DNA of 64,000 nt from Fibrobacter sp. UWB4 (GTDB lineage Bacteria; Fibrobacterota; Fibrobacteria; Fibrobacterales; Fibrobacteraceae): the NCBI RefSeq assembly GCF_002210345.1, contig NZ_MWQI01000007.1, positions 62,001 through 126,000 on the forward strand, read 5' to 3'. This document shows positions 1-64,000 of this stretch, piece by piece (positions within the stretch are counted from its first letter, which is position 1; the number at the start of each line of letters is the position of its first letter). The position numbers and the translations under genes were made by a program. A model generated the notes under the pieces. That model made no database searches, was not told where the DNA came from, and saw nothing but the letters and a program-made list of their open reading frames with translations.

Positions 1-2
1 CT

Positions 3-392
3 GACGTGACTCCGTCTCTTCCGTGGAGCCGCTTCAACGAAATCATGGCAAGCCGCGACTGGCAGCCGCTTGGCGCCTGGGCTGGCGTGAACATTGGCCG
101 TTACAACCAGCCGGGTACCGAAGGTTTCCGTCCGGAAGTCGACAAGCTCCTCAATGCTATCCCGCTCATGAAGAATGCTGATTCTATCGCAACTGCTTAT
201 CGCGAACTCAACAAGATCTTCATGGAAGATCAGCCGTCCATTCCGCTGGTCTACTTGCCGGAACAGTTCTATGAATTCAGCGACCGCGTCTGGACGAACT
301 GGCCGACTGCTGAAAACCCGTATGCTCCTGCTCAGCTTCCGTGGGTGGCCTCGGGTACCAAGACCCTTTGGAATTTGAAGCTTGCTAAATAA
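3..392 (+). CDS. ABC importer substrate-binding protein, family 5 (C-terminal part)
   Basis: This is the last 129 codons of a gene that begins before the window; the frame is open from base 3. The residues resemble the C-terminal end of periplasmic peptide/oligopeptide binding proteins (SBP_bac_5): a helix of the type AYRELNKIFMEDQPSIPLVY is followed by a short strand-rich tail ending in WNLKLAK. Such proteins capture peptides or related solutes in the periplasm and deliver them to an Opp/Dpp-type permease. The assignment is supported by the four genes that follow on the same strand with short gaps (two permeases, two ATPases), the standard order of this operon. The ligand cannot be judged from this fragment. 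Confidence 0.8.
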   Translation, partial: DVTPSLPWSRFNEIMASRDWQPLGAWAGVNIGRYNQPGTEGFRPEVDKLLNAIPLMKNADSIATAYRELNKIFMEDQPSIPLVYLPEQFYEFSDRVWTNWPTAENPYAPAQLPWVASGTKTLWNLKLAK

Positions 393-409
393 AGGATAAA
401 GGACTACCA

Positions 410-1810
410 ATGCTTAAACAATATCCTATGCTACGTTATGTCCTGCAGAAGGCGTTCTGGTACTTGCTGACCTTCGTCTGCGCAGTGGCACTCAACTTTG
501 CGTTGCCGCGTCTCGGCGACAACAACCCGGTTGACATCATCATGGGTCAAGCCGGTAAGGGCCTTTCTCCGACTGAAGCTCAGAAGAAGAAGGCTGAACT
601 CCTCGTCTCCTTCGGTATGGCCGAAGTTGATGAAAATGGTAATGTTATCTATGAACCTGAAACTGATGAAAACGGCAACGTTGTCATGCAGAAGGTTCCC
701 AAGCTCGACGAAAACGGCCAGCCGGTCGTGAACGTCGTCAAGGTCGTTGACGAAGCCGGCAATCCGGTGATGGTCGAACGCCAGAAGCTCGATGAAGCTG
801 GCAATCCGGTCTTTGTTGAAAAGTCCCCAGTCGCTCAGAAGGGCAAGAAGGCTAAAAAGGCAAAGAAAGTCAAGAAGGCCAAGAAGGGTGCAAAGGTCGC
901 TAAGGCAGCTGCAGATAAAGTCCCTGTCATGGAAAAGGTTCAGGCCGAACGTATCGATACAGTCATGGTCGATCAGCCGGTCATGAAGACCGATCCGAAG
1001 CTCGCTTCCGCTGTTTCCCAGTTCTTCCGCTATGTGGGCAACGTGTTCCACGGCGATCTCGGTCTCTCTTACCAGAACAACGAACCGGTGACGAATGTTA
1101 TCAAGAAGTCCCTTCCGTGGACGCTTGCAATCCAGGCTCCGACGATTCTTCTCGGCTGGATCGTGGGTAACCTTCTCGGTGCCTTCGCTGCATACAAGCG
1201 CGGCATTTTCGACAAGGTATTCTTCCCGTGCGCCATGTTCTTAAACGGTGTGCCGTTCTTCGTGTTCGGTATGCTCTTGGTGGCTCTCTTCTCCATCACG
1301 CTCGGCTGGTTCCCGGCTATGGGCGCTTACAGCCCGGACATTCCGGAACTCACGTTCAGCTGGACTTGCTTCAAGAGCGTCAGCTGGTACTACGTGCTCC
1401 CGTTCTTCTCTGTGTTCCCGATTCTTCTTTCTGGTCAGGCAACGGGTATGCGTTCCATGTCCATTTACGAACTCGGTACTGATTACATGAAGTATGCAAA
1501 GTGGCTCGGTCTTCGCGAAGGCAAGATCATCAGCTACGTGTTCCGCAACGCTATGCTCCCGCAGCTCACTGGTCTTGCCCAGAGCCTTGGTGCCATGGTG
1601 GGTGGCGCTCTCATTACCGAAATGATCTTCTCTTATCCGGGTCTCGGTATGGCAATGCTCAATGCCATTCAGAAGAACGACTACGCAACGATTCAGGGCT
1701 GCACCTTGATGATCTCTACTTGCGTTCTCGTTGCAAACTTTGCAGTTGACGTTTTGATCGCTGTCTTTGACCCGCGTGTCAAGGCCGGTCTCCAGATGGG
1801 AGGTAAGTAA
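410..1810 (+). CDS. ABC transporter permease, DppB/OppB type, with a lysine-rich insertion
   Basis: Inner-membrane subunit of a peptide-type importer. The first membrane helix is near residues 12-32, followed by the family sequence ALPRLGDNNPVDIIMGQ. The normal family sequence resumes at about residue 196 (FFRYVGNVFHGDLGLSY) and continues through the membrane helices and the EAA-type loop near residues 355-375. Residues about 71-195 are extra. They hold five imperfect copies of a DENGN(P)V-type unit (about 73-138), then a lysine/alanine tract (about 144-170). At 466 aa the protein is longer than the usual 310-340 aa. The insertion falls in the first extracytoplasmic loop. It lies 17 bases after the binding protein and 2 bases before the next permease, so it is in the operon. 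The role of the insert is unknown. Confidence 0.87.
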   Translation: MLKQYPMLRYVLQKAFWYLLTFVCAVALNFALPRLGDNNPVDIIMGQAGKGLSPTEAQKKKAELLVSFGMAEVDENGNVIYEPETDENGNVVMQKVPKLDENGQPVVNVVKVVDEAGNPVMVERQKLDEAGNPVFVEKSPVAQKGKKAKKAKKVKKAKKGAKVAKAAADKVPVMEKVQAERIDTVMVDQPVMKTDPKLASAVSQFFRYVGNVFHGDLGLSYQNNEPVTNVIKKSLPWTLAIQAPTILLGWIVGNLLGAFAAYKRGIFDKVFFPCAMFLNGVPFFVFGMLLVALFSITLGWFPAMGAYSPDIPELTFSWTCFKSVSWYYVLPFFSVFPILLSGQATGMRSMSIYELGTDYMKYAKWLGLREGKIISYVFRNAMLPQLTGLAQSLGAMVGGALITEMIFSYPGLGMAMLNAIQKNDYATIQGCTLMISTCVLVANFAVDVLIAVFDPRVKAGLQMGGK

Positions 1811-1812
1811 TC

Positions 1813-2658
1813 ATGGGTAAGCTTTTAAGAAACCTTCTCAAGTCCCCGATGTTCGTGATAGGCGTGTCCATCTTTGTGCTCACGCTCCTCATCGCCATCT
1901 TTGGACCTCTTTTCTACAACGTAGACACTCACGCTCGTGATATCGTCGCTGGCCCGTATGCAGGCTCTAGCTCTGCTCACTGGCTCGGCACCGACCACCT
2001 TGGCCGTGACTACGTGTCCCTCTTGATTGCCGGTCTCCGCAGCTCCCTCTACGTGGGCTTTGTTGCTGGTATCATTGCTACGACGATTGGTGTGCTTATC
2101 GGTTTGTTCGGCGGTTTCCGCGGTGGCTGGGTTGATGAAGTGCTCAACATGCTCACCAACATCTTCATCGTGATTCCGCAGTTCGTGATTCTCGTTCTTA
2201 TCAGCTCCGCTGTTAAGGATGGCCGTTCCCTCACTTTGATTGGTCTCATCATCGGTCTTACCGCTTGGAGCTGGTCTGCCCGTGCCGTTCGCGCTCAGGC
2301 ATCTTCTCTCCGTAGCCGCGACCACATTGCCCTTGCTCGCATCAACGGTGCATCGACTCTCACGATTGTGATCAAGCATGTGCTTCCGTACTTGCTCTCG
2401 TACGTGTTCATGGTGTTCATCATGCAGGTGTCTTCCGGTATCCTTTCCGAAGCCTCCATCTCCATGATCGGTCTTGGCCCTGTCGATTCCACCAGCCTCG
2501 GCATCATCTTGAACCAGGCTAAGGACAACGGTGCTCTCTCCGACTCCATCTGGATTGCATTCATCCCGGCAACGATCGTCGTTACCCTCACGGTGTTTGC
2601 TCTGTACTTGATTAACACTTCTATGGAAGGCGTCTTCAACCCGCGTCTGCGCAAGTAA
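1813..2658 (+). CDS. ABC transporter permease, DppC/OppC type
   Basis: Second inner-membrane permease of the peptide-type importer, 281 aa, close to family size. The N-terminal segment (LLKSPMFVIGVSIFVLTLLIAIFG) is the typical first helix of OppC-like proteins. HWLGTDHLGRDYVSLLIAGLRSSL is the conserved block after the periplasmic loop (HxLGTDxxGRD). The EAA-like coupling loop, ARINGASTLTIVIKHVLP, lies near residues 175-192. The protein ends FNPRLRK, as many DppC proteins do. It starts 2 bases after the first permease, with GGGAGG inside the end of that gene as the ribosome-binding site. It should pair with the DppB-like protein to form the channel. Confidence 0.93.
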   Translation: MGKLLRNLLKSPMFVIGVSIFVLTLLIAIFGPLFYNVDTHARDIVAGPYAGSSSAHWLGTDHLGRDYVSLLIAGLRSSLYVGFVAGIIATTIGVLIGLFGGFRGGWVDEVLNMLTNIFIVIPQFVILVLISSAVKDGRSLTLIGLIIGLTAWSWSARAVRAQASSLRSRDHIALARINGASTLTIVIKHVLPYLLSYVFMVFIMQVSSGILSEASISMIGLGPVDSTSLGIILNQAKDNGALSDSIWIAFIPATIVVTLTVFALYLINTSMEGVFNPRLRK

Positions 2659-2668
2659 GAGGTAAAAA

Positions 2669-3667
2669 ATGTCTGATAATGTTTTTGAAGTTGACCACTT
2701 GGGTCTTTATTACCTCGGCCGTTTTGGAGACAAGACTCACGCTGTTACAGACGTGTCCTTCTCCATGAAGCAGGGGGAAATTCTCGGTATCGCCGGTGAA
2801 TCGGGTTGCGGTAAGTCCACGCTCGTCTCTGGCCTTATGGGTATGTGCATTCCGCCGCTTTATCCGGAAACGGGTGACGTTCGCGTCAAGAGCGGTGACC
2901 ACATGGAATCTCTCATGAACCGCAGCATCGAAGACGTCCGTGCAAACGTCCTCGCTCAGAAGGTCTCCATGATTCCGCAGGGCGCATTCAACGCTCTGAA
3001 CCCGGTCCGCAAGATCAAGGATATCGCAGCCGACGTGATCGCTGCCCACCAGCAGCCCGGCAAGGCCATCGACATGAAGGAAGTCTACGACCGCCTTTGT
3101 GAACGTTTTGACTTGTTCGGTATGGACACGAAGCGCGTGTTGAACTCCTATCCGATCCAGCTTACTGCAGGTGAACGCCAGCGTTCCGTGATCGGTATCT
3201 CCACGCTTTTGAACCCGCAGATGGTGATTGCTGACGAACCGACTTCTGCTTTGGACGTTTCCACGCAGAAGGAAGTGATCAAGATGATTTTCGATCTCTT
3301 GGACAAGGGCATCTTCTCCACGATGATCTTTATTACCCACGAACTTCCGCTCCTCTACCACGTGGCAGACAACATCGCCATTATGTACGCAGGCGAAATC
3401 GTGGAAAAGGGTACTGCAGAACAGGTCGTCAAGGATCCGCGTCATCCGTATACGCAGGCCTTGATGGGCGCTATGCTCAGTACCGAGGCAAGCCAGCGTG
3501 GCCGCCATCCGGTGGCTATCGAAGGTGCTCCTCCTAGCCTCAAGAACAAGATTGTGGGCTGCCGCTTCGCTCCGCGTTGCAGCAAGGCATGCCCGGACTG
3601 CAAGAAGAATACCCAGAATCTCCGCATTGTCGGCGATCGTGACGTGAGGTGCGATTATGCAAAGTGA
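2669..3667 (+). CDS. ABC transporter ATP-binding protein, DppD/OppD type
   Basis: Cytoplasmic ATPase of the importer, 332 aa. Walker A is GESGCGKST (about residues 43-51), Walker B is MVIADEPTSALD, and the switch histidine is in FITHELPLL. The signature loop reads LTAGERQR where most relatives have LSGGMRQR, so the second glycine of the signature is replaced by alanine. The C-terminal oligopeptide-transporter extension is present, with the four-cysteine pattern GCRFAPRCSKACPDC plus a later Cys, which in some homologues binds an iron-sulfur cluster. The gene overlaps the next ATPase gene by 11 bases, so the two products are probably made together as a heterodimer. Confidence 0.93.
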   Translation: MSDNVFEVDHLGLYYLGRFGDKTHAVTDVSFSMKQGEILGIAGESGCGKSTLVSGLMGMCIPPLYPETGDVRVKSGDHMESLMNRSIEDVRANVLAQKVSMIPQGAFNALNPVRKIKDIAADVIAAHQQPGKAIDMKEVYDRLCERFDLFGMDTKRVLNSYPIQLTAGERQRSVIGISTLLNPQMVIADEPTSALDVSTQKEVIKMIFDLLDKGIFSTMIFITHELPLLYHVADNIAIMYAGEIVEKGTAEQVVKDPRHPYTQALMGAMLSTEASQRGRHPVAIEGAPPSLKNKIVGCRFAPRCSKACPDCKKNTQNLRIVGDRDVRCDYAK

Positions 3668-4466
3668 TAAGCCCATTGTTTTTTCTGCCAAGCGCATCAG
3701 CAAGGACTTTGGTGCCGGCAAGAACTTGAAGACTGCCGTTAAGGACGTTTCTTTCGACATCTATGACGAAGAATTCATCTCCATCGTGGGTGGCTCTGGC
3801 TGCGGCAAGTCCGTGCTTGCCAAGATCATGCTCGGCCTTTACCAGCCGACTCGCGGTCAGTTCCTCTATCGCGACAAGCCGATCAAGAACCTGAAGGACC
3901 ACTGGAACGAAGTCCAGTCCGTTTTCCAGGACCCGTTCGGCTGCTTCAACCAGTTCTTCACCATCAGAAGCCAGCTCGAAGACGCTCTCAACATCTTGAA
4001 GGACAAGCCCTCCAAGGAAGAAGTCCGTCGCCGCGTTGACGAAGGCCTCATGGCTGTGAACGTTACCCCGGCTGATATCGAAGGCAAGTATCCGTTCGAA
4101 CTCTCCGGTGGTCAGATGCAGCGTATGCTTCTCGCCCGTATCTTCGCACTCCGTCCGAAGGTCCTTATCGCTGACGAAGCTACCTCCATGGTGGACGCCT
4201 GCGTTCGTGCAAACATCCTCGATTACCTCCGCAAGTTGAAAGACGAGCTGAAGATGACCGTGGTGTTCGTGACCCACGATATCGGTCTTGCAAACTACGT
4301 TTCTGACCGTATCTTCATCATGCACGACGGTAAGATCGTGAACCAGGGTACTCCTGCTGAAGTGCTCGACAACACGAACGAACCGCACACGCTCCGCTTG
4401 CTCGATGACATTCCGGAAGTCCACAAGACTGAATGGATCAAGAACAGCCATCGTTCTAAGAAATAA
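3657..4466 (+). CDS. ABC transporter ATP-binding protein, DppF/OppF type
   Basis: Second ATPase of the peptide-type importer, 269 aa. Walker A is GGSGCGKSV (about residues 44-52), the signature is LSGGQMQRMLLARIF and Walker B is VLIADEATSMVD, with alanine in place of the usual proline of DEPTS. The switch histidine is in FVTHDIGL. It lacks the C-terminal cysteine-containing extension of its partner, which fits OppF/DppF-like proteins of shorter length. It is the last gene of the operon; a strong hairpin-plus-T terminator follows within about 40 bases. The start overlaps the preceding gene by 11 bases. Confidence 0.93.
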   Translation: MQSDKPIVFSAKRISKDFGAGKNLKTAVKDVSFDIYDEEFISIVGGSGCGKSVLAKIMLGLYQPTRGQFLYRDKPIKNLKDHWNEVQSVFQDPFGCFNQFFTIRSQLEDALNILKDKPSKEEVRRRVDEGLMAVNVTPADIEGKYPFELSGGQMQRMLLARIFALRPKVLIADEATSMVDACVRANILDYLRKLKDELKMTVVFVTHDIGLANYVSDRIFIMHDGKIVNQGTPAEVLDNTNEPHTLRLLDDIPEVHKTEWIKNSHRSKK

Positions 4467-4502
4467 GCATCAGTTGGGGCTTGCCCCATCCAGTGCTATT
4501 CG

Positions 4503-4535
4503 AAAAGCCGCAGCTTAAAAGCTGCGGCTTTTCTG
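4503..4535 (+). terminator. Rho-independent terminator of the ABC importer operon
   Basis: A 10-base stem (GCCGCAGCTT with its complement) with a short A/T loop, flanked by A and T runs. It lies just after the last ATPase gene. Confidence 0.9.
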
Positions 4536-4768
4536 TATTGAGAAAAACTGGAGATAAAACTTGATTTTATGTTGTTTTAGCTGTGTTGAAATGTTGTTTG
4601 TTTCTTATGAAGTAAACTAATTCTTCTTTATTAGTATTAATTTGAACTGCAATAATAATATTGTAATAATAAAATAAGTAAAAATAGCTAGAAATCATAG
4701 CAAAGTATCATGTTATTTTATTAACATTTATTTTGTGATACGTTTGTATCATAAAATAGGAGTAAAAC
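4536..4768 (+). promoter_or_regulatory. AT-rich upstream region of the S8-like peptidase, with inverted GTATCA boxes
   Basis: This non-coding stretch is very AT-rich. It contains GTATCA at 4706-4711, its complement TGATAC at 4737-4742, and a further GTATCA at 4747-4752. Between them is the smaller inverted pair TGTTA/TAACA (about 4713-4727). A ribosome-binding site AGGAG is at about 4759-4763, 5 bases before the peptidase start. The boxes may be an operator; no known regulator is recognised. Confidence 0.4.
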
Positions 4769-6547
4769 ATGAATAAAAAAATGCTGACAATAACAGCAGT
4801 GGCGGCTCTTGTAGGAGGAACCGCTTCTTATGCAGCAACTTCTGATGACGTTAAGTCTACAGATAAAGAATGGGCCGATGAATCCGCACCGGCTACTTCT
4901 CGAATGAGCAATAGCGTTAAGAAGTTTGTTGAAGCCCAGAAGAGCAATGCTCAGAAGCGTAAGGTTTCTCTGAAGTCTGACGTTTTGGGTCGCCGTGGCG
5001 GTGCTCAGAAGGGCGCTCTGGACTACGCAATCAAGGATTCTGACGTTCAGAAGATGAAGGTTGTCATTAACGATGTCAAGACGAATGATATTCCGTTGCC
5101 GACTGTTAGTGGACGTTATGAATTCAACCCGAATACGAATCAGAAGGCTTACTGGCTGAATGGTACCAAGGTTAGCGAATCAGAGTATCTTTCGAAGGCT
5201 GAAAAGCGCGAGAAGAAGTACAATGATTCCAAGAAGACTTTTGTCTCGCCGCGTACGGCATACTTGACGGCTAGCGAAATTGAAAAGGAACTTGCAAGCA
5301 GCGAAACCAAGTACATCACTGAATATAAGGAAGTTGAACCAAACCTTTCTTATGGTTCTCAGGATTACAGAGATTATTCGTATATCCTTCAGAAGTCTGG
5401 TGTCACCAGTTATGCACATAACAATGGCGTTAAGGGCCAGGGCGTCGGCGTCTATTATAACGAAGGTGGCTGCCCTCCGCTTAGCTACGTGAATACAAGC
5501 TATTATACACGCTTGGGAACTTGCCCGGGTTATGCTACGCATGTTATTGGCGTTACGAGGGTCTTGCAGACTACCGCTCCTGAAGCTATGATTTATGGTA
5601 TCGATGGCGTGAATTATCCGACGAACGTGAGCAACTACGCCCAGCCGATCATGATTGGCTCTCAGTCCTGGAGCTTTGTCCTGGATGATAATGGCTATAC
5701 TTCTTATGATGCTGTTATGGACAACTACATCTATACGAACCGAGTTGTAGAATTTGTCGCTGCTGGCAATGGCGGCAGACAAAGCTATATCGGTTCTCCG
5801 AGTAGAGCATTGAATGCCATTTCTGTTGGCGCTGTCTCTCCGGTTGACAATATGTATGTTTCGTATTCGTCTTCCAAGAACTCGATTGCTCTGAATGACA
5901 AGCCTGAAGTGGCCAACTATACGAGCTTCCGCTTCCCGGGCGATGCTTCTTATACCGTTTCTGGTAAGACGTATAACGGCACCTTCAATGGTACAAGTGC
6001 TGCAACGCCGTTTATGGCAGGCATGACTGCTAACATGCTTTCTCAGCACCACTTCCTGTGGTGGCATCCGGAAGTTGTCAAGGCTCTCTTGATCGCTGGC
6101 AGCAAGTCCGTTGAAAATTCGGATTATGATGTTGACGGTTCAAGCCGCTTCTTGGCCGGCATTCCGCATTATTCCAGCTTCACCTGGTCTGATGCATATC
6201 GCTGGCGTTTCTGGCAGGGCGAAAACAACAGCAATTTCGATTCGAATAAAGAAATTGTCTTCACGGAATACAGCATCCAGAAGGGCAAGCATTACCGCCT
6301 TGCTATTTCCTGGTTGACTTCTGGTGAATATGCCTTGGCAAACAAGAATGTGGCTCAGGATATCGACTTGAGCGTCTGGCAGAATGGTACCCGTATCAAG
6401 AATTCTGCATCGGCCAAGAACCCGTACGAACTTGTTGACTTCGTGGCTCCGGAAGCAGGATCTATTGAAGTCCGCATCAAGCGTTTTGCTAACCGTTCTA
6501 CAAGCGAAAAGGTCATTCTCGGCTACGCTTTCGTGAAGGTTGACTAA
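4769..6547 (+). CDS. Secreted S8 (subtilisin-like) serine peptidase with Glu at the Asp position
   Basis: 592 aa with a clear signal peptide (MNKKMLTITAVAALVGGTASYA). A propeptide-like region of about 190 residues precedes the catalytic domain. Subtilase landmarks are the strand KGQGVGVYYNEGG (about 222-234), histidine in GYATHVIGV (H258), oxyanion asparagine in AAGNGG (N334) and nucleophile serine in NGTSAATP (S410). Aligned on KGQGV, the catalytic aspartate position carries glutamate (E232). A C-terminal beta-rich domain of about 130 residues follows. Most likely an exported protease or a substrate-processing enzyme. The family call rests on the His, Asn and Ser blocks. No sorting domain was recognised at the C-terminus. 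It is a single gene with its own promoter region and terminator. Confidence 0.85.
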   Translation: MNKKMLTITAVAALVGGTASYAATSDDVKSTDKEWADESAPATSRMSNSVKKFVEAQKSNAQKRKVSLKSDVLGRRGGAQKGALDYAIKDSDVQKMKVVINDVKTNDIPLPTVSGRYEFNPNTNQKAYWLNGTKVSESEYLSKAEKREKKYNDSKKTFVSPRTAYLTASEIEKELASSETKYITEYKEVEPNLSYGSQDYRDYSYILQKSGVTSYAHNNGVKGQGVGVYYNEGGCPPLSYVNTSYYTRLGTCPGYATHVIGVTRVLQTTAPEAMIYGIDGVNYPTNVSNYAQPIMIGSQSWSFVLDDNGYTSYDAVMDNYIYTNRVVEFVAAGNGGRQSYIGSPSRALNAISVGAVSPVDNMYVSYSSSKNSIALNDKPEVANYTSFRFPGDASYTVSGKTYNGTFNGTSAATPFMAGMTANMLSQHHFLWWHPEVVKALLIAGSKSVENSDYDVDGSSRFLAGIPHYSSFTWSDAYRWRFWQGENNSNFDSNKEIVFTEYSIQKGKHYRLAISWLTSGEYALANKNVAQDIDLSVWQNGTRIKNSASAKNPYELVDFVAPEAGSIEVRIKRFANRSTSEKVILGYAFVKVD

Positions 6548-6590
6548 GCTTGTTCTCTTTTCGTTTTGAACAGCGATAAAACCCAAAAGG

Positions 6591-6620
6591 CCCGGCGATT
6601 TTTTCGTCGGGTTTTTTGTA
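6591..6620 (+). terminator. Terminator after the S8-like peptidase
   Basis: A 7-base stem, CCCGGCG with CGTCGGG (one G.T pair), is followed by a run of T. It lies 44 bases after the peptidase stop and just before the IS left-end hairpin. Confidence 0.8.
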
Positions 6621-6628
6621 TAAATGAA

Positions 6629-7327
6629 AACCACCAGCTAGGCTGGTGGTTCAAAAGAGCCTTCTGGCGTTGCGTCCTCGGATAAAAAGAAATCCCTTGA
6701 TTACTGTTGATATGCGGTCTGCCAACTGCATAACAATAAAATCAAAGGATTTCAAATGAATTATAGAAATAATAACACATTAGCTCATACATCGTGGAAC
6801 TGCAAATACCATATTGTGTTTGCTCCTAAATTTAGAAGGAAAGTTTTTTACGGGGAGAAAAAGGTTGAAATCGGGGCAATCCTGAGAAAGCTTTGCGAAT
6901 GGAAACAGGTCAATATTTTGGAGGCTGAGGTTTGCCCGGATCACGTTCACATGTTGGTCGAGATTCCACCCAAAGTGAGCGTTTCGGGTTTTGTCGGGTA
7001 CTTGAAAGGGAAAAGTAGCCTGATGATCTACGAAAAGTACAAATCACTCCAGTTCAAATACCGTAACAGGGAATTTTGGTGTCGCGGCTACTATGTTGAC
7101 ACGACTGGTAAAAATACGGCAAGGATTGCAACGTATATTCAAAATCAGCTGAAGGAAGACCAGTACGGAGAACAGTTGACAATGCTGGGAAAACTATAGC
7201 CCGTTTACGGGCCGCCGGTAAGGAAAACTCGCAAGTGGCAGATCGTGTTACGCGACGTGACGCGTGGCTAGTATCCTAGGGCAGGGCCCGCATATGAAGA
7301 ACCACCGGCTACGCCGGTGGGTTCCTT
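6629..7327 (+). mobile_element. IS200-type insertion sequence (tnpA only)
   Basis: The element is bounded by subterminal hairpins, as in the IS200/IS605 family. The left hairpin is at 6629-6651 (AACCACCAGC, loop TAG, GCTGGTGGTT). The right one is at about 7300-7322 (CCACCGGC, loop TAC, GCCGGTGG). It holds one tnpA gene and no tnpB. About 100 bases between the tnpA stop and the right hairpin contain several short self-complementary blocks. It sits between the peptidase terminator and the next gene, whose start codon is only about 30 bases past the right hairpin. Exact cleavage sites were not determined. Confidence 0.85.
6756..7199 (+). CDS. tnpA: IS200/IS605-family Y1 HUH transposase TnpA
   Basis: 147 aa, normal size for the family. 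The metal-binding HUH motif is in CPDHVHMLVEIPP (His-Val-His at about residues 65-67), and the catalytic tyrosine is in TYIQNQLKED near residue 127. The N-terminal part (HTSWNCKYHIVFAPKFRRKVF) is characteristic. The enzyme cuts and joins single-stranded DNA at the element's hairpin ends. The reading frame is intact, so the element may still be mobile. The ribosome-binding site is AAAGGA before the start. Confidence 0.95.
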   Translation: MNYRNNNTLAHTSWNCKYHIVFAPKFRRKVFYGEKKVEIGAILRKLCEWKQVNILEAEVCPDHVHMLVEIPPKVSVSGFVGYLKGKSSLMIYEKYKSLQFKYRNREFWCRGYYVDTTGKNTARIATYIQNQLKEDQYGEQLTMLGKL

Positions 7328-7343
7328 TTTGTGCTTAATTATA

Positions 7344-7349
7344 TATATT
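7344..7349 (+). promoter_or_regulatory. -10-like box directly downstream of the IS element
   Basis: TATATT lies 6 bases before the ATG at 7356. The position expected for a -35 box, 17 bases further upstream, falls at 7321-7326, the edge of the IS right hairpin. The IS may therefore have replaced or donated the upstream part of this promoter. Confidence 0.35.
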
Positions 7350-7355
7350 CATTCT

Positions 7356-9092
7356 ATGATATTTCATTTTTCTCGTTTAGGCTTTTGGGGGTGTGCTTCG
7401 CAGGCTGTTCTTTTGCTTGCGCTGTTCCAGTCGTCGGTTTTTGCAGCGGAACTTGTAAAGCAAAGTATAGACACGACCGATGCCATGCAGACGCTGTCAA
7501 ATTTCGATCGCGGATTCTACACGCCGCAGGTGTTGCATATAAAGCCCTCGGGCGGTAAGCCGATTGAAAAACCTTATGGCAAATTGTTGCATTTGAGAGC
7601 CGAGATTTCGGAATTCAGCAGCCGCGCGTGGTTCGGGATTGATACGACGGGTGGCAAGAAGGATACGACTTGGGGCAAGAGCCAGGATCTCACGGAAGAT
7701 GCCTTGAATGTGTTGCAACAGACGTTTGACAACATCCGCAAGGATGGTGGGCACGTGATTGTGCGAATTTGTTATGACCCGTGGTATAATGGCCGGAGCA
7801 ATGTTACGCCGGAGAACAAGTGGGTGTTGCGTCATGTAGAGCAGCTTGCGCCAGTGCTCTCGAAGAATACGGACGTGATTGTGGCGCTCGAAATGGGCAT
7901 GCACGGCGCCTATGGCGAAATGCATTCCGACACAAGCATTACCTACGACCGCGTTGCCGAAGCGACGAACTTGATGCTCCGCAGCACACCTCCCGAACTC
8001 AAGATCCTTACGCGAACGGGAAACTATTCGGCGAAGGTGCTTGGCTTTGATAACTGGGGCGTGGACTTCCATATTGATGGCGAAAAGTTTGCAGAGGTTG
8101 CGAAAGCCAAGGGCGACACGATGTACCGTGTTGGAATGTTCAATGACGGCTACTTGGGAACGCAATACGATTACGGCACCTGGGGCGCGGACTGTAAGAC
8201 GTCCATCTGCCGTGAAGAGGGTGTTGCCTGGCTTGAAAAGTACGGCATCAACACGCCATACGGTGGCGAAGCGCTTACTACGCCCAATGGCTACGAAGTC
8301 ATCAATACGCCGGAGTTCCTTGCGTATGAAGGCTTCCGTACGCATACGAGCTATCTGAATATACAGTGGAACAACAACCTGATTGACAGCTGGAAGAAGT
8401 CGCATTTTAAAGGGAAAGATTTTGAATATGACGGCACAAAAATTGACTCGCTTACAGGTTTCAAGTACATCAACGACCATCTGGGTTATCGTTTTGTGCT
8501 GCGCGAATCCTGGATTACGGATAAGGTCGGTGCCGATGGCGTTTTCAAGGCTAAGCTGCGCATCCAGAATGTGGGCTTCGGCAACCTGACGCGCAAGATG
8601 AAGGCTTCGCTATATGTTAACGGCTATCGTCAAGAGGGTATGCTGGATACTTTGGCCGTTATTACTTATGATGTTCCGCTTTCTGATTCTGTTGATTTTA
8701 TGAAAGTGTATAGCCGCAAAATCGAAATAAAGGGGGCCGATACAGTGATGACTTTTGATGGGAATAATGAAATTGAATTTGAAGCGAACGTGCCAATTTT
8801 TAAGGAATGGAGAGGATGGCCCTTAGATATTTTCTTGCGTGTTTGTAGTGAAACTAATTCTAGCGATTGTATCCATTTTGCAAATGATTCGCTACGTGCA
8901 GGAGCTATATATGGAGGAATACGAATCGGAAGTTTTGTTGTAGATGATAGGGAACAGTCTATTGACCCGCGCTTTTCGCGAACAGGTGATGCTGAAAAAC
9001 AAAATACGCCCTTTGTGCAACGTATCCGCAATAACATCGTTATTCACAATGGTGACAAACGATACCGCTTGAACGGTGCGGGAATCCAGTAA
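7356..9092 (+). CDS. Secreted DUF4874/DUF4832 protein
   Basis: 578 aa from the ATG at 7356. An in-frame GTG further upstream lies inside the IS hairpin and is not credible. A signal peptide ends near SSVFA. The segment from FDRGFYTPQVLHI through ALEMGMHGAYGEMHSD to YGGEALT and FRTHTSYLNIQWNN follows the arrangement of the paired DUF4874 and DUF4832 domains, which form a TIM-barrel-like secreted protein often found with carbohydrate-active enzymes. The acidic residues in ALEMGMHGAYGE look like candidate active-site positions. A C-terminal beta domain (about 390-550) follows. It neighbours GH5 and GH8 genes, which fits a glycan-related role, but no substrate can be named. It is convergent with the GH5 gene and shares a terminator with it. 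Confidence 0.75.
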   Translation: MIFHFSRLGFWGCASQAVLLLALFQSSVFAAELVKQSIDTTDAMQTLSNFDRGFYTPQVLHIKPSGGKPIEKPYGKLLHLRAEISEFSSRAWFGIDTTGGKKDTTWGKSQDLTEDALNVLQQTFDNIRKDGGHVIVRICYDPWYNGRSNVTPENKWVLRHVEQLAPVLSKNTDVIVALEMGMHGAYGEMHSDTSITYDRVAEATNLMLRSTPPELKILTRTGNYSAKVLGFDNWGVDFHIDGEKFAEVAKAKGDTMYRVGMFNDGYLGTQYDYGTWGADCKTSICREEGVAWLEKYGINTPYGGEALTTPNGYEVINTPEFLAYEGFRTHTSYLNIQWNNNLIDSWKKSHFKGKDFEYDGTKIDSLTGFKYINDHLGYRFVLRESWITDKVGADGVFKAKLRIQNVGFGNLTRKMKASLYVNGYRQEGMLDTLAVITYDVPLSDSVDFMKVYSRKIEIKGADTVMTFDGNNEIEFEANVPIFKEWRGWPLDIFLRVCSETNSSDCIHFANDSLRAGAIYGGIRIGSFVVDDREQSIDPRFSRTGDAEKQNTPFVQRIRNNIVIHNGDKRYRLNGAGIQ

Positions 9093-9175
9093 TGTAGACC
9101 GTAACTTTCCGGACTTGTTTCTTGCGTCGTTCTGGGTATGCGGAGCGTACGAAGAATCCGAAGCATTGTAAAAAG

Positions 9176-9206
9176 AAAGACCGCAGCGGATTGCTGCGGT
9201 CTTTTA
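9176..9206. terminator. Bidirectional terminator between the DUF4832 and GH5 genes
   Basis: An 11-base perfect stem (AAGACCGCAGC and complement) has a 5-base loop, A-rich on the left and T-rich on the right. It serves both convergent genes. Confidence 0.9.
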
Positions 9207-9227
9207 AACTTTCAAGAATCTAAGCGA

Positions 9228-11468
9228 TTACTTGTTGGTCCAGCGGATGGAGGCCTTCTGGCTGCCCTGGCGGACGATCAGCGTGTAGGAACCGTTCGGG
9301 AGACCCTTGAGGTCGATGGCGTGGTTGCCCTTGCCATAGACATCGGACATCTGCTTTACGCTTGCGCCGAGAGCATCATAGATATCCACCTTCACGAGAC
9401 CTGTGTTCTTGGTCGTAAAGTGGAGCATCGAGCCGTTCATGCTGGCCTGGAGGCTGTTTGCAACCTTGCGGACAGGCTTGATTGCAATCGAGGGGTTGAT
9501 GAACTCTTGGTATTCCTGCATGTTGACTGCCGAAGCGCTATCGCCGATGATGATGGTGATTTTTCTGTTGAGCTCTGCGTAAGTGTCGGTTTCCGGAGCC
9601 TTGGCGGTGACAACGATGATTGCGTTAGATGCGCCGGCGACGAATCCTGTGCCCTGCTTGGTGATGTATTCCGAAGTCGGCTTGCCATTGTAAGTGTAGG
9701 TAATCGGAGCCTTGCCGGTGAGGGTTGCATCTGGGAGGCCTTCGGTGGCGACAGCGCCGATTGCGACTTTCTGGTTCTTGAACGAATTCGAGATGCGGGC
9801 ATCACCCTTCTTGTATTCGATTTCGAAGGTGTCCTGCATTGCGCGGAAGCCAGGAATTGCGGCTGCTGTAGCGACGACTTTTGCCTTTCCGAAATTCTTG
9901 AAGTGGAGCATCCAGACCTTCTCGTTCTTCTGGGTGTTGGAGCAGTTCTTGTTGGAGCATGTGGTCTTGCTTACATCAACAATTGTCGGATCGAGAGATG
10001 TGATCGTGAACTTGGAACCTTCGCTTGTCTTGTCATCCATTGTGAGGATATAGTCGTTGGTTCCGTCGCCGTCGAAATCGAGTGTTCTGCCGGTCGTTGT
10101 TCCAGACTTGCAGGTGCCCGAGAATGAACAGGTGACGTTTTCGAGGTTCGGAATTGTTTGACCTGCAACCTGGGTGATCGTTACGACGGACTGGGAGCCG
10201 TCGTTGCCAGTCAAGATGGAAAAACCGTAATCGTTGATGACGAGGTCGCTTCCAGAAATGGATACGACTTTTTCGTTACTGGATGTATATGTGCAGCCAG
10301 ATTTGAGGACGCCAGAAATCTTGCCTTCGGTCTGTTTGGCTGTCGTTGCCTTGAAGGAGCAGCTGCCGCTCTTGCCCTTGACGAGAGAGTCGGCCCAAGC
10401 GCGGGCGTTCTTGGTGAGGTAGCTCTTGACAATGTTTCCAGAAGTGGTGAGTGTTGCTGCGTCAAGATCTGCGGCTGTCACGAGTGCCTTGTTGCCTGCG
10501 AAGATTGCTGACTTTTCGCTCTTTTCGTCAACGTGGCTGGTCTGCTGGCGAAGGCTCCAGTTGCAGTTCGGAATGTTGTTCTGGTCCATGAAGCTTGTCC
10601 AGGCGCTTGTTGCGCTGGAGTTCGGATCGCCATTACCGTCGGCGTTGGTCGTACCCCATTCGCTAATGAATACTGGATAGCCGGCGCTGAGAGCGCTAGT
10701 CACGTTTCCGCCGTAGCTGCCTTGAGAGTGGGTTGCCGCGTAGAAGTGCAAAACGTATGCGATATTTGTAGAAGATATCGGATCTCTTGCACCCTGTTCC
10801 GGATGCTGAGACCAGTTCGGTGTACCGACAATGATCAGGTTCTGCGTATTGGCACGGATTGCGGGGCAGATTGTGCTTGCATAGCTCTTGACTGCGCCCC
10901 AGTCACCACCACTGCCATTGACCGGTTCGTTGTAGATTTCGTAAATGACGTTCGGAACGTCTTTATACTTTTCAGAGACCGTCTTGAAGAACTCTTTGGC
11001 TAAGGACGTTTCCTGGTGGGCTCTGTGGCTGTGCCAGTCGATGATGATGTAGACGTCGTTTTCGATAGCGGCCTGAACCATGCGGTCGATCATAGACAAC
11101 TGTCCAGAAGGGTTTTCCTTGTAGGATGATCCTGCATCGACCTTGTTCTTTGTGCCGCCATCGCTATCGTAGTATTCGATACCCATGGCATAACGGAACA
11201 CGTCAATCTTAAAATTGTCAACGACCCACGAAATGACTGTAGGGTTATAATAGGAGTCGCCAGTTGCATCGGACCAGAAAAGGCTAACGCCGCGGAGCAT
11301 CGCCTGTTGGTTGTTCTTTGCGCCGACGATCTTGTTTCCGCTTGTGTGGAGGGCGCCATAATAAGAAACTGGGCCGACTTTCTTTGGTGTTGCTGTTGCG
11401 GCTCCGGCAGCGAATGCAGATACTGCTGCGCATGCCAAGAAGCCTGTCAGGAGCTTTGTCAATTTCAT
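9228..11468 (-). CDS. Secreted GH5 endoglucanase with C-terminal sorting domain
   Basis: 746 aa. A signal peptide (MKLTKLLTGFLACAAVSAFA) is followed by a glycoside hydrolase family 5 domain at about residues 30-325. It contains MLRGVSLFWSDATGD, the block DVYIIIDWHSHRA, the acid/base Glu in IYEIYNEP (E181) and the nucleophile Glu in VFISEWGTT (E270), so the catalytic pair is intact. These enzymes cut internal beta-1,4-glucan bonds, as in cellulose. Residues about 370-650 form two or three beta-sandwich or Ig-like segments with paired cysteines. The last 75 residues (VDIYDALGASVKQM...GSYTLIVRQGSQKASIRW) resemble the T9SS type A sorting domain, which suggests export to the surface. A single-gene unit on the minus strand. 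Confidence 0.93.
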   Translation of the reverse strand: MKLTKLLTGFLACAAVSAFAAGAATATPKKVGPVSYYGALHTSGNKIVGAKNNQQAMLRGVSLFWSDATGDSYYNPTVISWVVDNFKIDVFRYAMGIEYYDSDGGTKNKVDAGSSYKENPSGQLSMIDRMVQAAIENDVYIIIDWHSHRAHQETSLAKEFFKTVSEKYKDVPNVIYEIYNEPVNGSGGDWGAVKSYASTICPAIRANTQNLIIVGTPNWSQHPEQGARDPISSTNIAYVLHFYAATHSQGSYGGNVTSALSAGYPVFISEWGTTNADGNGDPNSSATSAWTSFMDQNNIPNCNWSLRQQTSHVDEKSEKSAIFAGNKALVTAADLDAATLTTSGNIVKSYLTKNARAWADSLVKGKSGSCSFKATTAKQTEGKISGVLKSGCTYTSSNEKVVSISGSDLVINDYGFSILTGNDGSQSVVTITQVAGQTIPNLENVTCSFSGTCKSGTTTGRTLDFDGDGTNDYILTMDDKTSEGSKFTITSLDPTIVDVSKTTCSNKNCSNTQKNEKVWMLHFKNFGKAKVVATAAAIPGFRAMQDTFEIEYKKGDARISNSFKNQKVAIGAVATEGLPDATLTGKAPITYTYNGKPTSEYITKQGTGFVAGASNAIIVVTAKAPETDTYAELNRKITIIIGDSASAVNMQEYQEFINPSIAIKPVRKVANSLQASMNGSMLHFTTKNTGLVKVDIYDALGASVKQMSDVYGKGNHAIDLKGLPNGSYTLIVRQGSQKASIRWTNK

Positions 11469-11943
11469 GAGTGTTTTCCTTTTGTTTTGACAAAAATTAT
11501 CTAATTAAACTGAAGATAGTAAACATTTTAGCCTAATTTTTTTTTTACCATTGTAACACAAGGCTTTTTACGTCCTCTTCAGTTTTTACACCGTCACCCT
11601 GTTTATTCTGCCATTCCCGCTTGTGAGATGGAACGACAACTTATTAAATGTAATGTAGCTTTCTGCGCGCCAGAATGAAATAGCTGAATCGTAATAAAAA
11701 AGTTGCGTTTGTTTTTATGTGATAAAATATACAGAAGTTTTTTGTAATAAAAGTTGTATGTACTTTGGCAGCGTCCAATGTATTATATTAGGTATTATAT
11801 TAGGAAAGAAATGGTGGTTTGTTGACGACTATGTAAATTTTTTTTTCAAGGGGCTGTAGGTATGGCATTTTGAAAAAAAATAAAATATATTGTTGTCCAA
11901 ATCACCCATTTTGGGTAAAACAGTTAAAAAAAGAGAGAGAATT
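11469..11943. other. Divergent intergenic region between the GH5 gene and the CBM gene
   Basis: 475 bases with no credible gene. It must contain the promoters of both flanking genes. It is AT-rich, with long T and A runs at about 11536-11546 and 11839-11847. A perfect tandem duplication, TATTATATTAGG twice in a row, lies at about 11781-11804, and a TTGACG box at 11822-11827. No -10 with good spacing could be matched to that box. A GAGAGAGA purine tract precedes the CBM gene start. No riboswitch or RNA gene was recognised. Confidence 0.5.
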
Positions 11944-12894
11944 ATGAATAAGAAACTCACAATTGCATCGGCTCTTGTTGTTGCATCTGCTTCTTTTGCA
12001 GCACTTGATGACGGTATTTTCCAGCTTTGGGTTGGTGCAGAAGGCTCTGCCCAGGTTCACACGGGTCTTGACAATGGTTCCGAAACTTCCGGTTACTGGT
12101 GGGCCTATAACGATAAGCTTGACGGTGGTGGATCTGAAGTTCAGTGGCCGGTAACCCCGGGTAACGATTACGATGATACCGCTCTTGACCCGATTATCGA
12201 TCACTGCAAGGGCGTTTGCGGTACTGCTGTCCTCGACAAGGGTACTTTGAGCTATCAGCCGTTCGTCGGTATCGGCTTCAACATTGCTGGCCAGGCTGTC
12301 GGTGGTGGTGACCCGACAGCGGCTGACGCTTCCTCTTGGGGTGGTCTCTGCATTTCTTATACTGCTGAAACTGGTCCGTCTCTCGAACTCGGTCTCGGTG
12401 ACTTCGATTCTGAAATCGGTTACGCAAACCCGGCCGCAGGTCTCGCCAAGGCTTCTTCTATTCAGGTGAAGTCTCTCGCTTGGTCTGACTTTAAGATGCC
12501 GTCCTGGTACAAGGAAGCTACAAAGATTACTGGTCCGGAAGCTGCAAAGCGTCTCGTCGCAGTGAAGTTCAAGCTCCAGACCTCTGATGGTAGCTACAAG
12601 TTCAACATCGCTGCAATTGGCCCGTACACTGAAACTTGCCCGAACGGCACCAGCATCAAGGCTGTTCGTAGCGCATCCTCTGCAAAGGCTATCCTTTCTG
12701 GCCGTTCTCTCTCCATCGCTGGCATCAAGTCTGCTGCCACTGCTGAAGTCTTGAACCTCCAGGGTCAGGTTGTTGCTAAGGGTTCTGTCGACGCTTCCTC
12801 CACTCTCAACCTCGCTTCTCTCGATGCAGGTGTCTACATGGTTCGCGTTGCTGGCAAGTCCGTCAACTTCACCAACAAGATCGTGTTGAAGTAA
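11944..12894 (+). CDS. Secreted CBM11-like protein with T9SS-type sorting domain
   Basis: 316 aa from ATG 11944, chosen because it begins a clear signal peptide (MNKKLTIASALVVASASFA) after an AGAGAGAG purine tract; an upstream TTG start would spoil the signal. The middle (about 20-235) reads as one beta-sandwich: an acidic, Trp-rich N-terminal part (YWWAYNDKLDGGGSEVQWP), SSWGGLCISYTAE, and SDFKMPSWYK...ITGPEAAKRLVAVKFKLQ. That pattern resembles CBM11/CBM30-like glucan-binding modules. The last 70 residues are a T9SS type A-like domain ending FTNKIVLK. No catalytic domain is attached, so it may be a stand-alone glucan-binding surface protein. The CBM assignment is by pattern only. Confidence 0.6.
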   Translation: MNKKLTIASALVVASASFAALDDGIFQLWVGAEGSAQVHTGLDNGSETSGYWWAYNDKLDGGGSEVQWPVTPGNDYDDTALDPIIDHCKGVCGTAVLDKGTLSYQPFVGIGFNIAGQAVGGGDPTAADASSWGGLCISYTAETGPSLELGLGDFDSEIGYANPAAGLAKASSIQVKSLAWSDFKMPSWYKEATKITGPEAAKRLVAVKFKLQTSDGSYKFNIAAIGPYTETCPNGTSIKAVRSASSAKAILSGRSLSIAGIKSAATAEVLNLQGQVVAKGSVDASSTLNLASLDAGVYMVRVAGKSVNFTNKIVLK

Positions 12895-12917
12895 TTCAGG
12901 ATTCGCAAGAATTTCAG

Positions 12918-12946
12918 AAGAGGGTCGCGCAAGCGGCCCTTTTCGT
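12918..12946 (+). terminator. Terminator after the CBM-like gene
   Basis: An 8-base stem, AGGGTCGC with GCGGCCCT (one G.T pair), is followed by TTTTCGTTTG. Confidence 0.8.
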
Positions 12947-13066
12947 TTGTTGCGTAAAATTGTTTTTGCTCACAGGTAAAATTCATTTTTACTTTCATTT
13001 TTTCGCTAATAGCTATATTTATATATATTACATTCGCATTTACCAATCCTGCTTTAAGAGGCTTTT

Positions 13067-14533
13067 ATGATTTGCAAGAAATTCCTGTTGTCCGCCTTGG
13101 TCGGCTCGGCTTTTTTACTGGGCGCCTGTGGCGACGATAATCCGAATTCACCTGACAATCCGACGCCAAGCTCCGCGTTGACTCCGCTTCCAACAAGTTC
13201 TTCTGCTATTGATCCGGGGCCGACATCTTCGCCCACTCCGACTAGCTCGACTCCTGCTCCTGCTAGCTCCGCTATTGCACCGGTCGTGTATCCGCAGCTT
13301 GCTCCTGTAGCAAACATGGATGTTGCTATGAACCATTATCTGAATTGGAGAAGCTTTCATTACACGACTGAAGAACAGGAAATGGCTGTCTATCCGTCTC
13401 TGGCTGTAGACTTCAGTTATGTGTTCCCTGCGGCTTTTACTTATGATCCGGTCAATAACCCGCTGGGCGGTGTCGGCCGTGTTATCTGGCAAAATCAGGC
13501 TAGTGGTTATTATAGGGATTATTGCTACGTAGAGGATGCGACTGCAGTCAATTGGAGAGCCCGAGCCTGTACGGTGTCTGAAGGCATTGGTTACGGTATG
13601 CTCCTTGCTTACTTCAATCTGGATGATGAAACCTTCCGCCGTTTGTGGAACTATACGAAGGGCTTTAGAGCATATGCCAACAGAAGGCTTATGCCGTGGA
13701 TTACAGAGTCCTTCTACTGGAGGAAAGTTGATGAATCCAGCGCCACGGACGCCGATGAAGATATTGCGACGGCCTTGATCCTTATGTATTACAGGACTGG
13801 CCAGGAGATGTACTTGCAGGATGCTTTGACTTTTGTGAGCGCTATTTGGGATCTGGAAGTCAATCCGACGACCTTGCTCCTTTATTCTGGGGATGAAGGC
13901 ATATGGAAGAAAGCAAATCCGACTTACAACCTGAGTTACTTCTCTCCTGTAGCCCTTAGACTCTTTGCGATGGTGGACCCGTCTCATGATTGGATGGGCG
14001 TTTTGAATGCGATGTATACGTACATGCAAAATGTTCAGGCTATGGGTACAGGCGTGTTTCCGGACTGGAGTGATGCTACGGGCAATGCTGTGAATCCGCC
14101 CAATGAATCAGCCGGCAAAAACGAAAAAACTTACACCTGGTATACGTTCAATAAGGAATCTGTGCGTATCCCGTGGAGAATTGCCTGGGATTACTATTGG
14201 TTCCAGGATCCGCGTGCGGCGACAATCCTGACTCAGCTGAACCAGTTTATCTCGACCAGGGCGAAAAACAATCCGGATGACGCTGCCCTTTCTGTCTATT
14301 ACTCATGGAATCTGGCGATTGGTCCTGACAACACTAAAGGTACTACAGTGCCGAGCCATTGGTATGGTGCGTGGTGCGTTACTGGTATTGTTGACAACCC
14401 GACTTGGCTTAGCCTTTGCACGAATGGTGTGAATGCAAAGACGCTTTCGAACACCGGTAGCAGCTATTTCCCGGATATCTTGCTCTCGATGTATTCTGCC
14501 TTGCTGAACGGTTTGTTCATTCGTCCGTTCTAA
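13067..14533 (+). CDS. GH8 family glycoside hydrolase, lipoprotein
   Basis: 488 aa. The N-terminus is a lipoprotein signal with lipobox LLGAC (Cys21), followed by a Pro/Ser/Thr-rich linker (about 27-72), so the catalytic domain is tethered to a membrane. GH8 landmarks are CTVSEGIGYGMLLA, holding the proton-donor Glu (E172), and SSATDADEDIATALILM (about 224-240), the family's aspartate-rich block that carries the base. NPTYNLSYFSPVALRLFA and SYFPDILLSMYSALLNG near the end are also typical. The family cleaves beta-1,4-glucans, xylan or chitosan; the exact substrate is not readable. It is adjacent to the CBM-like and GH5 genes and has its own terminator. Confidence 0.9.
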   Translation: MICKKFLLSALVGSAFLLGACGDDNPNSPDNPTPSSALTPLPTSSSAIDPGPTSSPTPTSSTPAPASSAIAPVVYPQLAPVANMDVAMNHYLNWRSFHYTTEEQEMAVYPSLAVDFSYVFPAAFTYDPVNNPLGGVGRVIWQNQASGYYRDYCYVEDATAVNWRARACTVSEGIGYGMLLAYFNLDDETFRRLWNYTKGFRAYANRRLMPWITESFYWRKVDESSATDADEDIATALILMYYRTGQEMYLQDALTFVSAIWDLEVNPTTLLLYSGDEGIWKKANPTYNLSYFSPVALRLFAMVDPSHDWMGVLNAMYTYMQNVQAMGTGVFPDWSDATGNAVNPPNESAGKNEKTYTWYTFNKESVRIPWRIAWDYYWFQDPRAATILTQLNQFISTRAKNNPDDAALSVYYSWNLAIGPDNTKGTTVPSHWYGAWCVTGIVDNPTWLSLCTNGVNAKTLSNTGSSYFPDILLSMYSALLNGLFIRPF

Positions 14534-14565
14534 TGAGTGGAAGTTTCGAATTGCTTTAAGTTATC

Positions 14566-14594
14566 ATGCCCGCACGTTGTGCGGGCTTTTCCTT
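14566..14594 (+). terminator. Terminator after the GH8 gene
   Basis: The perfect hairpin GCCCGCAC-GTT-GTGCGGGC (14568-14586) is followed by TTTTCC. Confidence 0.9.
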
Positions 14595-14611
14595 TTTATA
14601 GGTGTCTTTTT

Positions 14612-14620
14612 TTGTATATT
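14612..14620 (+). promoter_or_regulatory. TTGTATATT box, 8 bases before the BatD-like start
   Basis: The -10-like TATATT is at 14615-14620 and the ATG is at 14629. At this spacing transcription would begin at or next to the start codon. No Shine-Dalgarno sequence is present. Confidence 0.5.
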
Positions 14621-14628
14621 CTTTGCGT

Positions 14629-15711
14629 ATGAAAGAAAAGAATGCGAAATCCAAGACTGCAAAGGTTAAGTCTAAGTCAAAGAATGCGGCGAGTGCTGAA
14701 AATGCCGCTTTGGTGAAAGAAAATGCGCCGGATACGGCGCTTGTGGTGCCTGCAAATGACTTGGGGGATTCTCCAGGTGTTTTGGATGTCGCAGACAGTT
14801 CGAACGCAGTCGGTGATGCAGGTCCTGTTGACGGAGATTCCGCGGGAATGCCTGTGCTCCCGACGGCGGAACAGCTCGGGATTACAATTACTGCGGGGAA
14901 TGCGGCAAGTGCCGGGAATGCTGCTGGAAATGCGCCGCTCTCGGCGACAGTGGGCGATACGATCAATTTCCCGGTGACGGTTTCGTGGAGCGTGAATGGG
15001 AGCGCGATTCTCGTGGTGCCGACGAGTTCTGCTAATGCGAAGGGCATTTTGCAGCTGGGCGTGTCACAGGAATCTAGCCGCTCGGTAAAGGACGGCAAGG
15101 AAATGGCACAGATCACGTTCAACTACAAGCTCGTTATGCAAGATACGGGTAATCTGAACATCCCCGCAATGCGTTTTGAAATCCCGACGCCGATGGGCCA
15201 GTCGCTTGATTTGCGTAGCGAGAGTGTGCCTATACGTGTCGATGCGCCGTTCAATGCGATGCCGTTTATTGCAGGCGCTGTAGTTGGTGCTTGTGTACTG
15301 CTTGCGGCGTTGTGGCGCATGCGCAAGCGAGCTAATGCACGGGCTACGGCTGCAGCGAAGAGTGCGTTTGAAAATGCACTGCGCGAAAAGATGGTGGTCT
15401 TGAAGCAGCGCGTGATGGTTGCCGACAGCCGCGAATGGCTCTTGGAGCTTGAAGGAATCTGCAAGGAATATGCCTTTGAAAAGTTCGGAGCTGCCGAAGG
15501 AACTGCTGCGGGAATGTCTGCCGATAAAATGCCCGCCGCCTCCGCTGTGAACTTGGATGCTCTCGTGGCTGATGGTAAACTTGACGGCTGGAAGCCCTTG
15601 CTTGAGGAATTTGCTCACGCCCGCTACGGCGGCGGCAAGCGCGACAGCTTCGAGAATAAGGAAACCTGGAAACTTGCTATGACGCTCATGGGCGTGAAAG
15701 AAGACGAGTAA
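14629..15711 (+). CDS. BatD-like single-pass membrane protein without a signal peptide
   Basis: 360 aa. Residues about 1-100 are hydrophilic and rich in Lys, Ala and Asn (NAASAGNAAGNAP-like). Residues about 105-210 form a beta domain (GDTINFPVTVSWSVNGSAIL ... DTGNLNIPAMRFEI) like the repeat domain of BatD/oxygen-tolerance proteins. One transmembrane helix (AGAVVGACVLLAALW, near residue 220) is followed by RMRKR, which places the C-terminal helical domain in the cytoplasm. BatD proteins normally have a cleaved signal peptide; none is seen here, nor is there room upstream. MoxR and DUF58 genes, the usual operon partners, lie 6 kb and 19 kb away in this window. The start is the ATG 8 bases after a TATATT box; an upstream GTG is possible. 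Confidence 0.6.
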   Translation: MKEKNAKSKTAKVKSKSKNAASAENAALVKENAPDTALVVPANDLGDSPGVLDVADSSNAVGDAGPVDGDSAGMPVLPTAEQLGITITAGNAASAGNAAGNAPLSATVGDTINFPVTVSWSVNGSAILVVPTSSANAKGILQLGVSQESSRSVKDGKEMAQITFNYKLVMQDTGNLNIPAMRFEIPTPMGQSLDLRSESVPIRVDAPFNAMPFIAGAVVGACVLLAALWRMRKRANARATAAAKSAFENALREKMVVLKQRVMVADSREWLLELEGICKEYAFEKFGAAEGTAAGMSADKMPAASAVNLDALVADGKLDGWKPLLEEFAHARYGGGKRDSFENKETWKLAMTLMGVKEDE

Positions 15712-15717
15712 GGGTTT

Positions 15718-15762
15718 GACGAAAGAACGGCTCTCCGAGCCTACAGATTAGAGACGAGAGAG
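15718..15762 (-). repeat. Dispersed repeat, family A (about 45 bp)
   Basis: Read on the minus strand it runs CTCTCGTCTCTAATCTGTAG, about 12 bases, then CCGTTCTTTCGTC. Copies with the same layout are at 27564-27610 and inside hsdS (54381-54423); partial copies are at 29329-29360 and 33032-33055. Confidence 0.7.
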
Positions 15763-15777
15763 GCGGCTTTGCCGCAG

Positions 15778-15850
15778 TGTTTAGTGGTTGGTGGTTAGGG
15801 GAGTGTTACCCTGAGTGGAGAGGCGAAAGCCTCGAAGTCGAATGGGTCCG
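15778..15850. repeat. Cluster of two other dispersed intergenic repeats
   Basis: Bases 15779-15797 read TTAGTGGTTGGTGGTTAGG, the complement of the CTAACCACCAACCACTAA tract at 21460-21490. Bases 15806-15846 (CCCTGAG...CGAAGTCGAA) are a variant of the CTTCGACT...CTCAGGATGACA repeat seen at 54333-54376 and 55097-55135. Confidence 0.6.
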
Positions 15851-15949
15851 GTGATTTTATTATGCGTTTATTCTGGAAATTCTGATACGCGGATGAAATC
15901 AGCAGATAAAATGCTCTTGCATTTATCGGAAATATTTTAACTTTATAAA

Positions 15950-16627
15950 ATGATTCGAAAGTTTTGTTCGCTTGTTTTTTGCGTTATCGCCTTGCTTCTA
16001 CTTTTAGCGGGGTGTTCAAACCATCCGCCTTCCGCCGCGCAATTTATGAATGTGAAAAAGGATAGAATGAGTTTTGTTGTAGGTGGGACTGTTAGAACAG
16101 GAAATGTTGACAATCGCGAAGTCTCTTACGGCCCTAAAAATAATACGGCCCATGATCAATATTATTCGTATGAAGAAGGATATTGGAATTTAGACCTAGT
16201 TTGGTTTGCTGCTACATCTCATGTTGTATTGGGGCTTGCTCTTGAAGACTATACGTATAGAATGTTTTTAGGTCCTCGCTTTCAATATTTTGGTGTACAG
16301 GGCTGGGCTGGACTTTCTCCGAGTGATCGTAGAAAAGAAAAGGATAATCCCAAAGTAGTGGGTGGGGTTATGTTGATAGAGCAATTCCCTATATCGGAAA
16401 AAATCAAGGTAGGGCTTAGTGAACATATTTCGCGGAATTCATATAAGGTTATCAATCACACGGAATGCTGTTCTATGAATGAAATTTATGCTGAACAGTA
16501 TGCTGAATTTGGTTTTGGAACATACTTGACATACAAAAACTTCTCTATTGAATTCCGTTATGGGCGAGAAATTGGTGAACCGAGAAATCGCTTTTATTTT
16601 ATGACGAATTACGCATTCTTTAATTGA
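15950..16627 (+). CDS. Lineage-specific lipoprotein, paralogue of the protein at 20669
   Basis: 225 aa with a lipoprotein signal and lipobox LLAGC (Cys22). The first residues of the mature part (CSNHPPSAAQFMNV) are identical to those of the protein encoded at 20669-21316. Further shared blocks are LMLIE, SEHISRN, GTYLTYK and FRYGREI(G/D)EPRNRFYFM near the end. The alternating hydrophobic strands and aromatic C-terminus suggest a small beta-barrel or beta-sandwich in the outer membrane. No known family is recognised. The ATG follows TTTATAAA almost directly and there is no clear ribosome-binding site. Confidence 0.7.
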   Translation: MIRKFCSLVFCVIALLLLLAGCSNHPPSAAQFMNVKKDRMSFVVGGTVRTGNVDNREVSYGPKNNTAHDQYYSYEEGYWNLDLVWFAATSHVVLGLALEDYTYRMFLGPRFQYFGVQGWAGLSPSDRRKEKDNPKVVGGVMLIEQFPISEKIKVGLSEHISRNSYKVINHTECCSMNEIYAEQYAEFGFGTYLTYKNFSIEFRYGREIGEPRNRFYFMTNYAFFN

Positions 16628-16648
16628 TTTGAACTATAATTTAGACGT

Positions 16649-17710
16649 ATGATTATTGATAAGGAAAAAGCCACACATCGTGCGGCGGGATTGGATCTCT
16701 TTCGCGTTGTGGCGGCTGTAATGGTGCTGTTGTTCCATTGCAATATCCATCATGATAGCAGTTTCGGACCGTTGACGGGATTTATCTCGATGGGTGCCGT
16801 GTTCATGACGGCGTTCTTTATGCTTTCGGGCTATGTGCTGTTTTTGACGTACAAGGACAAGTCGCTTGTGCAGGCTCCCGCACTCAAGAAATTTTACCTG
16901 AAACGCATTTTCGGAATTTTTCCTTTGTATTTGGTCGTGGCGGTATTGTATGTTGTAACCTTGGGACAGGAATCGGTGTCTCAGAATCTGGTGTTGTTGC
17001 CGGTTGAACTGCTTGGGTTGCAAAGCGTATTTTCGACGCTGTTCCCGGTGAGCCATAATGACGGGACCTGGTTTATTTCCTGTTTGCTACTTGCGTATTT
17101 GGCGTTCCCGCTGATGCAGGAAGCTGTAAAGCAGATGACGACACGCACGAAGTGGATTGCGCTTGCAATTTGCGCTGCTGTTCTGCTTTGGTCGCCGCTT
17201 GTGGTGCATACGTTCAAGACGGATTCGATTTATGCAAACCCGTTTTTCCGCGGACTGGAATTTTTCATTGGCGTTCTGTTGTGCTCGTTGCCGATCCGCG
17301 CGGGAATTGCGAAAATTCTTGCGACGTGGAAAGTCTTTGTCGCTGAGGCGGTGCTTTTGATTGCCGGAATTTCGATTGCGGTTCGGCTGAATATTTTCGT
17401 AGGCAATTACATGCTTTACGACTGGATTGTGCTGCCGCTGTTTGCCTGCATGATTTTAACGCTGGCGGGATTGAAATCGCCACGGCTGCAGGGGGCTGCG
17501 ATTTTGCGTTATGCGAGTGCGGCGAGCTATGCGTTTTTCTTGGCTCAAGTGTTCAATACACAAATTGAAAATTGGCTATTCCCGTTATGCGGGATTCAAA
17601 ATAATGCGTTGCAAATTGCAGTATCGGTTGCTCTGTGTGCTGTCATTGCTATTGCGTTGCACGAACTTATCGAAAAGCCGTGCGCAAAAATGTTGAAAAA
17701 GAAATTGTAA
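16649..17710 (+). CDS. Acyltransferase 3 family membrane protein (O-acyltransferase)
   Basis: 353 aa with about ten membrane helices. The N-terminal RAAGLDLFRVVAAVMVLLFH carries the family's R/H motif, with the catalytic-type histidine in LLFHCNIHHD. FFMLSGYVLF (about 55-65) is the second hallmark. Such inner-membrane enzymes move acetyl or succinyl groups onto sugars of polysaccharides, lipopolysaccharide or glycans. It ends in a basic tail (AKMLKKKL). TATAAT lies at 16635-16640, 8 bases before the start, with no Shine-Dalgarno sequence, so the message may be leaderless. The substrate is not known. Confidence 0.88.
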   Translation: MIIDKEKATHRAAGLDLFRVVAAVMVLLFHCNIHHDSSFGPLTGFISMGAVFMTAFFMLSGYVLFLTYKDKSLVQAPALKKFYLKRIFGIFPLYLVVAVLYVVTLGQESVSQNLVLLPVELLGLQSVFSTLFPVSHNDGTWFISCLLLAYLAFPLMQEAVKQMTTRTKWIALAICAAVLLWSPLVVHTFKTDSIYANPFFRGLEFFIGVLLCSLPIRAGIAKILATWKVFVAEAVLLIAGISIAVRLNIFVGNYMLYDWIVLPLFACMILTLAGLKSPRLQGAAILRYASAASYAFFLAQVFNTQIENWLFPLCGIQNNALQIAVSVALCAVIAIALHELIEKPCAKMLKKKL

Positions 17711-17713
17711 AAA

Positions 17714-18550
17714 CTATCGGAGAGCTGTTTCAAGGATTAGGGCGAGTGCAATTAGCGTAAGTCCGTTTTTGGGACGAATTTTTTTGCTGATGGGATAAAA
17801 TGCGTTTGCAATAAATAATATCGAGAAAAGGAGAATCCCTGCAGCGAGCATGTAGGCGGGAGTTCCTGAGCAACAGCGGTATATGCCGCTGTATGTCCCT
17901 GATATGAATGTAGTGATTGCGTTTACGGCGAGAACTGACGCAATACCAAGCGCAAATTTAAGATGGTTTAGCCAATAGTCTCGGACTATGTTGTTTTTTG
18001 TAAAGAAACAAAAAAGCAGGATGGCGCCTATAGGGATATATTTGATATATGGCAGAATGGTTATTAATTTTAAATCGTGAAAGCCTGCAGATCGGTTTGC
18101 GCCCATTGAAAATCCAACTAGAGTAAAAAGGACAATACCAAACCCGGTTGCCATACATAAAATGAATGAAACACATCCGTCAGAGTCGGGCATGGATTGT
18201 GTATTGTTGTAGCTGTCTATTTCTTCTTGTGTAATTTCGTGATTTGATGGGTCTTCGTTTTCGGTGGGAGCCTGTTCAGAACTTGGAACTGAAATTTGAA
18301 TATCGTTTAAGTCTGGATTTGATTCAATAGGTTGCTTTGGAATTGTCTCGAACTGCACGAAATTATGTTCGGCGTCTGTTTCGTTTTCTTCGTCTTCGAT
18401 TTCTGCGATACGCGCTTTGACAATGTTCTGGCGTTCTGGGGAATCGTCTTTTCTGATGATATCTAAAACTTCATAGAGTTCGTCAAGCGGCAGCTTGCAA
18501 ATTTGTTCTTTGTAGCCTTTGAGATATTCTTCAGTGAATTTTGTTGTCAT
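17714..18550 (-). CDS. Hypothetical membrane protein with a soluble N-terminal half
   Basis: 278 aa from the ATG at 18550 (MTTKFTEEYLKGYKEQ). The longer frame beginning MHNLLY is less likely because a TATATT box lies 9 bases upstream of 18550. Residues 1-130 are acidic and soluble (ending in a low-complexity acidic linker). Residues about 135-275 hold four or five membrane helices (SFILCMATGFGIVLFTLVGF, LITILPYIKYIPIGAILLFC and others). No family is recognised. It is convergent with the acyltransferase gene, with only 3 bases between the stops. Confidence 0.6.
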   Translation of the reverse strand: MTTKFTEEYLKGYKEQICKLPLDELYEVLDIIRKDDSPERQNIVKARIAEIEDEENETDAEHNFVQFETIPKQPIESNPDLNDIQISVPSSEQAPTENEDPSNHEITQEEIDSYNNTQSMPDSDGCVSFILCMATGFGIVLFTLVGFSMGANRSAGFHDLKLITILPYIKYIPIGAILLFCFFTKNNIVRDYWLNHLKFALGIASVLAVNAITTFISGTYSGIYRCCSGTPAYMLAAGILLFSILFIANAFYPISKKIRPKNGLTLIALALILETALR

Positions 18551-18645
18551 GCGGCATATAATATACAACAAATTATGCAATTGGGTGTTTTTTAAGGGGC
18601 GAAAATAATGTATTATTAGCAGTAAACGATTTGGAAGGAGATCCT

Positions 18646-19671
18646 ATGAAATTACTGAATCTTGGTAGTCTGCTTTGCTGTTCTTTGATGCTTGCCTGTA
18701 GTGAAGGTGGCGAGTCTAATCCGGTGGCAGATAATTCAAGGGAAAATTTTGTGGGGATTAAGTACCCGTTGGTTTTGGATGAGGTAAATCGGAAGTTTTC
18801 GACTTATGAAGTACACAGTTATGATGTTTGCAAAGTTGATGATGACAAATACGAATTCGTGACGATGGTGGATACACAACATATTGATAGGGTGTATGAT
18901 TTCAGAGGCGATACGCTTGTTATTTTCTATAGCGATGAAGATGTTAGAACGTATGGTCAAATATTTGTTGGTGGTAAAAATGGACAGATTAAGAATAAGT
19001 GGAAAATGATAAACTGCGAGTATGTTCAAGAAAGCAATTCGCTTGATTGCAGTGATACAAAAAAATTAAGCAGCAGACAAAAAAATACAATTACATATTT
19101 TGAATTTACGCAGGATACTGTTTTTGCGTCAGTGACTGATCTGAACGGAAATGCGATTGATATATATGCCCCGACAGAAGATGAATATGATGATTATACG
19201 GGGTCTTCTTTTATGGAAGATATCTTTGATGTGATTATTACATCGCAATATGAAGTTTTCCCGTGGACGGCATTCTGGAAAAGTGAAAATTTTGAAGCCC
19301 ATGCGCAAAAAAGGAATGTTGTTATTAACAGTAAAGATAAAACGCATATTTCTTTTGTGATTCGTGGGCAAAATTTTGAAGTCGAGTTTACCAAGGCGAA
19401 GCGTTTGCAGTATAACCGTGGTAGTTATGTAGAAGTCGGTGCAACTTTGAAATCTGACAATGGAGTTTGCATTTTGGATTATATGTCCGATCCCCAAATG
19501 ACTCAAGAAATTTGTAAGGCAGAAAACGCGGGGCTGATGGATCTTGTTTCCACCTACAATAGCAAAGACTCGCTTTTGTATTATGGTGCGGATAGCTACT
19601 ATATTGGTAATGCTGGTGAATTTAGGGACTGTATCGTTAATTTGGTGAAGAATAAAAATGCCGAGCACTGA
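18646..19671 (+). CDS. Hypothetical lipoprotein
   Basis: 341 aa. ATG 18646 is chosen because AAGGAG lies 6 bases upstream and the sequence from it is a lipoprotein signal with lipobox MLAC (Cys18). The mature protein is acidic and beta-rich (EVHSYDVCKVDDDKYEFVTMVD and similar strands). It has several cysteines, including a C-terminal pair that may form disulfides. No family is recognised. It overlaps the following TfoX-N gene by 14 bases. Confidence 0.65.
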   Translation: MKLLNLGSLLCCSLMLACSEGGESNPVADNSRENFVGIKYPLVLDEVNRKFSTYEVHSYDVCKVDDDKYEFVTMVDTQHIDRVYDFRGDTLVIFYSDEDVRTYGQIFVGGKNGQIKNKWKMINCEYVQESNSLDCSDTKKLSSRQKNTITYFEFTQDTVFASVTDLNGNAIDIYAPTEDEYDDYTGSSFMEDIFDVIITSQYEVFPWTAFWKSENFEAHAQKRNVVINSKDKTHISFVIRGQNFEVEFTKAKRLQYNRGSYVEVGATLKSDNGVCILDYMSDPQMTQEICKAENAGLMDLVSTYNSKDSLLYYGADSYYIGNAGEFRDCIVNLVKNKNAEH

Positions 19672-19975
19672 AAAGTTCCGTGATTACGTCTTGGCGCAGT
19701 TCAAGGGTGAACTGCGTGTGACGACCCGCAAGATGATGGGCGAGTACATCCTTTATGCTGATGGAAAAATCTTTGGCGGGATTTACGATGACCGTTTGCT
19801 TGTGAAGCCTGTGGCCGCTGCAAAGGCGATGCTTCCGGATGCAAAATTGCAGTTGCCCTACGATGGCGCAAAGCCGATGTTACGTGTCTGTGCCGAACAA
19901 ATTGCAGACAACAGCTTGCTCGCGCGTTTGCTCGACGCCATGATTCCAGAACTGCCCGCTGTGAAAAAGAAATAG
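19658..19975 (+). CDS. TfoX N-terminal domain protein
   Basis: 105 aa. The sequence TRKMMGEYILYADGKIFGGIYDDRLLVKPV is the core of the TfoX-N fold. Stand-alone TfoX-N proteins are common outside competence regulation and their job is unclear; the C-terminal TfoX domain is absent here. It overlaps the end of the upstream lipoprotein gene by 14 bases and is followed 12 bases later by another lipoprotein gene, so it is probably read as part of a small operon. Confidence 0.8.
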   Translation: MPSTEKFRDYVLAQFKGELRVTTRKMMGEYILYADGKIFGGIYDDRLLVKPVAAAKAMLPDAKLQLPYDGAKPMLRVCAEQIADNSLLARLLDAMIPELPAVKKK

Positions 19976-19987
19976 TGGAGATAAAAT

Positions 19988-20653
19988 ATGAATCCAGTGA
20001 GAACTTGGACTCGATGCGTACTTCTATTCGTCCTGTCGATGTTGTTACAATGCTGTGCGAATAACGAGTCTCAAACAAAACGGAATTCATCGACTTCTAC
20101 CAAAAGAACTTGGTGGCCGGAGTCTACTCAGGTTATTGCGGAATTTGTGGAGTTAAAGCTGGATAAGCTTGAATCCTTGCAGGATAGCGTAATCAAGTCC
20201 ATGATTGATTCGATTTGTGCGGGTAATGATTTTATTCGTTTCTATGCGGAAGGTAGCGGATTTTCAAAAACGGAATTTTCTGTAAGGCTAGAAAAAGTGG
20301 TACGGGATTCTTCATGGTTTGTCCTGCGAAGGATTTACTATGAACGGGACTATTCCCATTGGACGGGAAATATGAGCGATTACTCGAAAATGTCCTGGAA
20401 AAAAATGTCGGTGGATTCTATTGCCGATACGACGATGTACTTGAAAATGGAATCGGCTTTGGAAAGTTTTGTACCGGAAACAACGAAAGTGGAAAATTAC
20501 ATTGTCGTTGATTCGAATTTTGAGGGAATTGGTTATAAAAAAGATGGACGATGCATGGAAGCTTCTGTTTCCGGGGGCTATTTTTGGGATTCTCCGGGAT
20601 TGAGCGCTTTGTATGCGGAATTGGAAAAATGGAATCGTCCTTATAAAGAATAA
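19988..20653 (+). CDS. Hypothetical lipoprotein
   Basis: 221 aa. The N-terminus MNPVRTWTRCVLLFVLSMLLQCC is a lipoprotein signal with the acylated Cys at about 22 or 23. The mature part is Ser/Thr-rich at first and then mixed alpha/beta with many acidic residues. No domain is recognised. GGAG lies 6-10 bases before the start. It follows the TfoX-N gene by 12 bases and precedes the next lipoprotein gene by 15 bases. Confidence 0.6.
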   Translation: MNPVRTWTRCVLLFVLSMLLQCCANNESQTKRNSSTSTKRTWWPESTQVIAEFVELKLDKLESLQDSVIKSMIDSICAGNDFIRFYAEGSGFSKTEFSVRLEKVVRDSSWFVLRRIYYERDYSHWTGNMSDYSKMSWKKMSVDSIADTTMYLKMESALESFVPETTKVENYIVVDSNFEGIGYKKDGRCMEASVSGGYFWDSPGLSALYAELEKWNRPYKE

Positions 20654-20668
20654 GCTATTTTATAATTT

Positions 20669-21316
20669 ATGAAATGGATATTATGCTCCCTGGTCTGGGT
20701 GATGGCCTTGATTTTGGCTGGATGCTCTAATCATCCGCCTTCTGCTGCGCAGTTCATGAATGTGAATAAAAATGGTGGAAGTCTTGTTTTGGGTGGAGTT
20801 GCCTTTGTTGGTGATGTTCATAGAGGAACTTATCGGTTTGAAAGTGATTATTTCGATGCGGAAGATTATGGGGCTCTTGATATATCATTTTTAATGCGGT
20901 TTGATCACTTTATATTTGGCGCGTCTCTCGAAAATATTTCAATTAGTGGTATTGCGGGTTTTCGAAGTCAATATGTAGGTTTGCAGGGATGGGGTTTGTT
21001 TGCAATAAATACTGTTGATAGAGACGCTGTTCCTTTTTTTGGAGGTCTGATGTTGATAGAAGAATATCCTGTAAATGAAAATTTTAAACTAGGATTTAGT
21101 GAGCATATTTCTCGTAATGCATATAATGTTGATGAAAATCTTGGTGGTATAGGTTTTTATTCTACTGGTTTTTATGATGAATTTGGTGTAGGGACTTATT
21201 TGACTTATAAAGGCTTTTCCCTTGAATTTCGCTACGGTCGAGAGATTGACGAACCGAGAAATCGATTTTATTTTATGATAAATTATGCGTTTATGAATGG
21301 AGAGTCGTCAAAATAA
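20669..21316 (+). CDS. Lineage-specific lipoprotein, paralogue of the protein at 15950
   Basis: 215 aa with a lipoprotein signal and lipobox LILAGC. It shares the mature N-terminus CSNHPPSAAQFMNV with the 15950 gene product, as well as LMLIE, FSEHISRNAYNV, GTYLTYKGFSLEFRYGREI and EPRNRFYFM. A small outer-membrane beta-barrel or sandwich is likely from the strand pattern, but this is inference. TATAAT lies only 2 bases before the ATG, too close to drive this start, so the gene is probably read from upstream. Confidence 0.7.
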   Translation: MKWILCSLVWVMALILAGCSNHPPSAAQFMNVNKNGGSLVLGGVAFVGDVHRGTYRFESDYFDAEDYGALDISFLMRFDHFIFGASLENISISGIAGFRSQYVGLQGWGLFAINTVDRDAVPFFGGLMLIEEYPVNENFKLGFSEHISRNAYNVDENLGGIGFYSTGFYDEFGVGTYLTYKGFSLEFRYGREIDEPRNRFYFMINYAFMNGESSK

Positions 21317-21390
21317 ACATTTTTTGCATTTGGGGGTGTTAGGGGGCACAGCCCCTTAGGCGAAGGGGTGATGGAAGACTTGCTCTAGAA

Positions 21391-21424
21391 GGAGGTGCCC
21401 GCTCGGTGGCGGGCATGACAATAG
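21391..21424. repeat. Dispersed repeat, family B (GCCCGC...GCGGGCATGACA)
   Basis: The hairpin GGTGCCCGC/GCGGGCATGACA recurs at 35468-35503, at 41217-41248 (with AT-rich loop) and, enlarged, at 39406-39459. All copies lie between genes. Confidence 0.7.
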
Positions 21425-21454
21425 GGCAAGGCTGCAATCAGGGGGAGGCTTCCC

Positions 21455-21491
21455 CTCCTCCCTAACCACCAACCACTAACCACTAATCACT
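21455..21491. repeat. Tandem CCAACCACTAAC tract
   Basis: CTAACCACCAACCACTAACC continues as ACTAATCACT. The complement occurs at 15779-15797 and a degenerate version at 29380-29410. Confidence 0.6.
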
Positions 21492-21561
21492 TTGTCACGT
21501 CATTTGTTTTTTCCCGCAGATTTTAGTATCTTAAAGCATGAAAAACTTAGAGGTAAAATAA

Positions 21562-22545
21562 ATGGATATTCAGGAACTTTCGGAAAAGGTGAAGCAGCAG
21601 AGTTCTTTTTGCATGAACTTGCTGCGTGAAGTTGAAGATACGGTGATTGGTCAGAAGGCAATGGTTGAAAGCATTCTGACGGGTATTTTGGCAGATGGCC
21701 ACGTGCTTTTGGAAGGTCTTCCGGGCTTGGCCAAGACGACTGCGGTGAAGGCTTTTGCCGATGCTGTTTCGCTCGACTTCAAGCGCATCCAGTTTACTCC
21801 TGATTTGCTGCCGGCAGACTTGCTCGGTACGACGATTTATAACGCTCGCGAAGCAAAGTTCGAAACGCGCAAGGGCCCGCTCTTTACGAACCTCGTGCTT
21901 GCTGATGAAATTAACCGTGCTCCGTCGAAGGTGCAGAGTGCCTTGCTCGAAGCCATGCAGGAACGCCACATCACAATTGGCGATGAAACGTTCAAGCTCG
22001 ACGAACCGTTCCTGGTGCTTGCCACGCAGAACCCGATTGAACAGGAAGGTACGTATCCGCTGCCGGAAGCTCAGGTGGACCGTTTCCTCTTGAAGGTGAA
22101 GGTGAGCTACCCGAACAAGGCTGACGAAATGAAAATTCTCGATGCTGTCTCGGGTGCAGGGCTGCGCCAGCCGAAGGCTGTTGCAACGAAGGAAGATATC
22201 TTGAAGGCTCGCGAGCTCGTGAAGCAGGTCTATGTGGACGAACGTGTGCGCGAATACATTGTGAACTTGGTCTTGGCTACGCGCGATCCGGGTAGCATCA
22301 AGCGTAGCGACTTGGTGGGCTTTGTGGAAGTGGGCGCCTCGCCGCGTGCTTCTATCGGCCTTGCCCAGGCTTCGAAGGCTCATGCGTTTATCCAGGGCCG
22401 CGCTTACGTGACGCCGGAAGACGTGAAGGCTGTTGCAATGGAAGTGCTCCGCCACCGCGTGATTTTGAGCTACGAAGCTGAAGCGGAAGAAGTCACTGCC
22501 GAAACCGTCGTGCAGAAGATTTTGGACAGCGTTGAGGTGCCGTAA
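21562..22545 (+). CDS. MoxR-type AAA+ ATPase
   Basis: 327 aa. Walker A is GLPGLAKTT (about residues 52-60), the Walker B block is NLVLADEINRAPSKVQSALLEAMQE and sensor 1 is VLATQNPIEQEGTYPLPEAQVDRF, all standard for MoxR. These ATPases act as chaperone-like factors with von Willebrand factor A proteins, often DUF58 proteins. Here the DUF58 gene is 12 kb away on the other strand and a BatD-like gene is 6 kb upstream, so the usual operon is dispersed. A 7-codon open frame (ATG at 21538) ends directly against this start. GAGGT is the ribosome-binding site. Confidence 0.95.
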   Translation: MDIQELSEKVKQQSSFCMNLLREVEDTVIGQKAMVESILTGILADGHVLLEGLPGLAKTTAVKAFADAVSLDFKRIQFTPDLLPADLLGTTIYNAREAKFETRKGPLFTNLVLADEINRAPSKVQSALLEAMQERHITIGDETFKLDEPFLVLATQNPIEQEGTYPLPEAQVDRFLLKVKVSYPNKADEMKILDAVSGAGLRQPKAVATKEDILKARELVKQVYVDERVREYIVNLVLATRDPGSIKRSDLVGFVEVGASPRASIGLAQASKAHAFIQGRAYVTPEDVKAVAMEVLRHRVILSYEAEAEEVTAETVVQKILDSVEVP

Positions 22546-22597
22546 TCTTAAGCGCTCGCGAACGAGATGCCGCGAGAGTCGCAGACCTTGTTAAAAT

Positions 22598-22621
22598 GCA
22601 CCCCGATGGGGGTGCTTTTTT
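22598..22621 (+). terminator. Terminator after the MoxR gene
   Basis: The hairpin GCACCCC-GATG-GGGGTGC is followed by TTTTTT. Confidence 0.85.
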
Positions 22622-22901
22622 ATTTGGCATGAAATGCAATAATGATGGCGCCGACGAATATTATCAAGAAGAACAGAAAGAGAATAATTGTTTTGCGTTT
22701 CTCTGATTTCCAGTGTTGTTGTAGGTACTTAATAGCGATGTAGAGAATATAGAGAATGTCGATTCTAGGAATGTGTTTGAGTTTTGAGGCGTCTACTTTG
22801 TCGTACATATATCCCCAAAGGCCGAGTAGGACAATTCCCAATAGAAATAAGATTGCTATGCAAATGGCTGATTGAAGATCTGCTATGTTCTCGTTTGGCA
22901 T
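22620..22901 (-). CDS. Small hypothetical two-helix membrane protein
   Basis: 93 aa. Two hydrophobic segments, AICIAILFLLGIVLLGLWGY (about 12-31) and TIILFLFFLIIFVGAIIIAF near the C-terminus, flank a charged loop of about 35 residues. No family is recognised. It starts 7 bases after a TATATT box on the minus strand (22909-22914 on the plus strand) and lacks a Shine-Dalgarno sequence. It is convergent with the MoxR gene. Confidence 0.55.
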   Translation of the reverse strand: MPNENIADLQSAICIAILFLLGIVLLGLWGYMYDKVDASKLKHIPRIDILYILYIAIKYLQQHWKSEKRKTIILFLFFLIIFVGAIIIAFHAK

Positions 22902-22916
22902 GGAACTTAATATACG

Positions 22917-22940
22917 AAAAAGCCCCCGGGCGGGGGCTTG
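22917..22940 (-). terminator. Terminator of the collagen-like lipoprotein gene
   Basis: The hairpin AGCCCCCGGGCGGGGGCT, with a T run on the minus strand, lies 18 bases past the stop at 22958. Confidence 0.85.
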
Positions 22941-22957
22941 AAAGTACCTGTAAATTA

Positions 22958-25033
22958 CTAGTAGGAACGCAGGAATCCGTCGTCCAGAGCTGTGACGGGG
23001 ATGACTGTAGTGTTGTTGTCGGGGTCTACGATGATGGCGACGCCGGTCAGGTAATTAATCCAGTAGTTGAAATTATTTTCGTGCTTGTGGAACTGCAATG
23101 TGTAGTTGCTGTCGTCATGGATTTTTTTGTGGCTGATGGCGATGACAAATGGCACGAGGAATTGGTCATGCGAGATGGCGAGGGTCATCTTGTGCATGTT
23201 GTCGTATGTGAAGTATGTGCTGATAAACTCTTGAGTTCTTTCTTCGATGTTGTATAATGCGTCTTCGCATGCGGCTTTGTTTTCGCTATCGCTATTATTT
23301 TTCTTGTCATATTCTTCGTAGGCGACTTTGGAATAAATGCTCCAGCCCCAGCTGTTTTGACCTTGGCAATCTTTTTTTCTGTTATCGTTTCGGATGTACC
23401 AGGATTCAAGAAGGTCCATGTTCTGTGCATGGTATTCGTTGGAAGTTGTGTTTTTCCATTCGTCTTCGCTTCCGGTTGTTTGACCTTTATTTTCGGAAAT
23501 GATCCGTGCGGTCTGCTGGGTGCGGTAGACGTTTGTGTGCATGTAGAAAAAGTCGTCGATGTTGAGCTTTTTGAGTTTTTGGCCGACTTGCGTGGATTGA
23601 TCTATTCCGGTTTGGTTGAGGCTGCCGTTTGTGCCTGTATTGTTTCTGTCGCGGGCGGCATGGCGGAGGATGAATGCGACTTTTTCGTTGGGGCGGAGGC
23701 AGTAGAATACGTCGTACATGGATGAGAACATGTCTGTTGTGGAGCGCAAGACGTTACAAGCGTTGCTCAAAATTTCGACGGGCTTTGTGTCTTTTCCGTC
23801 CTTACCGTCTGCGCCGTCCTTTCCGTTTTTCAGTTCACCGACTTTCTTGTCGCCGCAGAAGATATCGTAACCGTCGCCTTCAGAGTTCTCTTCAACGCGG
23901 CATGATGTTCCGTCGCTTCCGTTCTTACCGTCGGCACCGTCTTTGCCGTTTTTCAGTTCGCCGACTTTCTTGTCGCCGCAGTAGACATCGTAACCGTCGC
24001 CTTCAGAGTTCTCTTCAACGCGGCAAGAAGATCCGTCGCTTCCGTTCTTGCCGTCGGCACCGTCTTTGCCGTTTTTCAGCTCACCGACTTTTTTGTCACC
24101 ACAGAAGACTTCGAACCCGTCGATGTCCTTGTTCTCTTCGATGCGGCACGACGTCCCGTCTTTTCCGTTCTTGCCGTCTGCACCGTCCTTGCCGTTTTTC
24201 AGTTCACCGACTTTTTCGTTGCCGCAGAAGATGTCGAACCCGTCGATGTCCTTGTTTTCTTCTACTCTGCACGACGTCCCGTCTTTTCCGTCCTTTCCGT
24301 CAGCGCCGTCTTTGCCGTTTTTCAGTTCGCCGACTTTTTCGTTGCCGCAGAAGATGTCGAACCCGTCGATGTCTTTGTTCTCTACAACGCGGCATGATGT
24401 TCCGTCGCTTCCGTTCTTGCCGTCTGCACCGTCCTTGCCGTTTTTCAGTTCACCGACTTTTTCGTTGCCGCAGAAGATATCGAATCCGTCGATGTCCTTG
24501 TTTTCTACAACGCGGCAAGAAGATCCGTCGCTTCCGTTCTTGCCGTCAGTGCCGTCCTTGCCGTTGCGCAATTCACCGACCTTTTCGTTCCCGCAGAAGA
24601 TGTCATATCCGTCGATGTCCTTGTTCTCTTCGATGCGGCACGACGTCCCGTCTTTTCCGTTCTTGCCGTCGGCACCGTCTTTGCCGTTTTTCAGCTCACC
24701 GACTTTTTTGTCACCACAGAAGACTTCGAACCCGTCGATGTCCTTGTTTTCTACAACGCGGCATGATGTTCCGTCGCTTCCGTCCTTACCGTCTGCGCCT
24801 GATTTGCCGTCCTTGCCGTTTTTACCATCTTTACCGTCCTTTCCGTCTTTGCCATTCAGGACGATACCTACGGAATCGCCACCACAAATAATCTTGAGAC
24901 CGCTATCGTCGTCTAGCGGTTCCGTTGTGCAGGCCAGTGCCGACATGTCCGGTGCCTCTGTGACTTGGTCGAGGCAGCCGTTAAGTGCGAAGATTGCGAA
25001 AATTGACGTTGCTAAGAGTAATTTGGATTTCAT
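22958..25033 (-). CDS. Lipoprotein with collagen-like repeats and a histidine phosphatase domain
   Basis: 691 aa. The lipobox is FALNGC (Cys20). Residues about 61-89 are pure Gly-X-Y (GKDGKDGKDGKNGKDG). Residues 90-416 are eight tandem 41-residue units: a Cys-bearing half of the type SCRVVENKDIDGFDIFCG, then EKVGELKNGKDGADGKNGSDG. Each unit has two cysteines, and a degenerate ninth unit precedes them. The C-terminal domain is a histidine phosphatase (phosphoglycerate-mutase-like). It has the catalytic motif LRHAARDR (R457, H458), YRTQQTARII and the second histidine in LAISHDQF (H622). The repeats look like a stalk holding the enzyme away from the membrane. The substrate is unknown. A terminator follows. 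Confidence 0.85.
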   Translation of the reverse strand: MKSKLLLATSIFAIFALNGCLDQVTEAPDMSALACTTEPLDDDSGLKIICGGDSVGIVLNGKDGKDGKDGKNGKDGKSGADGKDGSDGTSCRVVENKDIDGFEVFCGDKKVGELKNGKDGADGKNGKDGTSCRIEENKDIDGYDIFCGNEKVGELRNGKDGTDGKNGSDGSSCRVVENKDIDGFDIFCGNEKVGELKNGKDGADGKNGSDGTSCRVVENKDIDGFDIFCGNEKVGELKNGKDGADGKDGKDGTSCRVEENKDIDGFDIFCGNEKVGELKNGKDGADGKNGKDGTSCRIEENKDIDGFEVFCGDKKVGELKNGKDGADGKNGSDGSSCRVEENSEGDGYDVYCGDKKVGELKNGKDGADGKNGSDGTSCRVEENSEGDGYDIFCGDKKVGELKNGKDGADGKDGKDTKPVEILSNACNVLRSTTDMFSSMYDVFYCLRPNEKVAFILRHAARDRNNTGTNGSLNQTGIDQSTQVGQKLKKLNIDDFFYMHTNVYRTQQTARIISENKGQTTGSEDEWKNTTSNEYHAQNMDLLESWYIRNDNRKKDCQGQNSWGWSIYSKVAYEEYDKKNNSDSENKAACEDALYNIEERTQEFISTYFTYDNMHKMTLAISHDQFLVPFVIAISHKKIHDDSNYTLQFHKHENNFNYWINYLTGVAIIVDPDNNTTVIPVTALDDGFLRSY
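23786..24766 (-). repeat. Eight tandem 123-bp coding repeats
   Basis: The units encode the 41-residue Cys-containing collagen-like repeat of the lipoprotein. They alternate between recurring variants (DIDGFDIFCGNEK, DIDGFEVFCGDKK, EGDGYDIFCGDKK), a mosaic that suggests recombination or gene conversion among units. Copy number is likely to vary between strains. Confidence 0.9.
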
Positions 25034-25146
25034 GCATTGCTCCCAAATAAATTTTTCGCGACAAATTTAAAAATTTTTGATTTTGTTACTGGACGCATAT
25101 AGGATGTTTTTTTGTTGACTAATTGTCCATTTTGTGGATTCTTTTG

Positions 25147-25152
25147 TATATT
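25147..25152 (+). promoter_or_regulatory. TTTGTATATT box before the small lipoprotein
   Basis: TATATT ends 7 bases before the ATG at 25160, so the transcript is probably leaderless. No Shine-Dalgarno sequence is seen. Confidence 0.5.
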
Positions 25153-25159
25153 AGAGCGT

Positions 25160-25429
25160 ATGAAACTTGTTTTGATTGCTTTCTCTTTGTTTGTTTTAGG
25201 TTGTGCGTGTGATAATCCGAGGGGTTGTCCTGCTGTAATCGGTGTTGGAAACAATCCGAGTGAAGTGCAGTTGAAAAAGGATGGTCGCGATGATCAGACT
25301 GTCCAAGTGACAAAAATGCCTGCTCCGCCAACGGATCTTGGAACTCCCGATCCGGTAGACGTCAATGTCCAGAATTTGAATGAACCGATTCCGGTCGATG
25401 ACGGGCTTGATTTTGATAAAGTGAAGTAA
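25160..25429 (+). CDS. Small hypothetical lipoprotein
   Basis: 89 aa from ATG 25160. The N-terminus MKLVLIAFSLFVLGCAC gives a lipobox VLGC (Cys15). The mature part is short, Pro/Asp-rich and probably unstructured (PPTDLGTPDPVDVNVQ). An upstream in-frame start lacks a signal and is rejected. No family is recognised. Confidence 0.6.
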   Translation: MKLVLIAFSLFVLGCACDNPRGCPAVIGVGNNPSEVQLKKDGRDDQTVQVTKMPAPPTDLGTPDPVDVNVQNLNEPIPVDDGLDFDKVK

Positions 25430-25537
25430 ATCCCTAGCGTTTATTCCAATGTATAGCGCCTAAAATGCGCGTTTTTTTTCCATTCGTGTGCACGGGATGG
25501 GGTTATACATTATATTTATAATACTAGGGTATTAGCA

Positions 25538-27478
25538 ATGATAAATTTTTGGGATTATGCAAATCATGTGTTCTTTTTCCCGTCGCTCTTGGCGAGCGGC
25601 TTTTTGCTTGTTACGCTGGCGACGCTTGGTGAAAAACAGAACCTGAAGAAAATACTTTTTTGGGGTGCCGTTTTTTCGCTGACCCCGTTCATGATCTATG
25701 CGGACTTGATTTATCATGGGCTTTTGTACCTGCTTTCGTGTGTAATGGACAAAGTTCCCTTGATGTTTGATGTGGTCGTGGATTATTTGAGCCGCATTTT
25801 GCTGATTCCGCTTGCGATTTTCGTTTTCAGTAAAAGATTGTCCATTCACTGGTCGCAATCGCTGTTTTTGCTTTCGGCTTCTGTCGGTGTAGGGTATCTC
25901 GGCATGGTGGTGGGCAAGACGCAGATCGGCGCTGCTTTGGTGAATCTGGTTGCGATTTTCTTCTGGTGGCGGCTTCTCTGGAATGAACTTTTGTTTGTCC
26001 GCAATACGCAGATTTTTACGCGTTTTGGATTCCTGGGTTTTGTCACGCTGTTTAGCCTGCTTGTGAACCTCGCCATGTACGTGTGTGTGCGCATGATCGA
26101 GGTGACGCCTGTGTTTTTGGATTACCTGGTGTTCGTGGCTTGGCTTTTCTGGCTTACGCTTACGATTGCGGTAAAGCTTATTTTTAGGACGGTTCGCTTG
26201 ACTCAGCAGGCGGAAATTGCTCGTAACCATGACAAACTTACGGGGCTTCCGAATATCCTTCTGTTCACGAACTATGTGCAGGATTTGCTTTTTAGAAATC
26301 CTAAAAAGCGTTATGCCTTTTTCGTTTTCGACCTGGATAATTTTAAGGCGTTTAACGAAAGGTTTGGCTTTGAAGAGGGCGATAAGGCTTTGTGCTTTAT
26401 GGCGGATACGCTTAAGTCGTTGTTTGGAGAACGCTATGTGACTCACGTGTCATGCGATACTTTCCGTGCGGTGGGCGATGTCGTCGGGGTAGATTCCAAG
26501 ATAAAAGAAGCCCATGATAAAATCCGTGGCTTCTCAACTCAAGGCGTACTTGAAATCAAGGCAGGCGTGTATGTGCAGCGCGTAGAAAACGAAAATGTTG
26601 AGCGTTGCTTTATGCGTGCGCGCCTTGCAGAGGCGACGACCAAGGGCGTCTATGATGAATATGTTGCTTTTTATGCCGACGAGATGGGCGCTCGCGAGCG
26701 CTTGAAAATGTACTTGATTGCGCACATTGACGAGGCTGTGAAAAATGAATACATCAAGGTGTATTACCAGCCTGTTGTGGATATCAATACGAATAAGCTT
26801 TGTGGCTTTGAGGCGCTTGCCCGTTGGGATGATCCGGAACATGGCTTTTTGCCGCCGGTAGAATTTATCGGCATCCTTGAGGATGCGCACTTGATCCAGA
26901 AACTCGACTTGTTCATGCTCAAGAAGGTTTGCGAAAAGTATCGCAAGGAGACGAATTTGGGGCATAAGTGCGTTCCAATTTCGTTCAACCTCTCGCGTCT
27001 GGATTTTAAGCTGAGTGACATTTATAAGGAACTTACGCGGTTGACCAGGGAATACAACGTGCCGCATGAGATGATCCATATCGAGATTACGGAATCGGTG
27101 CTGGATGGCGACGAGGATGGCTTTATTCGTGAACAAGTGACGCGTTTCCAGAATGACGGTTTTGAAGTCTGGATGGATGACTTTGGCGCGGGATTCTCGT
27201 CATTGAATGTTCTGAAAGATTACGATTTTGACTTTTTGAAAATCGACATGATGTTCTTGCGGAACTTTACGGAAAAGTCCAAGGTGATTATCCGCGCCAT
27301 TGTGGACATGGCAAAACAGTTGCATGTCGGTACGCTTTCGGAAGGGGTGGAGACAAAGGAACATCTGGATTTCCTGAAGGATATTGGATGTGACCGAGTG
27401 CAGGGCTATTATTACTCAAAGCCGCTTCCGTATGACGAGGTGATGGCGGTACTCAAGGAAAAGGGCGTGGAAGTGTAA
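25538..27478 (+). CDS. Membrane-bound degenerate GGDEF plus EAL phosphodiesterase
   Basis: 646 aa. Residues 1-210 carry six or seven membrane helices and act as a sensor. A GGDEF-family domain follows (DKLTGLPNILLFTNYV, FFVFDLDNFKAFNERFG), but the active-site position reads SCDTF, so cyclase activity is not expected. The EAL domain is intact: the EAL motif in GFEALARWDDP, metal and catalytic residues in SFNLSR, IEITES, MDDFGAGFSSL and FLKIDMMF, then EGVE and VQGYYYSKP. The protein is therefore expected to hydrolyse cyclic di-GMP, perhaps regulated by GTP at the degenerate domain. It is a single gene, convergent with pgi. Confidence 0.92.
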   Translation: MINFWDYANHVFFFPSLLASGFLLVTLATLGEKQNLKKILFWGAVFSLTPFMIYADLIYHGLLYLLSCVMDKVPLMFDVVVDYLSRILLIPLAIFVFSKRLSIHWSQSLFLLSASVGVGYLGMVVGKTQIGAALVNLVAIFFWWRLLWNELLFVRNTQIFTRFGFLGFVTLFSLLVNLAMYVCVRMIEVTPVFLDYLVFVAWLFWLTLTIAVKLIFRTVRLTQQAEIARNHDKLTGLPNILLFTNYVQDLLFRNPKKRYAFFVFDLDNFKAFNERFGFEEGDKALCFMADTLKSLFGERYVTHVSCDTFRAVGDVVGVDSKIKEAHDKIRGFSTQGVLEIKAGVYVQRVENENVERCFMRARLAEATTKGVYDEYVAFYADEMGARERLKMYLIAHIDEAVKNEYIKVYYQPVVDINTNKLCGFEALARWDDPEHGFLPPVEFIGILEDAHLIQKLDLFMLKKVCEKYRKETNLGHKCVPISFNLSRLDFKLSDIYKELTRLTREYNVPHEMIHIEITESVLDGDEDGFIREQVTRFQNDGFEVWMDDFGAGFSSLNVLKDYDFDFLKIDMMFLRNFTEKSKVIIRAIVDMAKQLHVGTLSEGVETKEHLDFLKDIGCDRVQGYYYSKPLPYDEVMAVLKEKGVEV

Positions 27479-27531
27479 GCTTCGCCGCGTTGTTGGGCGA
27501 ATTGCTTGGAAATGCCCGAAAGTTTGGATGC

Positions 27532-27563
27532 AAAAAAGCCGCAGCTTGAGTGCTGCGACTTTT
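27532..27563. terminator. Bidirectional terminator between the EAL gene and pgi
   Basis: AAAAAGCCGCAGC pairs with GCTGCGACTTTTTT (one mismatch) between the convergent genes. Confidence 0.8.
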
Positions 27564-27610
27564 TTCTCGTCTCTCGTCTGTAGCGAGCTTGCGAGTGTCC
27601 TTTCGTCTAA
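27564..27610 (+). repeat. Dispersed repeat, family A
   Basis: CTCGTCTCTCGTCTGTAG, then CGAGCTTGCGAG, then a tail ending CCTTTCGTCTAA. It has the same layout as the copies at 15718-15762 and inside hsdS. Confidence 0.75.
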
Positions 27611-29275
27611 TTAGGCCTGGTGAGCTTTGAACCACTTGATCAGTCCGTTGGTGGAACTGTCGTGGTGGAGTTCGGCGTCAGCCTTTGCAAGTTCCGGGAG
27701 GATCTTCTTGGCGAGCTGCTTACCGAGTTCAACACCCCACTGGTCGTAGCTGTTGATGTTCCAGATAACGCCCTGCGTGAAGATCTTGTGTTCGTACATG
27801 GCGATGAGAGCGCCAAGGCGTTCCGGGCTCACGTAGTCCATCATGATGGAGTTCGTCGGCTTGTTGCCTTCGAATACCTTGTGCGGAGCGAGGAATGCGA
27901 TTTCTTCTTCGGACTTGCCGGCGGCGCGGAGTTCTTCCTGAGCCTGGGCGAGAGTCTTGCCGTTCATCAAAGCTTCTGGCTGAGCGAAGAAGTTGGAGAG
28001 CAACTTCTGGTGGTGATCGCCAATCTTGTTGTGGCTGTTGGCCGGGGCGATGAAGTCGCACGGAATCATCTTGGTACCCTGGTGGATGAGCTGGTAGAAG
28101 GCGTGCTGGCCGTTCGTACCCGGTTCGCCCCAGAGGATCGGACCCGTCTGGTAGTTCACGCGCTTGGAATCGCGGTCAACGGTCTTGCCGTTGGATTCCA
28201 TGTCGGCCTGCTGGAAGTAGGCGGCGAGGCGGTGGAGGTACTGGTCGTACGGGAGCATGGCGTAGCTCGAGGCGCCAAAGAAGTTGTTGTACCAAACGCC
28301 GATGAGGGCGAGGATGACCGGGAGGTTTTTGTCAGCCGGAGCGGTCTTGAAATGCTGATCCATTTCGTAAGCGCCCTGGTGGAGCTTCATGTAGTTTTCG
28401 AAGCCGATGCGGAGGCTGATGGAAAGACCGATTGCAGACCACAGAGAATAGCGGCCGCCAACCCAGTTCCAGAATTCGAACATGTTAGCCGGGTCGATAC
28501 CGAATTCGGTAACGGCTTCGGTGTTGGTGGAGAGAGCGACGAAGTGCTTTGCGATAGCGGACTTGTCGCCATTGAATGCCTTGAGGACGGCTGCCTTTGC
28601 GGTTTCGGCGTTCGTCATGGTTTCAAGAGTCGTGAACGTCTTGGAAGCAACGATGAAGAGAGTTTCTTCGATATTCACCTTCTTGAGGGTTTCGGCTATG
28701 TGGGTGCCGTCGATGTTAGAAACGAAGTAGACTTCCGGAGAGTATTCGCCAGCAGCCGGCTTTTCAGCGTAGGGCTTCAAAGCTTCGGTCACCATCACCG
28801 GACCGAGGTCGGAACCGCCGATACCGATGTTCACCACGTACTTGATGGACTTGCCGGTGTGGCCCTTCCACTTGCCCGTGCGGACGAGCTTGGTGAATTC
28901 TTCCATGTGCTTGAGCACGGCGCGAACTTCAGGCATGACATCCTTGCCATCGACGCAAATCGGATCGTTGCCCTTGTAGCGGAGTGCGGTGTGGAGCACG
29001 GCGCGCTTTTCGGTGGTGTTAATCTTTTCGCCTGCAAAGTACTTGGCGCGCATGTCTTCGAAATTGGCGGACTTCAGGAGGTCCTGGAGTTTGGCCATGG
29101 TTTCGTCGGTGATGATGTTCTTGGAGTAGTCGAGGAAAAGTCCGCAAGCTTCAGCGCTGAACTTGTCGGCGCGAGTCGGGTCCTTCGCGAAGAGTTCCTT
29201 CATCTGCCAAGTCTTGGCGACTTCGGCATGGGCCTCGAGGGCCTTCCATTCCTTAGAATCAGTCAGTTTAGACAT
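27611..29275 (-). CDS. pgi: Glucose-6-phosphate isomerase
   Basis: 554 aa, full length for the large bacterial/eukaryotic type. Characteristic blocks are [20 protein letters not shown], the phosphate-binding [30 protein letters not shown], and the PGI signature region [18 protein letters not shown] with the catalytic Glu and His. It interconverts glucose-6-phosphate and fructose-6-phosphate in glycolysis. The ribosome-binding site AAGGAT is upstream of the start at 29275. A single gene. Confidence 0.98.
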
Positions 29276-29328
29276 AGATTATCCTTTCCGCACACGCGGG
29301 TTTTTGTTACGAGGAAAAATTTAGAAAT

Positions 29329-29360
29329 TAGACGAGAGACGAGAGACTAGAGACGAGAGA
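29329..29360. repeat. GACGAGAGACGAGAG tract (partial family A repeat)
   Basis: Three tandem copies of an (A)GACGAGAG unit lie upstream of pgi. The same unit occurs in family A repeats and inside the EF-G-like gene. A degenerate CTAATGACCATTGACCAATA tract follows at about 29380-29410. Confidence 0.6.
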
Positions 29361-29467
29361 AAATAGGGGATGTTTGCGACTAATGACCATTGACCAATAA
29401 CTAGTAACTACTCAAGATTGTATATTAAACTTATAGCCGTGGGTGTTTCGCGGCAAAGGAGAAAAAT

Positions 29468-30166
29468 ATGTCTAGAGTTAAAGAATCGTTGGTGTTGGCT
29501 ATTGCAATTCTCGGGCTTGGTGCATTTCTTTATTGCGCCATGATGCACACGAAAGATCGTGAACGAATCGTATCAGTTAAGGGACTCTCGGAACGGGTGG
29601 TTAAAGCCGATTTCGTGATATGGCCGATTGTGTACAAGGAGCTGGGCAATGATCTTTCGGCAATCTACGAGACTGTACAAACTAAAAATGCGACGCTTGA
29701 AAAGTTTCTGCGGGACAATGGCATTGACGAATCTGAAATTAGCCGTTCATCAACGGATATTGTAGATGCCCAGAGTGAACTTTACAACAATGATAGACGT
29801 GCTTTCCGTTACGTGGCGACAGTTGTGTTGACCGTTGCTTCTAAGGATGTCGATAAAGTTCGTAAGCTGATGGGTAGGCAAGGTGAACTTTTAAAGCAGG
29901 GAATTGCTTTTAGCGAAGGCGATTACCGCTATCGTAAAGTTTATAGTTTTAACGGTCTGAATGAAATCAAGCCTGAAATGATTGATGAAGCGAATAAGAA
30001 TGCTCGCGTTACGGCCGAGAAATTCGCTTTGGATTCCGATAGCAAACTTGGAAAAATCAAGACGGCAACGCAAGGGCAGTTCTCTATTGAGGACCGCGAT
30101 GAAAATACGCCGTATATCAAAAAAGTCCGCGTAGTGACTAGTGTTCAATATTTCCTGGAAGACTAA
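29468..30166 (+). CDS. SIMPL (DUF541) domain protein
   Basis: 232 aa with one N-terminal membrane helix (LVLAIAILGLGAFLYC), acting as an anchor or signal. The rest fits the SIMPL domain: VSVKGLSERVVKADFVIWPI at its start, then DIVDAQSELYNNDRRAFRYVATVVLTV and NKNARVTAEKFALDSDSKLG near the end. Function in this family is poorly defined; members are periplasmic or membrane-attached. The ribosome-binding site is AAAGGAG. A TTGTATATT-type box lies at 29418-29426. The stop is 1 base before the HD hydrolase start, so the three genes from here to 31846 look like one operon. Confidence 0.85.
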   Translation: MSRVKESLVLAIAILGLGAFLYCAMMHTKDRERIVSVKGLSERVVKADFVIWPIVYKELGNDLSAIYETVQTKNATLEKFLRDNGIDESEISRSSTDIVDAQSELYNNDRRAFRYVATVVLTVASKDVDKVRKLMGRQGELLKQGIAFSEGDYRYRKVYSFNGLNEIKPEMIDEANKNARVTAEKFALDSDSKLGKIKTATQGQFSIEDRDENTPYIKKVRVVTSVQYFLED

Positions 30167-30167
30167 T

Positions 30168-30737
30168 ATGGATACATCAGTTCTTGACAAGGCAATTGTT
30201 TTTGCAGTCAGGGCTCACGCCGGTACGGGTCGCCGAGGGAAGGGCTTCCCGTACATTGTCCATCCGATGGAGGCTGTGGAAATTGTTGCGACCATGACGG
30301 ACGATCAGGAATTGATGGCGGCCGCGGCTTTGCACGATACCGTTGAAGATACGTCTGTTACGTTGGATGATATCCGTCGAGAGTTTGGCGATCGCGTGGC
30401 AAAACTTGTGGAAGAAGAATCGGACGTGTTCATGGAAGGCGTGAGCGAATCGGATTCCTGGCATGCCCGCAAGCAGGCGGCGATTGAGCGCTTGGCACAT
30501 GCCAGCCGCGATGCAAAGATTGTAGCGATGGGCGATAAGCTAAGCAATGCTAGAATCATCTATCGTGATTTTGTCCAAAAAGGCGATGAACTTTGGAAAA
30601 TTTTCCACGTGAGCGATATTAAAGAGCATGAATGGCATTATCGCGGTTTGGCATCGTCGCTGAAAGAACTCGAAGGAACTTTCGCGTATGCGGAATTTAC
30701 AGACCTGATTGAAAAAATCTTTGGCGGGAGACGATAA
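30168..30737 (+). CDS. HD-domain (p)ppGpp-hydrolase-like protein (SpoT/MESH type)
   Basis: 189 aa, the size of a small alarmone hydrolase. HD-family residues are H17 (RAHAGTGRRGKGFPYIVHP), H32 in the VHP motif, H56-D57 in AALHDTVEDT and a later Asp in AMGDKLSNARI. These are the positions that hold Mn2+ in SpoT-type hydrolases. There is no synthetase or TGS part. It starts 1 base after the SIMPL stop, and its stop shares a base (TAATG) with the next gene, a RelA-type synthetase. The pair therefore looks like a split RSH, or an alarmone synthetase with its neutralising hydrolase. Hydrolysis of ppGpp or a related alarmone is inferred. Confidence 0.8.
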   Translation: MDTSVLDKAIVFAVRAHAGTGRRGKGFPYIVHPMEAVEIVATMTDDQELMAAAALHDTVEDTSVTLDDIRREFGDRVAKLVEEESDVFMEGVSESDSWHARKQAAIERLAHASRDAKIVAMGDKLSNARIIYRDFVQKGDELWKIFHVSDIKEHEWHYRGLASSLKELEGTFAYAEFTDLIEKIFGGRR

Positions 30738-31846
30738 TGGGCGAAGACTCTGTTGAAAAATATGGGTTGAATCCTGCTGAAACGATGATCCTTGAGGATT
30801 ATCGCGAAAAGATGCCGATCTATGAACGGTTGAGAGATTACGTTTGCGATTTGCTCAAGAAAAAAGTGGCAGAGAATAACATTTATGTGACTGCCGTTGA
30901 AGCGCGAATCAAGGCCGAAGCGAGCCTTGCCGAAAAGCTTGAACGTAAAAATGGCAAGTACAAGTCTCTGACGGATTTGACCGATATTTTGGGTGCCCGC
31001 GTAATTGCGTTCTATAATGACGATGTTGATAAAATTGCGGCACTTGTCGAGAGCTTGTTTAAAATTGATTGGAAAAATAGCGTTGACAAGCGTAAAATGC
31101 ACGAACTTGATAGCTTTGGTTATAATTCGTTACATTTTATATGTACCATTCCGAAAGCATTGTTCGAAGATCCAGAGTGCCCTGAACTCAATGAGATTAA
31201 GTTTGAAATTCAGATGCGCACGGCTTTGCAACATGTGTGGGCTACGCTGGATCACGATACGGGTTACAAGTCGGGTTTTGAAATTCCACGTGAATATTTG
31301 CGCAACTTGAATCGCCTAGCAGGCATGCTGGAACTTGTCGATGAACAGTTCTGCAAAATCCGAACGGATATCAATAATTACAGGTATCATGTGCAGTCGC
31401 TTGTGCATTCAGGGCGCTTTGATGAAGTGGCGCTGAATGGCGACTCGTTTACGAATTACCTGAAGTTGCGACCGTTCGATAAGCTGAATCAGCGTATTGC
31501 GGCGATCAACCAGGCTGAAATTCACGAGTCTTCGCTGATGCCGTTTTTGAAGGCTCTGAAGTTCTTACGCTTTGAAACGCTTGCAGATGTGGATCGGCTT
31601 GTCAAGGAAAATTCCGAGGATGCGTATCATCTGGCGGCGTTTCAGCTTGCGAATACGGACTTGGATATCATCAACTCGTCGCTTGGTGTGATTAGCCTGC
31701 TTGTGGTGTACATCTTGAAAAAAGGTGGTGGCGTGGCAGGAATCCGTACGATTCTGGATGACCTTTATGGCGAATCTGCAAGTCACGAATCCTGGGCGAA
31801 ACGACTCTATGACAGTGCCTTGAAGCTCTCGTTCATGAACCAGTAA
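30737..31846 (+). CDS. RelA/SpoT-type alarmone synthetase with a long helical C-terminus
   Basis: 369 aa. The synthetase fold lies in residues about 35-195. It has RIKAEASLAEKLER (the R-K-S-K nucleotide-binding pattern), LTDILGARVIAFY with the catalytic Asp, FGYNSLHFIC and FEIQMRTALQHVWATLDHD. All key positions are present, so it should transfer pyrophosphate to a guanosine (or adenosine) nucleotide or to tRNA. Residues about 200-369 are a helical extension not found in ordinary small synthetases; no TGS or ACT domain is seen. The ATG shares a base with the stop of the HD hydrolase gene, implying coupled translation. It may be a split stringent-response system or a toxSAS-like pair. Confidence 0.85.
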   Translation: MGEDSVEKYGLNPAETMILEDYREKMPIYERLRDYVCDLLKKKVAENNIYVTAVEARIKAEASLAEKLERKNGKYKSLTDLTDILGARVIAFYNDDVDKIAALVESLFKIDWKNSVDKRKMHELDSFGYNSLHFICTIPKALFEDPECPELNEIKFEIQMRTALQHVWATLDHDTGYKSGFEIPREYLRNLNRLAGMLELVDEQFCKIRTDINNYRYHVQSLVHSGRFDEVALNGDSFTNYLKLRPFDKLNQRIAAINQAEIHESSLMPFLKALKFLRFETLADVDRLVKENSEDAYHLAAFQLANTDLDIINSSLGVISLLVVYILKKGGGVAGIRTILDDLYGESASHESWAKRLYDSALKLSFMNQ

Positions 31847-31851
31847 AAATG

Positions 31852-31857
31852 TATCTT
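31852..31857 (+). promoter_or_regulatory. TATCTT box before the EF-G-like gene
   Basis: ATGTATCTT ends 7 bases before ATG 31865, just after the stop of the synthetase gene. The spacing matches the leaderless pattern of other genes here. Confidence 0.35.
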
Positions 31858-31864
31858 TGGGCTT

Positions 31865-33982
31865 ATGAAACAGCCGATTCGAAATATTGCCATTCTGGCC
31901 CACGTTGATGCGGGCAAGACGACTCTTTCTGAGAGAATCCTTTTTGCAGCGGGTGAAATTCACCGCCCGGGGCGCGTAGAAGATGGCTTAGCCACGATGG
32001 ACTACATGCCCGAGGAAAAGGAACGCGGCATCACGATTGAAAGTGGCGTGGCGCATTTCGAATGGAAAAATACATGGTTCAATTTTATTGATACGCCGGG
32101 GCATGTCGACTTTGGTGCCGAAGTTGATATGGCGCTTACGGCTGTGGAAGGCGCAGTGCTTGTGGTGAGTGCCGCAAGTGGCGTCGAGACGCAGACGCTT
32201 GCGTCGTTTCGCAAGTTGCGCGAATCCCGTGTGCGTACGATTTTGTTCGTAAATAAGCTCGATAATCCCGATTATTCGCTGGACGAGACGCTCATCAACA
32301 TTGAAGAAGCGCTTGGAGTGCGCCCGGTGCTCATGTCTGTGCCGCAGTTTAAAAACGGCAAGATGTGTGCGATGCTTGATGTGCTGAGCCAGAGTCGTTT
32401 GGTGCATTCGGAGTCGGGAGCGGAAGTTATCGATGATGGCTGGGAATCGGATGCGGGGGCTGCGGAAGAACGTGCACTTTTGAAAAAGTATTACGATGAG
32501 GCGGTGGAATTTGCAAGCAACTTTGACGATGAAATTTTGTCGCTTGCGCTTGAAAATAAGCCGGTGCCGCCGAAGATGCTTTTGCGCGGACTCAAAGCTC
32601 TTGCGGCTAGCGATGAGTACGTGATTTGTTATGCGGGTTCTGCGCTAGAAGGCTTTGGCATTCGCAGCCTCGTGACGGCGCTTTCGTTCTTTTTGCCGGA
32701 AGTCCCGACGTTTGATGAAAATGAGTTGGGGCAAGTTGTGCGTTTGAGGCATTTCCGTGGCGTGGGCGAGATTTCGCTGTTCCGCAGCCATGTGGATCTG
32801 TTGCGTCGTGATTGGCCGGCGGGCTTTGAATTTTCTAGGCTCAAGGCGAATATGCTTTTGCCTGTGGATGAAATCCGTGCGGGCGATATTTATGCGATGG
32901 TCTCGCCGTTTGAAACGGAACTCGGACAGGTGATTTATTTAGACGACAACTGTGCAAGACGAATGTCGCGGCAAACGAAGTTTGACATGACTGAGTCGAA
33001 CAGTTGGTACTTGTGCGAAGCGAAAGTACAAAGACGAGAGGCGAGAGACGAGAGTGGCGAGCGCGCGGCGGGAACGTCATTGCGAGCTGAAGGCGAAGCA
33101 ATCTCTAATGCTAGCGGGAATGCCGCACTGAATGGGAATGCCGCGCCATCGATCAGCGAAAATTATTTGCCGCTGTTGCAGACGCGTGTGGAATGCGTAC
33201 GCACGGAAGATTACGCTCACGTGGAACGCAGCCTCTCGGTGCTTGCGCGAATGGATCCGAGTTTCCGAGTGCAAAAGGATGATGGCGGATTCTGGTATCT
33301 GCATACCGTGGGCGAGGTGCAGCTCGATGTTTTGCTTGCTCGCCTCAAGCGTGAATTTGGTTGCGAAGTGCGTGCCGGCAGCCCTGAGGTGCGCTGGCAA
33401 GAACGTTTGTGCCGCGAAGTAGGGCCTGCCGAAAATACGTTCCAGATTGGGCCGCATAAGATGTCTATCAGTATCTCGGCTTCTCCGCTAGAGGGCGACG
33501 CACACGACATTCGCCTGTCTGCGGAATTTATGGAAAAGGCTCCGCTTGAAATTTTGGCTGGCGTGCGCTCGGCGCTTTTGGAATCGACTGAAGTTGGCGT
33601 GCTCGGCAAGGGTCCGCTTGTCGGTGTGCGTTTTGAAGTCCATCGCTTTGAATGGACAGAAGGGGCGCTCCCGCCGATGATCAAGAAATGCTGTGCCGAT
33701 GCGGTGGCGAAACTTGTGAAGCCTGCGGATGTGCAATTGTATGAACCTGTGATGGAACTTTCGCTTGAATGCCCGGTGAATTTCGCAGGGCTTGTGACGG
33801 GCGATATCCAGGCGCGTGACGGTAGGGTGAAAGAAATCGAAGGCGATGGCAAAACGCACTTTTTAAAAGCCGATGTGCCACTGCGAAAAATTTTCGGATA
33901 CGCTACAGGTGTTCGTAGCATTAGCAAGGGCACTGCGCTTTATAGCATGAAATTGCTCGGGTATAGACCGGCGACAGTTTGA
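31865..33982 (+). CDS. EF-G/Tet(M)-like translational GTPase with an in-frame repeat insertion
   Basis: 705 aa. G motifs are AHVDAGKTT (about residues 12-20), RGITI, DTPGHVDFG and NKLDNPD. The domain order is that of EF-G and of ribosomal protection proteins. The block LPLLQTRVECV...SFRVQKDDGGFWYLHTVGEVQLDVLLARL opens domain III, and GPLVGVRFEV then SLECPVNFAGLVTGDIQARDG follow in IV and V. It is a paralogue, not the housekeeping fusA, and is closest in layout to Tet(M)/EF-G2-type GTPases. Resistance cannot be claimed. Residues about 388-428 (REARDESGERAAGTSLRAEG...) are low-complexity and are encoded by dispersed repeats. A TATCTT box lies 7 bases before the ATG. Confidence 0.85.
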   Translation: MKQPIRNIAILAHVDAGKTTLSERILFAAGEIHRPGRVEDGLATMDYMPEEKERGITIESGVAHFEWKNTWFNFIDTPGHVDFGAEVDMALTAVEGAVLVVSAASGVETQTLASFRKLRESRVRTILFVNKLDNPDYSLDETLINIEEALGVRPVLMSVPQFKNGKMCAMLDVLSQSRLVHSESGAEVIDDGWESDAGAAEERALLKKYYDEAVEFASNFDDEILSLALENKPVPPKMLLRGLKALAASDEYVICYAGSALEGFGIRSLVTALSFFLPEVPTFDENELGQVVRLRHFRGVGEISLFRSHVDLLRRDWPAGFEFSRLKANMLLPVDEIRAGDIYAMVSPFETELGQVIYLDDNCARRMSRQTKFDMTESNSWYLCEAKVQRREARDESGERAAGTSLRAEGEAISNASGNAALNGNAAPSISENYLPLLQTRVECVRTEDYAHVERSLSVLARMDPSFRVQKDDGGFWYLHTVGEVQLDVLLARLKREFGCEVRAGSPEVRWQERLCREVGPAENTFQIGPHKMSISISASPLEGDAHDIRLSAEFMEKAPLEILAGVRSALLESTEVGVLGKGPLVGVRFEVHRFEWTEGALPPMIKKCCADAVAKLVKPADVQLYEPVMELSLECPVNFAGLVTGDIQARDGRVKEIEGDGKTHFLKADVPLRKIFGYATGVRSISKGTALYSMKLLGYRPATV
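33026..33150 (+). repeat. Intergenic-type repeats inside the EF-G-like gene
   Basis: Bases 33032-33055 carry AGACGAGAGGCGAGAGACGA, as in family A. Bases 33075-33106 read CGTCATTGCGAGC...GAAGCAATCTCT, a repeat type common between bacterial genes. The following GGGAATGCCGC units are duplicated. The frame is kept, adding about 40 residues at the domain II-III boundary. Confidence 0.75.
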
Positions 33983-33998
33983 TACGACAAAGGAAAAA

Positions 33999-34409
33999 AT
34001 GTTGATTGAAAAAATGAGAGTGCTGGCGCTTGTCTTTATTCTGGCGTGCTCCATGGTGTTTGCAGGAAATTCCAAGAACGGCCAAGACGTCAAGAATGAT
34101 ATCAAGAAGTTTTTTGGTGTGCGTGAATACGCCGAGTTGGTGGACGAAGAAAATGACGATGTGTATTTTCTTGGCAGAACCGATCTTTTTGTCTATCCCA
34201 CATTAAGTTCCGGCCGGAGTTACGGGCATTACGTATTTGAAAAGGAGTATTCGTCGCTAGACGATATCCGCTTGGATGGCGAAATGGATTACCGTTCCTT
34301 TGTCGGTTCGCCGTACACGATTCTTAAAGCGGGAAAATCCTTGGTGCTGAGAAAAGCCGAAGGAAATTATTTCTTGTACAACTTCAAAGAGAACTTGTCT
34401 GCTAAATAA
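33999..34409 (+). CDS. Small secreted hypothetical protein
   Basis: 136 aa. The N-terminal hydrophobic segment MRVLALVFILACSMVFAGN (from residue 6) looks like a cleaved signal peptide; a lipobox reading is possible at the Cys but less likely. The mature part is short, with strands such as DVYFLGRTDLFVYPTLSS and PYTILKAGKSLVLRKAEGNYFLY. No family is recognised. The ribosome-binding site AAAGGA precedes the start and a terminator follows. Confidence 0.6.
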   Translation: MLIEKMRVLALVFILACSMVFAGNSKNGQDVKNDIKKFFGVREYAELVDEENDDVYFLGRTDLFVYPTLSSGRSYGHYVFEKEYSSLDDIRLDGEMDYRSFVGSPYTILKAGKSLVLRKAEGNYFLYNFKENLSAK

Positions 34410-34415
34410 TGTAAA

Positions 34416-34441
34416 AACGCCCTCGAATGAAGGGCGCTTTG
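34416..34441 (+). terminator. Terminator after the small secreted protein
   Basis: CGCCCT pairs with AGGGCG around the loop CGAATGA, with A and T runs on either side. It could also serve the convergent DUF58 gene. Confidence 0.75.
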
Positions 34442-34476
34442 CATGGTTATAAACCGACAAATGTTTAGAACTGGAT

Positions 34477-35382
34477 TTAGAGTCGTGCAGCTTTCGCGCG
34501 GCGGCGGAAGTGCTCAATAAGCGGGGCAACGGTTTCCTTGAAGTCGTCGTGAGTCTCGATGCGGACAAAGTCAATGGACATGCGCTGGAAGAGTTCCTTG
34601 GTGGCTTTGCCTTGGCGCTTTGCCTCACGGGCGAATGCTTCACGGAAGGCGGCATCGCCAGTGTCGATTAAAAGCGTTTCACCGGTTTCGGGGTCTTCGA
34701 GTTCTACAAGGCCTGCGGGCGGGAGTTCCATTTCACGCGGATCCACGACGGACACGGCGAGAACGTCATGTCGCTTGCGCAAAATCTTGAATGCGTTTTC
34801 GAAACCTTCATCCAAGAAGTCGCTCATCACAACGACGACAGCCTTGCGGTTCAAAATCTTGCCGGCGTATTCCAAGGCGACTTGCGTGTTGGTACCATGA
34901 TGTTGCGGCTTGAAGTAGAGAATTTCGCGGATGAGGCGCAGTACATGCTTGCGGCCTTTTTCGGGCGGAATAAAAAGTTCGACTTGGTCGGTGTAAATGA
35001 GGAGACCGACTTTGTCGTTGTTCTTGATGGCGGCGAATGCGAGGAGAGCCGTGAGCGTTGCCATGACTTCGCCCTTCATTTGCTTGCCAGAACCAAATTC
35101 GGAGCTGCTGGATGCATCGACCATGAGGAGCATGGTCATTTCGCGTTCTTCGATGAACTTCTTGACGTAAGGTGTACCGGTTCGGGCGGTCACGTTCCAG
35201 TCAATTGTGCGCACGTCATCACCGGGCATGTATTCGCGGACTTCGCTGAATTCCATACCGTTCCCTTTGAAGGAACTGTGGTAAGCTCCGGTCATCACGG
35301 TGTCGAGTGTGCCGCGCACAGAAAGTTCAATGCGGCTAACGGTCTTTAAAACTTCTTTATCAAGCAATTCTTTATCGGCCAT
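34477..35382 (-). CDS. DUF58 (von Willebrand A-like) protein
   Basis: 301 aa. The DUF58 core GAYHSSFKGNGMEFSEVREYMPGDDVRTIDWNVTARTGTPYVKKF (about 32-76) is textbook. A vWA-like metal site follows in LLMVDASSSSEFGS (D-x-S-x-S). There are no membrane helices. Such proteins normally partner a MoxR ATPase; a MoxR gene lies 12 kb away on the other strand. A TTTGTATATT box lies about 26 bases upstream (35409-35418 on the plus strand). A single gene here. Confidence 0.92.
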   Translation of the reverse strand: MADKELLDKEVLKTVSRIELSVRGTLDTVMTGAYHSSFKGNGMEFSEVREYMPGDDVRTIDWNVTARTGTPYVKKFIEEREMTMLLMVDASSSSEFGSGKQMKGEVMATLTALLAFAAIKNNDKVGLLIYTDQVELFIPPEKGRKHVLRLIREILYFKPQHHGTNTQVALEYAGKILNRKAVVVVMSDFLDEGFENAFKILRKRHDVLAVSVVDPREMELPPAGLVELEDPETGETLLIDTGDAAFREAFAREAKRQGKATKELFQRMSIDFVRIETHDDFKETVAPLIEHFRRRAKAARL

Positions 35383-35467
35383 CGTAAATCTTCTTTTTTA
35401 CGCTAAAGAATATACAAATATCGCGCGGGAGAGACCATATGGGGGCGCTTTTATACGGTTAAGAAAG

Positions 35468-35503
35468 GGGATGCCCGCACACTGGCGGGCATGACAATTA
35501 GGC
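35468..35503. repeat. Dispersed repeat, family B
   Basis: GATGCCCGC, a short loop, GCGGGCATGACAATTAGG; it matches the copy at 21391-21424. It lies between the TonB receptor stop and the DUF58 promoter region. Confidence 0.7.
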
Positions 35504-35513
35504 CGAGACTTGT

Positions 35514-37484
35514 TTAGAACTCGACTTTGGCGAGGATGCTTATATTGCGTCCTTTCTCGGGCATGACGGATTTGAGGCGCGAAAGATGGTTGCGTACATC
35601 GGCATTGAACAAGTTATCGCCACGGAGGATGATGCTGTAGTTGGTATGTGTAAGCGCCCAATGGAATTCTAGGAGTGCACCGAACGTGATGTAGCCGGGG
35701 GTGCGTTGTTCGTAGCGGTCTAGGCGGTTTTGCGCGAGTGCGAATTCTGTGTTGATGCCTACGCGAACATGCTGCCAAATGTATGCAACTTCACCGTGGA
35801 ATTTGAATGGCGGGATTTGTGGCATGTCGCTCCAGTTTTCGTTCTGGTAAAAACCGCAAACGTAGCTTGCTCCTGCTTGGGCGTAGAATCCCTGCTCTGC
35901 GGAAGTCTCGATGGATGCGTTTGCGCCCATGAGTAGTGCATCATCGCCGCTGACTTGGTAGATCGGCAAAAGCTGGGACCAGTTGGTGTCACCGGTGGCG
36001 CGTGGTGCAAGGTGATTTAGGAACCACGTGATGTGCGTAGAGGCTCGCCAGTTGAAATGTTCGCCGTAATCGCGAAATTCAAGTTCTGCTCCATAACCAC
36101 TTTCGGCATCGAGCTTGTGGTAGCCTCGTTCGTATGTGTAGGCGGCGAGATGCGGACCCTGGTTGTAAAGTTCTTCGATGGTCGGGGAGCGCGTGGTGCG
36201 GAATACGTCAAGAGTCAGGAATTTCCCGGGGGCTACGATTTGCGAAAATTCGGCTGCGAATGCCCATAGTGCAAAGTTGCGGTCTTCGATGGCGTCTTTG
36301 TCTGCAACGACGCTTTCACGTGGCCTGAAGAATGTTCCGCCAAGTCGTGCGGACAAGGTAATTTCTAGGCCGTTCCAGCCATTTAAACTTGCAATGGAAA
36401 ATAGCGATGCGGCGTAAGAATTTGTTGGAGGCGTAAAGACGTAACCGCCCATTTCGACAGAGCGGTTGTCGAGTTCACCGCCGAGGCGAATGCCGAAAAA
36501 TGGACCACTATTGGCGATGAATTTTTCAATGCGCAAATTGGCTTGGTTGACCGCAAATTCTGCACCGACGTATTTCTTTGTCTCAAATTCCTTGTGGTGG
36601 TATTGATTGTAGCGGAAGATGACGTTGAGCGTGTCAGGGCTTGTTGCTGGAATGTACATTCCTTGCAAGGTGAGGTCGCGCTTGAAAAGCTCAATGTCTA
36701 CGCCGTTGGGGTGGCCACCGATGAATCCGCCAGGAATGCCGTAATCGGAATTGAACGAGCGGAACGATGCTCCGAATTTGAAACGGTCGAGACTGTAGGC
36801 GGCGCCGACGGCGAAACTTCGATTTTCGATTTCGGTATTTTTAAGTGTGCCCTTGGCGGTTTCCATGTCGCCCATGTTGCGCGCGGAAACTTCACCTTTG
36901 AGCGAAACTCCGAGAACGTTAGCGTTTGCGTTTATGACAGTTGCAAATCCGGGTTGCCCTGTTTCGGCGTAGTTCGCGATGTAGCCGTGAAAAAGTGAAT
37001 CGTCAAACGGAATGTCTTGATGCTTGACGTGTATAACGCCACCGGCGGCGGCGAAAGATTGTGCGAGAATTTGTGGGCCGCGTGTGATACGTAATTTGTG
37101 GGCGGTTAAAACTTCGGATGCGACCGCATGATCGGGCGAGGTGGCACTCATGTCTCCACAAAACGAACCATCTTCGGTAAGCGTGACGTGACTGCCGGAA
37201 AGTCCTTTGATGACGGGACGTGCTGCGGCAGGACCCATGGAGCGGATGGCGATGTCGGGTGCGTTTTTTATAGTCTCTGCAATGGTTGTGGAAACTTTGC
37301 GGTCGAGCTTTTCGTCTTTTAAAATTTCATCTTCGCGAAGTCCGTTTAAGATTGTTTCGCTAGATTGTTCGGCAATAACTGTTGAATTGCCTAAATCTTG
37401 GACAAATTCTTGGGCGTATGCAAAAGAAAGGAAGCCTCCGCAAAGGAGGCTCCCCATGGCAGCCCTAATAAGGCTTTTATTCAT
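35514..37484 (-). CDS. TonB-dependent outer-membrane receptor (probably zinc)
   Basis: 656 aa from ATG 37484, chosen because it begins a clear signal peptide (MNKSLIRAAMGSLLCGGFLSFAYA). The longer frame just reads the His-rich tail of the upstream gene. The plug domain includes TIAETIKNAPDIAIRSMGPAAARPVIKGLSGSHVTLTEDG. The rest is a beta-barrel of strands ending in the aromatic VEF C-terminus. It imports a ligand through the outer membrane using TonB energy. It is the last gene of a minus-strand cluster with a zinc-type ABC importer, so zinc (as for ZnuD) is the inferred ligand. It overlaps the upstream lipoprotein gene by 8 bases. Confidence 0.88.
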   Translation of the reverse strand: MNKSLIRAAMGSLLCGGFLSFAYAQEFVQDLGNSTVIAEQSSETILNGLREDEILKDEKLDRKVSTTIAETIKNAPDIAIRSMGPAAARPVIKGLSGSHVTLTEDGSFCGDMSATSPDHAVASEVLTAHKLRITRGPQILAQSFAAAGGVIHVKHQDIPFDDSLFHGYIANYAETGQPGFATVINANANVLGVSLKGEVSARNMGDMETAKGTLKNTEIENRSFAVGAAYSLDRFKFGASFRSFNSDYGIPGGFIGGHPNGVDIELFKRDLTLQGMYIPATSPDTLNVIFRYNQYHHKEFETKKYVGAEFAVNQANLRIEKFIANSGPFFGIRLGGELDNRSVEMGGYVFTPPTNSYAASLFSIASLNGWNGLEITLSARLGGTFFRPRESVVADKDAIEDRNFALWAFAAEFSQIVAPGKFLTLDVFRTTRSPTIEELYNQGPHLAAYTYERGYHKLDAESGYGAELEFRDYGEHFNWRASTHITWFLNHLAPRATGDTNWSQLLPIYQVSGDDALLMGANASIETSAEQGFYAQAGASYVCGFYQNENWSDMPQIPPFKFHGEVAYIWQHVRVGINTEFALAQNRLDRYEQRTPGYITFGALLEFHWALTHTNYSIILRGDNLFNADVRNHLSRLKSVMPEKGRNISILAKVEF

Positions 37485-38025
37485 GATCATGCTCGTGTTC
37501 GTGATCGTGGTGATGTTCGTGTTCATCATCGTCGTCGTCATCGTCCTGGAACGGGCAATCTTCTACCTTCAAGGCTTTGTCAACAATGATGCGGATTTCC
37601 GGTGTACGTGCGTCGGCGTGATCGTGATGCTTGACCTTGAGCGTCAACGTTGTTTCGCCTTCCTTGACGCCTTTCAGGTGGAAGCCCCAGCTGCCACATG
37701 CTTCGATGTCGAGGATGGATTCGTCGCCAATGCTCCAGCCGAGTGTGTGTTCGTCGTCCTTGGGGGCGGAAACTTCTTTCTTTTCGTCGTCGAGGAACTT
37801 GACTGTAATGTGTTCGCTGAGGCAGTTTGCATTGACGCGGAGCGCTTCGAGGCTCTTGTCTTCTTTGCCTTGATAAACGCTGTAGGCGAGTTTCCAGTCG
37901 GGCCAATAGAGGTTCCAGCCTTCTGCTTCGAAATGTTCGTGTTGGTCGGTGGAGGTGGAGTTGCTGTCGCTGCAAGCGGCGAAGAACGCGCAGAGCGCGG
38001 CAAGAGAGAGGTGTTTGATTTTCAT
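37477..38025 (-). CDS. Lipoprotein with an acidic/histidine-rich metal-binding tail
   Basis: 182 aa with lipobox FFAAC (Cys18). The mature part contains an Ig-like beta segment (SWGFHLKGVKEGETTLTLKVKHHDHAD). The last 25 residues are a run of Asp followed by alternating His and Glu or Asp, ending HEHEHDHE, a likely zinc-binding tail. It is translated just before the TonB receptor, with 8 bases of overlap. It may collect metal at the outer membrane for the receptor or pass it to the binding protein. That role is inferred from context and composition. Confidence 0.75.
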   Translation of the reverse strand: MKIKHLSLAALCAFFAACSDSNSTSTDQHEHFEAEGWNLYWPDWKLAYSVYQGKEDKSLEALRVNANCLSEHITVKFLDDEKKEVSAPKDDEHTLGWSIGDESILDIEACGSWGFHLKGVKEGETTLTLKVKHHDHADARTPEIRIIVDKALKVEDCPFQDDDDDDDEHEHHHDHEHEHDHE

Positions 38026-38050
38026 TTTTATCCTTTGTATGGGTGAAATT

Positions 38051-38470
38051 CTATCTGTACATTTTGGCGTCTTTGATTATTGGAAAGCCAATGCCGTCTT
38101 CTATCTTTTCAAATTCAAATGTGCCAATGATGGTGATGGGTGTGCCTTGGGATGGAAATTCGCTTGGGTATTTGCGGGGCTTGGCAAGTTCAAAAGCGAG
38201 TCCTTGTGAACAACAGGCGAGAGCGTCCTTGATGATGCAGCCGAAAAAGCGTTGCTCCGTCTCTTCGTCGAAATAGGTCGAAAATGCGCCCTTCATTTTG
38301 ATACGCTTGCCGACATACTTTTGAGGATCGGTGACCATTTGGTAAACCATCGAGTAAACCATGGTGCTGCTCATCCGCGTGAGGTCAATGTCGGCGTAGT
38401 TAGAATTTTCTTTGGCGAATGCGGCTGTTGTGAAAATGCAAAAAAATAGAATTGTAAATACTTTATGCAA
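38051..38470 (-). CDS. Periplasmic OB-fold-like protein of the zinc locus
   Basis: 139 aa with signal peptide (MHKVFTILFFCIFTTAAFA). The mature sequence has VTDPQKYVGKRIKMKGAFSTYFDEETEQRFFGCIIKDALACCSQGLAFEL, with a CC pair, followed by GTPITIIGTFEFEK. From memory, similar small proteins with an ACCxQGLEF block occur beside zinc ABC importers in Firmicutes. It lies between the permease and lipoprotein genes on the same strand and may be a periplasmic metal-handling or redox partner. Confidence 0.6.
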   Translation of the reverse strand: MHKVFTILFFCIFTTAAFAKENSNYADIDLTRMSSTMVYSMVYQMVTDPQKYVGKRIKMKGAFSTYFDEETEQRFFGCIIKDALACCSQGLAFELAKPRKYPSEFPSQGTPITIIGTFEFEKIEDGIGFPIIKDAKMYR

Positions 38471-38542
38471 AATATGTTCTCCATTGAAAAATTATGAATC
38501 CTTCTCCTATCGCTATGCTTCGGGGCAGGATGACATTGTACT

Positions 38543-39397
38543 TTACGTTCTTCTGTTGCGGATGAAACTTGCTATATAAAAGATGAAGAATGCGACGATA
38601 TCGGCTGCGACAATCGTTGAACCGACGGGAGTCCCGGCGAGAATGGCGATGATAATCCCGGTGAGGGAACAGATAACGGAAATCACAGCTGCGGCTACGG
38701 TCACGGAGAAAAAGCTTTTGAAAACCCGCATGGCGGAAAGCGATGGAAATACGACGAGCGCAGAAACGAGTAACGCTCCAACGAGATTCATGGCAAGGAC
38801 TATGATCGCTGCGATGATGATTGCAATAAGGAGATTGAATGCATTGACGTTAACGCCTGTGGCTTGTGCAAAATTCTCGTCAAACGTGATGGCAAAAATC
38901 TTGTGGTAAAAGAGGACGAATGTTACGAGGACAATTGCGGAAAGCCCGACGCAAAGGTAAACATCTGTCGGCTTGAGCGTAAGAATGGACATTGAGCCGA
39001 ATAGCGTTGTGCAGACATCGCCCGCGACGTTTGCCGATGACGAGAAAATGTTCATCAGCAAATAGCCGATAGCGAGTGCCCCCGCCGAGACCATGGCGAT
39101 GGCGGCATCGCCTTTAATTTGTATGCCCGAACGCGAGTCTTTGCTGCCACAAAGGAGTAAAATTGCAACGATTACGGTTACGGGCAAAATGATGAGCATG
39201 TTGTTCGTAACTTTAAGAACTGCCGCGATTGCGAGCGCTCCGAATGCGACATGCGAAAGTCCGTCGCCAATGTAGGAATACCGCTTGAGAACGAGCGTCA
39301 CGCCCAGAAGCGAGGAACATAGCGAAATGAGTGTTCCGACAATAATCGCGTAACGAACAAAAGGGAAGTCTAGGTAGAAAAATAGTTTGTCAAGCAT
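38543..39397 (-). CDS. znuB: Zinc/manganese-type ABC transporter permease (ZnuB-like)
   Basis: 284 aa from ATG 39397 (MLDKLFFYLDFPFVRYAIIVGTL), the usual N-terminus for ABC-3 family permeases. A start at 39412 would use a codon inside a dispersed repeat and is less likely. There are eight or so membrane helices, and YSYIGDGLSHVAFGALAIAAVL is the family hallmark. It forms the inner-membrane channel with the ATPase at 39462. An enlarged family B repeat (39406-39459) separates it from the ATPase gene. Confidence 0.9.
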   Translation of the reverse strand: MLDKLFFYLDFPFVRYAIIVGTLISLCSSLLGVTLVLKRYSYIGDGLSHVAFGALAIAAVLKVTNNMLIILPVTVIVAILLLCGSKDSRSGIQIKGDAAIAMVSAGALAIGYLLMNIFSSSANVAGDVCTTLFGSMSILTLKPTDVYLCVGLSAIVLVTFVLFYHKIFAITFDENFAQATGVNVNAFNLLIAIIIAAIIVLAMNLVGALLVSALVVFPSLSAMRVFKSFFSVTVAAAVISVICSLTGIIIAILAGTPVGSTIVAADIVAFFIFYIASFIRNRRT

Positions 39398-39405
39398 GGG
39401 ATAAA

Positions 39406-39459
39406 TTGTCATGCCCGCCGGAGCCTGTGCTGAGCGCAGTCGAAGTAAGCGGGCATCTC
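39406..39459. repeat. Dispersed repeat between the zinc ATPase and permease genes
   Basis: TGTCATGCCCGC ... GCGGGCATCTCCG with an internal CTGTGCTGAGCGCAGTCGAAG, so a family B hairpin surrounds a CTGAGCGNAGTCGAAG core. It occupies nearly the whole gap inside the operon. Confidence 0.7.
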
Positions 39460-39461
39460 CG

Positions 39462-40100
39462 TTAATGCACTAATTCGTTAAAGTTCAAAATACGGGTGGC
39501 GTTGCTGTGGGCGGCTTCAATGTCGTGCGTGACCATCACGATCGTCATGTTCTTATTTTCGTGAAGGTCCTTGATAATGCTGTACATGTTCTGCGATGAT
39601 TCGGGATCAAGTCCTGTAACGGGTTCGTCCAAAAGCAACAGGCGCTCGGCCGCGCACAAAGCCCTGGCCAGAAGCACACGCTGCTTTTGACCGCCAGAAA
39701 GCTCGCGGAAACTTTCTTTCCGCAGGTTCTCTGTCCGCGTGAGTTCTAAGCACTCGCTTGCGCGCTTGCGGAGGGCTTTCCCGTAAAATGGCAACAGCAG
39801 GCTTTTCCCTTGAAATGCCGATAGAACGATCTCTTCGACAGATGCCGGGAAATCTTTTTGCGCTATCGTGATTTGCGGCAAGTAGCCGATTTGGTTTCGC
39901 CTGAGATTGTCGCAAAGCTCAATCTTCCCGGATTTCGGGCGCAAAACACCGGCGAGGCCGCGCAAGAACGTCGTCTTTCCGCAGCCGTTTCTGCCTATGA
40001 TGCAGAGGTATTCGCCGGAATGAATCCCGTAATCAAAACTGTGAAGAATGTCTTTGTTGTTGTATCCCAGTGTTAATTTGTTGCACTTGAGCAGAAACAT
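39462..40100 (-). CDS. znuC: Zinc/manganese-type ABC transporter ATPase (ZnuC-like)
   Basis: 212 aa. Walker A is GRNGCGKTT, the signature is LSGGQKQRVLLARAL, Walker B is LLLLDEPVTGLD and the switch His is in VMVTHDI. The Q-loop region (IGYLPQ) is also typical of metal-importer ATPases. The start is 1 base after the binding-protein stop, so it is coupled to that gene. It powers uptake through the ZnuB-like permease. Confidence 0.9.
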   Translation of the reverse strand: MFLLKCNKLTLGYNNKDILHSFDYGIHSGEYLCIIGRNGCGKTTFLRGLAGVLRPKSGKIELCDNLRRNQIGYLPQITIAQKDFPASVEEIVLSAFQGKSLLLPFYGKALRKRASECLELTRTENLRKESFRELSGGQKQRVLLARALCAAERLLLLDEPVTGLDPESSQNMYSIIKDLHENKNMTIVMVTHDIEAAHSNATRILNFNELVH

Positions 40101-40101
40101 G

Positions 40102-41160
40102 TCAGTTCAAAGCCTTTTTCAAGTTTTCTAAGTTAGCTCTCATAAGCGATATGTAATTGATACCGTCGTTTATTTGCTTTTCTGTGATAGACTGCATTGA
40201 ATTGATGGTGAGAATTTGTGCGTCCTGGGATTTTTTACTTGCGGCGAGAACGGCCTTTGCGATTTTACCGTTGCTGTTTTCAATCGTGAAAATTACCGGA
40301 AGCGATTCTGCGTCCATTTTTCCTGCGAGGAATGCGATTGTTTCAAAGCTAGCCTCGCTTTCGGCGGAACAGCCAACAAACGCGGCATAATACTTAATGC
40401 CATAATCGTCCACCAGATAGCGAAAAGGAAATCGATCGCCGAAAAGAACGGTCTTGCGGGCGGCGCTTTCTACTGCGGTGCGGTATTCTGCGTCAAGCGA
40501 CTGGATTTGAGCGATGTAGGCTTCGGCGTTTTGCTTGTAGGCGGATGCGTGAACGGCGTCAATTTTGGAAAGTTCTTCGGCGATTTTCTTCACGAGAATT
40601 TCGGCATTCTTCAGCGAGAGCCAGACATGTTCATCGTTTTCAACTTCTTCATCGTGATGGTGGTGCTCGTGAGCTTCGGCATGTTCGTCATGATGTTCAT
40701 GCTCGTGTTCTTCAGCGTGTTCGTGGTGGTGTTCTTCTTCGGCTTGCATGCCTTCGACGATTTCCTCCGCTTTTACGCGGTCACCAAGAGCTTCCATCAA
40801 ATTGATTTCGACGCGGCCCTTTTTGGGAGATGCGATGAGAGCGTCTTTGATCCATTCGTCAGATTCGCCGCCTACGTAAATGACCATGTCGGCACTTGCA
40901 ATCTTTGCGACATCGTGAGCCGTGGGCTTGTAACTGTGCAAATCGATACCATTCTTGATGAGCAAGGTGAGGTTGACGGAATCAGTGCGCGTTCCGAGAA
41001 TTTCTTTTGTCCACGCATATTCAGGATAAATGGTAGTGATGATGGAAATTTTGTGATCTTTGGCGATCTTGCTTTTTGGATTGTCGTTGCAGGCGACGAG
41101 AGAAAACAGTGCTGCGACAAAAATGGCGCACACCAAAGAATAAAATGAAATCTTTTTCAT
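40102..41160 (-). CDS. znuA: Zinc-binding periplasmic protein (ZnuA/AdcA-like), lipoprotein
   Basis: 352 aa. The signal ends in a lipobox-like LVAC (Cys24). The cluster A-I metal-binding fold includes IYPEYAWTKEIL and GIDLHSYKPTAHDVAKI with the first metal His. A long His/Glu loop follows (about 143-178, EEHHHEHAEEHEHEHHDEH-like), then NDEHVWLSLKNAEI with the second metal His. The His-rich loop is a mark of zinc-specific members. The gene order (small HC-rich protein, ZnuA, ZnuC, ZnuB and others) is one transcription unit. Zur-type control is expected but not shown. Confidence 0.93.
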   Translation of the reverse strand: MKKISFYSLVCAIFVAALFSLVACNDNPKSKIAKDHKISIITTIYPEYAWTKEILGTRTDSVNLTLLIKNGIDLHSYKPTAHDVAKIASADMVIYVGGESDEWIKDALIASPKKGRVEINLMEALGDRVKAEEIVEGMQAEEEHHHEHAEEHEHEHHDEHAEAHEHHHHDEEVENDEHVWLSLKNAEILVKKIAEELSKIDAVHASAYKQNAEAYIAQIQSLDAEYRTAVESAARKTVLFGDRFPFRYLVDDYGIKYYAAFVGCSAESEASFETIAFLAGKMDAESLPVIFTIENSNGKIAKAVLAASKKSQDAQILTINSMQSITEKQINDGINYISLMRANLENLKKALN

Positions 41161-41216
41161 TTTTTACCCTTGTATGGATGTTGAAATTTTATTTGGAAAA
41201 TTTTTTCAATAGAAAG

Positions 41217-41248
41217 GGAGGTGCCCGATTAAATCGGGCATGACAAGC
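41217..41248. repeat. Dispersed repeat, family B
   Basis: GAGGTGCCCGATT-AAATCGGGCATGACA lies between znuA and the small upstream gene. It has the same frame as the 21391 and 35468 copies with a different stem core. Confidence 0.65.
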
Positions 41249-41292
41249 CTCTACGAAAAATGCAGTTTTTTTATGTTGCTATATGTTTGAAA

Positions 41293-41574
41293 TTAATTTA
41301 GCAGTAAAATTTTTTGCGAGACTAGTGTTATCGGGCGCAGAATGATGACTGCGAAACGAACCAGTCTAAAAAGAAAACAGCGGCAAATGATTTCAATCGG
41401 CGCTTCAACGAGTTCAAAGCAAAATTCCGAAATCAAGTCCAGACAGTGGTGGAGGTGATGGCAGACGTGGCAATGCTCGCCGTGGCAGTGATGCTCAACG
41501 TGACGCTCCGTGTAAAAGAGCGCTAAGGCGACCATCAGCCTGTCAAGTACGTGTAAATTCAATTTGAGAATCAT
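41293..41574 (-). CDS. Small His/Cys-rich membrane-associated protein of the zinc locus
   Basis: 93 aa from ATG 41574, chosen because a good promoter (TTGCCA, 17 bases, TATATT) ends 11 bases upstream. The longer frame begins inside a terminator hairpin. A short hydrophobic helix near the N-terminus leads into HVEHHCHGEHCHVCHHLHHC, a compact metal-binding motif. A similar HxCxGxxCxxC motif is carried, from memory, by small proteins beside zinc importers in Firmicutes. A second hydrophobic stretch closes the protein. As first gene of the zinc cluster it may be a zinc-donor or sensor peptide; this is inference. Confidence 0.6.
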   Translation of the reverse strand: MILKLNLHVLDRLMVALALFYTERHVEHHCHGEHCHVCHHLHHCLDLISEFCFELVEAPIEIICRCFLFRLVRFAVIILRPITLVSQKILLLN

Positions 41575-41585
41575 TCGCAAATTCA

Positions 41586-41614
41586 AATATAGTACAAAAA
41601 GTAAATTTTGGCAA
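41586..41614 (-). promoter_or_regulatory. Promoter of the zinc-uptake locus
   Basis: On the minus strand TTGCCA (41609-41614) is followed by exactly 17 bases and TATATT (41586-41591). The spacer holds an imperfect dyad (TTTAC, T5, GTA) that could be a Zur operator. The dyad is weak. Confidence 0.55.
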
Positions 41615-41617
41615 TAA

Positions 41618-41651
41618 AAAATTCCCGACATCGCTGCCGGGAATTTTTTGT
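41618..41651. terminator. Bidirectional terminator next to the Hsp20 gene
   Basis: AAAAATTCCCGACATCGCTG continues to CCGGGAATTTTTT: the stem ATTCCCG...CGGGAAT is flanked by A and T runs. It would stop Hsp20 transcription before the zinc promoter. Confidence 0.8.
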
Positions 41652-41723
41652 TCTAAGGAGGAGTTGTATGAAAAATTGCTTGGTTGATGTGCTTTTCAGC
41701 ACGAGGCGCTAGCCCGATTGCCG

Positions 41724-42101
41724 TTAGGCAATGGCAATTTTGCGGGCTGCAGCCTGAGCTTTCTTGGTAAGGTCGAATTTCAGGATACCGTTTTCCAAGG
41801 AGACTTTAATGTTTTCGGTATCGATATCGTCTGCCAAGCGGAAGCTACGTTCGTAAGTGAACTTTTCGTCCTTGCGTGCGCGGGTAGCCTTGACCGTCAA
41901 GATATTCTTTTCGACCTGGATGTCCATGTCTTCTTTCTTGACACCCGGAAGCTCGACTTCGAGAGCAAAGCCGCCTTCGGTTTCGTAGTAGTCAGCCTTC
42001 GGCGTGTAAGTGCATCCGCCCTGTGCGTTTGCGGCGTTCAAGCTGTCAATGAAGTTCTGGATACCATAGAAAGCGTTCGGAAGGATCTGTGTGTTCATCA
42101 T
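41724..42101 (-). CDS. Small heat-shock protein, Hsp20/alpha-crystallin family
   Basis: 125 aa. The alpha-crystallin domain runs over about residues 34-120: PKADYYETEGGFALEVELPGVKKEDMDIQVEKNILTV, FTYERSFRLADDIDTENIKVSLENGILKFDLTKK. It has the conserved ELPG and ENGIL landmarks. The short C-terminus ends ARKIAIA, which contains an I-x-I-like oligomerisation motif. It is a holdase that binds unfolding proteins in the cytoplasm. A sigma-54-like site lies about 70 bases upstream. Confidence 0.95.
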   Translation of the reverse strand: MMNTQILPNAFYGIQNFIDSLNAANAQGGCTYTPKADYYETEGGFALEVELPGVKKEDMDIQVEKNILTVKATRARKDEKFTYERSFRLADDIDTENIKVSLENGILKFDLTKKAQAAARKIAIA

Positions 42102-42442
42102 AATTTTAACCTCTTTTTGTTGCGGGCTCGGCGTTTACCGTTGGCCCTTTTGTTTTACACCCTACCTTAAGCTAAAGCCGTGCCAACTTTTTCATTTTTG
42201 AGGATTGCGCAGAAAAATTTTTTTTGTGGGAGGTCGGGAAATTCTGTGAAAATCGCGAAAAATGGCGAAATTTGATTAAAAATCGCGATTTTTGAGGGAA
42301 TGCGCGGCGAAAAGTGTGCAGAAATGTGTGCTTGGATGGCTAAAAAATGCGATTGGAAGGTCGCAGGAGTGATTGGTATTTCAGAAAGCGACGGTCGGTG
42401 TTTCGCTAGTGAAACAATCGGTGCGTCAAAATGAAATGGGAA
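42102..42442. other. Region between the Hsp20 and DUF45 genes
   Basis: 341 bases without a gene. The left end carries the Hsp20 leader and the sigma-54-like site (42170-42187). Further right are the palindrome AAAATCGCGATTTT (about 42280-42294), a related AAAATCGCG half at about 42249, and a GTTTCGCTAGTGAAAC hairpin at about 42399-42414 that may terminate the DUF45 gene. No RNA gene was recognised and no CIRCE element was seen. Confidence 0.45.
42170..42187 (-). promoter_or_regulatory. Sigma-54-like -24/-12 promoter of the Hsp20 gene
   Basis: Read on the minus strand: TTGGCACGGCTTTAGCT. GG and GC are exactly 10 bases apart, and TTGGCACG matches the -24 consensus; the -12 box has one change (TAGCT for TTGCT). 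The Hsp20 start lies about 70 bases downstream. Confidence 0.5.
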
Positions 42443-43138
42443 TTATTTCATCGGCATCAAGACAAAGTCGTTGAGTTCCTTGCGGACGTCTTGCCAGAAG
42501 GGCATGTACTTGTCGAGCAAGGCGATGTAGTCTTTGTTGTGATGGCGGACTTTCAGGTGCAGGAGTTCGTGCAGTATCACGTAATCTAGGCAGCGGATGG
42601 GCGTATGTGCCAAATGCAGGTTGAACCAGAGTTTGCCTGCGGGGTTGCAACTGCCCCACTTGTTCTGCATGATTTTTGTTTGCCAGCCGTTGCACTTTAG
42701 GTGCGTTTTCTTTTCCCATGCGGGCAAGCGTTTTTCAATTTCGGCGATAAGCATTTCGCGGAGTTTTTCGTTCACGTAGTTTTCGCGCTGTTGTGCGGTA
42801 CTTGCTTCGCGAACAGTCAGAATCACATTTTGTCCGTCGATTACAAATCCATTTGCACGGTCATGTTCTACACGCAAATAATACTGACGTCCGAAAATAA
42901 AAATGGATTCGCCGGAAACATATTCACGTTCGCTCAAGCGAGCCTGATTTGCAAATTTCTCTTGTTGGCGTTTAATCCATGCGACTTTGGTGCGCACGAA
43001 AATCTTGATGGATTCGTCAGAAAGGTTCAGCGGTGCAGAAATTCGCACAGCGCCATCGGGCGGCATCACCGAGAGGTGAATGTTCTTGATATCCTTTTTT
43101 GTAACGGCAACTGTAATGCCCGACACTTGCATCCGCAT
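42443..43138 (-). CDS. DUF45/YgjP-like zinc metallopeptidase
   Basis: 231 aa. The zinc motif is VILHELLHLKVRHHNKDY, an HExxH form with a downstream His typical of YgjP-like (M48-related) proteins. NKWGSCNPAGKLWFNLHLAHTP just before it is the second family block. Its ATG shares one base with the hsdR stop (TAATG), so it is translated with the restriction subunit. Genes of this family are often found next to hsdR; their role in restriction is unclear. Confidence 0.9.
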   Translation of the reverse strand: MRMQVSGITVAVTKKDIKNIHLSVMPPDGAVRISAPLNLSDESIKIFVRTKVAWIKRQQEKFANQARLSEREYVSGESIFIFGRQYYLRVEHDRANGFVIDGQNVILTVREASTAQQRENYVNEKLREMLIAEIEKRLPAWEKKTHLKCNGWQTKIMQNKWGSCNPAGKLWFNLHLAHTPIRCLDYVILHELLHLKVRHHNKDYIALLDKYMPFWQDVRKELNDFVLMPMK

Positions 43139-46100
43139 TAGAACTCACTCTGCTTGCTGATGAGTTCATAAACGCGGTCAACTTCGGCATCATCTTGCAG
43201 AACATCGAATAAGGCTCGCTTAATCTTGTTGATTTTCACCGGGCTGTTGCGGAAATCAGCCTGCATGCTACTCATAACGGCATCGTAAATTCTATTCGTC
43301 ATGTCCTCATCATTTCCGCAGTTGTCGTAAATCGCGCGCTTTGCGGCACTTCCCTTGACAGAGGCCGGATAATCTTCGCTTGCCGCCGAAGAATTCACCT
43401 TCTTGGCAAGTTCAATATAGCGTTCCAGCAACTTCTTGTATTCAATCAGGCCGTTTTTGCGTTCTTCAATTAACTGGTCAAGAATTTCTGACATTTTGTT
43501 GTAGTACGCAGGGTTGACATTTATCTGGTCAACGATTTTGCGGCGGATGTTGTTTTCGATTTTTTCGGCAGCGCTTTCGCGAACCTTCTTCTTGCCAGCA
43601 GTCAAATCAAACTTGCAAAGTTCAATGATATCCAGCAAGGTCGTGTCGTCAAATTCAATAATCTTTGTCGAATCGCCAGCGGCAATGTAATTGTCAATAA
43701 GGTGGCGCATGTCGGGTTCGCAAGCCTTTAAATCAACAAAGTCGCCACTTGCCTGCATAATCACCTGACGCAAATTCACGTAATCATTGGTGCGCTTTTC
43801 TTTTTCGTTCCATTCGGTATCGGTATAGGGCAACGACAAAATCTGTGATTTCAACTCGGCAAACGCGCGCGCCAAGCTGCTCGCCAACGAGTAGAAACGT
43901 TCACGCAGGCGGGCAAGTGCCTCAAATTCTTCCGGATTGTTCAACCAACTGATATTTTCGCCACAGAAAAAGTGAATGTAGTCCGACTGTTCCTTAGGCG
44001 GTTTCACATCTTCACAAAGCGTCTCGATTTCTTCAAGAGTCTTATTGAAATATTTCTCGGCTTCAGTCGCACGGTCCTTAATCAAACCATCGACATCGCT
44101 GTCGTCGTAACCTTCGAATGCACCCGATGTGTATTTGTTCATACTGTCGGCCACATCGTCGAAAAGTTCCTTATAGTCGATAATGATACCGAAAGGCTTC
44201 GTCTCGTCATCCAAACGGTTCACGCGGCAAATCGCCTGGAATAAGCCGTGGTCCTGCATCTTTTTGTCGATATACAGATATGTGCAATGAGGAGCATCAA
44301 AACCAGTCAACAGCTTATCGACTACAATGAGCAACTTCATGTTAGCCGGTTCTTCAACGAATTTGCGTTTGGCTTCCTTCTCAAAAGCTTCCACCTTCTT
44401 GTCGATGCGGGAAGTATCGTCGCCTTCTTCGACTCCGACCATCTTCAGGTAAATCTGGTATTTCCTGAAAGTTTCCGTATCCTCATCGAGGCTCACCGTA
44501 TCGGTACGCAGGTCGCCCGGATTCGGCGTATAAGAAGAAATGATAGCGCATTTCTTAAAACCCAATGCCTGAAAAATTTCGTAGAAGCGGCAAGCTGTAA
44601 AAATGGAATCCGCGACAAGAATGGCATTCCCGCGACCTTCCGCCAAACGGGCATCCTTCGCAAAATCAAGGATGATGTCGTTTGCTATCGCTTTCAGGCG
44701 GTCGTAAGACGAATAAACCGTGCGCATATTCGCCCAGCGGGCTTTCAATTTCGCTTTAGCGACAGGCGTCATGCCACGCGTTTTCAAATCGAACCATTCA
44801 TCAATCCTTTCGCGAGAGCGGAGATCTTGCGGGACATCGCGGCCCTCGTAACGCAAGTCAAGAATCACGTGGTCGCGCACACCTTCGTCGAATTTATACG
44901 TGTGGATGTAACTTCCGAAAACTTCCAGACTCGTCTTCTTGTCTTTCTTCAAAAGCGGAGTGCCGGTAAAGCCCACAAAAATCGCCTTAGGCATCAAAGC
45001 CGTCATCGCCTTGTGCAACTTGCCCGATTGTGTGCGGTGGCACTCATCCACGAATACAACGAAATCGCCTTTCACGCTAAAGTTAGGCGGGAGCGAATCT
45101 TTGATTTCTTTCAAGAACTTCTCGTAATCGCCGTCAGTAACTTCACCGCCACGGCGTCCGAACTTGTGGACCAGCGAACAAATGATAGAACCTTCGGTAG
45201 AATTCAAGCGGTTCAGCAAATCACGACCGCTCTTGGTGCGAATAATCTTTTCTTCTACACCCTTGAACAACTGCTCTATTTGGTCGTCAAGTTCATCGCG
45301 GTCAGTGACAATCAAAATTCTGCGACTCGGATTGTTCAGCAACAGGCGCTTGGCAAGCCAGACCATCGTGAGCGATTTGCCCGAACCCTGCGTGTGCCAT
45401 ACAATACCGCCCTTCTTTTGCGTGGTAATCCTGTTGTACGTGCGGTGAATTGCGTAATACTGATTGTAGCGGCAGACCTTCTTTACACCATTATCAAAAA
45501 TGATAAAGTTATGAATCAGGTCAAGGAAACGGACCTTGTTGAACAGCGAATAAAGACTCTCGAAGAGAACGCCGTCAAACGACGAACTCTTATCATCGAT
45601 AATCAAATCGTTGTCGTCAAGTTCTTGCAAGCGTTCGCGGAACGCCTCTTGCTTCCAGGTCAAATACTTCTTCTCTGGCGTGGCGATTGTCCCGTAGCGG
45701 ACACCTTCGCTTTCGTTTGCCGCCAGGCAATACTGAATCGTAGTAAAGAACGACTCGATGAATTCCTGCTTCTGGTTCGTCAGGTTCTGGCGAATACCAT
45801 CGGCAACAGAAACGGAACTCTTCTTGAGTTCAATCACCGCGACCGCAATGCCGTTTATATAAACGACAAGGTCCGGGCGCTTGGAACCGAAAGAACTGCT
45901 AACGGTCACCTCTTCAGCAATGGCAAAATGGTTGTTGGCCGGATTTTTAAAATCAATGTAATAGACGCTGATATTTTCGCCATCCGCATCAGAAACAGGG
46001 TGCGAATACTTCAGCAAACTGTAAACCGTCTTGTTCGCAGAATATAAACCTTGCTGTAAGTCGCCCGCCGCATGTTGCAAATCGGCAATGGCCTTGCGTG

Positions 46101-46296
46101 CGACCGTTTCCGAATAATGCTGCTTGCGCACCAAGAATGCAAGCAGATCGTCATAGCGAATGTTCTTGTTCGCCACTTCGCACAAATTGCCTAGGTAATC
46201 GTAATGCAATTCGTCCTTGAAGAACTTGATTACCTTCGCCTGCGTCTTGCGTTCGGGAATGTTGATATTCGGTTCGGCCATGTTTAAAAATTCCAT
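43138..46296 (-). CDS. hsdR: Type I restriction enzyme R subunit
   Basis: 1052 aa from ATG 46296. ATG 46281 (MAEPNINIPERKTQ) is the alternative; 46296 is preferred because TATATT lies 9 bases upstream of it. The N-terminal nuclease domain has KRPDLVVYINGIAVAVIELKKS (the D...ExK site). The SF2 translocase motor follows with Walker A TQGSGKSLT, the DEAD-like box VFVDECHRT, VGFTGTPL and the late motif AICRVNRL. It cuts unmodified DNA after translocation in a complex with HsdM and HsdS. It is intact but separated from hsdM/hsdS by about 7.4 kb of other defence genes, including three opposite-strand genes. Confidence 0.95.
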   Translation of the reverse strand: MEFLNMAEPNINIPERKTQAKVIKFFKDELHYDYLGNLCEVANKNIRYDDLLAFLVRKQHYSETVARKAIADLQHAAGDLQQGLYSANKTVYSLLKYSHPVSDADGENISVYYIDFKNPANNHFAIAEEVTVSSSFGSKRPDLVVYINGIAVAVIELKKSSVSVADGIRQNLTNQKQEFIESFFTTIQYCLAANESEGVRYGTIATPEKKYLTWKQEAFRERLQELDDNDLIIDDKSSSFDGVLFESLYSLFNKVRFLDLIHNFIIFDNGVKKVCRYNQYYAIHRTYNRITTQKKGGIVWHTQGSGKSLTMVWLAKRLLLNNPSRRILIVTDRDELDDQIEQLFKGVEEKIIRTKSGRDLLNRLNSTEGSIICSLVHKFGRRGGEVTDGDYEKFLKEIKDSLPPNFSVKGDFVVFVDECHRTQSGKLHKAMTALMPKAIFVGFTGTPLLKKDKKTSLEVFGSYIHTYKFDEGVRDHVILDLRYEGRDVPQDLRSRERIDEWFDLKTRGMTPVAKAKLKARWANMRTVYSSYDRLKAIANDIILDFAKDARLAEGRGNAILVADSIFTACRFYEIFQALGFKKCAIISSYTPNPGDLRTDTVSLDEDTETFRKYQIYLKMVGVEEGDDTSRIDKKVEAFEKEAKRKFVEEPANMKLLIVVDKLLTGFDAPHCTYLYIDKKMQDHGLFQAICRVNRLDDETKPFGIIIDYKELFDDVADSMNKYTSGAFEGYDDSDVDGLIKDRATEAEKYFNKTLEEIETLCEDVKPPKEQSDYIHFFCGENISWLNNPEEFEALARLRERFYSLASSLARAFAELKSQILSLPYTDTEWNEKEKRTNDYVNLRQVIMQASGDFVDLKACEPDMRHLIDNYIAAGDSTKIIEFDDTTLLDIIELCKFDLTAGKKKVRESAAEKIENNIRRKIVDQINVNPAYYNKMSEILDQLIEERKNGLIEYKKLLERYIELAKKVNSSAASEDYPASVKGSAAKRAIYDNCGNDEDMTNRIYDAVMSSMQADFRNSPVKINKIKRALFDVLQDDAEVDRVYELISKQSEF

Positions 46297-46371
46297 TTTT
46301 ACCAAAATATAAACCAAATTTCACTAAAAACGAATGTTATGGTCGAGAATCATCTATGAATGTTAAAATTC

Positions 46372-46410
46372 TACGGCATATTTGTAAAATTGCCGTAATT
46401 TTATTATATT
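46372..46410 (+). promoter_or_regulatory. Promoter and inverted repeat upstream of the AbiEi gene
   Basis: -35 TTGTAA (46382-46387), 17 bases, -10 TATATT (46405-46410), then the ATG 6 bases later. The inverted repeat TACGGCA (46372-46378) / TGCCGTA (46391-46397) brackets the -35 and fits an autoregulatory operator, as known for AbiEi antitoxins. Confidence 0.55.
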
Positions 46411-46416
46411 AAGAAC

Positions 46417-46995
46417 ATGCCCAAATACGACGGAAAAGAAATTGGCAATACCGAAGGCTTCATGGTTCGCGAGAACATGAGCGCCTATCAGTATCACCAG
46501 ACCTTGCAAAAAGTCCAATCCGGCGAATTGCTTCGCTTGCGCCCCGGAGTGTTTGCAGAACCCGCCACTCTGGCAGATACGATGCTTGACATAGATGTTC
46601 TTGTGCCCGGCGGCGTGCTGTGCATGTATTCTGCGTGGGAGCATTACGAACTCACTACGCAGATTCCCTCCGCATTTTGTATCGCTATTCCGCGCAAGCG
46701 CAAACTCGTATTGCCCGAATTCCCGCCGGTAACGCTTTATTACTGGTCAGATCATCTGCTAGAGTTCGGAACCACAGCGGCGGAAGTCCATGGCCACAAG
46801 GTACGCGTCACCGACTTGGAGCGCTCTGTCTGCGACGCCATCAAATACCGTAATAAAATCGGATTGGATGTATGCGCCGAAATCCTGAAAGCATACCTGC
46901 ATCGCACCGACAGGAACATCGCGAAACTCATAGAATATGCAAAAAAACTTAGAGTCGCCGCAACCCTGAAAACATATTTGGAAATTGGGATTTAA
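46417..46995 (+). CDS. AbiEi-type antitoxin/transcriptional regulator, orphan
   Basis: 192 aa. It follows the AbiEi layout: an N-terminal winged-helix-like region (YQYHQTLQKVQSGELLRLRPGVFA), VLCMYSAWEHYELTTQIPSAFCIAIPRK in the middle, and KVRVTDLERSVCDAIKYRNKIGLDVCAEILKAYL, the family's C-terminal block. AbiEi represses its own operon and opposes the AbiEii nucleotidyltransferase toxin; no AbiEii gene follows here. It has its own probable promoter and may be leaderless. It could regulate neighbours or neutralise a toxin elsewhere. Confidence 0.8.
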   Translation: MPKYDGKEIGNTEGFMVRENMSAYQYHQTLQKVQSGELLRLRPGVFAEPATLADTMLDIDVLVPGGVLCMYSAWEHYELTTQIPSAFCIAIPRKRKLVLPEFPPVTLYYWSDHLLEFGTTAAEVHGHKVRVTDLERSVCDAIKYRNKIGLDVCAEILKAYLHRTDRNIAKLIEYAKKLRVAATLKTYLEIGI

Positions 46996-47013
46996 ACACT
47001 TTCACCTTATTTA

Positions 47014-47022
47014 TTGTATATT
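47014..47022 (+). promoter_or_regulatory. TTGTATATT box before the PIN toxin gene
   Basis: TATATT (47017-47022) ends 6 bases before ATG 47029. No -35 with good spacing is visible. Confidence 0.45.
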
Positions 47023-47028
47023 AAAAAT

Positions 47029-47517
47029 ATGGATTTGAACTTTCGAAAACTCAAGGTGTACCTAGATACTTCTGTTATCAGCTATCTTGAACAGGACGAT
47101 GCTCCTGAAAAAATGGCTGATACACGAGCTGTATGGGAAACCCTCAAAAGAGGGGATTACGATATTTTCGTGTCCCAGGTCGTTTTGAAAGAACTTAACG
47201 ATTGCAAGGATCCTTGCAAGAGGGATTTATTCTTCAAGCATCTTCGCGAAATTAATTTTAATGTTGTCGAAATAACGGAAGATACAATCGCTCTTGCCGA
47301 AAAATTCATCGATTTCGGAATTCTCAAGCAAAAAAGTTTAGACGATTGCCAGCACATCGCGGCAGCAATCCTTAACGACTGTGACATCATTATTTCGTGG
47401 AATTTCAAGCATATTGTCAATGTCAAGACCATTCGCGGAATTAAAGTCATCACCACAATGCAGGGCCGAAAGGACCTGCTGATTTATCCACCCACTGCAT
47501 TATTGGAGGATGCGTAA
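47029..47517 (+). CDS. PIN-domain ribonuclease toxin
   Basis: 162 aa. PIN-domain acidic residues are in VYLDTSVISYLE (first Asp), VSQVVLKELNDCKD and the C-terminal LDDCQHIAAAILNDCDIIISWNFKHI. VapC-like enzymes of this type cut specific RNAs, often tRNA or rRNA. The start is ATG 47029, 6 bases after TATATT. The gene is followed by a small partner whose ribosome-binding site lies in this gene's end, so toxin precedes antitoxin, the reverse of the usual vapBC order. Confidence 0.85.
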   Translation: MDLNFRKLKVYLDTSVISYLEQDDAPEKMADTRAVWETLKRGDYDIFVSQVVLKELNDCKDPCKRDLFFKHLREINFNVVEITEDTIALAEKFIDFGILKQKSLDDCQHIAAAILNDCDIIISWNFKHIVNVKTIRGIKVITTMQGRKDLLIYPPTALLEDA

Positions 47518-47518
47518 T

Positions 47519-47719
47519 ATGGATACTCCCGAAATGAGCAACCGCTTTGATGCAGAAGACATCCGCAAACTGCGCGAATACAATTCCTTGAAACATTCCA
47601 AGATGTCGCACAAGGAAATTTTGGAAGATATTCGGAAGGGTGCTGAATCCTTTATGTCGGAATTCACCAGCTGTGTTGCCGAGAAACAAGCTGTTTATGA
47701 CGCTAGTAAAAAGAAGTAG
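47519..47719 (+). CDS. Small antitoxin-like partner of the PIN toxin
   Basis: 66 aa from ATG 47519, chosen over ATG 47510 because TTGGAGG lies at the right distance (about 9 bases) for it. It is highly charged and helical (FDAEDIRKLREYNSLKHSKM), ending in basic residues. It starts 1 base after the toxin stop. No DNA-binding fold is recognised; the antitoxin role comes from size, position and coupling to the PIN gene. Confidence 0.65.
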   Translation: MDTPEMSNRFDAEDIRKLREYNSLKHSKMSHKEILEDIRKGAESFMSEFTSCVAEKQAVYDASKKK

Positions 47720-47777
47720 CGCGTTTTTACCTACATAACCATTTTGCCGGCGTTGGCAAAATGGCCTCCTTTGTTTG

Positions 47778-48495
47778 TTATTTCTCAGCAATGGCTTTCT
47801 TGCGCTCCTGTTTCAACTTTTTGGCACTGATTTTGGGCGTGGGGGGGGGGGCAGGCTTTGTTCCGCCAAGTTCGGCAATCGTCTGGCGAACCTTCTTGCC
47901 TACGGCAAAATGCGCTTCGTTCGCCTTTTCCTTGCCCTTGATGTTTTCACGACGGAGTTTGTCGTCTGTTTGCGTGATACGGAACAGATTCGCCGCAAGT
48001 TCGGTGGCACCCATATGGTCCAAGATCTGTTCGTTTTTCTTGAGTCCCTTGCGTTTGTGAATATCCTTCATTCCCAACCCGTTGTAAAGTCCCTGGTAAC
48101 CGCGATTCTGGAACACGGCGTAATCCACGGGCGTTTCAACACCGGCTGCCTTTGCAGAACTGGCAAGGAATTTGTTGCGAATAGTCACTTCGTCGCGAAT
48201 GGCCAGACGCTTTTCGTCTTCCGAAAGCTGAGTCGCCGCATCCGAGATTTCTTTCTGCTCCGCTTCCGATTCTGACCATCTCGCTCACGTGGGCGAAATG
48301 GTTTCCCTCATCAAAGCCTGTTTTCCGACATGCTTCGATAGCCTTTTCTATCACAGGCAGAAACTTGCCATATTCGGTATATTCTAAGGCTTTTTGCAAT
48401 TCCCTTGCATACCAGAATTCGGCACCATTTTCATCGATGTGTTTGATGTTCTCAAACGTCTTTTGAGAGTAAGTGGTTACTTCTTTTTTAGCCAT
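47778..48495 (-). pseudogene. dinD: dinD-like DNA-damage-inducible protein, frameshifted with an internal deletion
   Basis: The N-terminal frame starts at ATG 48495 (MAKKEVTTYSQKTFENIKHIDENGAEFWYARELQKALEY) with a good AGGAGG site and runs to ...HFAHVSEMVRIGSGAE. Homology then jumps to another frame: EAEQKEISDAATQLSEDEKRLAIRDEVTIRNKF..., continuing GVETPVDYAVFQNRGYQGLYNGLG to the end. The expected central block (LSRYACYLIVQNGDP and on, about 45-50 residues) is missing. The change of frame is near 48265-48285. A run of 11 G lies in the distal part at 47841-47851. The protein is therefore very probably non-functional. It is often found in type I restriction loci. Confidence 0.85.
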
Positions 48496-48659
48496 AGGGC
48501 CTCCTGTGTTTATTGTTTCAACTAGGAACGCCCTCGCATTACGGCAAAGCCAAATAAAGCAAAAGCGCATCATTCCTTTCTACGGAATGACGCGCATGAG
48601 TGTAATGTATCTAATATCGCAAAAGTTGGCAAGAGGGGTAAGAAAATTTTACATCAGCC

Positions 48660-50744
48660 TTATTTTCCCCAAAGGATTTTCGCCTTTTCAAAAAGAATCT
48701 TTCCGCGTTTCAAAATTTGCTCGTCATCCCATTCAATATCAGCAAAGTCCTGAAAGTAAGTATTCAATTTTAAGTAACTTTGCTTGCAAATGGCTTGGCG
48801 CTTCCCTTCAATCCGCTTTCCTTTTTCATTTGTATAAGAATGGAATGGTCCGTTACTTACACTAGAATTTAATGCCTGCGTCAACAGAGTTAAGTTTCCA
48901 AAACTATTTAGCCTATTCCAGCGATCAGCTTTTTTCTTTTCAATATCGTCATCAGCAACAAGCAAAGGATAATCTGATTCTTTGTATGATTGCGGTAAAA
49001 CATGCTCAATAGTGAGGTTTTCGTTTATGACTATCTTTTCCGCCTTTGATGTCGAATAAATTTTCTCTATCCTCAGCAAAATCGGAAGAACCTTCTTATT
49101 CTGCATATAGTTATAAGCGTCTTTATAAAGCCATGCTGTTTCAAAAGACGTATCATCAGGCCAAATGGTTGAATCACCATCCAATGATTCCAAGAACGAT
49201 TTGACAATTGGCGCCAATTCCGTTTTTTCACCCAAAAGCATTTCATACGATACTTTTACCTTTTTTGCAATACCATCAATTAAAGGCTGCTTATCCTGTA
49301 TGCTCTTTTCTATTTCCGATTTAATAGTTGACAAAAATCTAAGAGCCAGTTTGTTGTAGTTCTTTGTAGTCAGATTGCAAACAGCTCTTCTTACCAAAAA
49401 TGATTCAATATAGTCAAGACACCTTTTTAAATCATCCGTTTCTTTGCCATCATTATATTCCATAAGGAATAAGTATATAGGCACAAACGTGCTGACATCC
49501 AACGCTTTCAGCATCTTAACAAAATTTGCAGTTCTAGAATCATCATCTTTTGGCGGAGCTACGTAAAAACGGTAATATTTACTAACCTTGACGAGGCGAC
49601 CTAATTCATTTTCCACATCTCGGTGTTCCGATAACCACCAATCTTTAAAGACACTAAATACATTACCGACTTTAATTTCTTCAGTTTTAGAGGTAATGAG
49701 ATAGTTGTAAATGAAAATATCGATTCGAGGGTGGTTTATACGACCTTGTCGTTCTTGCTCTCGCCAATACTTTGACGGAATAATGCCGTCTTTAATTTCA
49801 TTTGAATCAAAAGTATTCCAATACTTACTATAGAGCTGATTTTGTTTCAAACCTTTCTTAGCGGCATATAAGAAAACAAAATTTCTAATCAAATCAGAAG
49901 CAAGCAGCGGTTCACCTCTGGCGTTCAGCGTTTCAAATATCACCTGAGGGTCATCGGTTTTTCCGAGCGTGAGTAACATAACTGTCACATAACTTTGAAC
50001 CGTCGCAAATAGCGCCTCTAAACGATTTTCGGAATATTTATTTTCCGTATTTTCCAAAATTTGGATAGGAATCTCAGATCTTCTAATCTTACGAATCAAC
50101 GCATCAGATTCTTTTTCTTCATCAAATTCTGATTCATTTTGAACAAAAGCCAATATTGAACCATAAAAATATAAATACGCTTCAATCATCAAAGGACGTA
50201 CAAAAGACTTTTGTCGTGGTTTTCTTGGAGCAAGCATTTTCTTGGCCATTTCTTCAACCGAGAAAGAGCCATCTATTAATTTTATTTCATCAATGCCAGC
50301 CTGAGTCGGCCACACCTTGTAAATATCGTCATCAGATTCATTTTTATTCGTTAATAAATCAGATAATTTCTTTTGAATCTTTTCATTTTTGAACACTACA
50401 GCAATGTCATACATTGCCTTTAAAAAAATGTGCAAGGTGGTCATTCTTTGTTGGCCATCAATCACCTCAAAAGATTCCACCTTTAATGCAGATGTTCGAG
50501 GAATTGAAGAAATAACCACTGACCCCAAGAAATGTTGTGGCAAGGGCTTTAATTCGCTTTCTTCTGCTCCTTCAGCAATGAACGTCATTCTATTTTGGTA
50601 AGCAAGCGCCCTATCCAAAATATCAAACCAAAGGGGAGCCACCTGCTTTTCAAGTGTCCAAACATATCCTCGCTGAAAAATGGGAATTGCATATTGGCGA
50701 GGCATATTGAAAAGAGTTGTAATTGTTGCTAAATCTGGGTGCAT
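48660..50744 (-). CDS. GmrSD-like DUF262/DUF1524 restriction protein
   Basis: 694 aa. The N-terminal DUF262 domain carries IPIFQRGYVW (about 20-29), the VIDGQQRMTTL motif (about 95-104) and FETLNARGEPLLASDLIRN near 290. The C-terminal DUF1524 HNH-like nuclease has LTIEHVLPQSY and WNRLNSFGNLTLLTQALNSS. Proteins of this kind (GmrSD, BrxU, SspE relatives) use nucleotide binding to control DNA cleavage, often of modified phage DNA. It lies 38 bases downstream of the PLD-nuclease gene on the same strand, so it is part of the same operon. The base composition is more AT-rich than the flanking genome. Confidence 0.92.
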   Translation of the reverse strand: MHPDLATITTLFNMPRQYAIPIFQRGYVWTLEKQVAPLWFDILDRALAYQNRMTFIAEGAEESELKPLPQHFLGSVVISSIPRTSALKVESFEVIDGQQRMTTLHIFLKAMYDIAVVFKNEKIQKKLSDLLTNKNESDDDIYKVWPTQAGIDEIKLIDGSFSVEEMAKKMLAPRKPRQKSFVRPLMIEAYLYFYGSILAFVQNESEFDEEKESDALIRKIRRSEIPIQILENTENKYSENRLEALFATVQSYVTVMLLTLGKTDDPQVIFETLNARGEPLLASDLIRNFVFLYAAKKGLKQNQLYSKYWNTFDSNEIKDGIIPSKYWREQERQGRINHPRIDIFIYNYLITSKTEEIKVGNVFSVFKDWWLSEHRDVENELGRLVKVSKYYRFYVAPPKDDDSRTANFVKMLKALDVSTFVPIYLFLMEYNDGKETDDLKRCLDYIESFLVRRAVCNLTTKNYNKLALRFLSTIKSEIEKSIQDKQPLIDGIAKKVKVSYEMLLGEKTELAPIVKSFLESLDGDSTIWPDDTSFETAWLYKDAYNYMQNKKVLPILLRIEKIYSTSKAEKIVINENLTIEHVLPQSYKESDYPLLVADDDIEKKKADRWNRLNSFGNLTLLTQALNSSVSNGPFHSYTNEKGKRIEGKRQAICKQSYLKLNTYFQDFADIEWDDEQILKRGKILFEKAKILWGK

Positions 50745-50782
50745 AATAATTGCCTCTCTTTTTAGAATTTCATCCTTAAAAA

Positions 50783-51880
50783 CTAAATGGCATCATTGTC
50801 TGATGCTTGACGAATCAGACCATCAAGAATTGCAAAGTTCTCTACATTTAATAATCGTAGCAATTCTTTTCCAAACTCGCAATATTCAACATATTTTTTC
50901 CCACTGGAGAGTTCATTTAAACATAGATAGTCTTTTGAGCAACCATTAAAGAGGATGTATTTTTCAGGATATAAGGTTGTCAAGATTTTGGTTATCACAC
51001 CCCGTCCAATACCGCTTAATTCCTTTAAAGCTCTAGAAACTCTCTTCTCTATAGGCTGATTTTCATCTGTAAGCGCCATACAGAATGTCTGTAGCTTACC
51101 TTTACGACTTGCAGCATGCAAGGCTTCGCGAACACCATGTTGATCCAAATCGCCTAACGATCCATCTTGGCAAAAGAGGTCAATATTTTTCCCTTTAAAC
51201 CCTTCAAAGTTATGCACAGCATCTAAATTTTGCTGTAAATTTTCAATGGCTTCTATCCTTTGGTCACGAATTTTTTCGTAAATGGTTTTGTTCCGCCGCA
51301 ATACTCTTAGTTTTTCAATAATGTCTTCCTGATTAAAATTTTCAATATGTTTGCACACTTTCTTGATTTTACTCATGTCTGGAAGCGGAGTATGATGTTT
51401 TTGGGCTAGCTCATTCGTTCTACAAGCAATCATTTCTGCCGTTATTGGCGAACAGGAATTTTTCCATAGATCATTAAACCAATTGTTTATTTTTTTGCAT
51501 TCAGCAATGTTTTTTGTTTGTAAAGTTAGTTCAGCATTGGAAGAAAAACCTCGTTCAGTATAATTTGCGGAACCAACATAGGCACTAGATTTTTTATCTT
51601 TCTTAAAAAGATAAACTTTGGGATGAAAGAAGCTTTCTTCGTGATAATAGCGGACTCTAAGATTCTCGTTATTGGCTTCTGCGTTCATTAAAAAACTTAA
51701 AGCTGCGTTTGGTGTTGGCATATCAATGCCTACAATCAAACGAACATAGACATCATGTTTTTTAGAAAGTTTGTCTATTTCTCTTGCTTTTCCTTCACTA
51801 ATCAGGGCTACGGCAATGCACGCCCTATCAGAAGACGAAAATTCATCTTTGAAAACGTCTTCTAAACTTTCAAAAAACAT
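50783..51880 (-). CDS. Phospholipase-D-fold nuclease of the restriction locus
   Basis: 365 aa from ATG 51880, preferred because GGAG lies about 7 bases upstream; a TTG at 51892 is the alternative. One HKD-type motif is present, HPKVYLFKKDKKSSAYVGSANYTERG (about 86-111). The first part (ACIAVALISEGKAREIDKL) matches the PLD N-terminal fold. PLD nucleases with one motif work as dimers, as in BfiI or NgoFVII. Residues about 170-365 are a helical C-terminal region with GIGRGVITKILTTLYPEKYILFNG, resembling a helix-hairpin-helix DNA-binding segment. It starts 30 bases after the kinase stop. Confidence 0.85.
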   Translation of the reverse strand: MFFESLEDVFKDEFSSSDRACIAVALISEGKAREIDKLSKKHDVYVRLIVGIDMPTPNAALSFLMNAEANNENLRVRYYHEESFFHPKVYLFKKDKKSSAYVGSANYTERGFSSNAELTLQTKNIAECKKINNWFNDLWKNSCSPITAEMIACRTNELAQKHHTPLPDMSKIKKVCKHIENFNQEDIIEKLRVLRRNKTIYEKIRDQRIEAIENLQQNLDAVHNFEGFKGKNIDLFCQDGSLGDLDQHGVREALHAASRKGKLQTFCMALTDENQPIEKRVSRALKELSGIGRGVITKILTTLYPEKYILFNGCSKDYLCLNELSSGKKYVEYCEFGKELLRLLNVENFAILDGLIRQASDNDAI

Positions 51881-51910
51881 ATTATACTCCAACTTTTCCG
51901 ATATGAGGAT

Positions 51911-52972
51911 TTATTTAAAGAGAAGTGTTACTTTAAAATATCCATACTGAATGCCATCAATAGAACTGGGACTGACCGATTCTATTTTCATCTCTATGCC
52001 ATATCGTTCACACAATAATTGAACAAGATACAAGCCTATTCCAGAGCCTTCTGCGATGCATGATGCATTTTTCCCTCTATACCCTTTTTTTGTAATTTCA
52101 GAAATCTCCTTACAATCACAAAAAGGACTGAAAGATTCGATTTCAACTTTTAGTGTTGAACCAAATTCATTAAATGTTATATTAACATCTCGATGACGAT
52201 AAGAATACTTTACAGCATTATCTATCAGTAATAAAGGTATGTTCTCAAAATAGGTGTCTGTATAAATTTCTTTCAGTGAATTTCCATTTATAAAAACATG
52301 TTGCTTTGAAGACGAATAAATTTTCGCCATTTTATCAAATTTTTTATATACAACAATACTTGTCGCTTTCTTTCTATCAAAGTAACTTTCTTCAATATGT
52401 TTTAATGATAATTTTTGAGAAATAATAAAACTTGAAAAAAAGACTGTTTTTAATTTTTCTTTAATTTCTTTATACTGATCATCAGATATTTCGCCAGCTT
52501 CTTCTCGAAAGTTTTCTTGCAAAAGTAAGTCTATTAGTGATTTATTTGTTCCGTTCAAGCTTCTTATTTCATGTACAAATGTTTTGTAGTAATCTGTTAA
52601 TTCTTTTTCTTTTTTTTCTATGGACAAAGCCTTTCTAGCGTTATCAACAAAAGCCAAACATTCGTCATTAGAAAGGACCGGATTACAAGAGGGAATGAGA
52701 CTACTTAAAAGACTTCTTTCTCTCTTTTTATCATAATATTTTTCATTTCGAAGGCAAGTAAAAAAAGCGATAGATCCATTTTCTTGATGAAATAAAAACG
52801 CAGTCATTCCGCAAGGACATTTAAAAAAACCTTCAGTTCCTTCATTTCTTTTTGAATCGTAAAATGATTTACATTTTCCCTCTCTAAAACGATTTATGCA
52901 GCCCATATGAGCCTTGACAAAAGATCCATCCGTCAATTGATCATTTTCGTCAATCATTGGCACTAAAATCAT
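51911..52972 (-). CDS. Soluble histidine kinase with an N-terminal cysteine cluster
   Basis: 353 aa, no membrane helix. Residues about 20-80 carry Cys25, Cys34, Cys52, Cys54 and Cys73 (GCINRFREGKC, FFKCPCGMTAFLF, FFTCLR), a possible metal or redox site in a GAF/PocR-like sensor. The dimerisation helix has the H-box FVHEIRSLNG (H134). The ATPase domain has N-box LLLIDNAVKYSYRH (N252) and the G-box EGSGIGLYLVQLL (about 308-320). All catalytic landmarks are present. It overlaps the receiver gene by 4 bases (ATGA), so the pair is translationally coupled. It lies between hsdS and a PLD nuclease, an unusual place for a two-component system. Confidence 0.88.
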   Translation of the reverse strand: MILVPMIDENDQLTDGSFVKAHMGCINRFREGKCKSFYDSKRNEGTEGFFKCPCGMTAFLFHQENGSIAFFTCLRNEKYYDKKRERSLLSSLIPSCNPVLSNDECLAFVDNARKALSIEKKEKELTDYYKTFVHEIRSLNGTNKSLIDLLLQENFREEAGEISDDQYKEIKEKLKTVFFSSFIISQKLSLKHIEESYFDRKKATSIVVYKKFDKMAKIYSSSKQHVFINGNSLKEIYTDTYFENIPLLLIDNAVKYSYRHRDVNITFNEFGSTLKVEIESFSPFCDCKEISEITKKGYRGKNASCIAEGSGIGLYLVQLLCERYGIEMKIESVSPSSIDGIQYGYFKVTLLFK

Positions 52973-53676
52973 GCTGCACCACCATTAAATTTAAGGATTA
53001 GTGCAAGAACATTGTTCGTTAATTTCAGTAGTTCAATCATTACAGCGGATCCATTTGATTGATTGTCTGTAAACCTCTGAATCATCTTGTTTATTGACCC
53101 TTTCGATATGGCGTTCACATATTCAGATTCATATTCTGCAACAAGTCTTATTGGAATATTTTCTTTTATCAGAGCATCTCTTGTCATAAGCCATTGTTTT
53201 TTCAAGTCATACTTATCCTTAATTGAATCATCTAACAAAGATGTCCAATCATCTACAGATGTTCCTTTTTCAACTTTTTTATCAGCAAAATCAATGAGGT
53301 TTGAATAAGACGGACTAAAATCTTCTGCAGTATACGCTATAACTTTTTTTGAAGGGTATTTCAATTTGATTTCTTGTATTAACTTTGCTCCTTCATATTT
53401 GCTATTGAGAAATTTACCTACTCCTCTAATGTCGCATAATATTATATCATATGCGGCAACATCGTTTACGCTATCTAAATCTTTCTTTTCTTCCATTTGA
53501 TATCCATACTTTCTTAACGCCTCTATCAAAACAAAACCAGAGTCATCAATAACAAGAATGTTTGTATTCCGCCTCATTTCAGGAATTTTCTTTACATCTA
53601 CAATTGTTTTTTGTGGTAACCCATCAATTGTATATGGAATATGGTATAAATTAATCTTTTTCAATAAATCACACAT
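52969..53676 (-). CDS. Receiver-domain protein with an unknown C-terminal domain
   Basis: 235 aa. After a 37-residue extension, a receiver domain runs from about 38 to 150. The acidic pair is D44-D45 in ILVIDDSG, the phospho-acceptor D82 in IILCDIRG, the Thr switch in IAYTAED and a Lys in ADKKVEKG (the usual KP lacks proline). The C-terminal 85 residues (LKKQWLMTRDALIKENIPIRLV ... ELLKLTNNVLALILKFN) are helical and do not look like HTH, GGDEF or a methylesterase. It may act by protein contact, perhaps on the restriction proteins. AAGGAG lies before the start. It is 14 bases after hsdS and overlaps the kinase gene. Confidence 0.85.
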   Translation of the reverse strand: MCDLLKKINLYHIPYTIDGLPQKTIVDVKKIPEMRRNTNILVIDDSGFVLIEALRKYGYQMEEKKDLDSVNDVAAYDIILCDIRGVGKFLNSKYEGAKLIQEIKLKYPSKKVIAYTAEDFSPSYSNLIDFADKKVEKGTSVDDWTSLLDDSIKDKYDLKKQWLMTRDALIKENIPIRLVAEYESEYVNAISKGSINKMIQRFTDNQSNGSAVMIELLKLTNNVLALILKFNGGAA

Positions 53677-53690
53677 GTTTATCTCCTTTT

Positions 53691-55085
53691 TTATAAAAGT
53701 CTGATTTTTCCGGTGAGGAGTTGTTGCATCATGCCGGTTTTGAGTTTGCGGTATTTTGCGAGTTTGGTTTCGAGGGCCGAGATTTCGGTGTCCATGTCGC
53801 TGAGGACGTTTGCGATGGCAGTTTGTTCGGCGAGCGACGGCAATAAAATCAAAATCTTACGCAATTTACTAATACTTGTTCTTTGCCTTGTACTTCCTTG
53901 CGTATTATCTGAAATCTGCTTCAAGTATGCATCTGATTTAGAAGTATAAACAAAATACTTTGAATTCAGTTTTTCATTTGCTGTTATACGAATTACATCT
54001 GAGCCGAGAACATATTGTTTTTCTTTTTTAGGACAAATAATTGCACGCCCCGCAGGCATCATTTTTGCAACAAGTATTGACTCTTCTTTTGGTACGATAC
54101 AACGAGCGATTGTTTTCGCATGTTCAAAAGTCGTATATTTCGTATTTTCATCTTCCCATCCATTTTCTCCAATGTTGGAAAGTTGAATAATTCTGGTCTG
54201 AGGATCGGATGTATAGTGTTCTTTTTTCAGATTACTGCCAAAAGGGCCATCTGCCATATCCTTCGCTAATTCACTAACAGGAACAAATTCCCAATCGCTC
54301 GGTATCATTCCGAGTTCGGTCATTTTGTAGCCACTGGATTCTTCGACTTCGCGCTTTGCGCTTCGCTCAGAATGACACTCCTTTCGTCTTTCGTCTGTAG
54401 GGTGTGAGCCCGTTCTTTCGTCTGAGCCGAATCCGGGGAGGCGTTTCTCGCCGGTGAGGAGTTGTTGCATTGCGCCTTGTTTGATGTTTTTCTTTTTGGC
54501 GATGAGTTTTTCAAGGTTCGCGATTAGGGAGTCAACGTCGGAGAGGGCGTTTGCAATGCGTTGTTGTTCTTCGATTTTCGATGGTAAAGGAATCGTATAA
54601 TTTCTAATATCGGCAGGGCTAATATGAGGAATAGCCGAGTTTGTTTTTAACGAATCAATATATGCGATAAAATTGTTTGATGATATAAAATAAAAAAGAT
54701 ACGATATCGGTTGTTTTGAATTTTTCACTCTTAATCGAGCGACTCGCTGAACTAATAAATTACCACTTTCATTTTTATGTATGATTGCAGAATTTTTTCC
54801 AACTTTAGAGCCATCCATTCCTATGACTAAATCGTCTTCACGTAGTGCGTATTCTCTTAATGACTCTATATTCCCAGAATAGAAACGATCAATATCATCC
54901 GAGTGTCTAATTTGACCTTCCGTAATATTAACCCCTCTAAGTAATCTTACATTTCCATTTTCAAGGATTGTATTTCCAGGAAATGGGAAACCCGTTAGCA
55001 CATTTGTAAGTTGACCAACAGACTTTACTTCCCAATCGCTCGGTATCATCCCGACTTCAGTCTGTTTGAATTTCGTTTCTTTCAT
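53691..55085 (-). CDS. hsdS: Type I restriction enzyme S (specificity) subunit, with a repeat-derived linker
   Basis: 464 aa with two target-recognition domains. Each starts with the conserved GMIPSDWE block (residues about 12-19, and again near 258). Each ends in a coiled-coil conserved region: EEQQRIANALSDVDSLIANLEKLIAKKK and AEQTAIANVLSDMDTEISALETKLAKYR, both followed by MQQLLTGxxRL. Between the halves, residues about 221-251 (DERTGSHPTDERRKECHSER and on) are encoded by dispersed intergenic repeats. The protein sets the DNA target of the HsdM/HsdR complex. The gene lies 124 bases after hsdM. Confidence 0.95.
   Translation of the reverse strand: MKETKFKQTEVGMIPSDWEVKSVGQLTNVLTGFPFPGNTILENGNVRLLRGVNITEGQIRHSDDIDRFYSGNIESLREYALREDDLVIGMDGSKVGKNSAIIHKNESGNLLVQRVARLRVKNSKQPISYLFYFISSNNFIAYIDSLKTNSAIPHISPADIRNYTIPLPSKIEEQQRIANALSDVDSLIANLEKLIAKKKNIKQGAMQQLLTGEKRLPGFGSDERTGSHPTDERRKECHSERSAKREVEESSGYKMTELGMIPSDWEFVPVSELAKDMADGPFGSNLKKEHYTSDPQTRIIQLSNIGENGWEDENTKYTTFEHAKTIARCIVPKEESILVAKMMPAGRAIICPKKEKQYVLGSDVIRITANEKLNSKYFVYTSKSDAYLKQISDNTQGSTRQRTSISKLRKILILLPSLAEQTAIANVLSDMDTEISALETKLAKYRKLKTGMMQQLLTGKIRLL
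54333..54423 (-). repeat. Two dispersed repeats inside the hsdS linker
   Basis: Bases 54333-54376 are the CTTCGACT...CTCAGAATGACA repeat; bases 54381-54423 are a family A copy (CTTTCGTCTTTCGTCTGTAG...CCGTTCTTTCGTC). Both read through in frame. Confidence 0.75.
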
Positions 55086-55096
55086 AAATTAAGCCC

Positions 55097-55172
55097 TAGA
55101 TCCTTCGACTCCGTTACACTCCGCTCAGGATGACACCAAGAAACACCGGTCACTTCGGCAAGCTCAGTGACC
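55097..55172. repeat. Dispersed repeats between hsdM and hsdS
   Basis: GATCCTTCGACTCCGTTAC continues to CTCAGGATGACA (55097-55135). It is followed by the inverted pair GGTCACTTCGGCAAGCTCAG / TGACC (55148-55172). Similar units are at 57808-57842 and 57858-57895. Confidence 0.65.
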
Positions 55173-55209
55173 TTTTCTTTCGTCATTCTTCTTTCATCTC
55201 TTGTCTTGA

Positions 55210-57660
55210 TCATACCTCAAATCCCATTTCTTTGAGGTGGTTCTTGACTTTGGTTTCGTAGTCGGCGACGGATGCTTCGAGGTCAGGGAGCGTGTTTTCG
55301 TAGCGGTCGGCGAGTTCGGTCACGCGGGTTGCAATCTTGTGGCTGGTGGTGTCGTAAAGGCTTTTGATTCCTTCAAAGATGTCAAAGCTCCACTTCTGTT
55401 TTACGAGCAGGTCCTTGATTTCTTTTTCGGTGAGTTCGGCATACTTGTTCTTGACGGATTCGTCCAGCGCCTTGTTCAGTTCCTTGACAACGCCTGCCTG
55501 ATTTTTCGCGGTGGTGGCAAGTTCGGTGTATTTGGCAAGCACATCGAATTCTTCGCCGGTCGTTTTCTGCTTTTTCAGTTCCTTCAGCTTGGCGGCAATT
55601 TTCTTTGCGTCCAGGTCTTCGCTTTCTTCCTTCACGTAGTCGGCCAGCACGCTGCCTTCGCCGCTGTTTTCTTCCACGAATTCTTCGAGTCTGGATTCGC
55701 TTTCGGCGACAACTTGTCCGGCACGCTCGATTTCGGCTTGTTCCTTGGCAAAGTAAACGCGTTCGATGACGGTCTTGGGCAAAAGTTTGCCTTCCCAGCC
55801 GATTTCCTTGGGCTCGGCCTTTTTCTTGCCGTCGTCCTTTTTGGATTCTTTCTTGAAAATTTTCACGATTTCGGCACCGGCCATGTAGCCGTCGTACTTG
55901 AGCACGAAAACGTCGTCGCTCATGGTCTCTTGCCAGTAGGCGAGCAACACCTGGTAAACGTCGTAAAAGTCCACGAGTTCAATGTGGCGGAATTCGTCTA
56001 TCAGCGATTCCGAAAGTTCTATGATAAACTTCTTCACATCTACCGTGCCGTCGATGTTCATCAACTTCTTGGAAGACTTCTTGAGCCATGCGTCAAAGGC
56101 ATTGTCAATCTGTTCGGCGTAGGCCTTGAATTCTTCGTCGTTGAAGATTGCGCTGCGGATTTCGTCTTTTTCTACCTTGAGCTGGTAATAGCCCGCACGG
56201 AATTTCTTGAAGAGTTTGCTCTTGAGGCCCGGGAAAATATCCCAGTAGCGTTTTAAGGAATCCACGTCGCCCGCGGGGATGCCGCCGTTCAAATGGGCGT
56301 CAATGGACTGCTCGTCTTCGGCGTCGCCGCTGTCGATGTAACGCGGGATGTTCAGGTTGTAGCCGTTCTTGACCTTGATTTCTTCCATCGGGACAAAGCG
56401 CGCGTACTTGGGGTCGTCTTCGATGCGGTTCACGAAGGTCTGCACAATCTTGTGGATGTCGCGTTCGCGCAGGCGGTTCTTGGGGCCGTCTTTCACAAAG
56501 TCGTGGCTTGCGTCAATCATGAATATGCCGCCGCCCATCCCCTGGCGTTCGGCAGCGTCTTCCTTGTCCATCACGATGATGCAGGCGGGAATGCCCGTGC
56601 CGTAGAAAAGGTTCGCGGGGAGCCCGATAATGCCCTTGATGTAGCCGCGGTCGATGATGTTTTTGCGGAGGGTTTCTTCGGCGTTGCCACGGAAAAGCAC
56701 GCCGTGGGGCAAAATCACTGCCGCCTTGCCGGTGGGCTTGAGCGACTTGAGAATGTGCAAAAGCCAAGCGTAATCGCCGTTCTTTTCGGGCGGGCGATCG
56801 TCATAGCCGTCGAAGCGGCCAAATTCCTGCAAGCCGTCGGTCCAGTTCTTGAGCGAGAACGGAGGATTCGCGACCACAAAGTCGAAACGTTTCAGTGCGC
56901 CGTTGTCCAGGTATTGCGGGTTCGAGAACGTGTTGCCCGACTTGATTTCGCCACTTGCCTTGTTGTGAAGAACCAGGTTCATTTTTGCAAGGCCCGCCGT
57001 CGTGGTTTCTTTTTCCTGACCGTAAATGGCGATGTCGAAGGGAGCCTCGTCGGCTGCGCGAATGAGGAGCGAGCCCGAACCGCATGCGGGGTCGTAAATG
57101 GTGGTGTTTCTGTTCTTGACTTTCCCAAGGCCGATGACTTTCGCCAAGATGCGGCTCACTTCTGCCGGGGTGTAGAACTGCCCCTTGCTCTTGCCGCTTT
57201 CGGTGGCGAAGTTGCGCATCAGGTATTCGTAGGCATCGCCCAGAATGTCGTCGCCGCCCGCCTTGTTGTTGCTGAAATTGAATTCCGGGCGTTCAAAGAT
57301 AGATACAAGGCCGGTCAAGGTATCGACCATGTCCTTGCCGTTACCGAACTTGGAATTGTCGAAGAACTTTGCGTTGTCGATGACGCCTGTTAGGTTGTTC
57401 GCTTCGGCGAGTTTCGCGATGGCCTTGTCCATCTTTTCGCCAATGTCCTTGTTGTTCTTGAGCGCGACGAGGTCGTCAAAACTACCGCCTGCCGGGACGT
57501 TGATATCGGCGTATTTTTGCCCCTTGAATTTGTCGGTCACGTACTTCACAAAAAGGAGCGTCAGAATGTAGTCCTTGTACTGGCTTGCGTCCATGCCGCC
57601 GCGCAGTTTGTCACAAGATTCCCAGAGAGAAGAGTAGAGTTCGTTCTTCTTGATAGCCAT
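55210..57660 (-). CDS. hsdM: Type I restriction enzyme M (methyltransferase) subunit
   Basis: 816 aa, longer than the usual 500-550 because of a charged, coiled-coil C-terminal extension. The N-terminal helical domain begins ELYSSLWESCDKLRGGMDASQYKDYILTLLFVKYVTDKF. The SAM-binding motif is YDPACGSGSLLIRA and the N6-adenine motif is FVVANPPFSL, so methylation is expected. It modifies host DNA at sites chosen by HsdS. It is the first gene of the defence operon; a TATAAT box on the minus strand (plus 57733-57738) is a candidate promoter. Confidence 0.95.
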   Translation of the reverse strand: MAIKKNELYSSLWESCDKLRGGMDASQYKDYILTLLFVKYVTDKFKGQKYADINVPAGGSFDDLVALKNNKDIGEKMDKAIAKLAEANNLTGVIDNAKFFDNSKFGNGKDMVDTLTGLVSIFERPEFNFSNNKAGGDDILGDAYEYLMRNFATESGKSKGQFYTPAEVSRILAKVIGLGKVKNRNTTIYDPACGSGSLLIRAADEAPFDIAIYGQEKETTTAGLAKMNLVLHNKASGEIKSGNTFSNPQYLDNGALKRFDFVVANPPFSLKNWTDGLQEFGRFDGYDDRPPEKNGDYAWLLHILKSLKPTGKAAVILPHGVLFRGNAEETLRKNIIDRGYIKGIIGLPANLFYGTGIPACIIVMDKEDAAERQGMGGGIFMIDASHDFVKDGPKNRLRERDIHKIVQTFVNRIEDDPKYARFVPMEEIKVKNGYNLNIPRYIDSGDAEDEQSIDAHLNGGIPAGDVDSLKRYWDIFPGLKSKLFKKFRAGYYQLKVEKDEIRSAIFNDEEFKAYAEQIDNAFDAWLKKSSKKLMNIDGTVDVKKFIIELSESLIDEFRHIELVDFYDVYQVLLAYWQETMSDDVFVLKYDGYMAGAEIVKIFKKESKKDDGKKKAEPKEIGWEGKLLPKTVIERVYFAKEQAEIERAGQVVAESESRLEEFVEENSGEGSVLADYVKEESEDLDAKKIAAKLKELKKQKTTGEEFDVLAKYTELATTAKNQAGVVKELNKALDESVKNKYAELTEKEIKDLLVKQKWSFDIFEGIKSLYDTTSHKIATRVTELADRYENTLPDLEASVADYETKVKNHLKEMGFEV

Positions 57661-57761
57661 ATAATAAACAGAATGTCGTTAAAGGGGCGGATCAATCGTT
57701 TTTGCGAGATGATGCGTTAAGCGAAATATATAATTATAATGGAATGTAAAAATGCAGCTTA

Positions 57762-57790
57762 GAAAAAATTCGCCCGCATGTGTGCGGGCG
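57762..57790 (-). terminator. Terminator of the unknown gene at 57907
   Basis: The hairpin CGCCCGCA-TGTG-TGCGGGCG has a T run on the minus strand and lies between the unknown gene and the hsdM promoter. Confidence 0.75.
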
Positions 57791-57807
57791 ATGTGCTATC
57801 TAGAAAT

Positions 57808-57895
57808 AACTGGACCCTTCACTTCGTTCAGGGTGACGAGAAGTTGTTCAAGTCTGGGACGAGAACGCCTTCGCGTCAGGATGACGAGAGCGGGG
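57808..57895. repeat. Dispersed repeats between hsdM and the unknown gene
   Basis: CTGGACCCTTCACTTCGTTC then AGGGTGACGAG, and GCCTTCGCGTCAGGATGACG followed by AGAG. Both are variants of the CTTCG...TCAGGATGACA repeat. Confidence 0.6.
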
Positions 57896-57906
57896 TGACG
57901 CTTTAA

Positions 57907-58608
57907 TTACTTCTTCTTTGCGGTGCTCTTTTTCGGAGCGGTGAAGTAGTTCTTCATGAATTGTTCGAATTCTTCGTCTTCGATTTTGTGCATTACGGAG
58001 AGTTTGTCGAAAATCCAGCAGAGCTGTTCGTCAGTTTGGATGGCGACGTAACCATCTTTGCGGAAAACTTTGAGTTTCAAGAGGCCGCTGTCCCAACGGT
58101 TTGAAAGTTTGAAGTCTTCGAGCAGGCGAGACTGTTCCTTGCAGATTGCGAGTTTGTCTGCAAATGAATAAATCGGGGCGTAGATGTTTGGGTTGCAGAG
58201 GTGTAAAAGTCCGTTACGGGCATTTGCGGGGTTCTTGGCGAACTTCTTGGAGGCAAAGTCTTCGAGCTGTTCCTTGATTTCGGCGACGGTCTTGCCGCGC
58301 GTGGCTGCCGGGAGGGTGGAGAACTGGTTCAGGATGCCCTGCAAAAAGCTCAAGTCCCAGTTTTTGGAGGACGTGCCGGTGCCTGCTTTCCAGAGGCCTG
58401 CGTTGCCTTTGCCGGTGTTCGCGATGGCGTAGAGGGCGAGAGCCTGTGGGGCGAATTCGTCGTTGGCCGGTGCTGCGGGGATGGCTTCGACGGTTTCGCC
58501 GAGGAAATTCTCTGCGAGGAACTGGTCGAATGCGTCGTAGATTTCTTCTTTGCCCGGGACTTTAAAACGGGGGGCGCCATTTGCTTTGAGTTCTTTGATT
58601 GTTGCCAT
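57907..58608 (-). CDS. Hypothetical protein with a lysine-rich tail
   Basis: 233 aa, soluble. Visible segments are EEIYDAFDQFLAENFLGETVEAI, LSFLQGILNQFSTLPAATRGKTVAEIKEQLEDFASKKF and NGLLHLCNPNIYAPIYSFADKLAICKEQ. The tail is FTAPKKSTAKKK. No family is recognised. It lies between the restriction operon and recBCD genes on the same strand, which may or may not be meaningful. AAGGAA gives a good ribosome-binding site, and a TGTATATT box lies about 29 bases upstream. Confidence 0.6.
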   Translation of the reverse strand: MATIKELKANGAPRFKVPGKEEIYDAFDQFLAENFLGETVEAIPAAPANDEFAPQALALYAIANTGKGNAGLWKAGTGTSSKNWDLSFLQGILNQFSTLPAATRGKTVAEIKEQLEDFASKKFAKNPANARNGLLHLCNPNIYAPIYSFADKLAICKEQSRLLEDFKLSNRWDSGLLKLKVFRKDGYVAIQTDEQLCWIFDKLSVMHKIEDEEFEQFMKNYFTAPKKSTAKKK

Positions 58609-58679
58609 TTTTCTTCCTTTATTTTTTTCTTACTTAAATATACACAGAAATGTGGGCGCAGGTACAAAGAATTGTAAAA

Positions 58680-60815
58680 CTATAGCGAAATTCCCGTGTC
58701 GCGCTCGCTGACTGTGGTGACTGCGGCTTTGAATGTGTCGTCGCTTGCGATGATGGTGACGCTCTCCTTGGCGCGGGTGATGCCTGTGTATATGATTTGG
58801 TTGGTGAGCAGGGGGTGGCCGATTTTTGTCGGCAGGAACATGGTGACGTGTTTGTACTCGGAGCCTTGCGACTTGTGGATGGTGATGGCAAACGCGGTGG
58901 TGATGGAATCTTCGGGGAGGACCGAGAGCGGGTAGAAGACGAAGTCGTCGCGGGTTCTTTCGCTGCCTTGGGGTGGCGCTTTTTTGAGCATGAGGCAGGG
59001 CGTGTTGCCGTCGAAGACGACGATTCCCGTGTCGCCGTTGTAAAGCTTAAACATTTCTTGGTTGCGCGTGATGATGAGGAGTTGGCCCGGGAAGTAGCCT
59101 GAGTCATCCCATTGGACGGTTTCGCCTTGCGATTTCTTTTTGGCGCGCCAGAGGCTCTTGATTTTGGAACAAACTTTTTTGTTGATGTTTTCGATGCCGC
59201 GGAGGCCACGTCGCTCGGCACAGAGGATTCGCTTTGTCAGCGAAAGTTGCCAGATTTGGTTGCGTCGAGCGGTTTCGCTGAGGTCGGGGTCGTCTGCTTC
59301 GGTGCCGGTGCGTTGCGGATTGATTTGTTCGGCAAGTTCGGGGAGCTTGGCAAAATCGCGGGACCATTCGGCGATGAACGATTCGATGCGCTTGTCTTCT
59401 TCTTTTTTTGTAAGCGGGGTGTTGTCGGTTTCGATCCTTCTGTAGAAAACTTTGTCTTTGAAGGTCGCTGCACTTTCGTTTGCAATGTCGCTGTTTTCGT
59501 CGAGGTTGCGCGCATTCCCAATTTCGTCGGAATCGTGTACGAATTTGTGCGGGACGAACTTGTTGTTGTCCTTGCTCTCGGCGACTTCCTTGATTTCTGC
59601 GGCGAGCTTACCGATGTTTGAACGATCGTCAAATCGGTTGGATTCGTTGAGCTTGACGGAAAAATCCTTGCCGGATTGCACTTTCAAGATTTCGCCGAGG
59701 ACGGCGCCGGAATCAACAGATGGGAGCTGGAACGGGTCGCCGAGAATGAATATGCGTGCGCCTTCGGGGATAGCTTCGAGAAGTGCTGCGAACATTTCGA
59801 TGTCGATCATGCTCGCTTCGTCAATGACGAAGATGGAATTTTTTGGAAATTGCTCTTCGTGATTGTACATGAAGCCGCCCGTGCTTTTGGAAAATCGGAG
59901 CAGGCGGTGGATAGTGCTGCTTTCGGGTTCGTTCAGCTTGCGGAAAATGCGCTCGTTGTCGGTCTTTTGTTCGTCGCGGATTCTGGCGAGACCGTCGATA
60001 AGGCTTTCGCGCATGCGATCGGCGGCTTTGCCGCTCGGGGCGGCGAGATAGATGTTCCAGTCGAGCATTTCGCTGTGGCTTGCGAGTAGATTCCACAGAA
60101 TGTAAAGAACGACGGTGGTCTTGCCGGTGCCCGGGCCGCCTGTGATAACGAGGTTTTCGGATTGCCCGCGAATGATGGCTTCTGCTTGGCGCTTCTTGAT
60201 GGTGAAGGGTTTGTCGCCGAAAGGATTACAGATGCTTGCAATTTTTTCGGTGCACTGCGCGATTTCTTCTTCGCTTGGCTTGCTTCCGTTTTTGAACAAG
60301 ATATTCGCCGCTTTTTCAATCACGCATTTGGCGTCGAAATGCTTGGTGAAATAAAGGTGCGTACCGCTTTCGCGCTTGGCGAGAATGAATGGCTTGCTCA
60401 AAGAATCTTCGGCGGATGCGGTGTCGGTTTCGCGGCTTTCCATGATGGCGGAAAAGTCGTTTGTCAAAATATCTTGAATGCCACCTGTGATGATGCTTGC
60501 GAAATCGCTTGCGGTTGCAAATGCGTTTTCGTCGATGTCTTCTTCGGCGGTGCTAATGCGGAGCATTACGAGACCGTTCCATTTGCGAGTCCACATATCC
60601 GTGAACTTCGATGCTTCCAGCGGAACGCGTGTGTTTCCGTCGTCGAGGAGCGACATGCTGAGTGTCAGGAATTTTTGTGTATGGAGCGAAATGTCGTTCT
60701 TGATTTCAAAAAGCAAATGGAGCAAGTGCTTGTCAAGCGGAACGAGTCCGCGCATTTCGATAAGCGCGTCAATGAATTCGTCAATTGATTCTGTAGCGAG
60801 TATTTTCTTGTCCAT
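58680..60815 (-). CDS. recD: Exodeoxyribonuclease V alpha subunit (RecD)
   Basis: 711 aa SF1B helicase. Walker A is VITGGPGTGKTTVVLY (near residue 225). Other motifs are YLAAPSGKAADRMRESL, the DEAD-like FVIDEASMIDIEMFAALL, GDPFQLPSVDSGAVLGE and the late motifs AITIHKSQGSEYKHV and YTGITRAKESVTI. It is the 5'-3' motor of the RecBCD enzyme, which repairs double-strand breaks and degrades linear foreign DNA. The start is 1 base after the recB stop, with AAGGAGG inside recB's last codons, so the two are coupled. Confidence 0.95.
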   Translation of the reverse strand: MDKKILATESIDEFIDALIEMRGLVPLDKHLLHLLFEIKNDISLHTQKFLTLSMSLLDDGNTRVPLEASKFTDMWTRKWNGLVMLRISTAEEDIDENAFATASDFASIITGGIQDILTNDFSAIMESRETDTASAEDSLSKPFILAKRESGTHLYFTKHFDAKCVIEKAANILFKNGSKPSEEEIAQCTEKIASICNPFGDKPFTIKKRQAEAIIRGQSENLVITGGPGTGKTTVVLYILWNLLASHSEMLDWNIYLAAPSGKAADRMRESLIDGLARIRDEQKTDNERIFRKLNEPESSTIHRLLRFSKSTGGFMYNHEEQFPKNSIFVIDEASMIDIEMFAALLEAIPEGARIFILGDPFQLPSVDSGAVLGEILKVQSGKDFSVKLNESNRFDDRSNIGKLAAEIKEVAESKDNNKFVPHKFVHDSDEIGNARNLDENSDIANESAATFKDKVFYRRIETDNTPLTKKEEDKRIESFIAEWSRDFAKLPELAEQINPQRTGTEADDPDLSETARRNQIWQLSLTKRILCAERRGLRGIENINKKVCSKIKSLWRAKKKSQGETVQWDDSGYFPGQLLIITRNQEMFKLYNGDTGIVVFDGNTPCLMLKKAPPQGSERTRDDFVFYPLSVLPEDSITTAFAITIHKSQGSEYKHVTMFLPTKIGHPLLTNQIIYTGITRAKESVTIIASDDTFKAAVTTVSERDTGISL

Positions 60816-60816
60816 T

Positions 60817-63800
60817 TTAGTTTTCCTCCTTAACGATGGAGGGCTTGCTCATGAGACCTTTCACTTTTTGATAGGCGCTTGCAAGGTCGGTAAAACTGTT
60901 CCAAGTTTGTGCGTAAATGCCCTTGGGTGTGCCACCTTCGGTGCCGCGAATAAACGCGTAATAGATACCGCCAAAGTGCTTTTCAAAAATTTCAGATTCG
61001 CTCAAGTTCTCGGCTGTACCTTCGCCGTAGAACTGCTTAAGCCATTGAATCAGACAATAGCTGTAAAGTACGCGCTGGATGGAGTAATCGTTATCGACTT
61101 TTTCCTTGAGTGCATCGGGCGTGTAGTTGTTGTTCTCTAGCATGTCCGATTTCCAGTCGAGAATGGAATAGTACTTTTGACCGTTTATAGTGCGGACGAA
61201 AAGCAAGTCGATGAAGCCTTTGCAGAAACGCTTGAGAATGTCGCCGCTTTCGGCGCGTTTTTCATCGCTTGCGTTATTTTCAGAGTTTGCGCGATTCTCG
61301 TTATGGGAGTTCGCCAGAATCTCGTCAGTGGCGTTCTGGTTGAACTGTACTTCGGGTTTGTGGTCGCTTAGTGGAATGTCAACCAGCGCGAACGTTTGCG
61401 GCGCATCTTGTTTGGCGTTCCCTGCGGAATCTTGCTCTGTGTATTGCACGGAATTGCCCGCGATTTCTGGCAGCCTTGCGTTCAACGTATTCCACGTGTA
61501 GCGTGTGGCGATATCAATCCAGGCGTCGCGATGATTCCAGATGGGGAGCGATTCGCGCTTGAATTCTTCTTCGATGATGTTTCTCGTTTGCGGATTCGCG
61601 AGCGCATCTTCGAGCGTCTTGTTTTCTAGACCGAACTGCTGGAACTTGGTGCATTCGAAAATGCGGTGGAGCGCGTTACCGGCATGTGAACCGCGCGGGA
61701 ACTTGTGTGCACTTTCGTTCAAATGCGTCTGGTAATCAAGCGAAGCATCGGCTGTGATGGTGCAGTTGACAGCTGCGGTATCAATGTCGCGAATCTGGAC
61801 TGTTGACGTACGCGCTGTTGCGATTTCTTCGCCCTCGCGATTCGTGCGGTTGCCATCATCGGCGTCTACAGGCGAATCCGCTTTGCCCGAAAGTGAGCTG
61901 TAAGAATACTGCATGATGCTTGCGTCGGCGAGCTTGTTTTGCAAATTTGCCATGGCGCATTTTTGTTGGATGATGTTGTCTCGAATTTCGTCAGCGCTTA
62001 ATGCTTTCCCGATTTCGGAATTTTCATTGAGCGGTTTTAAAATGCGCTCCTTGACGGTTTCGCTGAGCTGTTGCGGATTCCAGTTTTCTATTTTCGGTAA
62101 AATCGTCGTCAGATCCGATGCGTTTTCGATGAGACCATTGATGGAACTTTCAAGGAATGCGTATTCCGGCTTGACTCCTTTGGTGTTTTTCCATTTCTCG
62201 TAACGCGGCAACATGAGAATCGAAGATGCACGTGTGAAATCGACGTAGAAGAGTCGCTTCCATTCTTCAAGTTCTTCGAGTTCGCGTGTGGTCTTAGCGT
62301 GTTCACTGAAGCCAAGACGAATTTCATCGTTGTCATGATAAAGGAACGGTCCTGTTGCGGGGCGCTTGCCCTTGAAACCTGCGACAGAAATCACGACAGG
62401 GAATTCAAGGCCTTTCGAGGCGTGAATCGTCATGACTTGCACGGCGTCGTAATCGCTGCTTTTTTCGACGAGGTTGCCGTCTTCATCATCGGCGTTTTCG
62501 CTGTAGCTTGCGAGCGCTTCCAAGTGGCGCACAAGATCTTCGATGGAACAGTTGTGATTATAAAGATATTCGATGGCGTAATTGCCGATTTGGCGGAGCC
62601 TTGCCAAATTTTGCAATCTCGAAATTTCGGTCAAGCGTTCTTCGACTTGCGTGTCGCTGTAAATGCGTTCGAGCATTTCGGCGTAACGGCGCTTTTGTGC
62701 CAGTTCCGTCCATGCGTTTAATTTTTGTCGCACGGGATTGTTCGGGTCGTCGAACGCTTTGCTTTCGGCGTAGTGTATGTCCTGGCGTACAATCCTGAAA
62801 AAGTCCGTGATAAGCGCTTCGCTTAAAAGGCGCCTGTTCCATGCCGAAAAATCAGGTGCGTTGATTGCCTTGAAAATGGCGATCCATTCGGCGCATTCAC
62901 GGCAACTGAAAAGATTGCTGTCTTTGTAACGGCTGAACGGAACGCCAGCAGAACGCATCGCATCTTCGATGGCGTCCATTTCACCACGGCTGCGGGCGAG
63001 GATGGCAAAGTCCTTGAAGGTCACGTTTCGGTATTGTGTGCAGTCTTCTTTTTTGAAAACTTGCAATACGGTTTTGCCATCGACAAAAGTGCACCAGTCA
63101 ATGATTTTTTGAACGGCGGCGCGTGCAAAATCGACTTCGTTGATATCTTGTTCGCTAATCCAGATGGGAGCTACTTCATTGTTGTTAATCTTAGGCGGAG
63201 CCTTGATTTGCTTTTCGTTTTGCGGCGGGAGCGATGGCTCAAAATCGACGAGTTTTGTCGCCCCTTCGTTCGGTGTGAAAAAATTGCCTTTGAAAAGTTC
63301 GTTACAACCGTTGATGATTCCCGTGGTGGACCTGAAATTTGTCTGTAGCGACATGCCGTTTTTGATTTCGTGAATCGCTTTTTGATAGACGTTCACGTCG
63401 GCACTCTGGAAACTGTAAATAGATTGCTTGGGATCGCCCACGACAAAAATCTTGTCGAAAATAGCGCTGAAAATATCCCATTGCAATTGGTTTGTGTCCT
63501 GAAATTCGTCAATGATGGCGTATGTGTATTGTGCGCGGAGCCTGCTCTTGAGCAAGGAATCGCCCTTGCTCGTGTCAAGCGCTGCGCGGTGCACCGAGAG
63601 AATCATGTCGTTGAACGACTGGCATTTCTTTTCGGTCTTGTGCTTTTGCCATTCGTCAAAAACGGTGGCTGCTTGCGGAATCAAGAAATTGTTCAGCAAA
63701 ACGCTATTGATGGAAGGGAGCAATTCTTTTAACGATTTGAATGTCAAAAAAGCTTCGTAAGCGTCGGACGGCCAAGTTGTCCGAATAAAATCGCTATCCT

Positions 63801-64000
63801 TGAATGAAACGCCAGAAAAGAGCGTCTTGTCTTTTTCCCAAAGCTTGAGCGCATTTAAAAAATCGCTGATGCAATTTTTAGATGTTTTGCCAAATTTTTC
63901 AGACGGGTGCTTTTCGAGTGTCGAAAAAGCGTCTTGGAAAATGGCAATGTTGAGAATGTCGTCAAATGTTTTTGCAACGGCAATGGTGCGGATGTCGTCA
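60817..64000 (-). CDS. recB: Exodeoxyribonuclease V beta subunit (RecB), partial
   Basis: The 5' end lies beyond the right window edge; the frame stays open to base 64000. The visible part has UvrD-like helicase motifs: YTYAIIDEFQDTNQLQWDIF, VVGDPKQSIYSFQSADVNVY, LQTNFRST, VMTIHASKGLEFPVV and LFYVDFTRASSIL. The C-terminal nuclease has GFIDLLFVR...YYSILDWKSDML, which supplies the catalytic Asp and Lys. It is the 3'-5' helicase and nuclease subunit of RecBCD. The N-terminal Walker A region is outside the window. recC is not present here. Confidence 0.95.
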   Translation of the reverse strand, partial: DDIRTIAVAKTFDDILNIAIFQDAFSTLEKHPSEKFGKTSKNCISDFLNALKLWEKDKTLFSGVSFKDSDFIRTTWPSDAYEAFLTFKSLKELLPSINSVLLNNFLIPQAATVFDEWQKHKTEKKCQSFNDMILSVHRAALDTSKGDSLLKSRLRAQYTYAIIDEFQDTNQLQWDIFSAIFDKIFVVGDPKQSIYSFQSADVNVYQKAIHEIKNGMSLQTNFRSTTGIINGCNELFKGNFFTPNEGATKLVDFEPSLPPQNEKQIKAPPKINNNEVAPIWISEQDINEVDFARAAVQKIIDWCTFVDGKTVLQVFKKEDCTQYRNVTFKDFAILARSRGEMDAIEDAMRSAGVPFSRYKDSNLFSCRECAEWIAIFKAINAPDFSAWNRRLLSEALITDFFRIVRQDIHYAESKAFDDPNNPVRQKLNAWTELAQKRRYAEMLERIYSDTQVEERLTEISRLQNLARLRQIGNYAIEYLYNHNCSIEDLVRHLEALASYSENADDEDGNLVEKSSDYDAVQVMTIHASKGLEFPVVISVAGFKGKRPATGPFLYHDNDEIRLGFSEHAKTTRELEELEEWKRLFYVDFTRASSILMLPRYEKWKNTKGVKPEYAFLESSINGLIENASDLTTILPKIENWNPQQLSETVKERILKPLNENSEIGKALSADEIRDNIIQQKCAMANLQNKLADASIMQYSYSSLSGKADSPVDADDGNRTNREGEEIATARTSTVQIRDIDTAAVNCTITADASLDYQTHLNESAHKFPRGSHAGNALHRIFECTKFQQFGLENKTLEDALANPQTRNIIEEEFKRESLPIWNHRDAWIDIATRYTWNTLNARLPEIAGNSVQYTEQDSAGNAKQDAPQTFALVDIPLSDHKPEVQFNQNATDEILANSHNENRANSENNASDEKRAESGDILKRFCKGFIDLLFVRTINGQKYYSILDWKSDMLENNNYTPDALKEKVDNDYSIQRVLYSYCLIQWLKQFYGEGTAENLSESEIFEKHFGGIYYAFIRGTEGGTPKGIYAQTWNSFTDLASAYQKVKGLMSKPSIVKEEN

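Follow-up and report, generated by a model that had tools for sequence, protein, structure and literature searches.

The Legionella envelope protein Lcl carries a glycan-binding head on a collagen-like stalk, and homologs have been reported across the Fibrobacterota-Chlorobiota-Bacteroidota group (PMC11162425). The Fibrobacter protein analyzed here resembles it in being a Gram-negative envelope protein with collagen-like repeats and a C-terminal globular head, and FISUMP proteins that share the Fibrobacter stalk unit can weakly match the Pfam Lcl_C model. Lcl, however, combines proline-containing repeats (GPQGLPGPKGD(K/R)GEA) with an N-terminal helix and a trimeric, disulfide-free head that binds glycans (PMC11162425), whereas the Fibrobacter protein has putative disulfide mini-domains, almost no proline, a lipobox, and a predicted enzyme head; the C-terminal Lcl_C domain (PF07603) by which the Lcl family is defined was absent from a Pfam scan of its 691 residues. 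The E. coli prophage proteins EPclA and EPclB also have collagen domains that vary in steps of three and are mixed with non-collagen modules, but these modules are of the coiled-coil, PfN and PfC kinds, and an enzyme head, a lipobox, and paired-Cys units are undescribed for them (PMC3368898). Within the same genome, FISUMP lipoproteins (Fib_succ_major, PF09603/TIGR02145) combine a lipobox with a stalk of two-Cys Gly-X-Y units, differing in their head and, as a rule, in having fewer units (1-5 by pattern).

For the head, two described branches of histidine phosphatases are relevant. With branch 1 (PF00300; PhoE 1h2e, RosC, PGAM5), the Fibrobacter domain shares the sequence profile, the fold, the RH motif, the second Arg, and the second His, but it differs in its invariant RHxxR and HD, its insertions, its secretion, and a TM-score of only about 0.35-0.47 on the query. 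With branch 2 (histidine acid phosphatases and phytases), it shares the RHxxR and HD signatures and an exported location, but its sequence profile matches branch 1, the proline of RHGxRxP is missing, and the Francisella tularensis acid phosphatase stands at rank 21 among the PDB fold matches listed. It has long been asked how Fibrobacter arranges proteins at its surface during cellulose degradation, and its envelope lipoproteins are in many cases uncharacterized.

The window, by which we mean the whole 64,000-nt stretch of Fibrobacter sp. UWB4 DNA that was analyzed, encodes the protein with the following features:

22958..25033, minus strand: whole gene, a 691-aa lipoprotein with stalk and histidine phosphatase (ORF list, sequence, Pfam)
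24974..25033, minus strand: signal peptide and lipobox L-N-G-C with Cys20 (ALNG-C20; sequence, with an equivalent lipobox in the orthologs read)
24851..24934, minus strand: diverged first two-Cys mini-domain, residues 34-61, ACTTEPLDDDSGLKIICGGDSVGIVLNG (unit profile, E 2.6e-9)
24770..24853, minus strand: unbroken Gly-X-Y run, residues 61-88, nine triplets plus Gly (Pfam Collagen)
23786..24769, minus strand: eight 41-aa (123-nt) units, residues 89-416, each a Cys-(14)-Cys mini-domain and a Gly-X-Y linker (sequence, unit profile, TRF)
22961..23785, minus strand: histidine phosphatase domain, residues about 417-691 (Pfam, conservation, model, fold search)
23651..23665, minus strand: RHAAR motif, residues 457-461, with predicted nucleophile H458 and phosphate-binding R457 and R461 (R, H, and R invariant in 50 relatives)
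23522..23524, minus strand: R504, predicted phosphate-pocket arginine (invariant in 50 relatives)
23165..23170, minus strand: H622-D623, predicted second catalytic His and candidate proton donor Asp (HD invariant in 50 relatives)
22920..22939, minus strand: intrinsic-terminator-like hairpin just past the stop codon (hairpin search)

The signal peptide and lipobox that mark bacterial lipoproteins are present, with processing predicted at LNG-C20, and the lipid anchor proposed in a preliminary description of this gene can be read in the sequence. Only two Pfam models exceed their gathering scores in the 691-aa protein, Collagen (1.5e-12) and His_Phos_1 (4.1e-8); matches to DUF2969 and Phage_Y01A were dismissed, as they score under their cut-offs. 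Two antisense ORFs (405 and 340 aa) across the array were also set aside as the complement of a Gly/Lys/Asp-rich repeat. The terminator-like hairpin directly 3′ of the stop codon suggests that the gene is probably monocistronic, and the neighboring genes for a MoxR ATPase, a GGDEF/EAL protein, and Pgi provide synteny but no clue to a substrate.

Residues 89-416 form exactly eight 41-aa units of the GKDGADGKNGKDG type, each having Cys3, Cys18, and a Gly-X-Y stretch, as the preliminary description had counted. TRF analysis returned a period of 123 nt with 8.3 copies and 84% match (23794-24810, score 1243), far above chance. The earlier picture of a collagen-like Gly-X-Y array is likewise backed by the Pfam Collagen match but has to be refined: each unit in the array contains just 4 triplets, a 28-residue non-collagen mini-domain separates successive tracts, and a ninth, diverged unit and a 28-residue Gly-X-Y run lie ahead of the eight. 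Our 32-column unit profile recovers all eight array units as well as this diverged first unit; it matched nothing in the PDB, and neither Pfam nor NCBIfam has a model for the unit. Matches to PHROG tail-fibre families reflect Gly-X-Y composition, and a viral contig scan with three units found no relative, so a phage tail-fibre origin was dismissed. TRF also scores a three-unit period (369 nt, window 23789-24796) above the single unit, which hints at copying in three-unit blocks.

Glycine at strictly every third residue, the hallmark of collagen-like proteins, was found in 115 of 130 linkers, which are perfect Gly-X-Y, and the linker length is a multiple of three in 123 of the 130; most exceptions trace to variant units that the unit pattern passed over. 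Linker residues are 0.3% proline, with Lys predominating at X and Asp at Y, and glycine is retained. Read from their sequence, the linkers keep strict collagen phase minus collagen's usual chemistry. In the stalks of two other loci (L057, L068) and of a FISUMP protein from the same genome (L014), a second insert type of ~25 residues ending in EWLASLKG, such as KSAYEAAVSKGFTGTEEEWLASLKG, alternates with two-Cys units.

The mini-domains may each be closed by a disulfide. In a three-unit AlphaFold monomer model of low confidence (pLDDT 57), strands 3-8, 13-18, and 21-27 recur in all three copies, Cys3 opens strand 1 and Cys18 closes strand 2 at the open end of the hairpin, and the Gly-X-Y tracts are unordered. 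Such a placement would fit the needs of a cross-strand bridge, albeit at low confidence, and Cys pairing receives independent backing from the stalk Cys count past the lipobox, which is even in 25 of 26 genes with both phosphatase and Gly-X-Y stalk (range 6 to 28); the one odd gene (L087) has an uncertain start. Fibrobacter is a strict anaerobe. Its genome here encodes a DsbA-like lipoprotein with a CPYC motif (L193, G000:C1:625516-625920), and DsbB or VKOR was not found in that genome at the threshold used, a gap that weighs against disulfide bridging.

In the head, R457, H458, R461, R504, H622, and D623 are invariant in an alignment of 50 relatives from Fibrobacter and Bacteroidales contigs, and the only wholly acidic columns are D623 and one Glu/Asp position before the first strand. 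His_Phos_1 (PF00300) scores 33.5 bits against a cut-off of 21.7, over residues 454-544 only, which correspond to the first half of the domain. The AlphaFold model built from the 50-relative alignment has a pLDDT of 93.4 and a pTM of 0.93, and searching the PDB with it by Foldseek returned 233 chains at E <= 0.001 (best E 1.6e-7), the best 50 of which all have the histidine-phosphatase fold; Bacillus phosphoglycerate mutase, RosC, PGAM5, and phosphoserine phosphatase are among the matches listed. Both the superfamily motif (the R457-H458 nucleophile motif with pocket residues R504 and H622) and the alpha/beta core fold, as seen in the predicted model and its PDB matches, are present. The phosphatase domain thus appears as intact as the preliminary description proposed, and a missing catalytic histidine geometry, which it had named as evidence against itself, was not what we found; the active-site geometry is read from fold and conservation.

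Searching the PDB with the head sequence alone gave weak results, while a profile search led to PhoE-like branch 1 enzymes. The named branch 1 equivalogs PmrG/Ais, SixA, GpmB, and CobC all score far under their NCBIfam cut-offs (PmrG 20.4 vs 170, SixA 19.1 vs 74.5), and no named NCBIfam enzyme family comes near its cut-off. Where branch 2 has RHGxRxP the head has RHAARDR, keeping RHxxR but lacking the final proline, and the HD motif of that branch is present as H622-D623. In branch 2 phytases, the HD aspartate donates the proton (PMC3969271), a role that D623 may share. By its sequence, the head joins a branch 1 profile with branch 2-like RHxxR and HD pairs. The invariant residues and the model suggest that it is probably an active, divergent member of the histidine phosphatases, common to Fibrobacter and rumen Bacteroidales and apparently uncharacterized. 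All solved enzymes are distant from the head (TM 0.35-0.47 on the query), so structures do not reveal its substrate.

The stalk units are a true, recombining mosaic, as the preliminary description had surmised from their recurring variants. Units within the gene have 74-92% of bases in common, the four-gamete test fails in 133 of 253 informative-site pairs, and failure climbs with inter-site distance (permutation p = 0.0005). All eight mini-domains find their best match within their own gene. Compared with the nearest ortholog, which is syntenic (L051 in genome G045), nucleotide identity is 94.5% for MoxR, 87% for the N-terminus and signal region, and 80% for the head but 64% for the stalk, where unit matches reach 69-77% at best. 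When 147 units of equal length from many species were compared, 37% had their nearest neighbor in the same gene, against 5% by shuffling. The locus between the GGDEF/EAL and MoxR genes is conserved in many species and there holds 3 to 13 core units, with some orthologs bearing an extra Ser-rich spacer or other unit types mixed in and some having long runs such as GDKGDKGDK. A frozen repeat number across strains, the other sign against itself that the preliminary description had named, thus has no counterpart between species. In the head tree, stalk type (Gly-X-Y vs Ser-rich or none) switches at least 3 times with contig-truncated genes set aside. Between species, the scope of a sample with one genome per Fibrobacter species, the stalk is rapidly re-cut and re-copied while the head stays fairly constant.

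Phosphatase and Gly-X-Y stalk occur together in 26 of the 80 Fibrobacter species searched, many at one conserved locus. The preliminary description knew of no protein with this combination, and our search of the open-access literature turned up neither a collagen-like phosphatase nor the two-Cys unit; the combination is nevertheless not unique to this gene. The unit itself is far more widespread, with profile matches in 89 of 168 genomes of the phylum: 74 of the 80 Fibrobacter species, 14 other Fibrobacteraceae, and 1 genome of a second family in the same order. It was found in none of 198 Bacteroidales genomes and in none of 9 that carry the phosphatase, an order for which there is no positive-control genome. 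The Bacteroidales relatives of the phosphatase are stalk-free, stand-alone proteins of about 244 residues with a plain signal peptide, and their stand-alone, secreted form makes the stalk a probable addition of the Fibrobacter line. In the same genome as the focal gene, a 1401-aa protein and three lipoproteins with FISUMP domains contain further copies of the unit, and at sampled loci of other species the stalk carries mostly FISUMP heads, with one histidine phosphatase (L206) and one head without assignment (L196). Conversely, the same phosphatase is also found on Ser-rich stalks or stalkless, and at least six further members of its family with other stalks are encoded in this genome. These proteins form a conserved, well-defined family; of more interest than the single gene is the stalk unit, a spacer module that is shared and evolves fast.

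We favor, at a probability of roughly 60%, the reading that this is a Fibrobacter envelope lipoprotein with a phosphomonoesterase head on a segmented, interchangeable, disulfide-clipped, proline-free collagen-like stalk. A rival that falls only somewhat short of an even chance is a monomeric chain, in which disulfide beads would be separated by flexible or polyglycine-II-like Gly-X-Y tracts and not by triple helices. Four proline-free triplets per unit are short for an autonomous triple helix, X and Y are mostly Lys and Asp, no trimerization domain is evident in the 691-aa protein, and the monomer model leaves the linkers unordered. Glycine at every third place, linker lengths that step by three across species, and orthologs with long GDKGDKGDK-type runs argue against such a chain and suggest that the tracts may be triple-helical or rod-like; this phase supports without proving a triple helix, because expansion of the DNA in 9-nt steps alone could yield the same lengths, and the steps are thus not decisive. 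Slippage and unequal crossing-over might also alter a near-neutral array freely, leaving stalk length functionless. Large turnover between close species and strong unit similarity within the gene are what this would produce, but the glycine phase, the even Cys number, and the Cys pattern survive that turnover, and we consider the proposal unlikely for the stalk as a whole, while length itself could still be nearly neutral.

Where the head is displayed, and whether it works as an enzyme, also bear on the favored reading. A lipobox by itself gives no facing, and the Bacteroidales relatives are stalkless with a plain signal peptide, so the stalk might span the periplasm or cell wall with no display outside. 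Parsed stalks of 206-766 aa in the 26 genes, however, seem over-long for the periplasm, and a spanning rod would need a constancy that these lengths do not have. In F. succinogenes S85, proteomics of the cell envelope detected a FISUMP-domain protein on cellulose only (PMC4619616), and this places it in the envelope without giving its facing. We regard a periplasmic position as doubtful, and the head may face outward. A head that keeps the fold but has lost catalysis, binding a ligand as FISUMP heads on the same stalk may do, is much less probable still. The stalk does bear FISUMP/Lcl_C-type heads, and the Legionella Lcl head binds glycosaminoglycans (PMC11162425), but six catalytic residues invariant from Fibrobacter to Bacteroidales would be unexpected in a dead enzyme.

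Under the favored reading, the lipid anchor would hold the exported protein and the number of units would set the distance of the head from the membrane. Each segment would be a beta mini-domain of three strands, clipped by a single Cys-Cys bridge and followed by a proline-free Gly-X-Y connector, and recombination between near-identical units would reset stalk length and unit make-up with the head conserved. In the head, H458 would accept the phosphate, R457, R461, R504, and H622 would hold it, and D623 would probably give the proton, a set-up nearer to branch 2 acid phosphatases than to branch 1 mutases. As a guess, substrates could be extracellular phosphorylated solutes too charged for import, such as sugar, nucleotide, or inositol phosphates. 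The genus would then have several interchangeable spacers, the Gly-X-Y stalk among them. Taken to the family level, we see an even chance that Fibrobacteraceae possess a dedicated display-stalk system, in which a proline-free, disulfide-clipped, collagen-like unit serves phosphatase and FISUMP heads as a length-tunable, interchangeable spacer whose length is reset by recombination. If so, a stalk module shared by enzyme and lectin-like heads would be a concrete, testable part of the Fibrobacter surface, and nature would offer length variation to learn from in a collagen-like design without proline and with a disulfide bead every few triplets.

Among the paralogous histidine phosphatase lipoproteins of this genome (G000:C9, L013:4057-8219; L016, L017, L018, L021), several have Ser-rich linkers, two lie in tandem, and in L017 RHSKR replaces RHAER. 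In three Bacteroidales contigs (L162, L166, L167; around 5000-10500), the gene of the secreted phosphatase relative adjoins one for an ECF-type sigma factor and what is probably an anti-sigma gene, with serC- and serA-like genes slightly further along; a role in serine synthesis is disfavored because the protein has a signal peptide. Finally, the neighbor at window 20669-21316 belongs to a small lipoprotein-like family; in several species two or three copies of it stand in tandem next to MoxR, and it is also present in the L051-L057 loci.
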